Assembly: GCA_020851115.1 (NCBI GenBank)
Contig: JADZDJ010000200.1
Location: forward strand, 1-34,411
Origin: Pirellulales bacterium
GTDB lineage: Bacteria > Planctomycetota > Planctomycetia > Pirellulales > JADZDJ01
DNA: 34,411 nt
Direction: 5' to 3'
Made by a program: the position numbers and the translations under genes. The notes beneath the pieces are model-generated. The model had not been told where the DNA came from. It searched no databases and was given only the letters and a program-made list of their open reading frames with translations. Shown piece by piece: positions 1-34,411 of the stretch. Within the stretch, counting starts at the first letter, position 1. Each line of letters starts with the position of its first letter.

Positions 1-564
1 ATGCAAGAGGGAACCAGCCGGCTGAAGCCTAAAAACGGCGAACCACTCACGGGGCATTTTTCCGCGATCTGGGTGCGACGCGACAAAGCTTGGAAGCTGG
101 CCAGCCTAACCGAGTCGCGGATCGATGCGCCGCCGTCTCCCGCCGACCGCCTGGCCATGCTCGAACCGTTTATCGGGAGTTGGTCCGGCAAGTCCGACAA
201 AATATCGTTGCAGATCAATTCCAAATGGAATGCCGGCAAGACCTACATGCTCCGCGATTTTGTCGCCACTTCCGAGGGCCGCGAAATCTTCCACGGCAAA
301 CAAGTTGTCGGTTGGGATCCAAAGATCCACGAAATCCGATCTTGGACCTTCAACGAAGACGGCGGCTATGCGGAAAGCTTGTGGAGTTTGGAAGGCAACG
401 TGTGGATGGTCGCGTCGAAAGGGACGCAGCCCAGCGGCAAAACAACGTCGATGACGCAGATCTACAAATTTGTCGGCAAAGACAAGCTGAATTGGAAACT
501 GAAAACCGTTTCCGGCGATTCGCCGGAAACGATTCTCGAAGTGGAGTTAACTCGCAGCCGCTAG
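1..564 (+). CDS. C-terminal part of an NTF2-like (SnoaL/DUF4440) protein with a lipocalin-like second domain
   Basis: The reading frame is open from the first base, so the true start probably lies upstream even though the window happens to begin with ATG. The first 40 or so residues (HFSAIWVRRDKAWKLASL, then a short acidic link) look like the last two strands of a DUF4440/NTF2-like cone fold. From about residue 50 to the end the pattern of alternating strands (FIGSWSGKS, GWDPKIHEIRSWTF, MTQIYKFVGKDKLNWK) resembles the lipocalin-like DUF1579-type barrel that follows NTF2 domains in many planctomycete proteins. A ligand or enzymatic role cannot be read from the sequence. The gene ends at TAG and is followed by a small secreted-protein gene in the same direction. 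The domain assignment is by pattern memory, not by a search. Confidence 0.75.
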   Translation: MQEGTSRLKPKNGEPLTGHFSAIWVRRDKAWKLASLTESRIDAPPSPADRLAMLEPFIGSWSGKSDKISLQINSKWNAGKTYMLRDFVATSEGREIFHGKQVVGWDPKIHEIRSWTFNEDGGYAESLWSLEGNVWMVASKGTQPSGKTTSMTQIYKFVGKDKLNWKLKTVSGDSPETILEVELTRSR

Positions 565-668
565 CGGCCATTCATCGATCGAGAAAGGCACGGTCGCGGC
601 CACCGCTTGCTCGGATGGCGAACGGGCACCACCGGTCGATTTTTTTTGCAATCCTTTACGAGAACTTT

Positions 669-1361
669 ATGTCCATCGCACAACCACTTGTGCTCCGAAC
701 TGCTTTGGCAATCGCAATCGTCGCCGCGAGCGAACTCGGTTCGATGGCCCAGCCGCCAGCGACCGGCTCCAAGCCCGACGCCGCCGCCAAGGAACTGATC
801 CTCGATAGCTCTCGCTGGCGCGAAATGCAAAAGGAATTTCACGAATGGCTGTCGATGCAAGTCGTCTATTCGCCGCAGCAAGTCGCCGAGATCAAAGCTC
901 GATTGGCCGCGGAAATCGAGAAGATGTCGGCCGCCGAACTGCAGCAGTTCCTCGACCAATGGGAGGCCAAGCTCAAGGTGCTGCTCGGCCAAGACGCCAC
1001 CGAAGGCCGAGAATGGCTGGGGCAATTTCTGTCCGTAGCCGCTGACGGCTATCGCAAGCAGGTCTTTCAGCGGCTGGGGATTACCAACGTCTGGTCGATG
1101 AGCGCGGCCCAAATCGAAGAAGCCATCCAAAATATCCGTTCCAAAGAGTTGCACTTGAAGCAAGAGCGCGCCGTTTTCAATCAAGGCCGTACCGAGCAAA
1201 TGCAAAGCGTCGAGCGGTTCAGAACCGACGAGCGCTCCGCGATGCAACGCGCCGGTGAATCGAAAGCCGGCGAATTTGGCAGCTACCAAACTCCGATGAG
1301 CCCCAAGCAATACAACTGGTCGCCGCGAGCGCCGCTCATTCCCTGGGGCGGCTGGTGGTAA
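669..1361 (+). CDS. Hypothetical secreted protein, helical/coiled-coil
   Basis: A 230-residue protein of no recognised family. I placed the start at the ATG at 669 because it gives a normal signal peptide: a short N-region, a hydrophobic stretch (LRTALAIAIVAAS) and a plausible cleavage after SMA near residue 26. The frame is open further upstream, but that part antisenses or overlaps the preceding gene and looks like noise. The mature part is rich in Glu, Gln, Lys and Arg with heptad-like spacing (residues about 45-190), so it should be mostly helical and perhaps coiled coil. The C-terminus is Trp/Pro rich and ends GGWW. It probably acts in the periplasm or cell envelope. It lies about 105 bases after the previous gene and about 125 before the sulfatase. 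No strong Shine-Dalgarno sequence is visible, and no function is proposed. Confidence 0.7.
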   Translation: MSIAQPLVLRTALAIAIVAASELGSMAQPPATGSKPDAAAKELILDSSRWREMQKEFHEWLSMQVVYSPQQVAEIKARLAAEIEKMSAAELQQFLDQWEAKLKVLLGQDATEGREWLGQFLSVAADGYRKQVFQRLGITNVWSMSAAQIEEAIQNIRSKELHLKQERAVFNQGRTEQMQSVERFRTDERSAMQRAGESKAGEFGSYQTPMSPKQYNWSPRAPLIPWGGWW

Positions 1362-1485
1362 AGGCCGTCCGATCGAGCCGCACCGTTTTTTCGGTCGACA
1401 GGTGCTACCGCTGGGCAAAGTCTGTAGAATGGCCTCGGCTTGTCGTACCTGAGTCGTTCGGAAACCTTATCCAGGAACTCGCAAA

Positions 1486-3867
1486 ATGTTCAGAATCTCT
1501 GTCGCTGCCCTACTGGGCTGCTTGTGGTGCGTCGTTGTCGCACAGGCGCAAGAAAAACCGGGCAATCAAAACTCCGTTCGATCCGTCGCCCCGCAACCGG
1601 CCAACGTATTGCCGTACCCCGATTTTCACTATCGCGGCAGCGTCGGTCGCACGCTCGCCGAGAGCGATACTCCCGAGTTTCCTCAGCCGATTCGACCTCC
1701 CCAGGGCGCGCCGAACATTGTTTACATTTTGATCGACGACGCCGGCTATGGGCAATTTGGCACATTCGGCGGCCAAGTGCCAACGCCAGCGCTCGACAAG
1801 GTTGCGGCCGACGGACTGCGCTTCACGCGGTTCCACACGACGGCGTTGTGTTCGCCGACGCGCGCGGCGCTACTCACTGGGCGCAACCATCACTCGGCAG
1901 GCACCGGCGTCATCACCGAAGCGGCCACCGGCTACGACGGCTATACCGGCATCATCGGCAAGAACATGGGCACGATCGGCCAAGTGCTGCGGCAACACGG
2001 CTACGCCACCGCGTGGTTTGGCAAGAACCACAACACGCCCGATTGGGAAACCAGCCAGGTCGGCCCGTTCGATCGTTGGCCAAGCGGCCTGGGCTTCGAT
2101 TACTTCTATGGATTCATGGGGGGCGACATGGATCAGTGGCAGCCGACGCTCTACGAAAATCACGAACTCGTCCCGCGCTCGAAGGATCCGAAATATATTC
2201 TGACGGCTGATCTCGTCGACAAAGCGGTGGCATGGCTCCGCCGCACGCGTAGTATTGCCGCAAATAAGCCGTACTTCCTCTATATGTCAACTGGCGCGAC
2301 ACATGCCCCGCACCACGTTTCGCCGGAATTCATTGCCCGCCAGCGCGGCAAGTTCGACATGGGCTGGGACACCTATCGCGAGCAGACGTTTGCGCGGCAG
2401 AAGAAACTCGGCGTTGTACCCGCCAGCGCCAAGCTCACGAAGCGGCCCCAAGAACTGCCGGCCTGGGATTCATTGTCGGCCGACCAAAAGCGGCTATTTT
2501 CGCGAATGATGGAAGTTTTCGCCGCGTTCACTGCGCAAACCGACTACGAAATGGGGCGGCTGTTGGAAGTCGTCCGCTCGCTGCCGGATGCCGACAACAC
2601 GCTGATTTTTTACGAAGTCGGCGACAATGGCGCATCGGCCGAAGGGGGCCTGGTGGGCCTCTTGAACGAGAATTCATTCTTCAATAACGTCCCCGAATCG
2701 CTCGCGGACAATCTCACACACATCGACGAAATCGGCGGGCCGAAACATTTCAATCATTTCCCGGCGGGCTGGGCGTGGGCAATGAATACACCGTTCCAAT
2801 GGACCAAGCAGATTGCCTCGCACCTCGGCGGAACGCGCAATCCGCTGGCGGTTTCCTGGCCGGCCAAGATCAAAGACAAAGGAGGCGTGCGCACGCAGTT
2901 TCATCACGTGATCGACATCGCGCCGACGATTTACGAAGCGGTCGGCGTACCGTTTCCGGAGACGCTGGACGGCGTCGCACAACGACCGCTCGAAGGCGCT
3001 TCGATGGTCTACTCGTTCGACAACGCGAACGCATCTGGCCATCGTCGCACGCAATACTTCGAGATGTTCGTCAATCGGGGCATTTACCATGACGGTTGGT
3101 GGGCGGCCTCGCGCGTCAATATTCCCTGGGTTGGAGATGCCAAGCCCGCCAACCCCGACACGGCCACGTGGGAACTGTACCACCTCGACGAAGATTTCAG
3201 TCAGGCGAACGATCTGGCCAACGACAACCCCGCAAAGCTGCGCGAACTGCAAGATTTGTGGTGGACCGAGGCGGCCCGATACCGCGTGTTGCCCCTCGAT
3301 GGCCGCAAGACGGAGCGACTCAATGGAGAGCTGCAAGGGCGGCCGTCGCTGACGGGAAATCGCACGTCGTTTACCTATTTCCCCGGCGTGGTTGCGTTGC
3401 CCGCGGGGAGCGCTCCGAACGTTCTCAACAAGTCGTTCTCGATTACCGCCGAGGTGGACACGAAGGGAGACAAGACCGAAGGCGCGATTTTCTCGATGGG
3501 AGGCAGCGACGGCGGATATGGATTGTATGTGCGCGACGGCCGTCCGGTGTTCGCGGGCAACTTTCTGGGCCGATCGATGACCCGCGCGACATCCGCGGCG
3601 CCACTTCCCAGCGGCGTCGTGAAACTGCGCGGCGAATTCCACTACGACGGCGGCGGCATGGGCAAGGGCGGCACGCTATCGATCTTCGTCAACGGCAAGA
3701 AAGTGGGGGAAGGTCGAATCAAGCAGACTCAAGGCATCACGCTGGGGCTTGGCGGCGCTTTGGACATTGGCGAAGACACCGGCTCGGCGGTCGACGACGC
3801 CTATACGCCACCGTTCCGATTTAACGGCACGATCAAGCAAGTAACCGTCGATCTACAGCCGAAGTGA
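1486..3867 (+). CDS. Secreted arylsulfatase (formylglycine type)
   Basis: A 793-residue sulfatase that should hydrolyse sulfate esters outside the cytoplasm. Residues 1-20 form a signal peptide (hydrophobic core AALLGCLWCVVVA). The metal-binding opening strand is IVYILIDDAGYG with D84 and D85. The signature CSPTRAALLTGRN starts at C122, the Cys that an FGE-type enzyme would convert to formylglycine, followed by P124 and R126. Further sulfatase signatures follow (WFGKNHN, FLYMSTGATHAPHH, a late DNGAS metal-site motif). From about residue 615 there is an extra beta-rich C-terminal domain (TYFPGVVALP, SIFVNGKKVGEGRI) of the kind seen at the end of long bacterial arylsulfatases. An AGGA sequence upstream supports the ATG at 1486. 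Planctomycetes carry many sulfatases for algal and host polysaccharides, but the substrate here is unknown. No FGE gene is present in the window. Confidence 0.95.
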   Translation: MFRISVAALLGCLWCVVVAQAQEKPGNQNSVRSVAPQPANVLPYPDFHYRGSVGRTLAESDTPEFPQPIRPPQGAPNIVYILIDDAGYGQFGTFGGQVPTPALDKVAADGLRFTRFHTTALCSPTRAALLTGRNHHSAGTGVITEAATGYDGYTGIIGKNMGTIGQVLRQHGYATAWFGKNHNTPDWETSQVGPFDRWPSGLGFDYFYGFMGGDMDQWQPTLYENHELVPRSKDPKYILTADLVDKAVAWLRRTRSIAANKPYFLYMSTGATHAPHHVSPEFIARQRGKFDMGWDTYREQTFARQKKLGVVPASAKLTKRPQELPAWDSLSADQKRLFSRMMEVFAAFTAQTDYEMGRLLEVVRSLPDADNTLIFYEVGDNGASAEGGLVGLLNENSFFNNVPESLADNLTHIDEIGGPKHFNHFPAGWAWAMNTPFQWTKQIASHLGGTRNPLAVSWPAKIKDKGGVRTQFHHVIDIAPTIYEAVGVPFPETLDGVAQRPLEGASMVYSFDNANASGHRRTQYFEMFVNRGIYHDGWWAASRVNIPWVGDAKPANPDTATWELYHLDEDFSQANDLANDNPAKLRELQDLWWTEAARYRVLPLDGRKTERLNGELQGRPSLTGNRTSFTYFPGVVALPAGSAPNVLNKSFSITAEVDTKGDKTEGAIFSMGGSDGGYGLYVRDGRPVFAGNFLGRSMTRATSAAPLPSGVVKLRGEFHYDGGGMGKGGTLSIFVNGKKVGEGRIKQTQGITLGLGGALDIGEDTGSAVDDAYTPPFRFNGTIKQVTVDLQPK

Positions 3868-3975
3868 GCCGGACTTCCGGGAGTTTAATGACTTCAATGC
3901 GAGGTTTTTCGGCCCTCCGGGCACTTCGCGAGTCGCCATTAAAGCTGATAATATGACGCACTCCACATTTTTCTA

Positions 3976-3992
3976 GTTTGCGGATTGCAAAC
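3976..3992. other. Short inverted repeat between the sulfatase and DUF1254 genes
   Basis: GTTTGC and GCAAAC form a perfect 6-bp stem around the 5-base loop GGATT. No clear T-run follows, so it is not a convincing intrinsic terminator. It could be an operator half-site pair or chance. Confidence 0.25.
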
Positions 3993-4060
3993 AAACAACC
4001 CGTTTACTCCGTTCGTTTCTGGTCCCTTTGGTCCAGCGGCTCTTGAAATATCAGGCTTCG

Positions 4061-5467
4061 ATGAAAGCACATCAGCGTAAACTCACCGCACTCGTCATTG
4101 TTTTAACCATTGTCACCTGCTTGGGCGCTGCAAGCGCCGAGAATCTCTCGGATGAGGAAGCATTCAAAATCGGCGCGGACACTTACGTTTATGGTTATCC
4201 ACTCGTGACGATGGAGATTACGCGTCGCGTCATGACGAATGCGGTCTCACCAGAAGGTACACATGCTCCAATGGGGCAATTCGTCTTGATGAGAAGGTAC
4301 CCGGATGCCACGTTTACGGACGTTACCGCTCCGAACGCGGACACCCTGTATTCGACGGCCTGGCTCGATCTCGCGAAGGAGCCGTATGTCTTGAGCCTGC
4401 CGGACGAGGACGGACGATATTACTTAATGCCCATGCTCAGCGGCTGGACGGATGTGTTTACGGTGCCGGGCAAGCGGACAACAGGTACCAAAGCGCAAAC
4501 GTATGCGATCACTGGACCACATTGGACAGGCAAGCTTCCCGGCGGTGTCACGGAACTCAAGTCGCCCACGAACATGGTCTGGATCTTGGGTCGAACGTAT
4601 TGCACTGGAACGCCCGAGGACTACCAGGCCGTCCACGCAATCATGGATCGGTATCAGCTCGTGCCGCTCAGCGCCTTTGGCAAGCCATACACGCCACCGC
4701 GCAGAGCCGTGGATCCAACGATCGACATGAAAACACCTGTCCGCGAACAGGTTCACGCGCTCGATGCAGGTGCTTACTTCAATCTGCTTGCAACTCTGAT
4801 GAAAGATAATCCGCCGGCAAAGGCCGATGGTCCAATGGTTGAGAAAATGGCGAAGATCGGCATCGTTCCAGGGGAAAAGTTCGATGGAAGCAAGCTCTCG
4901 GCCGACGTGGCCGCTCGCATTCCTAAGTCAGCTCAGGGGCAAATCATGGGCCACTTCAAAAAGGCAGGCAAGGACAACAATGGTTGGATTTTCACAACCA
5001 AGACCGGCGTATACGGCACCGATTATCTTGAGCGCGCCTTTATTACGGCAATTGGCCTTGGCGCCAATCGGCCTCAGGATGCCGTCTATCCAACTTCTGA
5101 AGTGGACGGCGACGGCCATCCCTATCGCGGAACCCACAAGTACACGATCCATTTTCCCAAAGGCCAAACCCCTCCGGTAAACGCTTTTTGGTCAATCACC
5201 ATGTACAACGCCGACTATTTCTTCGTTGACAATCCGCTCAATAAGTACACGGTGAGTCCGCGTAACGATCTCAAGTACAACGCCGATGGCTCGCTCGACA
5301 TCTATATCCAGAACAAATCGCCAAGCAAGGACAAGGAAGCCAACTGGCTTCCTGCTCCCAAAGGCAAGTTTATCCTCATGATGCGGCTCTATTGGCCAAA
5401 AGAAAAAACTCCATCGATTATTGATGGTAGTTGGACTCCGCCTCCCGCGACGATCGTGGCGGAATAG
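4061..5467 (+). CDS. Secreted DUF1254/DUF1214 domain protein
   Basis: A 468-residue protein. I chose the ATG at 4061 rather than a TTG 33 bases upstream because it gives a clean signal peptide (MKAHQRKLTALVIVLTIVT, cleavage after ASA at about residue 26). The N-terminal half is DUF1254-like: YVYGYPLVTMEITRRVMT, then APNADTLYSTAWLDL and DGRYYLMPMLSGWTDVF. The C-terminal part is DUF1214-like: KYTIHFPKGQTPPVNAFWS, MYNADYFFVDNPLNKYTV and a final strand ending in LYWPK. The two domains normally occur together in exported bacterial proteins with no settled biochemical role. The gene is separated by about 190 bases from the sulfatase. By eye its base composition is more AT-rich than mutS or the sulfatase, which could mean later acquisition; I have not computed this. 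Confidence 0.9.
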   Translation: MKAHQRKLTALVIVLTIVTCLGAASAENLSDEEAFKIGADTYVYGYPLVTMEITRRVMTNAVSPEGTHAPMGQFVLMRRYPDATFTDVTAPNADTLYSTAWLDLAKEPYVLSLPDEDGRYYLMPMLSGWTDVFTVPGKRTTGTKAQTYAITGPHWTGKLPGGVTELKSPTNMVWILGRTYCTGTPEDYQAVHAIMDRYQLVPLSAFGKPYTPPRRAVDPTIDMKTPVREQVHALDAGAYFNLLATLMKDNPPAKADGPMVEKMAKIGIVPGEKFDGSKLSADVAARIPKSAQGQIMGHFKKAGKDNNGWIFTTKTGVYGTDYLERAFITAIGLGANRPQDAVYPTSEVDGDGHPYRGTHKYTIHFPKGQTPPVNAFWSITMYNADYFFVDNPLNKYTVSPRNDLKYNADGSLDIYIQNKSPSKDKEANWLPAPKGKFILMMRLYWPKEKTPSIIDGSWTPPPATIVAE

Positions 5468-5697
5468 CACACGATTGTGCGCTCAAGAAGCGAACGGATC
5501 CTCTGACCGTTGAAGATTGATGCCTTTCCGAGCCGCGCCCGTGAGGAGGCGGGGCCGGCCTAACCGCTTCCTGATCGGTGGCTGGGGATTCAAAAAAGCG
5601 TCAAGGGCGACCATGCAGAGGATTGCCTTACGCGCATCAACTCGTCTTTCCGCCTTCGTGCTTCCGCGTTTCAACTTGCTTTGCTACCATCGCCCTC

Positions 5698-8379
5698 ATG
5701 GCAGATACTCCCATGATGCGGCAATATCGCGAGGCGAAAGCGGCCTGTGGCGATGCGCTGTTGCTGTTTCGGATGGGAGATTTTTACGAGCTGTTTCACG
5801 ACGATGCGCGAACGGCGGCGCGGCTGTTGGGGTTGGCGCTGACCAGCCGCGACAAAGGCGAAAATGCCACGCCGATGGCAGGTTTTCCGCATCATCAACT
5901 CGAGAGCTATTTGGGGAAGCTCGTTTCGCTCGGCGTGCGCGTGGCGATCTGTGAGCAGATGGAAGACCCGCGGCTGGCCAAGGGGCTCGTGAAACGCGAA
6001 GTGACGCGCGTGGTGACGCCGGGAACGCTCACCGACGATGCGCTACTGGATCCGCGGGAGAGCAATTATCTGGCGGCGGTGATTGGCGGTGGCGACAAGG
6101 AGCAAGCTTCCGTCGGATTGGCCTGGGTCGAGCTATCGACGGGGCGATTTCATGCCGCGGTGTTCGCGCGCGAGAAGCTCGCCGACCAGTTGGCGAGGAT
6201 CGATGCGGCGGAATGCCTGGTGGACGAGCAGTCGGAGTTGCTGCCCGCGAATCGAAATGGCCCGTTGGCAGGACAGGCATCTTTGCCCATCCGCGGTGCG
6301 CCGGTGGCGGCAGACAGGAATGTCTGTCCCGCGAAGACTCTCTATACGCGGCGGCCGACTTGGGCGTTTTCTTTGCAAACGGCGACACAAGCCTTAACAA
6401 AGCAGTTTGGTACGGCGACGCTCGAAGGGTTTGGGTTCGACAATGAACGAGACGCGCTGGCGCTGCGGGCGGCCGGGGCGATTTTGGATTACTTGGCGGA
6501 AACGCAAAAAACTTCGCTCGCGCATCTCGATCGACTGTTGCCTTATTACACCGGCACGACGCTGGAGATCGACGAATCGACGCGCCGGAGCTTGGAAATC
6601 AGCCGCACGATGCGCGACGGCCGGCGAGAAGGATCGCTGCTGGCAGTGCTCGACCGCACCACGACGGCCATGGGTTCGCGACACCTGGCAGACTGGGTGG
6701 CGAATCCGCTGGTGAACTTGACCGAGATCGACGAGCGGCTCGACGCGGTTGCGGAGTTGGTTGCCGACGGGCGGATGGCCGACGAATTGCGCGAGAAACT
6801 GCGCGGCATTTACGACATTCAGCGGCTGCTGGCTCGCATCACCACCGGCCGGGCGAGCCCGCGAGATCTTGCACACCTTGGACAAACGCTGTCGGCGCTG
6901 CCGGCGGTGAAGGCGAAGATGACCGGCCGAAACAGCGTATTGCTTTCGCGACTGGAGGCGGAAGTCGATCTTTGTCCCGAGATTCGCGCCCGATTGGAAT
7001 CAGCGCTGGTGGACAATTGCCCTCTTCAGAGCCGCGAAGGAGGCATGATTCGAGCGGGCTTTAACGCTGACCTGGACAACTTGCACGAACTGGCGGCCGG
7101 GGGCAAGCAGTGGATCGCGCGGTATCAAGCGGATGAGTCGGCCCGCACGGGGATTTCAACGCTGAAAGTCGGCTTCAACAAAGTGTTCGGCTACTACATC
7201 GAAGTCACCCATACGCACGGCCATAAGATTCCAGAAAATTACACGCGCAAGCAGACGGTGAAGAATGCCGAGCGATATATCACGCCGGAATTGAAGGAAT
7301 ACGAGGAGCGTGTGCTGACGGCGGATGAACGCTCGAAGGAACTGGAGTATGAACTATTCGTGCAGCTTCGCGATTTTGTCGCCGCGCATGCCAAGCGATT
7401 GCAAGCGACCGCCCATGCGCTGGCGCAGCTCGATGTGCTGGCGGCGCTGGCCGATTTGGCGCGGGCGAGAAATTACTGCCGGCCGAAGTTGGTTGAAGGA
7501 CCGACGCTGACGATTCGCGACGGCCGTCATCCGGTGCTCGATTCGCTGATGCCGGAAGGTTCGTTTGTGCCAAACGACACGGAGGCCGCGGCGGATGGGC
7601 TGATTTTGCTCATCACCGGGCCGAACATGGCGGGCAAGAGCACATACATTCGGCAGGTTGCGCTCGTTTCGCTACTGGCGCAGATTGGCAGTTTTGTACC
7701 GGCCAAGGAAGCAACACTGGGGCTGTGCGATCGCATTTTTGCCCGCGTCGGGGCCAGCGATGAACTCAGCCGCGGTCAGAGCACCTTTATGGTTGAAATG
7801 ACCGAAACCGCCCGTATTTTGAACACCGCAACGGCGCGAAGTCTGGTGATTCTCGACGAAATTGGCCGCGGCACGAGCACCTACGACGGCGTGTCACTGG
7901 CTTGGGCGGTCGTCGAGTTCTTGCACGACCGCATCGCCTGCCGCACGCTGTTCGCGACCCATTATCACGAGCTGACCGATCTGGCGAAAACGCTTGGTAG
8001 CGTGCGGAATTTGAACGTGGCGGTGCGAGAATGGGAAGACCAGGTCGTCTTCTTGCATAAAATCATCGAAGGGGCGGCCGACAAGAGCTACGGCATTCAC
8101 GTCGCTCGCTTGGCCGGCGTGCCACGGGAGGTGAATGAGCGGGCGAAGCAAATATTGGCACAGCTCGAACAAGAACACTTGGGCGAGGACGATCGCCCCA
8201 AGCTGGCACGCCGGGGTAAAACTCGCCGCGTCGGCGATTTACAACTAACGTTGTTTGCGGTGGAAGAGCATCTTGTGGTCAAGCAGTTGCGGGAGTTGAA
8301 CGTGAACGAGCTGTCGCCGCTGGCGGCGCTGCAAGTGCTTGAGCAGATGCAGGCGGAGTTGAAGTCGTTGCAGCAGTAG
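5698..8379 (+). CDS. mutS: DNA mismatch repair protein MutS
   Basis: An 893-residue mismatch-recognition ATPase. The mismatch-reading loop GDFYELF carries F29 and E31, the Phe-x-Glu pair that stacks on and contacts the mispaired base. A connector domain follows (about 125-290), then the lever/clamp domains, with FNKVFGYYIEVT and ENYTRKQTVKNAERYIT near residues 496-525. The ATPase has Walker A GPNMAGKST (641-649), Walker B LVILDEIGRG with D720-E721, and ATHYHEL after it. The ATG at 5698 gives the canonical N-terminus; the frame is open upstream but that part is not MutS-like. Within the connector domain, residues about 192-211 are encoded by a short inverted-repeat element (separate entry) that standard MutS lacks. 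All catalytic residues are intact, so the protein is probably functional. No mutL is present in the window, and the flanking genes are unrelated. Confidence 0.98.
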   Translation: MADTPMMRQYREAKAACGDALLLFRMGDFYELFHDDARTAARLLGLALTSRDKGENATPMAGFPHHQLESYLGKLVSLGVRVAICEQMEDPRLAKGLVKREVTRVVTPGTLTDDALLDPRESNYLAAVIGGGDKEQASVGLAWVELSTGRFHAAVFAREKLADQLARIDAAECLVDEQSELLPANRNGPLAGQASLPIRGAPVAADRNVCPAKTLYTRRPTWAFSLQTATQALTKQFGTATLEGFGFDNERDALALRAAGAILDYLAETQKTSLAHLDRLLPYYTGTTLEIDESTRRSLEISRTMRDGRREGSLLAVLDRTTTAMGSRHLADWVANPLVNLTEIDERLDAVAELVADGRMADELREKLRGIYDIQRLLARITTGRASPRDLAHLGQTLSALPAVKAKMTGRNSVLLSRLEAEVDLCPEIRARLESALVDNCPLQSREGGMIRAGFNADLDNLHELAAGGKQWIARYQADESARTGISTLKVGFNKVFGYYIEVTHTHGHKIPENYTRKQTVKNAERYITPELKEYEERVLTADERSKELEYELFVQLRDFVAAHAKRLQATAHALAQLDVLAALADLARARNYCRPKLVEGPTLTIRDGRHPVLDSLMPEGSFVPNDTEAAADGLILLITGPNMAGKSTYIRQVALVSLLAQIGSFVPAKEATLGLCDRIFARVGASDELSRGQSTFMVEMTETARILNTATARSLVILDEIGRGTSTYDGVSLAWAVVEFLHDRIACRTLFATHYHELTDLAKTLGSVRNLNVAVREWEDQVVFLHKIIEGAADKSYGIHVARLAGVPREVNERAKQILAQLEQEHLGEDDRPKLARRGKTRRVGDLQLTLFAVEEHLVVKQLRELNVNELSPLAALQVLEQMQAELKSLQQ
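6271..6329. repeat. REPIN/MITE-like inverted-repeat element inside mutS
   Basis: GGACAGGCAT (6271-6280) and ATGTCTGTCC (6320-6329) are inverted copies with one mismatch, bounding a 59-base segment. Inside the right end there is a second small dyad (GACAG...CTGTC). The translated segment GQASLPIRGAPVAADRNVCP sits in a surface loop of the connector domain, where E. coli MutS has a shorter link. I recall GACAGGAATGTCTGTC-like segments as common dispersed repeats in planctomycete genomes, but I cannot search here. Confidence 0.55.
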
Positions 8380-8704
8380 CGACCGGATAACATACGATCG
8401 CGACCCGCTATCGTAGGAGTCGTAGAGTGTCAGCTTGAAGCCCGTGCTCGCACCTAGACTTTGTTGCAATTGATTGTTGACACCACTCGATTATTTTATT
8501 TCGATTTCCTGATTTTGATGTTCTTGATTGGAACTGGGGTTTATTTCCTGGCCAAAGACAAACCGGTCGAATTCGCTCGCCGTCGTTCGCCGAAAGAATG
8601 GCCCTGAGGTGGTCGATCGGAAACTCGCCGCGCGAGCAAGAGAGCAGCGGAGTGGTTTTGCAACTTGCATTGCACTTGCCGACGCGCCGAGTTTCCAACA
8701 ATCG
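8380..8704. other. Intergenic region between convergent mutS and the permease
   Basis: This 325-base gap separates the converging ends of mutS and the permease. Just after mutS, TACGAT and ATCGTA (8393-8416 region) are inverted around about 11 bases, a weak hairpin without a T-run. The middle is clearly AT-rich compared with the surroundings and holds a possible small membrane-protein frame (separate entry). Nothing else was recognised. Confidence 0.5.
8470..8607 (+). CDS. Possible small single-pass membrane protein (45 aa)
   Basis: An open frame too short for ordinary gene calling runs from TTG at 8470 (in-frame ATG at 8518) to TGA at 8607. It reads a hydrophobic helix (LFYFDFLILMFLIGTGVYFL) followed by a basic tail (AKDKPVEFARRRSPKEWP), the layout of an inner-membrane small protein with the C-terminus inside. 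It lies about 90 bases after mutS. No Shine-Dalgarno sequence and no ATG at the natural N-terminus were found, so it may be a chance frame or the remnant of a longer gene. Confidence 0.3.
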   Translation: MIVDTTRLFYFDFLILMFLIGTGVYFLAKDKPVEFARRRSPKEWP

Positions 8705-10783
8705 CTAACCGATAAACACCTTCGGCCGCCGTTCGCGGTCGGGTTCGGCTTTGCGGATCAGTTCGCGGACCATCCAGGGGACGTTGCCTTCGCCCAGCAG
8801 TAGAAAGCTGATGCTGGCGGCCATTGGGTTTTCGTCCGACCAACCGAAGTGGACTTCGGGCGGCTTGCCGACGCTCGACAGTTCCAATGCAATGGTGGCA
8901 ATGACGTGGGCGATCGACACGCAGCGGGTCACCGAAATGATGAACTTCCCTTCGGAATCTTTGATTTCCATCAGTGGAATGTGCTGAAACTCGCTGGGAT
9001 CGCCCAGTTCAGCTTCGATAAACACGATCGGCACATCTGACGGCAATCGATGCCGGCGACGGATGATTTGCTCTTTTTCTTCCAGGTCGCGCGTGCCGGG
9101 ACGATGCGGCACGAGGACCGGAAATTCCAAGTGCTTGAGGCTGTCCCAGAGAAATTTCGATTCGTGGTTGACGTATTCAAAACCGCGGAAGCGCAATTCG
9201 GTGCTGCGACGAAGCCGGGAATAAAACGAGGAGGCGATAATCGCGAGAATAAAAAAGCTGGCGATCTTGATGCCATCGGGGCGCTCGACGATGTTCGCCA
9301 CGGTCGTATAGAGAAACACGCCCCCGATCAAGACGTAGAGGTATGGCACGCGAAACAGTCCCCACCGCTTGCTCGACCGATAAAGGTCGATCACCGTCGC
9401 CATGCAGGCGCTGGTGATCAGCACCAAGACGCCGGTGGCATAAGCGCCGCCTTGGGCCGCGACATCGGCATTGAAGGCCCATGTGACGAGCAGATTGATC
9501 GCGGTGAACAAGCAGACCAGCGGTCGCACCGCGCGTGCCCATTCGGGCGCCATGCCGTACCGCGGCAGATATTGCGGCACCAAATTCAACAGTCCGGCCA
9601 TCGCGCTAGCGCCGGCGAATGCCAGGATTGCCACGGTGGCAATGTCGTAAATGGTGCCAAAAGTTTCGCCGAACAACGGATTCACGTTCCCTGCTTCGCC
9701 ATGAGCGATGTACGCCAGCGCGCGATCGGCGGCACTTCCTTTCACGCCGTCGATCTCCAACAATTGGCGCGGCTCGATGAGCGTGGAAGTGACCAAGGCG
9801 GAGCCGAGCAAATAAACCGACATGATGATTGCCGCCGTCGCCAACAGTTTGCGAGTGTTGTGGATGCGCCCAGCGGGATGGTGCGGATCGTCGCCAGCCA
9901 CGCCACGAATCAACGGCATCACCGCGACCCCTGTTTCAAAGCCGCTGAGGCCCAGGGCAAGTTTGGGGAAAATCAGGAGTGAGACGGCGGCAATCGCTCC
10001 GAGGCCGGCCCCTTGGATGCCGAACGGGATGTGCCGAATATGCCAAGCATCGCCCCCGGCGGACACTGCCTCGAACCAAGCTTCGAGTTTGCCGGAATGC
10101 GTCAGCAGATAAACCAAGCCGCTGCCGATGACGATGGCGTTGAGCAGCAGATAGAAGCCGACGATCACGACAGCTGCGCCAATCACTTCGCGAAATCCGC
10201 GCATGAAGCACGCGCCCAGCAGGACGAGCAAAAACATCGTTAAGATCAACTGCTGCTGAGGCTCGTTGTAGGATTGCAGCCAGGGAGGCGTATGCAGCTT
10301 CCAAAACGGGTTTTCGACGACATGCACCGCGGCATCCGCGGCACTCAAGGTTTTCGTAATGACAAAATCGGTGGCCGCAAAGCCCAGCAGAATCAGCACC
10401 AGCGCTTTGCCTTTCCAGCCGTGGACCAAGTGTTCGAGCATCGCAATCGAGCCTTGACCGTGGGGCGACTGGCTGGCGACGTGTGCATAGACCGGCAACG
10501 CCCCAAAGAGCGTGATCAGCACCAGCACGACCGTGGCCATTGGCGCCAAGATGCCTGCGGCTTCATAAGCAATCGACGGCTGGTAGCCGAGCGTGCTGAA
10601 GTAATCGACCCCGGTGAGACACATGACCCAAAGCCAGAAGCTCTGGTGGCTACTATGCGTAGTTTCCGGCCGATCGATTCCAGGTGTCTTAGCTAGCAGA
10701 GGATCTGCTTCGATGGCGGCAACTGCCTGGGGAGTAGCGGTGATGGCCGGACCGTTGTTGCCGCCGTTGGCGGAAGTTTCCAT
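8705..10783 (-). CDS. APC-superfamily permease with a C-terminal soluble domain
   Basis: A 692-residue integral membrane protein. The N-terminal 45 residues are polar. Then comes FWLWVMCLTGVDYFSTLGYQ (50-69), a helix-breaking opening typical of APC-superfamily carriers, including amino-acid permeases and KUP/KimA-type potassium carriers. About twelve hydrophobic segments follow, such as ATVVLVLITLFGALPVYA, TMFLLVLLGACFM and AIILSVYLLGSAL-like stretches. About 165 C-terminal residues, after SFFILAIIASSFYSRLRR, are soluble and probably cytoplasmic; their fold is not recognised. The ATG at 10783 is preferred over a TTG 45 bases upstream. The substrate cannot be decided between amino acids and potassium. 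The amt gene next door suggests nitrogen, but the distance (about 250 bases) and the amt terminator between them argue for separate transcripts. Confidence 0.85.
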   Translation of the reverse strand: METSANGGNNGPAITATPQAVAAIEADPLLAKTPGIDRPETTHSSHQSFWLWVMCLTGVDYFSTLGYQPSIAYEAAGILAPMATVVLVLITLFGALPVYAHVASQSPHGQGSIAMLEHLVHGWKGKALVLILLGFAATDFVITKTLSAADAAVHVVENPFWKLHTPPWLQSYNEPQQQLILTMFLLVLLGACFMRGFREVIGAAVVIVGFYLLLNAIVIGSGLVYLLTHSGKLEAWFEAVSAGGDAWHIRHIPFGIQGAGLGAIAAVSLLIFPKLALGLSGFETGVAVMPLIRGVAGDDPHHPAGRIHNTRKLLATAAIIMSVYLLGSALVTSTLIEPRQLLEIDGVKGSAADRALAYIAHGEAGNVNPLFGETFGTIYDIATVAILAFAGASAMAGLLNLVPQYLPRYGMAPEWARAVRPLVCLFTAINLLVTWAFNADVAAQGGAYATGVLVLITSACMATVIDLYRSSKRWGLFRVPYLYVLIGGVFLYTTVANIVERPDGIKIASFFILAIIASSFYSRLRRSTELRFRGFEYVNHESKFLWDSLKHLEFPVLVPHRPGTRDLEEKEQIIRRRHRLPSDVPIVFIEAELGDPSEFQHIPLMEIKDSEGKFIISVTRCVSIAHVIATIALELSSVGKPPEVHFGWSDENPMAASISFLLLGEGNVPWMVRELIRKAEPDRERRPKVFIG

Positions 10784-10934
10784 AGAATCGACCGGCAATT
10801 CTTGTCGCCGCCAGCTTCTAGACTTCAAGAGAGCAAGGCCGCAATTGTAGCACTAACTCGGCGGGTCGTGCAGCGGATCGACTTGCCGCGAGCAATGGAA
10901 GCAGCGCAAACTGAGACTGCATCGGTAGTTATGC

Positions 10935-10968
10935 AAAAATCCCCTGGAAAGCTGGGCCTTCCAGGGGA
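10935..10968 (-). terminator. Intrinsic terminator of amt
   Basis: On the minus strand a perfect 10-bp stem (TCCCCTGGAA with TTCCAGGGGA, 10940-10949 and 10959-10968) encloses a 9-base loop and is followed directly by TTTTT. It starts about 65 bases after the amt stop codon. It would also insulate the permease gene downstream. Confidence 0.85.
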
Positions 10969-11032
10969 TGATTCGGTGTCGAGTCTTGTCGCGGCTTGTC
11001 CGACCAGTAGCCGCCAAGCCATGGATGCCAGC

Positions 11033-12469
11033 TTAAACGAAGATATAGCCTTCTTCGCCGTGCTGGCTGAGATCGAGGCCTTGGATTTCGTCTTCCTGGC
11101 CGACTCGCAGCCCCATGGTGGCGTCGAGCACTCTCAATATGATGAACGTAGCAACGATCGCTAAGGCCCAAGTGCATGCTGCGGCCACCACTTGACCGGT
11201 GATAATCTTGCCCCCTTCGATCAAGCCGAGAGGTTCCCCGCCTGCCATATTGCTGACCGCGCGCGTGGCGAACACGCCCGTCAAGATCGCCCCCAAGGTG
11301 CCGCCCACGCCGTGAACGCCAAACGCATCGAGCGAATCATCGTAGCCAAATTTCGACTTGACGACGGTGCATGCCAAATAGCACACCACGCCGGCGGCCA
11401 CACCCATGGCCAATGCCGACATTGGACCGACATAGCCGGATGCCGGGGTGATGCAAACCAGGCCAGCCACTGCGCCGGATGCCGCGCCCAGCGCACTGGG
11501 CTTGCCGCGGATCATCCATTCCATGATTGCCCAAGCCAACGCGCCGGCTGCCGCCGATAAATGGGTGGCGGCAAAGGCGCTGGAAGCGATGCCGTCGCAA
11601 GCCAATTCGCTGCCGGCATTGAAGCCAAACCAACCGACCCACAACATGCCAGCGCCTAGGATTGTGTAAGTCAGGTTGTGCGGCGGCATTGGTTCTTTGT
11701 GGAAACCCAATCGCTTGCCGATCAGCAGAGCGCAGACGAGCGCCGATACGCCCGAACTGATATGTACGACCGTGCCGCCAGCAAAGTCGAGCGCACCGCC
11801 AGCAATGGCCCATTCTTTTCCGAACGCCAGTTTTCCGCCGTCCCAAACCCAATGGCACAGTGGGCAATAAACGAGCGTGCCCCAGAGGATCATAAACACG
11901 ACCATCGTGCTGAACTTCATCCGCTCAGCGAAGGCCCCACAAATCAATGCAGGTGTAATGATGAAAAACATTCCTTGGAACAACATGTGAGTTAGTCTAG
12001 GTATTTTGCCTTCCATGGGCGTGACTCCCGCTTTTGCCGAATCGTCCCAGGCCAGTTCAACGCCTTTCATGAACACGAATTCGTCGTTGCCGATCCACTG
12101 CGCTTTGGGATCTTCGTTCGACGGATTGCCGCCAAACGCCAGCGAGTAGCCGTATAAGACCCAAATGACGGTCATCAGAGCCATCAAAAACAAGCACTGC
12201 ATCATGACGCCCAGCACGTTTTTCTTGCGCACGAGACCGCCGTAGAACATGGCCAGCCCCGGCACGGTCATAAACAGCACCAGCGCGGCGGACGTGAGCA
12301 TCCAGGCGTTGTGCCCGGCTGTTTTTGCTTCGTCAAGCCCAGTGGCGAGCGTCGTCAATTTCTGTTCGGGCGTCGGCACTGAGGAATCTTGTGCGTTCGC
12401 CACACTCGACCAGAAAAGCGCACCGCCCAGCGCAAGCGCGCCCACCATCACAACCCGCCTGAGAGACAT
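11033..12469 (-). CDS. amt: Ammonium transporter (Amt/MEP/Rh family)
   Basis: A 478-residue ammonium channel. A signal peptide (VVMVGALALGGALFWSSVANA, cleavage after ANA at about residue 26) precedes a polar linker and the eleven-helix Amt core, beginning AWMLTSAALVLFMTVPGLAM. The conserved pore histidines lie in GGTVVHISSGVSALVCALL and in FGVHGVGGTLGAILTGVFA, and the Amt motif CDGIA-type and GFNAGSEL segments are present. It should conduct ammonia or ammonium across the inner membrane as a trimer. The start is fixed by GAGGAG seven bases before the ATG; the frame extends a few codons upstream to a TTG without ribosome-site support. No glnK/glnB regulator gene accompanies it, unlike in many bacteria. 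A strong terminator follows. Confidence 0.97.
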   Translation of the reverse strand: MSLRRVVMVGALALGGALFWSSVANAQDSSVPTPEQKLTTLATGLDEAKTAGHNAWMLTSAALVLFMTVPGLAMFYGGLVRKKNVLGVMMQCLFLMALMTVIWVLYGYSLAFGGNPSNEDPKAQWIGNDEFVFMKGVELAWDDSAKAGVTPMEGKIPRLTHMLFQGMFFIITPALICGAFAERMKFSTMVVFMILWGTLVYCPLCHWVWDGGKLAFGKEWAIAGGALDFAGGTVVHISSGVSALVCALLIGKRLGFHKEPMPPHNLTYTILGAGMLWVGWFGFNAGSELACDGIASSAFAATHLSAAAGALAWAIMEWMIRGKPSALGAASGAVAGLVCITPASGYVGPMSALAMGVAAGVVCYLACTVVKSKFGYDDSLDAFGVHGVGGTLGAILTGVFATRAVSNMAGGEPLGLIEGGKIITGQVVAAACTWALAIVATFIILRVLDATMGLRVGQEDEIQGLDLSQHGEEGYIFV

Positions 12470-12893
12470 AACGTTACTCCTCAACGTAAGGAAGCACTGA
12501 ATAGGAAAGGATCCACAATATTCTTGAAGAGACTCGATTTCGATATTTCGCCGCGGCGTATCAAAGCAATCACCATGCCGCCAACGCCAGCGTCGCTCAA
12601 TTAAACCGATTCACGGCGGTAGGAGTTTGTTGTAACTCGTTTCTAAGAAAGCAGTTCCGAAGGATTCACCCATTGCGCGTTCTTCCTGAAATGGCTCGGC
12701 GAGCGATGCTGGTCCACCGTTTGCGCCGAGAATTTAAGTGAGGATTGCCCAAAAAAGTGGCAAGCAGAAGCGTCGGGGTTGTGGTTCGTTAGCGTTCCTC
12801 CTCCAAGGCATGGTTTCATGGATTTTTCGAATCATCGAACTTTTTCAATGACATCGAACAACGATTTCGTCTCGATCACCGAACCCTGACATC
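12470..12893. other. Intergenic region upstream of amt and downstream of livF
   Basis: This 424-base gap must hold the amt promoter on the minus strand. I looked for sigma-54 elements (TGGCAC then TTGCA) and sigma-70-like boxes and found no convincing match. Near its low-coordinate end ATCGAAC occurs twice about 20 bases apart (around 12834 and 12854). No coding frame is credible. Confidence 0.5.
12477..12482 (-). promoter_or_regulatory. Shine-Dalgarno site deciding the amt start
   Basis: GAGGAG on the minus strand lies 7 bases before the ATG at 12469. It is one of the few strong ribosome sites in the window and selects this ATG over the upstream TTG. Confidence 0.8.
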
Positions 12894-13607
12894 TCACTCG
12901 CCGAGGTATGCATCCTTCACTCGTTGATCGTTCAATAGTTCCGCCGCGGGGCCGCTCATCGTGATGACGCCGGTTTCCATCACATAGCCGCGGTGGGCGA
13001 GCTTGAGGGCCATGCGGGCGTTTTGCTCGACGAGCAGCACCGACATGCCTTCTTGGTTTAGTTCTCGAACGACTTCGAAGATTTTCGCGACGATCAGCGG
13101 TGCCAAGCCGAGCGAAGGTTCGTCGAGCAGCAGCAGCTTGGGGCGAGACATGAGTGCGCGGGCGACCGCCAACATTTGCTGTTCGCCACCGGAAAGCGTG
13201 CCGCCGGCTTGTTTGGATCGCTGCTGCAATCTGGGAAACAGCGCATAGGCGTGTTCCAAGTCGCGCTGAATGTTGGCATAGTCTTTTCGCGTGATCGCGC
13301 CGAGTTGCAAATTTTCCAGTACCGATAGGCGGGGAAAGATTTTTCGCCCCTCTGGCGATTGAGATAGCCCAAGCCGTACGATCTCGTGCGCCGCAGTACC
13401 ATGAATGTCTCGCCCATTAAAGGTAATACGGCCACTGCGCAAACGGTTACAGCCGGAGACACACATCAGCGTGGTCGTCTTGCCGGCTCCATTGGCGCCG
13501 ATGATGGTGACGATCTCGCCGGTGCGGACTTCCAGCGAAACGCCCTTGAGGACTTCGATGGCGCCGTAACCAGCAAAAGCGCTTTGAATGGAAAGCAAGG
13601 GGGGCAT
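12894..13607 (-). CDS. livF: Branched-chain amino acid-type ABC transporter ATPase LivF
   Basis: A 237-residue ATPase of the LivF type, normally one of two different ATPases driving a HAAT-family importer. Walker A is GANGAGKTTTL, the LivF-specific LSQSPEGRKIFPRLSVLENL region contains the Q-loop, the signature is LSGGEQQMLAVARALM, Walker B is KLLLLDEPSLGLAP, and the switch His position is in the VLLVEQNARMAL form typical of LivF. The ATG at 13607 is chosen over a TTG five codons upstream. It lies 214 bases downstream of the livG-type gene in the same direction. No livH, livM or livK gene is adjacent, so the permease partners must be encoded elsewhere or the pair works with something else. Substrate assignment is by family only. 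Confidence 0.93.
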   Translation of the reverse strand: MPPLLSIQSAFAGYGAIEVLKGVSLEVRTGEIVTIIGANGAGKTTTLMCVSGCNRLRSGRITFNGRDIHGTAAHEIVRLGLSQSPEGRKIFPRLSVLENLQLGAITRKDYANIQRDLEHAYALFPRLQQRSKQAGGTLSGGEQQMLAVARALMSRPKLLLLDEPSLGLAPLIVAKIFEVVRELNQEGMSVLLVEQNARMALKLAHRGYVMETGVITMSGPAAELLNDQRVKDAYLGE

Positions 13608-13640
13608 AAGAAAAAGATTCAACCGCAGCGATGTGGAGTG

Positions 13641-13776
13641 GAGATTGACGAATGACTAGATTTCGAATGACGATCGAACGTTCCATAGAAAACTCCCAAG
13701 GACGAACATCGCCCCACAACCTGAATTGAATCATTCGTGCCAGGCGATTCATTCGTCATTGGTCATTCACCACTCG
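13641..13776. repeat. Degenerate GACGAATGAC / ATTCGTCATT repeats between livG and livF
   Basis: GACGAATGAC (13647-13656) and CGAATGACGAT (from 13664) face the opposite-strand version ATTCGTCATTGGTCATTC (13751-13768). Such NTTCGTCATT-type tracts seem scattered between genes in related genomes. A related ATTCATC/GTTCATT tract lies before trpC. Origin and function are unknown. Confidence 0.4.
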
Positions 13777-13821
13777 ATGTTTGTCATGCCTTGCATTGCA
13801 TCTGGAGTGCCTCCGCGATTA

Positions 13822-15141
13822 CTATTCGCTCTCCTTCCCAAGGTATGCTTCGATCACTTTCGGATTGGCGCGGACTTCCTGCGGCGTGCCTTCGGCGATT
13901 TTCTTGCCGTAGTCGAGCACGCTGATGCGATCGGAAATGCCCATCACAACGTTCATGTGGTGTTCGATCAGCAGTACCGTGACGCCCGACTCACGGATGC
14001 GGCGGATCAGGGCGATCAGCTCGCCAGTCTCCGTCGGATTCATTCCTGCGGCTGGTTCGTCCAAAAGCAACAATTTCGGTTGCGTTGCCAGCGCGCGGGC
14101 GATCTCAAGCCGCCGCTGATCGCCATAGGCCAACGAACCAGCCAGCGAATTGGCTTTGGATTCTAGCCCGACGAACTGAAGTGATTCAATTGCCAATTGC
14201 CGCATCTGCCGCATTTCGCGCTTTAGTCCGGGCGTTCGCAGCATCATCCGCAGCACATTGCGGCTCTGCCGACGGTCGAGCCCGATCAACACGTTTTCCA
14301 GCACCGTCATGTCGGCGAACAGGCGAATATTTTGAAATGTGCGTGCGATGCCGGCTAGTGAAATGATGTCGGGTGTCCGTCGGGCGCGGTTCCAGACGAC
14401 GACGGTTCCCGCCGCGCCCAAAGCGAAGCCGGAGAAGAGCGCGATCCAGGCCGTTCGCTGCTGTGCAGCCTGATCTGAGCGGACCTTTTTCAGATCGTCG
14501 ACCACGCGCAGCGCCGTCGATTCGTTGCCGTACCGTGCCAGCGTTTGTTGGCCGTCGGCCGAGAGAATCGCCCAGCGATGATCGCGCTCGACGGGAACGA
14601 TTTCGTCGCCCGAATCGATCAATTCCCGTACGCGATTGCGCAGTTGTTCGGCCTCTTCGCGAGTCGATTTGTTGCCTTGGACATCCAACACCGGTTGACC
14701 ATCGCGCGTCGTGACCGCCCAACGGCTTCGCGATTTCTCGACGGCCAACGTGCCGGCCAGATACGACCAGAAGTCGTCCCACGCGCCGGCGACGCTGAAT
14801 TCTTTGTTCGCAAAACTGTAATTGCGAATGATCGTGGCACGCCACAATTGATCGACGTTGACGCACAGCGCCACTGCCGCGACGGCCGTAAGAACGCCCA
14901 CCAGCGAGGCCAGCAAGATTGATCGCCACGTCACGGGGCGGCGCAGTTCGTGGCCGTCGAAGTAGATTCGACCTGCCGTTGGTTCATAGATGCCGGTGAT
15001 CGCATTGAACACCGTCGTCTTGCCCGCGCCGTTGGGGCCGATGATCGAAAACACTTGCCCGCGCTCGACGCACAGATCGACTCCGTCGACCGCCGTCAGG
15101 CCGCCGAACCGCATGGTCAACTTTTGGATGTCGAGGAGCAT
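13822..15141 (-). CDS. livG: LivG-type ABC ATPase split by a membrane-spanning extracytoplasmic insertion
   Basis: A 439-residue protein with all LivG ATPase parts. The N-terminus is MLLDIQKLTMRFGGLTAVDG. Walker A is GPNGAGKTT (35-43), the Q-loop is IARTFQNIRLF (Q270), the signature region is LAYGDQRRLEIARALA, Walker B is KLLLLDEPAAGMNP, and the switch is VLLIEHHMNVVM. Ordinary LivG is about 255 residues. The extra 187 residues (69-255) lie between the first strands and the Q-loop, replacing a short loop. They hold one hydrophobic helix (SILLASLVGVLTAVAAVALCV, 74-94), about 135 polar residues, and a second helix (TAWIALFSGFALGAAGTVVVW, 230-250). The polar part contains a duplicated module. 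The ATG at 15141 gives the family N-terminus; an in-frame ATG at 15171 and a TTG at 15216 also exist. It is upstream of livF and divergent from purH. No permease gene is adjacent. Confidence 0.92.
   Translation of the reverse strand: MLLDIQKLTMRFGGLTAVDGVDLCVERGQVFSIIGPNGAGKTTVFNAITGIYEPTAGRIYFDGHELRRPVTWRSILLASLVGVLTAVAAVALCVNVDQLWRATIIRNYSFANKEFSVAGAWDDFWSYLAGTLAVEKSRSRWAVTTRDGQPVLDVQGNKSTREEAEQLRNRVRELIDSGDEIVPVERDHRWAILSADGQQTLARYGNESTALRVVDDLKKVRSDQAAQQRTAWIALFSGFALGAAGTVVVWNRARRTPDIISLAGIARTFQNIRLFADMTVLENVLIGLDRRQSRNVLRMMLRTPGLKREMRQMRQLAIESLQFVGLESKANSLAGSLAYGDQRRLEIARALATQPKLLLLDEPAAGMNPTETGELIALIRRIRESGVTVLLIEHHMNVVMGISDRISVLDYGKKIAEGTPQEVRANPKVIEAYLGKESE
14377..14937 (-). other. 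Insertion within the LivG ATPase domain: TM helix, duplicated extracytoplasmic module, TM helix
   Basis: This is the coding segment for residues 69-255. Two units share the spacing RWA-x4-DGQ-x2-L-x3-GN-x-ST: unit 1 starts at R140 and unit 2 at R189, with the same residue at 11 of the 21 positions. Each is followed by a charged helix (REEAEQLRNRV and ALRVVDDLKKV). Two hydrophobic helices at the edges would place the units outside the cytoplasm, while both halves of the ATPase stay inside. Confidence 0.8.
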
Positions 15142-15619
15142 GGAAAGTGGATACTTCTTCAATCCGTGCATGGGGATTGGCCATTTGCGCCGCGGCACTA
15201 GGCGAGAAAACCGCAAGATTGCGAGGGAAACTGAGCATACGACGAAAATAGGCCGCAGGCAATCGACGCTTGAAGAATAAGCTGGTCAAGACGCGGATGG
15301 GCCGCGAGTGTGCCGACATCGCGACGTTCAATTTGGGCGAACCGCATGTTTCACTGAAGGGCCTGGCGGGAAGGACGACCCGGCGGGCCAGCAAGAGCGG
15401 CGGTCGATGCGAATTGTCAGTGTTTTCTCGTCTCCCCTACTTACGCGGCGGGCTTTTCCACATTCGTCGCTAACGCGGCGGGCGTGCATCTGCTGTAGGG
15501 CGAAGTCACCATCGGCTTCGGTCGATCGACCTGCCAGGTTCTTGAGAAGTGAAGTTTCTGGTATTCTGGTGGACGTTGATCCGTTACGGAAAATCCTCGA
15601 TCTCCAGACGCTTTGTTTC
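15142..15619. other. Divergent intergenic region between livG and purH
   Basis: This 478-base gap must hold promoters for livG (-) and purH (+). The frame of PurH stays open for about 100 codons upstream, but the encoded sequence is rich in Arg/Cys/Ser and unrelated to PurH, so I treat it as non-coding. A pair of GCGGCGGGC repeats lies inside (separate entry). No clear promoter boxes were picked out. Confidence 0.5.
15439..15483. repeat. Tandem pair of CTWACGCGGCGGGC repeats
   Basis: ACTTACGCGGCGGGC (15439-15453) and GCTAACGCGGCGGGC (15469-15483) are two near-identical 15-base units with a 30-base period. I recall this sort of motif as a dispersed intergenic repeat in Pirellulales; a genome search would be needed to show it. 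Confidence 0.45.
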
Positions 15620-17188
15620 ATGCTTCCGATTCGCATTCACCGCGCGCTTCTTAGTGTCAGCGATAAACGTGGACTAGTCGATTTTGCCCGCGCGCTGGCT
15701 GCCGCCGACGTCGAACTATTTGCCTCGGGCGGCACGAAAAGGCACCTTGAACTCGCAGGCCTCGCCGTGCAGGAAGTTTCCGACTATACCGGCTTTCCCG
15801 AAATGATGGATGGGCGGCTGAAGACGCTACACCCCAAGGTCCACGGCGGGATTCTCTGTCGCCACGATCGCCCGGATGACATGGCAGCGATGCGCGCGCA
15901 GGGCATCGTGCCCTTCGAGTTGGTCGTCGTCAACCTGTATCCCTTTGAGGAGACCATCGCCAAGGCCGAAGTGACCGATGACGAAGCGATCGAACAGATC
16001 GACATCGGCGGGCCAACGCTGCTGCGCGGAGCGGCAAAGAATCATCGATTTGCGACGCTGGCAACTTCGCCGGAGCAATATTCCGCGATCGTCGAACAAC
16101 TCCAAGCGCACGGCGGCACGACGCTTGAACTGCGCCGGCGATTGGCCAGCGAGGCGTTTGAGATTGTGGCCAGGTACGATCGCGCCATTGCCAATTATTT
16201 TTCCCGCGAGGGGGTCGTTGAGCCGCTTGCGGAGCAGATCTCGCTCAATCTGCATCGCCGTGAAGTGTTGCGGTACGGCGAAAACCCGCACCAGCAGGCG
16301 GCGCTGTATGCGCTGCCATCGTCGGCTGGAGCGAATTTGGTTTCCGCCCGCAAGCTGCACGGTAAAGAATTGTCGTACAACAATTTACTCGATTTGGACG
16401 CCGCCTTGGCGATCGCTCGCTGGCTGCCGACGACCGCGGCGGTCGTCATCAAGCACAATAATCCGTGCGGGGCCGCTTGCGACGGTCCACTTGATGTAGC
16501 CATGCGGAAAGCACTGGAAGGGGATCCGGCGAGCGCGTTTGGCGGCATCGTGGGCGTGAATCGTCCGCTCGACCGTGCGACGGCCGAGGTTTTGGCAGGC
16601 CCAAATCAATTCATCGAAGCGATTGTCGCCCCGCAGTTTGACGCAGCTGCTATCGAGGTATTGACGACGAAGCCGAAATGGAGGGCTAATGTGCGGCTGT
16701 TGGAGGTCGGCGCGCTGGACGCGCCGGCGGATGCCTGGCAATTTCGGCCAATCGAGGGTGGATTCTTGCTACAAACAGCCGACGCGACGGCCGATCCGGA
16801 AGACCCGTGGCGGATTGTGACGAAAACCAAGCCATCGGACGAGCAACTAGCCGAACTGCGGTTCGCTTGGGCGATCGTGCGGCACGTGAAATCGAACGCG
16901 ATTGTACTGTCGAAGCATCGAATGCTGGTCGGCGTCGGCGCCGGGCAGATGAGCCGCGTCGATTCGACCGAAATCGCCATTCGCAAAGCCGGCCCTCGAA
17001 CTCACGGCGCAGTCATGGCGTCCGATGCATTCTTCCCGTTCGGCGATTCGATCAAACTCGCGGCCGCGGCAGGAATCGCTGCCGTCATTCAGCCGGGAGG
17101 CAGCAAACGCGACGATGAATCGATCGCCGCCTGCGACGAAAAGGGCATCGCGATGGTATTCACCGGGCGACGGCATTTTAAGCACTGA
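15620..17188 (+). CDS. purH: Bifunctional AICAR transformylase / IMP cyclohydrolase PurH
   Basis: A 522-residue enzyme for the last two steps of IMP synthesis: formylation of AICAR by 10-formyl-THF, then ring closure. The N-terminal IMP cyclohydrolase (MGS-like) domain runs from ALLSVSDKRGLVDFARAL through FPEMMDGRLKTLHPKVHGG and IDIGGPTLLRGAAKN. The transformylase domain has LRYGENPHQQAALY, the active-site KHNNPCG with K278-H279, FGGIVGVNRPLD, GVGAGQMSRVDS and the closing AFFPFGDSIKLAAAAGIAA. The ATG at 15620 gives the family N-terminus. trpC follows after about 100 bases in the same direction. The two pathways share no step beyond PRPP use, so co-transcription would be loose. Confidence 0.98.
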   Translation: MLPIRIHRALLSVSDKRGLVDFARALAAADVELFASGGTKRHLELAGLAVQEVSDYTGFPEMMDGRLKTLHPKVHGGILCRHDRPDDMAAMRAQGIVPFELVVVNLYPFEETIAKAEVTDDEAIEQIDIGGPTLLRGAAKNHRFATLATSPEQYSAIVEQLQAHGGTTLELRRRLASEAFEIVARYDRAIANYFSREGVVEPLAEQISLNLHRREVLRYGENPHQQAALYALPSSAGANLVSARKLHGKELSYNNLLDLDAALAIARWLPTTAAVVIKHNNPCGAACDGPLDVAMRKALEGDPASAFGGIVGVNRPLDRATAEVLAGPNQFIEAIVAPQFDAAAIEVLTTKPKWRANVRLLEVGALDAPADAWQFRPIEGGFLLQTADATADPEDPWRIVTKTKPSDEQLAELRFAWAIVRHVKSNAIVLSKHRMLVGVGAGQMSRVDSTEIAIRKAGPRTHGAVMASDAFFPFGDSIKLAAAAGIAAVIQPGGSKRDDESIAACDEKGIAMVFTGRRHFKH

Positions 17189-17207
17189 TTGAGCGACAGC
17201 GATGCGC

Positions 17208-17286
17208 GAAATGGGATGAACGACAAGCAGCACGGTATCATCGCTGATGGTTCATCGTTCATTGTTTTGAATTCATCATTTTACTC
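17208..17286. repeat. GATTCATCGTTCAT-like tract before trpC
   Basis: Between purH and trpC the sequence reads repeated RTTCATCRTT-type words (GGTTCATCGTTCATTG, then ATTCATCATT ending just before the trpC ATG). It resembles the tract between livG and livF and may be a member of the same repeat family. It leaves no clear ribosome site for trpC. Confidence 0.3.
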
Positions 17287-18072
17287 ATGTCCATTCTCGA
17301 CGAAATTGTTGCCGCGAAGCGCCTCGAGATCGAAGCCGCCAAGGCTGCGCAGCCGGAGGCATTGGTGCGCGCGGCGGCGAAAACGGCTCCGCCGCCACGA
17401 GAATTCTTCGCCGCGCTGGCGGCCAAGGGGCCGATCAAGCTGATTGCCGAAGTGAAGAAGGCCAGCCCCAGCGCTGGAGTCATTCGCGCGGATTTTCAAC
17501 CGGTCGAAATCGCAGAGATCTATGAACAGCACGGCGCCACCTGCCTGAGCGTGCTGACCGATCAGCCCTACTTCCAAGGCAAGCTCGAATATTTGCGAGA
17601 TATTCGCGGCGCGGTCGGACTGCCTGTGCTGCGAAAGGATTTTATTCTCGACAAATATCAGCTTTATGAGGCCCGCGCGGCCGGCGCCGATGCCGTGCTG
17701 TTGATTGCCGAGTGCTTGGACGACTGCCAGTTGCGGGCGTTGCACAACGAAACGGTCGCTCTGGGGATGTCGCCGCTCGTTGAACTATACGATCCCGAGA
17801 ATTTGCAGCGCGTATTCGACGCCGGGGCGACGCTGATCGGCATCAACAATCGCGATCTGCGGACGTTCAAGACTGACTTAGAACATTCGCTGCGAATGCG
17901 ACAGCGCGTGCCGGACCAATGTGTGTTGGTGGCCGAGAGCGGAATTCGCACGCGGGGCGATGTCGAGCGGCTCGAAGCCGCCGGCATCGATGCGATCTTG
18001 GTCGGCGAGTCTTTGATGGCTCGCCCGGCAATTGGAGCGGCAGTGGATGAGCTGCTGGGAAAGGCGGAGTAG
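17287..18072 (+). CDS. trpC: Indole-3-glycerol-phosphate synthase
   Basis: A 261-residue TIM-barrel enzyme of tryptophan synthesis that closes the indole ring of CdRP with loss of CO2 and water. The catalytic signatures are all present: LIAEVKKASPSAGVI (E55, K57), LPVLRKDFILD (K117), VLLIAECL (E142), PLVELYD, IGINNRDLRTF (N188) and VAESGIRTRGD, and it ends in the phosphate-binding ILVGESLMA. Length is normal for monofunctional TrpC, with no fused TrpF. It stands apart from other trp genes. Its stop codon is only 10 bases from the stop of mutY on the other strand, and a GGGTTC-type repeat begins at its last base. Confidence 0.97.
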   Translation: MSILDEIVAAKRLEIEAAKAAQPEALVRAAAKTAPPPREFFAALAAKGPIKLIAEVKKASPSAGVIRADFQPVEIAEIYEQHGATCLSVLTDQPYFQGKLEYLRDIRGAVGLPVLRKDFILDKYQLYEARAAGADAVLLIAECLDDCQLRALHNETVALGMSPLVELYDPENLQRVFDAGATLIGINNRDLRTFKTDLEHSLRMRQRVPDQCVLVAESGIRTRGDVERLEAAGIDAILVGESLMARPAIGAAVDELLGKAE

Positions 18073-18094
18073 GGTTCGGGGTTTAGGGTTCACA
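18072..18094. repeat. GGGTTCGGGGTTTAGGGTTCA repeat, copy 1
   Basis: This copy begins at the last base of trpC, fills the gap between the convergent trpC and mutY genes, and runs into the mutY 3' end, where its complement supplies the TAA stop. It matches copy 2 (31223-31244) with one difference over 21 bases. Confidence 0.7.
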
Positions 18095-19246
18095 GTTTTG
18101 GCGGCTGTGCTGAACGACGAGCTTGTCAGGCTGTTTTGCGCGCCACAGTTTGGCGAGTTGTCGCCCGGTCGTGCTCAATGGATAATCTTCTAACTCGGCC
18201 GCCGATGCCCACTGTTGCCCTTGCGAGTTGCTGATCTTTTCAGCGCCTTTCCACGTCGCCGTGTAGCAATCGAGCGTGATGCGAAATCGCGTGACGCCAT
18301 GACGCAGCGTGGCGAAAGGCTTTGGTCGATTCACTTGGATGCCCGTAAGGCATCGCACGTTGTCAACAACCTGTCGCGGAACAGAAACACCGTTGGCGGC
18401 GTTTAACCGAAATCGAGGAAAATCCCAGAGGCCAGCCCAACGTTCGCCGTTGGCGCATTTGCGAAGCAGCACTTTGCCGCGGCGATCGATGATGACCGCG
18501 GCCTCACAAACGTCCTCCATAGCGGGCGGACGCTTCGGCATCGGGATCATATTTTGCAGCCCAGCGCGGCGGGTCGGGCACAGCGATTCGAGCGGGCATC
18601 GATCGCATTTCGGCTCGCGTGGCGTACAAATCAGGCTGCCGAGCTCCATCAGAGCCTGGTTGAATTGACCGCAATCGCGCGCGGGCAGCAAGGCTTCGGC
18701 CAATTGCCACAGCAACTGTTGCCCTGCACTTTTGGTTGGATCGCCACCATAGGCGAGCAACCGGCTTAGAAGTCGGACGGTGTTTGCTTCCAAGATCGGC
18801 TCGCGCCGATCGAACGCGATCGATAGAATCGCACCGGCCGTGTAGCGACCGATCCCTGGAAGTTGTCGCACCGCCACAGAATCTCGCGGAAATACGCCCT
18901 GATGCAGCTTGACGATCGTTTTCGCGGCGGCGTGAAGTAGCCGCGCTCGGCGATAATAGCCCAGCCCTTCCCATAGCCGCAGCACGCGGTCTTCCGGCGC
19001 GGCTGCCAGCGCGGCGATTGTGGGCAGCGCCGCCAAGAATCGAGAATAAAATCGTGCAACCGTCGCTACCTGAGTTTGTTGCAGCATGATCTCGCTGATC
19101 CAGATGGAATACGGATCGCGAGTTCCACGCCAAGGAAGTTCGCGCGCATGGCGACGGTACCAAGCGGCGAGCTTTCGGCGTACAGTGTGCAGCCAAGCTG
19201 CCGACCATGGTTTGTGCTTGGCGGGCGCTCGATTGATTGCGGACAT
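18083..19246 (-). CDS. mutY: Adenine DNA glycosylase MutY
   Basis: A 387-residue glycosylase that removes A opposite 8-oxoG. The ATG at 19246 fits the family N-terminus; the frame is open to 19357 with an Arg-rich run that looks non-native. It has PWRGTRDPYSIWISEIMLQQ with catalytic E52 and the helix-hairpin-helix LPGIGRYTAGAIL. The 4Fe-4S ligands are C-x6-C-x2-C-x5-C (CTPREPKCDRCPLESLC), and a C-terminal NUDIX-like 8-oxoG reader contains LRHGVTRFRITLDCY. The second catalytic position, an Asp in E. coli MutY (D138, in ILDGNV), is E153 here (ILEANTVRLLSRL); spacing from the hairpin motif is identical. The last few codons overlap a dispersed repeat. It converges on trpC. Confidence 0.95.
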   Translation of the reverse strand: MSAINRAPAKHKPWSAAWLHTVRRKLAAWYRRHARELPWRGTRDPYSIWISEIMLQQTQVATVARFYSRFLAALPTIAALAAAPEDRVLRLWEGLGYYRRARLLHAAAKTIVKLHQGVFPRDSVAVRQLPGIGRYTAGAILSIAFDRREPILEANTVRLLSRLLAYGGDPTKSAGQQLLWQLAEALLPARDCGQFNQALMELGSLICTPREPKCDRCPLESLCPTRRAGLQNMIPMPKRPPAMEDVCEAAVIIDRRGKVLLRKCANGERWAGLWDFPRFRLNAANGVSVPRQVVDNVRCLTGIQVNRPKPFATLRHGVTRFRITLDCYTATWKGAEKISNSQGQQWASAAELEDYPLSTTGRQLAKLWRAKQPDKLVVQHSRQNCEP

Positions 19247-19462
19247 GGACAGCTCGAGAATTGAACGAGTGACGCGAAAATCTCGTGGGCCAGCTGACTC
19301 GATCATGATCGCGATTTCATCGCCGTGCCGGCGGCGACGCCGACGGCCCGATATCACCGATGCAGCGACGGCTGCGCTCGGCCGCTTGCTTGCGTAAATT
19401 CTTACGGCGACTGCGGACTGCTACCGCGCTATTCTCAAGGGCGAATTTCGCCGGGTTCGACC

Positions 19463-19918
19463 TCATCCGTGCCCGCCTTCATCGCGCAAAAACGCCTCTT
19501 GCATCAGCGCCGCCTCGCGGCGATGGTGATCGTCGAGTTTGATCAGCAGTTCTTCCAAATCACGGCAAGCCGCATCAATAGCCTGCTTATCGGTGGCGGA
19601 AATCTGCTCCAGCTTGAGCAGCAGGCGATGGAGCGATTCGTCGAATCGATCGTGCTCCAACAGTAGCGCATTGGCTTTTTCGGCTAAGTTTGGCTTTTCA
19701 TCAATGGCATTGGCCAAGTAGCCGTCTTGCTCCTTGAGGGCCATCAGCCGCTCCAAGTGCCGCTGGAACGATTCGGCGATGAACCGCAGGCTAGAGAGCT
19801 TGCGGGCGACTTCATCGCCCGAAGGGTGCCAGTCCATGACGGTTCGCAACGCGCTCGTGATGTGTTTGAGCGCTTCATGCTCGATCGTGGTTTGTTGAGG
19901 AGTTTTGGGTTCGGCCAT
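19463..19918 (-). CDS. Hemerythrin-like (HHE) domain protein
   Basis: A 151-residue all-helical cytoplasmic protein. Candidate di-iron ligands are H14 (TIEHEALKH), H54 with E56 (FQRHLERL), H89 (LLLEHDRF) and H131/H132 with E135 (LDDHHRREAALMQEA), spread over four helices as in hemerythrin-like proteins. The set does not match the classical HxxxE/HxxxH pattern exactly, so metal and oxygen binding are inferred. Possible roles are oxygen, NO or iron sensing and stress protection. The ATG at 19918 is chosen over an upstream in-frame TTG because AGGAG lies about 7 bases before it. mutY lies downstream in the same direction, after about 215 bases; co-transcription is possible. Confidence 0.75.
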   Translation of the reverse strand: MAEPKTPQQTTIEHEALKHITSALRTVMDWHPSGDEVARKLSSLRFIAESFQRHLERLMALKEQDGYLANAIDEKPNLAEKANALLLEHDRFDESLHRLLLKLEQISATDKQAIDAACRDLEELLIKLDDHHRREAALMQEAFLRDEGGHG

Positions 19919-20269
19919 GGTCGTTCTCCTGCTATTTCGCAGACTTGGTTTAGGCCCAAGCAAGACCGTTCAGCGTTTGCCTCGGCGGTACACTGGAATA
20001 CATTCAAGCTGGCTATCGAGCGGGAATCGTTTGCAGGATGATGCAACAACTGAATCGTCGGCGATAGAAACCGCCTCCTGCAGACCATTTCCGGATGGCC
20101 TCTCACGGTACCATGCACCGCCTCGTCGCGGGCAGCATTTTGCCTTCCCGGGGCCTCGGCGGCTAGTAGGTTCTGTAAATCGAACGCGACTCGTACGGCA
20201 AATTCGTCAGTATGCGCGGCCCAATACTACTCGGATCGCGGCTGCTATGGAAAAATCCGATTATTAGCG

Positions 20270-20299
20270 TAGACAACGTGGTCGGTTGCAGGGTAAAAT
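20270..20299 (+). promoter_or_regulatory. Candidate sigma-70-type promoter of rpsU
   Basis: TAGACA (20270-20275) and TAAAAT (20294-20299) each match 5 of 6 consensus bases and are 18 bases apart. The start of transcription would fall near 20306, giving a leader of about 90 bases. Confidence 0.55.
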
Positions 20300-20307
20300 T
20301 TGGGGTT

Positions 20308-20350
20308 CCCACCGAGTGGGTCACCGCGGCTTGCGGGGAGCCTCGCGGCG
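20308..20350 (+). promoter_or_regulatory. Structured 5' leader of rpsU
   Basis: Two adjacent hairpins follow the promoter: CCCAC-CGA-GTGGG (20308-20320), and CCGCGGCT with AGC-CT-CGCGG (20324-20348, 8 pairs with a 2-base bulge). Ribosomal protein leaders are often autoregulated by the protein, but no known motif is recognised. Confidence 0.4.
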
Positions 20351-20385
20351 AACCTTGGGTGGATCCTTACAACTAATTCTTGCAC

Positions 20386-20391
20386 AGGAGG
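20386..20391 (+). promoter_or_regulatory. Shine-Dalgarno site deciding the GTG start of rpsU
   Basis: AGGAGG is followed by G and lies 4 bases before GTG at 20396. It is the strongest ribosome site in the window and fixes a non-ATG start. Confidence 0.75.
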
Positions 20392-20395
20392 GATT

Positions 20396-20596
20396 GTGGT
20401 CAAACTTACGGTTCGAGATCGTGAATCAATCCAGGAGGCGGTTCGTCGCTTCCGGAAGCTCGTCGAACGCAGCGGCGTCAAGAAAGAAATGCGCCGCCGC
20501 GAGTATTATGAAAAGCCCAGCGAAATTCGCCGTCGCGCTCGCCTCCGCGCGGAACGACGCACTCGCCGCGTAAAGCCTTTGGGAATCGGAGCTTAG
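20396..20596 (+). CDS. rpsU: 30S ribosomal protein bS21
   Basis: A 66-residue, very basic protein of the small ribosomal subunit that binds near the 3' end of 16S rRNA and helps initiation. It reads [20 protein letters not shown], then [20 protein letters not shown] and an Arg-rich tail, the standard S21 pattern. It starts at GTG, not ATG, selected by the AGGAGG just upstream; the frame extends further upstream but without S21-like sequence. It is a single-gene unit with its own promoter and leader. A T-run (20633-20638) after a weak stem downstream may end the transcript. It stands away from dnaG/rpoD, its partners in many bacteria. Confidence 0.93.
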
Positions 20597-20730
20597 CGGT
20601 CGATAGACAAGTCACCTCCGAGACGAATCGTTCTTTTTTGTGCATGAGCTATTTGAGGGTAGGTCGCGGCAAATCTTCAGAAATTACTCCTCGCATCCTT
20701 CATTGCGTCTTTTGGATGAATCTGCGGTCT

Positions 20731-21528
20731 TCACGCCGGCTTGGCTTTGTCTTCGTGGTAGGTGCCTGAGCAATCCTGGCCGTTGCCGACGGTCGAATGC
20801 GACGATGATGTTGGCTTCGTGACGGCGCTGGCGTCGCCGCCCGCGCCGCGATCGGCCGCTGGATCGATCGTCGGCAACTGATCGCTGCTGGCAGCCACTT
20901 GAGCATCGGCCAGAATCTGCATGCCAGGCATTCGCTTTCGGCGAAGTTGATACCAGAAAAGTGCTCCGCCGCCGAGGACCGCCAAGGTAATTGCGATGAG
21001 CGTGAAAACGCCTTCGCCCTGATGGATGATCCGCACGATGGTCTGGCCATAGTAGTAGCTCAGGCCGAAAAACAGCGAGACAACGGCCGAGGCGCTTACT
21101 AAGTCGGCCAGCACGAACATCCGAAACGGCATTTTCAAAATTCCGGCCGTGATATAAATCGGGCCGCGGATGCCGACCAGAAACCGCGCGACGAATAATA
21201 CCTTTGACCCGTGGCGCGACAGCAGCGCTTCGACCCGTTGTTCTCGCTCGGGCGTCAAGAAAGCTGCACCGAAGCGGTTCGCTTTAAGAATTCGGCGACC
21301 AAAATGGCGGCCGATGAAATACATTACGCAGTCTCCAAGTAGCGCGCCGCATAGCAGCGAGCCGAGCGTGAGCCAGGGATCGAGCTGGCCACTGGCCGCC
21401 AACGCCCCGCCGGCGATGATCGCCACTTCCTCGGGCATCGGCAGCCCGCAGCCGGTGAGAATCATATAGAGGATGATTCCCAAATAACCGTACAGCAGGC
21501 CATCAAACATTTGGGCGGCAATGGGCAT
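20731..21528 (-). CDS. DedA family membrane protein
   Basis: A 265-residue membrane protein of the DedA/SNARE-associated family, members of which act as undecaprenyl-phosphate or phospholipid flippases. It shows GIILYMILTGCGLPMPEEVA with the conserved Pro/Glu pair, then GDCVMYFIGRHFGRR and the family motif FVARFLVGIRGPIYITAG with the F/G-x-R-x3-G-x-R pattern. Two terminal helices follow (VVSLFFGLSYYYG, LIAITLAVLGGGALFW). After about residue 205 comes a 60-residue polar tail rich in Ser, Asp, Ala and Thr, longer than in typical members and probably disordered. The ATG at 21528 is used; an ATG six codons in is possible. The birA-type gene lies upstream in the same direction, with a 120-base gap. 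Confidence 0.9.
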   Translation of the reverse strand: MPIAAQMFDGLLYGYLGIILYMILTGCGLPMPEEVAIIAGGALAASGQLDPWLTLGSLLCGALLGDCVMYFIGRHFGRRILKANRFGAAFLTPEREQRVEALLSRHGSKVLFVARFLVGIRGPIYITAGILKMPFRMFVLADLVSASAVVSLFFGLSYYYGQTIVRIIHQGEGVFTLIAITLAVLGGGALFWYQLRRKRMPGMQILADAQVAASSDQLPTIDPAADRGAGGDASAVTKPTSSSHSTVGNGQDCSGTYHEDKAKPA

Positions 21529-21650
21529 GGAGATTGGCAGGCAGACAAGCCGTCGTCGGATTTCCTGGTAAGTTGAAGTGCCATTTTATCCTGATCGGTT
21601 CGCCGCGCCGCGTGCATTTTGTCGATTTCTTGGTGTTTTTATCGCCGAAT

Positions 21651-22424
21651 TTACCATTCACCGGCCTGCTTCAACGTCCCGCTTTGCAAGCTACGCCGTC
21701 CTTCGGGCGCATCGAGCAACAGCGAGCCATCCGCAGCAATTCCCACGCAGCGTCCCGTAATGGATTGCGAGCCTTGGTAGACCGTCAGCACTTCGCCACG
21801 TTGGGAGCATAGCAAATCAAATCGTTCGCCAAGCGTTTCCAGCGGCTGGCCAAGTTGCACGCAGGCGGCTTCCAGGTTTTCCATCAGCGCCAACAGCAGT
21901 TCGGTATGGTCATGGATGCGTCCTGTGAGATCGCGCAGTGTGGCGATCGATGGCTGCAAGCTCGGCGGTGCATCGGCCACGGAATTATTCGTATTGATGC
22001 CCACGCCGACGATGTGTTGTCCTCCTGGCAAAACCTCAACGAGAATTCCAGCCAATTTTCGCTCGCCGACGTAGACATCGTTCGGCCAGTGCAGCCCCAG
22101 CGGATGACCATCGAGCCGCGAAGCGACCGAGTCGACAATCGCGACGCCCGCGGCTAGCGACAACCGCGGCACAGCTTTTCGCGGGAATCCAAAATGTTCA
22201 GGATCGATGACCAAACTAAACGCCAGGCTGCCGTCTCCCGTCCACCAACGATTGCTCCCGCGACCACGACCCGCGATTTGGCGATCGGCGACGATAAGTG
22301 CGGGGAGCTGAATGTCGCCGCTCTCGATTAACTGTCGCGCGCGCGTTTGGGTACTCTCGAGCGATGTGTGATGCTCGGCATGCGCGAGAAAGGATTTCGC
22401 CAAGATGCAGGCTGTATCAATCAA
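21651..22424 (-). CDS. birA: Biotin--[acetyl-CoA-carboxylase] ligase (no HTH domain)
   Basis: A 257-residue ligase that makes biotinyl-AMP and loads it on the carboxyl-carrier lysine. The early TSLESTQ strand, the nucleotide loop GRGRGSNRWW (52-61), the WPNDVYVGERKLAGILVE motif with the catalytic KLAGIL Lys, and VGVGINTNN are all present, followed by the small C-terminal SH3-like domain (GRCVGIAADGSLLLD). The N-terminal DNA-binding domain of E. coli BirA is absent, so it should be a ligase only. No ATG fits; I take the TTG at 22424, with GAGG about 10 bases upstream on the minus strand. The next TTG, seven codons in, is the alternative. It lies downstream of the broken small gene at 22592-22783. 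Confidence 0.9.
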   Translation of the reverse strand: MIDTACILAKSFLAHAEHHTSLESTQTRARQLIESGDIQLPALIVADRQIAGRGRGSNRWWTGDGSLAFSLVIDPEHFGFPRKAVPRLSLAAGVAIVDSVASRLDGHPLGLHWPNDVYVGERKLAGILVEVLPGGQHIVGVGINTNNSVADAPPSLQPSIATLRDLTGRIHDHTELLLALMENLEAACVQLGQPLETLGERFDLLCSQRGEVLTVYQGSQSITGRCVGIAADGSLLLDAPEGRRSLQSGTLKQAGEW

Positions 22425-22591
22425 GGATGATGGTCCTCTATTGCGATTGGCGGTGCCGGCTGAGCGTTTACTTTAATCCGTGGCCGTGCCTTTCACCGCC
22501 GACGAGCGAGCAGGCACCAAATGGAAAATCCATCCCGAGGCATATACCAGCGCACGAGGCGGCTGCACGGGAGGGGCAATGTCGCAAGACG

Positions 22592-22783
22592 CTAGCTGCT
22601 GAGCAAATCCCAGACCTCGATTCCCAGATTGGTGTAAACGGCCAGCGACTTGCCATCGGACGACTAAGCGATATTTGTTGCTTTCTGCCGGCGGCCGCCA
22701 CAGCCTTCCGCTTGCGAGAATGTCATCGCAATCACCGCCAGCGCGGTCACCATGAACAAGCCATGAATGGAGAATTGCATCAT
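22592..22783 (-). pseudogene. Small secreted protein gene interrupted by one in-frame TAG
   Basis: From ATG at 22783 one frame runs to TAG at 22592, broken only by TAG at 22664-22666 (codon 40). The first part is a signal peptide (MMQFSIHGLFMVTALAVIAM, then TFSQAEGCGGRRQK). The second part, after the stop, reads SSDGKSLAVYTNLGIEVWDL, a WD40 or beta-propeller-like strand pair (the S-x-DGK-x-LA...VWDL pattern). The stop falls where a Trp (TGG) would fit the S/W-S-x-DGK pattern. So a product of about 63 residues seems to have been lost by one base change. I do not recognise the family. Read-through or sequencing error are alternatives. No ribosome site is visible before either ATG. Confidence 0.55.
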
Positions 22784-22935
22784 GAAACGTGCGCAGACGA
22801 CTAGCGCGTTCAGGGTCCGCGCAGCTTAGACCGTTGAATCATAGACGGTATCAAGCATTGGCTTTAGCAGCGCCGTTTCCAATCCCCCGCAGTGAAGACT
22901 GATTCGTAATTCGCCATTGAGGCTATTTCTTTGCG

Positions 22936-24747
22936 CTATCGCACCCGAATGTAATACGGCAGCGCCAGCACTGCCGGCTCTGCAAACAACCGGCGGAGCG
23001 ATTGGGCGGCTTTTAGCGGAACGGCGAGTTCCGGCAGGGCCGTGCCGAGATCGACCTTTACCGTTGCCTTCGTTGCCGCGCCGCTGCCGAAGAGTTCTTC
23101 GAACAGTGGCTTGGGCCGCGGCAAAATTAACCGTTCGACTTTTTCGTTGTCTGGGAGACCGGCCAGGCGCTTGGCGTCGGCAACGGCGTCTTCGAGCGTG
23201 CCGACCTCGTCCACCAGCTTTTGTTCCTTCGCCATGCGGCCAGTGTACAGTTTGCCGCCGGCGAGGCTTTCGAGTTGTTTTAGCTCCAAATTGCGGCCTT
23301 GAGCCGCCTTTTGCGTAAACTGACCGTAGACGTCTTTCATCATTCGCAGCATCACTTCGCGCTCGGAGGTGGTGAATGGCTGGTCGGATGACATCCATCC
23401 GCTGTTTTTGCCGCGGGCGAGCACGTCGGTCGAGAGTCCGATCTTGTCATACAATCCTTTCAGGGAAAACTTGCCGCTGATGACGCCGATCGAGCCGGTG
23501 AGGGTTCCTTCCTCGGCGAAGATCTTGGTGCAACCCATCGAGATATAATAGCCACCGCTGGCCGCGATATCGCCCATGCTGGCAACCACGGGTTTTTGTC
23601 CCTTAATTCGCGCGATCTCCCGCCACATCATGTCACTCGCCAGGGCCGACCCGCCAGGGCTATCGATGCGCAGCACGATGGCCGCCACCTTCGAGTCTTC
23701 CGCGGCTTGCTTGAGCGCGGCGACGATCGTATCGCTGCCGACGCTGTCTTCGCCAAACAGGCTGCTCGAGCTTTCGCCGGTGGAAATCGGTCCAACGGCG
23801 TAAATGACCGCAATCTTCTTGCTGCTGCTTGCTTTGCCGCGCGGTTCGACGCCGGCCATCAGTTCGAACATTTTCACGAGGCCCGCGAAACCGGAGAAAT
23901 CTTCATCGATTTTCTTCTTGCCGTAGTCTTCGACGATCGCGATTTCATCGGCTTTGTGCGCATCTTTGAGTTGTTTTTCAAATTCGTCGCAATAGGTGAC
24001 TTGGTCGATCAATTTCGCTTCCTTCGCGGCCTGGGCCGTAAAGAGACCTTCGTCGATCAGTGCTTTTACTTTCGCTGGGTCAATCTTCCGGTCGGCGGCG
24101 ATCGTCGAGATCATTTGTTTGTAGTAGTCTTCGACCACCGTCTCCGTCTGCTTGCGAAATTCCGGGCTCATGTTGGTGCGGGTGTAGGGTTCGGCCGCGC
24201 CTTTGAAATCGCCCACTTGCAGCATGTCGGCCTTGACGCCGATCATGTCGAACAGCTTCTTGTAGTACATGATCTCCATTCGCACACCGGCGATCGTGAC
24301 CATACCAACCGGCGGCATGATGATTTCGTCGCAAGCGCTGGCAAGCAAATAGGCACCGGCGCTTCCTTCGTGCAGATCGGCATAGACTCGCTTGCCGGCC
24401 TTGCGAGCGCGGGCAATCGCGGCACGAAGTTCGCCGACTTTGCCGCGCCCGATTTCCAGGCCGTCTAGGTGGAGCACTAGCCCGGTGAGCTTGTCGTCGG
24501 CAGCGGCCGCGTCGATACGCTCGATGATCTTATTCAGATTGGGGGTCATTTCACCAAATATGCCGGCTTGGCCGGGGCCTTCGGCGTAGTCGGCGTTGAG
24601 CGTCAGGGTGCCAAACGTGAGTTTCAGCTTGGGTTTTTCGGCCTTCGCTGGCTCCTTTGGCTTGGCTTTTTCGTCGGCGGCCTGCAACGGCGCGGCCAAG
24701 ACGAGTAGCAGAGCGACGAAAATACCGAGGGTACGGCGAGCTAACAT
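22936..24747 (-). CDS. sppA: Signal peptide peptidase SppA, 67-kDa (double-domain) type
   Basis: A 603-residue serine protease of family S49 that degrades cleaved signal peptides in the envelope. Residues 1-24 are a signal peptide (TLGIFVALLLVLAAPLQA). Two SppA-like halves follow. The N-terminal half holds the probable general base K182 (VGDFKGAAEPYT), matching Lys209 of E. coli SppA. The C-terminal half holds the nucleophile S397 (MGDIAASGGYYI), preceded by VLRIDSPGGSALASD and followed by GTLTGSIGVISGKFSL. So both catalytic residues are intact and come from different halves, as in the E. coli long form. A Lys/Pro/Glu-rich linker follows the signal peptide. GGAGA before the ATG supports the start. 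It is followed after about 150 bases by the broken small gene and is divergent from lexA. Confidence 0.95.
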   Translation of the reverse strand: MLARRTLGIFVALLLVLAAPLQAADEKAKPKEPAKAEKPKLKLTFGTLTLNADYAEGPGQAGIFGEMTPNLNKIIERIDAAAADDKLTGLVLHLDGLEIGRGKVGELRAAIARARKAGKRVYADLHEGSAGAYLLASACDEIIMPPVGMVTIAGVRMEIMYYKKLFDMIGVKADMLQVGDFKGAAEPYTRTNMSPEFRKQTETVVEDYYKQMISTIAADRKIDPAKVKALIDEGLFTAQAAKEAKLIDQVTYCDEFEKQLKDAHKADEIAIVEDYGKKKIDEDFSGFAGLVKMFELMAGVEPRGKASSSKKIAVIYAVGPISTGESSSSLFGEDSVGSDTIVAALKQAAEDSKVAAIVLRIDSPGGSALASDMMWREIARIKGQKPVVASMGDIAASGGYYISMGCTKIFAEEGTLTGSIGVISGKFSLKGLYDKIGLSTDVLARGKNSGWMSSDQPFTTSEREVMLRMMKDVYGQFTQKAAQGRNLELKQLESLAGGKLYTGRMAKEQKLVDEVGTLEDAVADAKRLAGLPDNEKVERLILPRPKPLFEELFGSGAATKATVKVDLGTALPELAVPLKAAQSLRRLFAEPAVLALPYYIRVR

Positions 24748-25258
24748 AACGGTTCTCCGGTTCGAACGGCAAAGAGTTTAATTCAGGTGATGTAACGCGA
24801 TGCGTAACCTACAATTTTCGGCCATGCCGCGGCAATTGACAAGTCGAAATTTCCAAAGGCTGCGACACCAGCACCACCGATTGCTCAAGGCTGCGGCGGC
24901 GATCTTCGGCGAGTGGGCGATTTCTCGGCAAAAACGGCGCAGAGGGCAACGTCCGTCGCGACGCGATATTCACCTGGATTGGCTTTCGGCGGCGCGGCGA
25001 TGATACGTTGCATTTTCGCAGCAGCAGCGAGGGCGAACCGCGGAATTCGCGCCATGAGCAAGGTTCGGCGTGGCCGCCATCGACGGCCATTTTTCGGGAT
25101 TTCGGTGGCAATTTCCGCCTGTTCCGCGGCCAAACAGGCGAAGTTTGCGCAACATAAGGCTGGAAATGGGCGAAAACCAGGCTCGTCGCCAACCTTCTCC
25201 AAGGAGTCCATCACGGGCCCATTTCGGCCTCCCACAGCCAAAATTTCCTCGTTCACGT

Positions 25259-25282
25259 GTACATTCGCACTTGACGATGTAC
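25259..25282. promoter_or_regulatory. Candidate LexA operator dyad
   Basis: GTACAT (25259-25264) and ATGTAC (25277-25282) are perfect inverted arms 12 bases apart and overlap the -35 box of the lexA promoter. A second small dyad, GTAT-N6-ATAC (25287-25300), covers the -10 box. Autorepression by LexA is usual, but the operator of this lineage is not known to me. Confidence 0.4.
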
Positions 25283-25298
25283 CCCAGTATATTAGAAT
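25271..25298 (+). promoter_or_regulatory. Sigma-70-type promoter of lexA
   Basis: TTGACG (25271-25276) and TAGAAT (25293-25298) match 5 of 6 bases each with a 16-base spacer. The leader to the ATG would be about 75 bases. Confidence 0.6.
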
Positions 25299-25366
25299 AC
25301 AGGCGTGTTTCCGCCGGCGAGCCGTTTTTTGCGCCACCGGCGCCTACCGATCATCATTTTGACCAC

Positions 25367-25372
25367 GAGGAG
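25367..25372 (+). promoter_or_regulatory. Shine-Dalgarno site deciding the lexA start
   Basis: GAGGAG lies 6 bases before the ATG at 25379 and selects it over the long open stretch upstream. Confidence 0.8.
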
Positions 25373-25378
25373 AAAAGC

Positions 25379-25987
25379 ATGCCGGATGACGAGATCGAAT
25401 TGACCCGCCGCCAGAAGCTGGTTTACGAGTTCCTTCGCGAAAAAATCCGCAACCGCGGTTACGGCCCGACCGTCCGCGAAATTGGGGACCAATTCAACAT
25501 TGCCTCGCCCAACGGGGTGATGTGCCATTTGAAGGCCCTGGAAAAAAAGGGCATGATCATCCGCGAACCAAATATGTCGCGGGCGATCCAACTGGTCCAC
25601 GACGAGCGCGGGCTGCCGCTGGCCGGCCGGGTCGCAGCGGGTGTGATGCACGAGGCGATCGAAACCAAAGACCGTCTCGATTTCGAAGCGCTGTTCAACA
25701 ACAAGCGAAATAACTACTTCGCGCTCAAGGTACACGGCGATTCGATGATTGGCGCGCACATCGACGAAGGTGACTATGTCGTGATCAAGCGTCAGCAGAC
25801 GGCATCGCCGGGGCAAATGGTCATTGCTCAAACGCCAGACGGCGAGGCGACGCTGAAACGCTATTACCCCGAGAAGTCGAAGAAGCGCATCAAGCTGGAG
25901 CCGGCCAACCCAAGGATGAGCCCGATTTATGTGAAGGAGTGCAAGATTCTGGGCGTCGTGGCGGGCGTAGTTCGCAAAGTGGACTAA
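25379..25987 (+). CDS. lexA: SOS-response repressor LexA
   Basis: A 202-residue repressor that cleaves itself when RecA filaments form. Residues 1-70 are the winged-helix DNA-binding domain (LTRRQKLVYEFLREKI, PTVREIGDQFNIASPNGVMC). The cleavage region is LAGRVAAGVM with the Ala87-Gly88 bond. The S24 peptidase part has HGDSMIGAHIDEGDYVVI with Ser122 and EATLKRYYP with Lys160. Length and all catalytic positions are standard, so it should be fully functional. The recognition helix (SPNGVMCHLKALEKKG) resembles that of other LexA proteins. It stands alone, with its own promoter and candidate operator, and converges on the DUF4340 gene. Confidence 0.97.
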   Translation: MPDDEIELTRRQKLVYEFLREKIRNRGYGPTVREIGDQFNIASPNGVMCHLKALEKKGMIIREPNMSRAIQLVHDERGLPLAGRVAAGVMHEAIETKDRLDFEALFNNKRNNYFALKVHGDSMIGAHIDEGDYVVIKRQQTASPGQMVIAQTPDGEATLKRYYPEKSKKRIKLEPANPRMSPIYVKECKILGVVAGVVRKVD

Positions 25988-26046
25988 TCGCGAAGTACCA
26001 CGAGCCGATTGGAAATCGAACCGAAAAATGTCGTTTGGCGATTCGC

Positions 26047-26082
26047 GTGCCGCCGGCAGCCCTACGGGGTAGCCGGCGGCAC
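26047..26082. terminator. Strong hairpin between convergent lexA and the DUF4340 gene
   Basis: GTGCCGCCGGC (26047-26057) and GCCGGCGGCAC (26072-26082) form a perfect 11-bp stem, with a further CCC/GGG pairing inside the 14-base loop. No T-run follows directly on either strand, so it may be a non-canonical bidirectional terminator, or a dispersed palindrome that happens to lie between convergent genes. Confidence 0.5.
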
Positions 26083-26196
26083 CGATTGCCTCGATGCCAG
26101 ATTCTTCGAAGCACGCGCCTGTTGTCGGGCCGCGACGCAGTGCGTTTGGCAGCCGCACAATTGATGGCAGAGAACAGATGCCAGAAACCGCGTTAT

Positions 26197-28125
26197 TTAT
26201 TTGACCGCCGGGGCAGGAGCGGCATTGACGGCCGGTTTGGCATCGGAGTTCTTTGAGTCGGGTGGAGTGGTAGCGTCGGCCTTGTTGCCTTTCTCTTCTT
26301 TGGGCTTTTTCACAATGATGTCGTCGATGCCAAGGTGAATCTTGCGGTAGGTAGCATCGCTAATGACGTAATACCAGTCGGCAAATCGGCCGTTAAGTTC
26401 CTTGACTCGCTCTTCACCTTTTTTCACTTTATCATCGTATTCGTCTTGCTTGCGTTTGTTTTCTTTCTCGATCTTTTCTCGATGAGCCTCTTGGGCCTCG
26501 AGATCGTCTTCAGGATTTTTCGCTTCAGCTTTCTTGGTTTCGTCGGTCTTCGCCGCGTCGTCGGTCTGTGCATCTATTGCGTTGGATTCGTTGGGCTTCT
26601 TTTCGGCATTCGCCTCGGCCGCTTCGCTTTTGGATGCCTCTGGATTCGCAGAGTCTGGCTTGGCAGGGTCTGTCTTAGCGGCATTTGAGTTGGCGGCGTC
26701 CGTTTTCGCGGCATCCTTCGTCGCAGGATCGGTCTTGTCGGCCGCTTCCTTTTTCTCCGGCGCCACTTTGATTTCCGGCACTGGCTCGAGTTGCGGCTTG
26801 GAAAGCAAATCGGCGTTGAAACGCGCCATGACCATGACGTAGCGGTTGACGGTGGCGCCTTTCTTTTCGGCCACTTTGAGCACATCGGACGAATGGTTGA
26901 GGTCGTCCTGTTTCTTTTTGTTGCTGGATTCCTCCTGCTTGTCGTTGCTTTTCGCATCGGACGCTTTCGCCTCATCGGGTTCGGCGGACTTTTCGTCGCT
27001 GCCGCTATCGACTCCGGCGATGTCGCCAAAACGAAGAACATATTCCACGCCATCCTTCATGCCGACAATGGCTTCGCCGTCTTTCGATTTAATGTCGAAC
27101 TCATTATCGCCAACGCGTGCCGGCATGAAGCCGCGCTCGGCCAAGTCGCTCAATGCCTCGAAATCGTTCATGAATTCTTGCCCCGCCTTCATGTTGGCGC
27201 TCATTCGCGCTGGCTTGCGTTCAACGTTAACGATTTTCAAGTCGTCGAGCGCCGTTTTCAGCTCGTTGAGTTTGGTGGAATTCAATTCTTGATCGTCCTG
27301 GAGCTTTTCCTCGACGGGCTTGCCGTCTTTGAATTCAACCAACTTGTCAAGCTGCCATTTGGAGTCTTTCAGCCCCAGATCGATGTTGGCGCGTTGACGC
27401 AGCATTGACACGATTCGTCCATCGGGCGCGATCCCTTCCTGGACCGAGTAATCTCTCAGATCGACGTTCGTGATGTCCCAGGCGTTCAGTTTGAGCAGGT
27501 CGGTTTCGATCCAGTCTTCGAACTTTGAACTGAATTTATCCGACGCCAGCGCGACGCGATAAATGACGTTTTGCCCTGGAATGCGCACATATCGCATTTT
27601 CGACGAGGCGGCGCTGCCGAATTCGTCCTTGCCCTTCGTGGTATATTCTTTGCCGATGATGATCCGCGCCAACGGTTTATTCGATTTGTCGTCGAGGACG
27701 ACTAATTTCCCTAACCCTTTCTGGCCGGCTTGATCTTTGGTCGGGTCAGGCTCGACGACGCCGTACAACGCTTGATCTTCTGGGTTCTCGCTGGCGATGC
27801 CATCGACGCGGACGTCTACCAGCGCGGTGGCCGCCGCCGCCATCTGATCTTTTGCATCCGCAGGATAGTTTTTGTGCGACGGCAGGGACCAGATATTATT
27901 AACTTGGGCAACTTCAAACTCACGGGCTTTACCGGCGGCGTCATCGTAGGTGACGATCCGCATCCGATTGGCGGCCAGCGGGTCTTTCGCCAACTTGGGA
28001 AACAGCGCTTCGCCAACCTGGCTGTTGGCGGGTGGCTTGGGAGGTTGCGGCCGGGTCACAATTCCGGCGACAAAGACCACCGCGGAGACAGCAACGAGTG
28101 CGATTGTTTTATGGATTTCAGTCAT
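26197..28125 (-). CDS. DUF4340 domain protein of a Gld-like ABC transporter
   Basis: A 642-residue protein anchored by one N-terminal helix (TIALVAVSAVVFVAGIV, about 7-23), the rest outside the cytoplasm. It reads like DUF4340: short strands with repeated lysine-rich turns, VVLDDKSNKPLARIIIGKEY, YRVALASDKFSSKFEDWIETDLLKL, and DITNVDLRDYSV. DUF4340 proteins commonly accompany GldA/GldF/GldG-type transporters, and the last two genes of that set lie directly upstream here. At about residues 380-570 the chain is interrupted by a low-complexity Ala/Asp/Lys/Asn-rich stretch (units like DAAKTDAANSNAAKTDPAK) and a charged coiled coil. The fold then resumes with FADWYYVISDATYRKIHLG, so the low-complexity part is an insertion before the last strands. 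The ending is Ala/Pro rich. The ATG at 28125 has no visible ribosome site. Confidence 0.85.
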   Translation of the reverse strand: MTEIHKTIALVAVSAVVFVAGIVTRPQPPKPPANSQVGEALFPKLAKDPLAANRMRIVTYDDAAGKAREFEVAQVNNIWSLPSHKNYPADAKDQMAAAATALVDVRVDGIASENPEDQALYGVVEPDPTKDQAGQKGLGKLVVLDDKSNKPLARIIIGKEYTTKGKDEFGSAASSKMRYVRIPGQNVIYRVALASDKFSSKFEDWIETDLLKLNAWDITNVDLRDYSVQEGIAPDGRIVSMLRQRANIDLGLKDSKWQLDKLVEFKDGKPVEEKLQDDQELNSTKLNELKTALDDLKIVNVERKPARMSANMKAGQEFMNDFEALSDLAERGFMPARVGDNEFDIKSKDGEAIVGMKDGVEYVLRFGDIAGVDSGSDEKSAEPDEAKASDAKSNDKQEESSNKKKQDDLNHSSDVLKVAEKKGATVNRYVMVMARFNADLLSKPQLEPVPEIKVAPEKKEAADKTDPATKDAAKTDAANSNAAKTDPAKPDSANPEASKSEAAEANAEKKPNESNAIDAQTDDAAKTDETKKAEAKNPEDDLEAQEAHREKIEKENKRKQDEYDDKVKKGEERVKELNGRFADWYYVISDATYRKIHLGIDDIIVKKPKEEKGNKADATTPPDSKNSDAKPAVNAAPAPAVK

Positions 28126-28292
28126 GGCAATTTTAAATAGATAGGCGGCGTCCGGCAGGCGGCAGGTGGTGAAAAAATGGAAACTTTTTTGGGTCTTGAG
28201 CGCCAGTGATTGCCCGATTCATTTCCGCTTCCACTAGGTTTCAAAATGTCATGCACGCTTCGCATCGAGCAGCGACGGCGGTCAACCGGGCG

Positions 28293-31214
28293 CTATCGCA
28301 GCCGCGATTTGGAGACTCCTTCTCTTTCTTTCGCGCGGCGACTGAAAAACACGAAAAATGCAACCGCCAACGGTAACAGTGGCGGGAACAGCACGCTGCC
28401 GAGCTTGTATCGATCCTGTACTTTGCGGATGGCGTTATTCAATTGAATGCTTGCCTCTTCGATCTTGGTTTGCGCTTCGCGGCGCAGTCGTTCGATTTCC
28501 TGATTCTTGCGGCGCTCGTCCACCGACAATTTCGCGGACATTTCAATGGCCTTTTGTTGCAAGATGGCAGGATTGACGCTGCCCTCTTTCTTGAGCTTGT
28601 CAATTTCGGCCTGCAGGGTTGATTGCGCATTCTTGTAATCATCTTCGAGCTTGGCGAGTTGCTGATCGCGGCTTTTTTCGAATTCGCGACGAGTCGCATC
28701 GGCTTCCGACCGGGCATCGGCGGTTTTCTCGGTAATTGCCTCGAGCGGGCGATGGAGCGGGCGTCGATTTCGCAGGTCCACAAACCGCATATCGCCCGCC
28801 AGCACGTCGAGAACATTCAACACGAACGGCACGTTGTCGGACTCAAATTGGTACGGATTGTCGGGCATGCGCCGAGCGCGGAGATCGAAAAACTCGGAGT
28901 GCAGCATGTCGATATCGGCAACCAAAATCACGTTGATGCCTTCCTTTTTCTGCTCCGACTTGGCGGTGCCTTCGGTTGTCGAGGCGGATGGCTTCTGGTC
29001 GCCAGATTTCTCGGCCGCTGGTTTCTCGGCCGCTGAATTATCCGTGGCCGATTTCTCCGTGACTGGTTTTTCGGTGTCGCCGTCGCCATCTCCCACACCC
29101 TCTTTTCCGTCCGCGTCGTTTACTTCGTCGAGACTATCGGTGCGCGGCGATCCGGTAATATGGGCGGCCAAGACATAAGACGTTTCCGTCGGCAGCCCTT
29201 CCTTTTGTCGGATTTGGCGCGGATCGTTTTGCGATTCCATTACGTCCTTCACCATGATTTCGCCGCTGGCCTTGCCAGTTTTCACCAGAGGTTCAAAATC
29301 GGTGGCGGCCGCATTTCGCTTGCTGATTCCGCCCGGATACAACAACAATAGTTCTTGCAAACCGGCACTGGCCGGGTCGTTTGCGTTGAATGCTTGATCC
29401 GCCCCCGGCGCATCTTTGCGGACAAACACCCACTCGGGAGTGATCTGGTCGATGCCCGCGAACTTCAACGGTTTGAAATTTTGCCAAACCACGGAATAGT
29501 CCTTGTCCCGCGTGCCGAACACACCGTGGCTCGTTTTTTCCACCAGTTCGACGCCCAGTAGATTCCAGAGTTGCTTGATGTCTCCTTTGGGCTCCGGCGG
29601 CTGTTGGCCCATCATCATCATGTTTGGTTGGCGCGGGCGGCGCGGCTGGCCGGTTCCAGGAGCGCCCATCGCAATCGGCATGGGATCCTCAAAGATCGCC
29701 GTCGGCTGCCCCTTGCGAATCGCATCGCAAAAATTCTTCATTTGCACGGCGGTCAGCGAAGACGGTTGCACCGCCAACATCACGTCGTACCGATCGGTAA
29801 TCGGGTTGTTGGGATCGACCCGCATCACGTTGTACTGCTTTTCTAACTCCTCAATCAATCTCTCCGGCGGGCGCTGGCGAAACGACGAAAAATCGAGGCC
29901 GCCAAACAATTCAACATCGGTCGTCACTACTCCCAAGCGTTTGCGCTCTTGTTGGCTGAAGGTGGCAATGGAGCGGACCAGCTCGTATTCGACGGAAACA
30001 CCACGTTCGAAGAAGGGAATGACAATCTTCTCGAGGCCGCAGGTAATCGCGGCCCCAAGGAAAATTGGCTCCTGCTTAAGCACGCCGCGGGTTTCGGTGA
30101 AGACCTGCTGAGGCGTGATGCCGAATTGTCGTTCGGCGCGCTGAGCCTCTTCGGTGAGCGGCTCAACATTCGAATAGATCTTGGCCTGAATCTTGCCGCC
30201 GGAAAGCTTTTCGAACTCTTTTAACAAGTTCAACAAATCGATTCGGGTTTGAATGAATTCTTCTGGTACGCGCGGACTAAGGTAGGCTTCGATCACCACC
30301 GGATGCTCGGGCTGCAAGTCGGCGATCATTTTGCGCGTTTGCGGCGACACCGAATTGAGACGCCCCTGCGTCGCGTCGGCGCGGACATTGTAGTTCTGAG
30401 TGACCAAACTCGCGCCGGCGGCTAGCACAACGAGCGCCAAGGCGCGAACCAAATAGTGCGGCCCGACGGAGATGCCGTCTTTGCCGCCAAGCCAGTGACG
30501 ACGCCCGATCAGCACCATGCACAGATACAGCATGACGATTGCGATCATCAGGAAGTAGATGATCGACGACAAGCTGATGACGCCTCGGCCAAAGTCCGAC
30601 ATTTGTTCGCCGATGCTCCAACCCTTGGCAGTCGCAGTCCAGGTCGAGCGGCGGACCAGCGTGTCGATCACATTCAAAAAGACCAGCGGCGCATTGAAGA
30701 TGACGCCCAAAATGAAGGCCACCGTCAGATTGCCTGTAAGAAACGAGGCCACCATGCCGACCGCCAACATTGCCAGCCCAACCATCCAATAGCCAAAGTA
30801 CGTTCCCAGGAACAAACCCACGTCGGGCGAGCCTAAGCTGCGCAGGACAATCAAATTGCAAATGAACGAAAACAGTAGCGACACCGTGTAGATCGCAACC
30901 GCGGCGAAGTATTTTCCCAGCACGACGTCGAAATCGGTGGCTGGAATCGTGAGCAGCAATTCATCGGTTCCCTGCCGCCGCTCGTCCGCCCAGATGCTCA
31001 TCGTAATTGCCGGAATAAACACCAACATGATGTAGGGAAACCACTTATTGAGTTGATCGAGGTTTGCCAGATTGGCGTTAAAGAATTCGTCCGGCCAAAA
31101 CGCGGCAAAAGAGCCGAGCAACACAAATACGCAAATAAATACGTAGCCCGTCGGATTGCTGAAATAGCTCGTAAAGTTGCGCCGAAAAATGGCGGCGATG
31201 ACTTTGAGATTCAT
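28293..31214 (-). CDS. GldF-GldG fusion: ABC-2 permease joined to an auxiliary extracytoplasmic protein
   Basis: A 973-residue fusion. Residues 1-240 are an ABC-2 permease like GldF/NosY, with six hydrophobic segments (TGYVFICVFVLLGSFAAFW, PYIMLVFIPAITMSIWADER, then AAVAIYTVSLLFSFICNLIV and others). A further helix (LVRALALVVLAAGASLVT, about 255-271) starts the GldG-like (ABC_transp_aux) part: the typical TQGRLNSVSPQTRKMIADL, PVVIEAYLSP and GLEKIVIPFFERGVSVEYEL. Next come a Pro/Met linker, a low-complexity Asp/Glu/Ala/Lys/Ser stretch (about 730-790), a strand set around INVILVADIDMLHSEFFDLR, a long coiled coil and a last helix (LFPPLLPLAVAFFVFFS). I start it at the ATG at 31214, the natural permease N-terminus; an upstream TTG would add a repeat-derived segment. 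The ATPase gene is 60 bases upstream. Cargo is unknown. Confidence 0.9.
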   Translation of the reverse strand: MNLKVIAAIFRRNFTSYFSNPTGYVFICVFVLLGSFAAFWPDEFFNANLANLDQLNKWFPYIMLVFIPAITMSIWADERRQGTDELLLTIPATDFDVVLGKYFAAVAIYTVSLLFSFICNLIVLRSLGSPDVGLFLGTYFGYWMVGLAMLAVGMVASFLTGNLTVAFILGVIFNAPLVFLNVIDTLVRRSTWTATAKGWSIGEQMSDFGRGVISLSSIIYFLMIAIVMLYLCMVLIGRRHWLGGKDGISVGPHYLVRALALVVLAAGASLVTQNYNVRADATQGRLNSVSPQTRKMIADLQPEHPVVIEAYLSPRVPEEFIQTRIDLLNLLKEFEKLSGGKIQAKIYSNVEPLTEEAQRAERQFGITPQQVFTETRGVLKQEPIFLGAAITCGLEKIVIPFFERGVSVEYELVRSIATFSQQERKRLGVVTTDVELFGGLDFSSFRQRPPERLIEELEKQYNVMRVDPNNPITDRYDVMLAVQPSSLTAVQMKNFCDAIRKGQPTAIFEDPMPIAMGAPGTGQPRRPRQPNMMMMGQQPPEPKGDIKQLWNLLGVELVEKTSHGVFGTRDKDYSVVWQNFKPLKFAGIDQITPEWVFVRKDAPGADQAFNANDPASAGLQELLLLYPGGISKRNAAATDFEPLVKTGKASGEIMVKDVMESQNDPRQIRQKEGLPTETSYVLAAHITGSPRTDSLDEVNDADGKEGVGDGDGDTEKPVTEKSATDNSAAEKPAAEKSGDQKPSASTTEGTAKSEQKKEGINVILVADIDMLHSEFFDLRARRMPDNPYQFESDNVPFVLNVLDVLAGDMRFVDLRNRRPLHRPLEAITEKTADARSEADATRREFEKSRDQQLAKLEDDYKNAQSTLQAEIDKLKKEGSVNPAILQQKAIEMSAKLSVDERRKNQEIERLRREAQTKIEEASIQLNNAIRKVQDRYKLGSVLFPPLLPLAVAFFVFFSRRAKEREGVSKSRLR

Positions 31215-31222
31215 CGGTCGAA

Positions 31223-31244
31223 GGGTTCGGGGTTCAGGGTTCAG
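31223..31244. repeat. GGGTTCGGGGTTCAGGGTTCAG repeat, copy 2
   Basis: This copy lies between the GldA-like and GldF-GldG genes. It matches copy 1 (18072-18094) with one difference over 21 bases. Confidence 0.7.
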
Positions 31245-31273
31245 AAGATTGAGGTTTTCGGCAGGACGATATT

Positions 31274-32014
31274 TCAAACAGGCGCGGCAGCCGACAACTC
31301 ATAAAACTTTTCATCCAGCGTTCGCCCTTCGCGAGTTAATTCATCCGGAGAGCCGTCGAATTGCTTTCTGCCCTCGCTGATGAAAATGACTCGGCTGGCG
31401 ATCGCTTCGACTTCCTGCATGATGTGAGTCGACAGCAGAATGGTCTTTTCTTGTCCGAGTCGACGGATCGTTTGACGGACCTCGCGAATTTGGTTGGGGT
31501 CAAGGCCGGCGGTCGGTTCGTCGAGAATCAGCACATCCGGCTCGTGGAGCAGCGCCTGAGCCATACCGACGCGCTGCCGATATCCTTTCGACAGTTTGCC
31601 GATGGCTTTGCCGATGACGGCGCCCAATGCACATAGCTCGACCACGGCGTGAATCCGCTCTTTTTTCCGCGCGCCAGACATGCCACGAGCGTCGGCGAAG
31701 AATTCGAGCAAACTGCGAGGCGTCATATCGGCATAAAGCGGCCCATTTTCCGGCAGGTAGCCCAGTCGGGCCGACGCGGCAAGTCGATCGACCGACATAT
31801 CGTGACCGGCAATGATCGCCTTTCCGGCTGAAGGGGCCAAATAGCCGGTGAGCAATTTCATGGTGGTGCTTTTTCCAGCCCCGTTGGGACCGAGAAACGC
31901 GACGACTTCCCCTTGATTGATCCGGAAACTAATGTCGTCGATGGCGGCAAAATCGCCGTAATATTTCGAAAGCCCGACGGCCTCGATCATCGATGTTCCA
32001 GCAGGTTCACCCAT
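31274..32014 (-). CDS. ABC-2 transporter ATPase, GldA-like
   Basis: A 246-residue ATPase for the permease encoded just downstream. It has Walker A GPNGAGKSTTMKLLTG, the Q-loop region LGYLPENGPLYADMTP, the signature LSKGYRQRVGMAQALL, Walker B DVLILDEPTAGLDPNQ and the switch His in ILLSTHIMQEVEAI. The LPENGPLY wording and the YGDF start are the pattern of GldA/NatA-type ATPases that energise GldF-GldG. I use the ATG at 32014, with GGAG about 10 bases upstream on the minus strand; an ATG at 31990 gives a slightly shorter form. The order ATPase, fused permease/auxiliary, DUF4340, with small gaps and the same strand, indicates one operon. In Bacteroidetes such systems serve gliding; in planctomycetes their role is not settled. 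Confidence 0.93.
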   Translation of the reverse strand: MGEPAGTSMIEAVGLSKYYGDFAAIDDISFRINQGEVVAFLGPNGAGKSTTMKLLTGYLAPSAGKAIIAGHDMSVDRLAASARLGYLPENGPLYADMTPRSLLEFFADARGMSGARKKERIHAVVELCALGAVIGKAIGKLSKGYRQRVGMAQALLHEPDVLILDEPTAGLDPNQIREVRQTIRRLGQEKTILLSTHIMQEVEAIASRVIFISEGRKQFDGSPDELTREGRTLDEKFYELSAAAPV

Positions 32015-32639
32015 GTTCTGTCCACTCCTGGCAGGCTAAGAATCTGGTAGGTAGCGGCCAATTCGGCAGTGCGTAAGTTATTTCAACTAAAAAACTTATA
32101 GCACGTATTAGCCGCCATTTCAGGCAGGGGCGACAGGGCTACGGGGCGAGATTCGACCGCGCCAGAGCATTCCTGGCCGCAACAAATTCCCTGCGGCATA
32201 CCCCCTATACGCCAAAGAACCTACAACTGTTCGGCAAGGCTTGTCTACCCCTTATTCTGATCCTTTTGCATTCCTAGGCGCCCAATTGGTTGGTTCGATA
32301 CCACAATTTCCAATTGGAAATGCTCCTGCTTGGAAACGAAGTGGCCCGACTCCGCAAAAAAAATGGGTGTAGTTTGGATCCGCGCAAAGTGTAGTATAGG
32401 CGGAGAAATTCCTCGAAACTCTGGCCTCCATCGCTGGAGTTGTCCGCGGCAGGTACGGCCGCCGACGCTATGATCCAATTGACATCGTAGCCCGGCGCAG
32501 AGAGAGTTTTTTCGCGGCGATCCGCAGACAACACCGACGAAGCATAACAGGCAGCGGCCATGGGCGCGCCAGTGTGGTCGCAATTATTCAAGCTCGCTTG
32601 AGCCGATCAAAAAAGCGGTCGAATCTTGCCGTCGCAGGA
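32015..32639. other. Intergenic region between the surface-protein gene and the GldA-like gene
   Basis: This 625-base gap includes the promoter region of the Gld-like operon (minus strand) and the 3' flank of the surface protein. Two open frames of about 105-112 residues on the minus strand have no protein-like features and are not called. A perfect palindrome pair is noted separately. An AT-rich patch at 32080-32110 could be part of the operon promoter. Confidence 0.5.
32282..32321. promoter_or_regulatory. Paired CCAATTGG palindromes, one extended to 16 bp
   Basis: CCAATTGG occurs at 32282-32289 and again at 32310-32317. The second is the core of the perfect 16-bp palindrome ATTTCCAATTGGAAAT (32306-32321). 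The two centres are 28 bases apart. A dimeric repressor site is possible; no regulator gene is nearby. Confidence 0.35.
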
Positions 32640-34411
32640 CTATTCCACAGCCGTATCGTTCGCCTCGTCGGCAGGGGTTTGCGCGACTGCATCGTTGGCG
32701 TTCGGCTGGTCTGATGCTGGATGATAGACGCCGACTTCGTCGCGGCCATCGCCGTTCCAATCGCCGGCTACCGGTTGGTCGCCCGAGGCACCCAAGTGGA
32801 CCACCTTATCTTGGCCGTCGATCACGTTGTTGCCATTTGTATCGAGAATCCAAGTGCCGTCGCGGAAGACGCCAAGGCGTTCGATGCCGTCGCCGTTCCA
32901 ATCGCCGACGACGGGAACATCTCCTTTTTGACCGAAGGTGGCCGTGACATCGCTGGGGCCAAAGCGGCCATCGGCGTCGATATCGAGGTGCCACTGGCCG
33001 TTATAAAAAATGCCGATGCGGCGCAGACCGTCGCCGGTCCAGTCGCCAACGACAGGGTGATCGAGCGGTGTGCCGTAATGGAAGACATGGTCGATCAGAT
33101 CTTCGCGAACCGGGCCGGTCGAGCCGCGCTGAAGTTTGCGTTTGCCGAGCGCCGCTTCGTCTTCTTCCGGGGGCGGGTTCTTCTTTTTCCCGGTGATGGG
33201 GTTGAGGGGATCGGGCAATCCAGGGTCGGCTTGGACCGCAATTGGATCGCGCGCCCAGGCCGGTCCATAGATGCCGATGTCGTCTTTGCCGTCGCCGTCC
33301 CAATCGCCGACCACTGGCTTGTCATCACGTGTGCCGAGTTTGGCCCACAGGTCGCCGGCATCCCATTTACCGTTGCCATTGAAGTCGATGAACCACTGGC
33401 CGTTGATATAAAGTCCCAGTTCCATGACGCCGTCGCCGTTGAAGTCTCCGGCCAGCGCGATGGCATTGCGCATTCCGATTGTTTCGCGGCGGGTTTGCGT
33501 GCCATCGGCGTTTTGCAAGATCCACTGGCCGCCAGTGAAGCTAAATTGCGACCAAGCAGGCGCACTGATGGAGACTGGAGTCATCGCCATCGTTTGCGGC
33601 ACTGTGCCGCGCGGATAGCCGGCATCGACGATGCTCAAGTGCCAGGTGTAATTCAGCCCATCTGAGCCATCCAGATTTGTCCGGGGATACAAACGGAGCG
33701 GCCCAAGCGCTTCCAATTCCGGGAAAATCGTTGGAATACCCGTCGCGGAGAAAACTGGCGGAATCGGCAAATTGATGATGGGAATCGGCGGGATAATGGG
33801 CGTGGTCGAGTAGACCACTTCGCTGAAATTGTTTTCGCGTGAATCGCCGGCAATGGCGAGGGAGAACTTTGCAATCACGTCGAAAGTGTTCGCGAAGCGG
33901 ATGTCGAAAATGGCGTCGGTCGGCGTTTTGTGATTGACCGCAAGTCCACCGGTTGTACCTGGAGTATCGAGGCTGTCGAAATAGCCGTCGGGTTGCACTT
34001 CGCGGACCAAGTACAAACCGGCCGGCAGGTTCGTGAATTCGTAATATCCGTTGGCGTCGGTGCGAGTCGAACGCTGATTGCCTTGGGTATCGAGAATCGG
34101 CTCTCCCTTGGCATTGTAGAGGAAAATTCTCACACCGGCGATCGGCGTATCGTCCGCCGTTCGCTTGCCGTCGCGGATCGTTTCTGGGTCGGGCTGTGAC
34201 TGGCCAGGGAGGATCTCAATCGGCGGTCCATCCTGGAACACGTAACCGGAAATTTTGCCACCGGGAACTTCGCAGAAGTCGTAATGCACGCCATGATCGC
34301 CGGAGAGCGTGACGATCTGGGTGAATTCGTCATTGGCCGAGTGGACGCCGCCCAGCGAACCGACTTCTTCTTCAGAGTCGAAATAGCCATCGGGGGTGTA
34401 CTCGCGGATGC
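32640..34411 (-). CDS. Large surface/adhesion protein, C-terminal part (SdrD-B and FG-GAP-like repeats)
   Basis: The frame is open to the window edge (first full codon at 34409), so the start and most of the protein lie beyond it. At least 590 residues are visible. First come two SdrD/Cna-B-like beta modules, one cut by the edge (REYTPDGYFDSEEEVGSLGG) and one complete (GYYEFTNLPAGLYLVREV, QPDGYFDSLDTPGTTGG); these give rod-like extracellular spacers. After a Pro/Ile-rich linker there are five repeats of the form V-x-GDW-x-GDG followed by a short strand (for example VVGDWDGDGKDDIGIY), like the calcium-binding loops of FG-GAP/VCBS repeats, spread over 32740-33440. The C-terminus ends in an acidic tail (ADEANDTAVE) with no LPxTG, PEP-CTERM or dockerin motif. 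The protein should be secreted and surface-exposed. The binding partner is unknown. Confidence 0.85.
   Translation of the reverse strand, partial: IREYTPDGYFDSEEEVGSLGGVHSANDEFTQIVTLSGDHGVHYDFCEVPGGKISGYVFQDGPPIEILPGQSQPDPETIRDGKRTADDTPIAGVRIFLYNAKGEPILDTQGNQRSTRTDANGYYEFTNLPAGLYLVREVQPDGYFDSLDTPGTTGGLAVNHKTPTDAIFDIRFANTFDVIAKFSLAIAGDSRENNFSEVVYSTTPIIPPIPIINLPIPPVFSATGIPTIFPELEALGPLRLYPRTNLDGSDGLNYTWHLSIVDAGYPRGTVPQTMAMTPVSISAPAWSQFSFTGGQWILQNADGTQTRRETIGMRNAIALAGDFNGDGVMELGLYINGQWFIDFNGNGKWDAGDLWAKLGTRDDKPVVGDWDGDGKDDIGIYGPAWARDPIAVQADPGLPDPLNPITGKKKNPPPEEDEAALGKRKLQRGSTGPVREDLIDHVFHYGTPLDHPVVGDWTGDGLRRIGIFYNGQWHLDIDADGRFGPSDVTATFGQKGDVPVVGDWNGDGIERLGVFRDGTWILDTNGNNVIDGQDKVVHLGASGDQPVAGDWNGDGRDEVGVYHPASDQPNANDAVAQTPADEANDTAVE

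Follow-up and report, generated by a model that had tools for sequence, protein, structure and literature searches.

The mutS gene of a Pirellulales bacterium very probably carries, captured in frame in the loop of its connector domain, a copy of a dispersed family of REPIN-like REP dimers of the GTAG class. The gene lies in a window of 34,411 nt (the whole stretch of DNA that was analysed), which is contig C200 of a 5.2 Mb genome (G000) in 304 contigs. The features that concern the insert are as follows.

5698..8379, + strand: mutS, 893 amino acids from the ATG, frame open through the element (translation; NCBIfam PRK05399 and mutS1; Pfam MutS_I to MutS_V)
6064..6531, + strand: MutS connector, Pfam MutS_II, residues 123-278, host of the insert (Pfam; low-confidence loop in an otherwise confident model)
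6268..6332, + strand: REP dimer (REPIN-like), 65 nt (match to the family model R1, 40.1 bits, by a copy outside the model; family consensus)
6268..6292, + strand: left REP arm, more decayed (alignment to consensus)
6309..6332, - strand: right REP arm, near consensus, holding the 17-mer bait (alignment to consensus)

The host ORF matches the NCBIfam MutS model with 1073.6 bits, and MutS matches were obtained in 54 of the order's 57 genomes. The original prediction described inverted copies of GGACAGRCAT within mutS, and these are present exactly as described, GGACAGGCAT at 6271-6280 on the + strand and GGACAGACAT at 6329-6320 on the - strand. It took them to bound a 59-base segment. The inverted-repeat ends are confirmed, but the element measures 65 nt, namely the 59 nt plus both feet, and 59 is not a multiple of 3. 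The limits of the element (6268-6332) were set by R1, which matched over its full length (1-67 of 67); the full inverted repeat is wider, with arms of 16 nt each at 6265-6280 and 6320-6335 that are 81% complementary. The reading frame is open throughout and the element encodes MutS residues 191-212 (22 residues), in agreement with the predicted in-frame insert of about 20 residues. The copy is arranged as a GTAG-type dimer, with two palindromic REPs in inverted orientation around a short spacer and a GTAG-like tetranucleotide at the outer foot of each palindrome (GCAG on the left; GCGG on the right, read inward on the - strand). Counting against this reading, the copy has diverged, its left arm is clearly decayed and the palindrome of the left REP itself is degraded. 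The short arms alone are a weak signal, with 6 matches in the 34 kb at up to 1 mismatch against 2.93 expected, and an Rfam search of the window gave no match.

The element is dispersed in the genome, as the original prediction had supposed. A full-length DNA search of the genome returned the mutS copy itself as its one match, along with several right-arm matches; plain BLASTN would miss the family because the copies diverge. Taken alone, this search would have pointed wrongly to a single copy. The right-arm 17-mer occurs 26 times in the genome when up to 3 mismatches are allowed, in comparison to 3 times for the reversed control. Judging from their flanks, several of these matches are each one half of an inverted dimer whose feet are GTAG-like. 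R1, a covariance model, was built from 7 complete dimers elsewhere in the genome, with the mutS copy left out. Its genome search gave 49 matches over both strands, corresponding to 26 places at E<=10, of which 18 are at E<=0.001. The held-out mutS copy scored 40.1 bits (E 3e-6 genome-wide), which puts it 7th of the 11 places at E<=0.001 that had not been used for training; the training copies had been baited with its own right arm, so that only the left arm, the feet and the spacing are tested with full independence. The family architecture consists of two inverted GTAG-class REPs with a GYRG foot and the arm GGCAGGCATTCCTGCCTGYC, the foot being GTGG, GTAG, GCGG or GCAG in most copies. In a 42-match alignment, 83.4% of cells are paired in the long hairpin versus 32-45% when slid by 1-3 columns, although this alignment was fitted to that structure, its rows represent both strands of most elements, and shuffle controls were less decisive.

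We compared MutS proteins over the best 30 loci, consisting of the window's own and 29 relatives from the order. The linker from the conserved E172 to W222 spans 51 residues in the window MutS. The same linker has 27 residues in 21 of the 29 relatives, 25-26 in two and 31-60 in six. Across a wider set of MutS proteins, its median is 32 and its maximum 41 residues (72 of 80 loci, 8 having been excluded beforehand as partial or irregular). The element-encoded residues are absent from E. coli MutS in the alignment, as had been predicted, and the GQxxLP motif was not found in any other aligned MutS (29 order relatives and 72 from the wider set). Thus, the outcome that had been named as contrary to capture, a single copy in the genome together with an ancestral loop in distant MutS proteins, was found on neither count. 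An AlphaFold2 (AF2) model of residues 1-410, computed from an alignment of 73 sequences, has a mean pLDDT of 91.7. Only residues 193-207, inside 191-212, fall below 50, and this low-confidence loop is placed between predicted strands 172-176 and 215-219. A single-sequence AF2 model (mean pLDDT 36.5) was discarded in favor of the 73-sequence model. The held-out R1 match, the excess linker length and the predicted disorder together bear out a REPIN-like, inverted-repeat element captured in frame in the MutS connector (Pfam MutS_II). The description of the host as an essential repair gene has to be corrected, since mutS is a non-essential gene.

It is quite unlikely that the segment is an ancient MutS loop that evolves fast and looks like the repeat by coincidence. 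Linker length does vary within the family (51 residues in the window, 60 and 37 in the two other genomes), and the window and G002, a genome of the same family, have short flanking motifs in common (NRNG and NQNG). However, such a loop does not sit well with a held-out, full-length match with both feet at the genome-wide E-value given above, nor with the confinement of GQxxLP to this one MutS among those aligned. The 60-residue linker of G002 occupies the same connector site and exceeds the modal 27 by 33 residues. It was considered as another dispersed repeat and rejected, as it has no dispersed copies and its best other match has an E-value of 0.0435. Since the insert of G002 is even longer and yet non-repetitive, the loop may already have been enlarged by the time the mutS element was inserted. 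Like this linker, a further result counts against capture: R1 finds nothing at E<=0.001 in the same-family genomes G001 and G002, which therefore offer no close empty site.

Transfer as a MITE by a non-RAYT transposase is highly unlikely. This explanation would take two direct 8-nt copies of CCCGCGAA (6244-6251 and 6328-6335) as a target duplication, and one unit of this repeat comes to 84 nt, which is divisible by 3. The right copy, however, overlaps the right foot, and the left copy is separated from the left foot by 16 nt; the ends of the element are not marked by a target-site duplication flanking the inverted repeats, as in a classical MITE. A hand calculation gives an expectation of about 0.3 such 8-mer pairs per 200 nt, and the 23-residue insert of an ATP-grasp protein from the same genome equals a 68-nt element plus one base, which leaves no room for a duplication. 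The direct repeat probably arose by chance. It is also quite unlikely that the insert was adopted for a function, for example in tuning the connector-MutL contact or as an mRNA hairpin. The connector is a MutL-contacting domain in E. coli MutS, and a same-family genome also has a repeat in a connector loop, but residues 193-207 are predicted to be disordered, the single DNA strand of the element folds mildly better than shuffles (z -1.90), and the copies in unrelated proteins argue for tolerance.

Capture of the REP dimer in frame is seen in other genes of the genome, in keeping with the expectation that the same peptide would recur in unrelated proteins. Besides MutS, family copies are found in frame in the ATP-grasp protein and in a NuoL-like Proton_antipo protein (Pfam), and a secreted, trypsin-like protease contains a fourth, probable in-gene copy after its signal peptide. 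The encoded peptides are xGQxxLP-like: VGQTFPPAESRSPLLVDKNDFPT in the ATP-grasp, AEQAWLPAVVATKLADANACST in the NuoL-like and AGQTLLSTTRLAQCSVLADKDACST in the trypsin-like protein, compared to AGQASLPIRGAPVAADRNVCPA in MutS. Codon statistics indicate that both flanks code in one frame for the MutS, NuoL-like and ATP-grasp copies, and the left flank of the trypsin-like copy is weak. The in-gene count leaves out the remaining 22 of the 26 places; copies near ORF starts, such as those at a Radical-SAM gene (L220) and on C56, were not counted because the gene may start downstream. The ATP-grasp copy is the cleanest of the other in-gene cases. It adds 23 residues between two Pfam stretches of one domain, and all 26 aligned relatives lack them (30 loci, consisting of the own protein, the 26 aligned and 3 dropped with the anchor motif on no ORF). 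The NuoL-like copy sits in a loop that varies in length and composition, and its limits are less clear (30 loci, consisting of the own protein, 24 aligned relatives, one of them partial, and 5 dropped).

In all four in-gene copies, a codon begins at the first base of the GYRG foot, resulting in xGQx or xEQx. Given open frames, the chance of all four falling in frame 1 is 1/27, and their common frame is suggestive only. A strict frame rule was rejected in view of this chance and of a copy in genome G036 (L299) that uses another frame. For the GTCAGGC family, which belongs to other genomes, working through the frames by hand showed that the choice is mostly dictated by stop codons. A rule by which the insert equals the element length plus 1 nt was also rejected; it fits the own in-gene copies (65, 65, 68 and 74 nt) but not those of genome G006 (52, 73 and 88 nt).

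We propose that a past copying event placed a REP dimer in the mutS connector loop, between the two predicted strands. The frame used lacks a stop codon (GCA GGA CAG GCA ...), so that the dimer is translated as a flexible 22-residue surface linker, likely tolerated because the connector loop already varies in length. The insert would be neutral rather than beneficial, and copies that broke genes would have been lost by selection. The copying may have been performed in trans by a RAYT-type (REP-associated tyrosine) transposase. Passages of PMC3733652 discuss the movement of GTAG REP dimers by RAYTs as a hypothesis. The genome contains one RAYT-like gene (C183), which matches NF047646 with 64.8 bits as a protein and 66.1 bits in the genome scan, below the curated cut-off of 80. 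A RAYT is usually, though not universally, flanked by the same REP, and no copy of the mutS-element REP was found within about 1.4 kb on either side of this gene. RAYT matches at E<=1e-8 are present in 41 of the order's 57 genomes. Generic GYRG dimers are present in 6 of 20 RAYT neighbourhoods (L372, L373, L379, L382, L384 and L385) versus 1 in 406,750 control bases, where the neighbourhoods were taken from REP-bearing genomes and L372 was cut to include an already-known copy 2 kb off. At L382 (G036), REPs directly flank the RAYT. Since RAYT-REP adjacency is seen elsewhere while the own RAYT-like gene has no family REP beside it, we infer, rather than observe, the action of a RAYT on the family of the mutS element.

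REPINs (PMC3116915) are inverted REP doublets that occur in many copies. The mutS-element family has this structure, but it is low in copy number, its copies have diverged, and its link to a RAYT is putative. GTAG REPs inside genes of several species, with dimers encoding 20-30 residues, are reported in passages of PMC3733652, according to which many hosts of such intragenic REPs act in DNA synthesis and repair, and the GTAG foot degenerates to GYRG or GTGG in some families. PVC bacteria are among the organisms covered there. The degenerate foot, the inverted short-spacer dimers, the dispersal and the intragenic copies are features in common with the GTAG REPs of these passages. The host gene differs, as mutS has no mention in the main text there. 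The RPEs of Rickettsia are palindromic repeats tolerated in frame within conserved protein genes (passages of PMC2229807 and PMC3733652). The present family likewise has one repeat translated in several unrelated proteins, but RPEs are described as 105-146 nt long and belong to other organisms, compared to the 65 nt of the mutS element. In a literature search, we found no publication on a REP within the mutS connector, and the peptides VGQAFQPD, QAGKPDL, GRNACPT and VGQAFLP had no occurrence in the literature searched. In-frame intragenic REP capture is thus already known, and mutS is an added host among the repair genes that carry REPs.

R1 has matches at E<=0.001 in 11 of 57 genomes, the own included, and a closer look covered 61 places in the ten other genomes. 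REP dimers of other sequence are also found in frame in genes (G006 and G017). The Pfam domain of a G006 protein kinase (L329), which has a paralogue (L330), spans a REP dimer. The dimer of L329/L330 encodes VGQAFQPD...QAGKPDLH. In a multicopy gene family of G017, six members (L287, L288, L290, L291, L292 and L293) share the position of a REP dimer; this family may be a mobile element spreading a captured repeat. L287, on which Pfam was run, has an AAA_25 domain with the insert behind it. The G001 MutS (L056) contains a different in-frame insert in a neighbouring connector loop, the one after YLAAVV (DNA at G001:C114:5248-5363, L190). The second half of this insert matches a dispersed hairpin repeat, CTCTCCC...GGGAGAGGG, found 25 times in G001 and 12 times in G002. 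In the own genome, an IS200-like Y1 transposase gene (L069, C45:338-685) is surrounded by GC-rich palindromes of its own, which form a second repeat family.

The present case is a clean and checkable example of a mobile repeat becoming a protein loop; it concerns several genes of a single genome, among them one for a mismatch-repair protein. Several REP families of one order enter genes, which opens linker birth by repeat capture to comparative study. The broader idea that captured REP dimers are a recurrent linker source across the order, mostly in one frame (xGQx...) and with the MutS connector as a favored landing place, is possible but doubtful. On this view, one lineage would have acquired a REP dimer there, and a same-family genome an unrelated dispersed repeat in the adjacent loop. 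If it is true, and if such loops alter MutL coupling, mobile repeats could tune the mutation rate.
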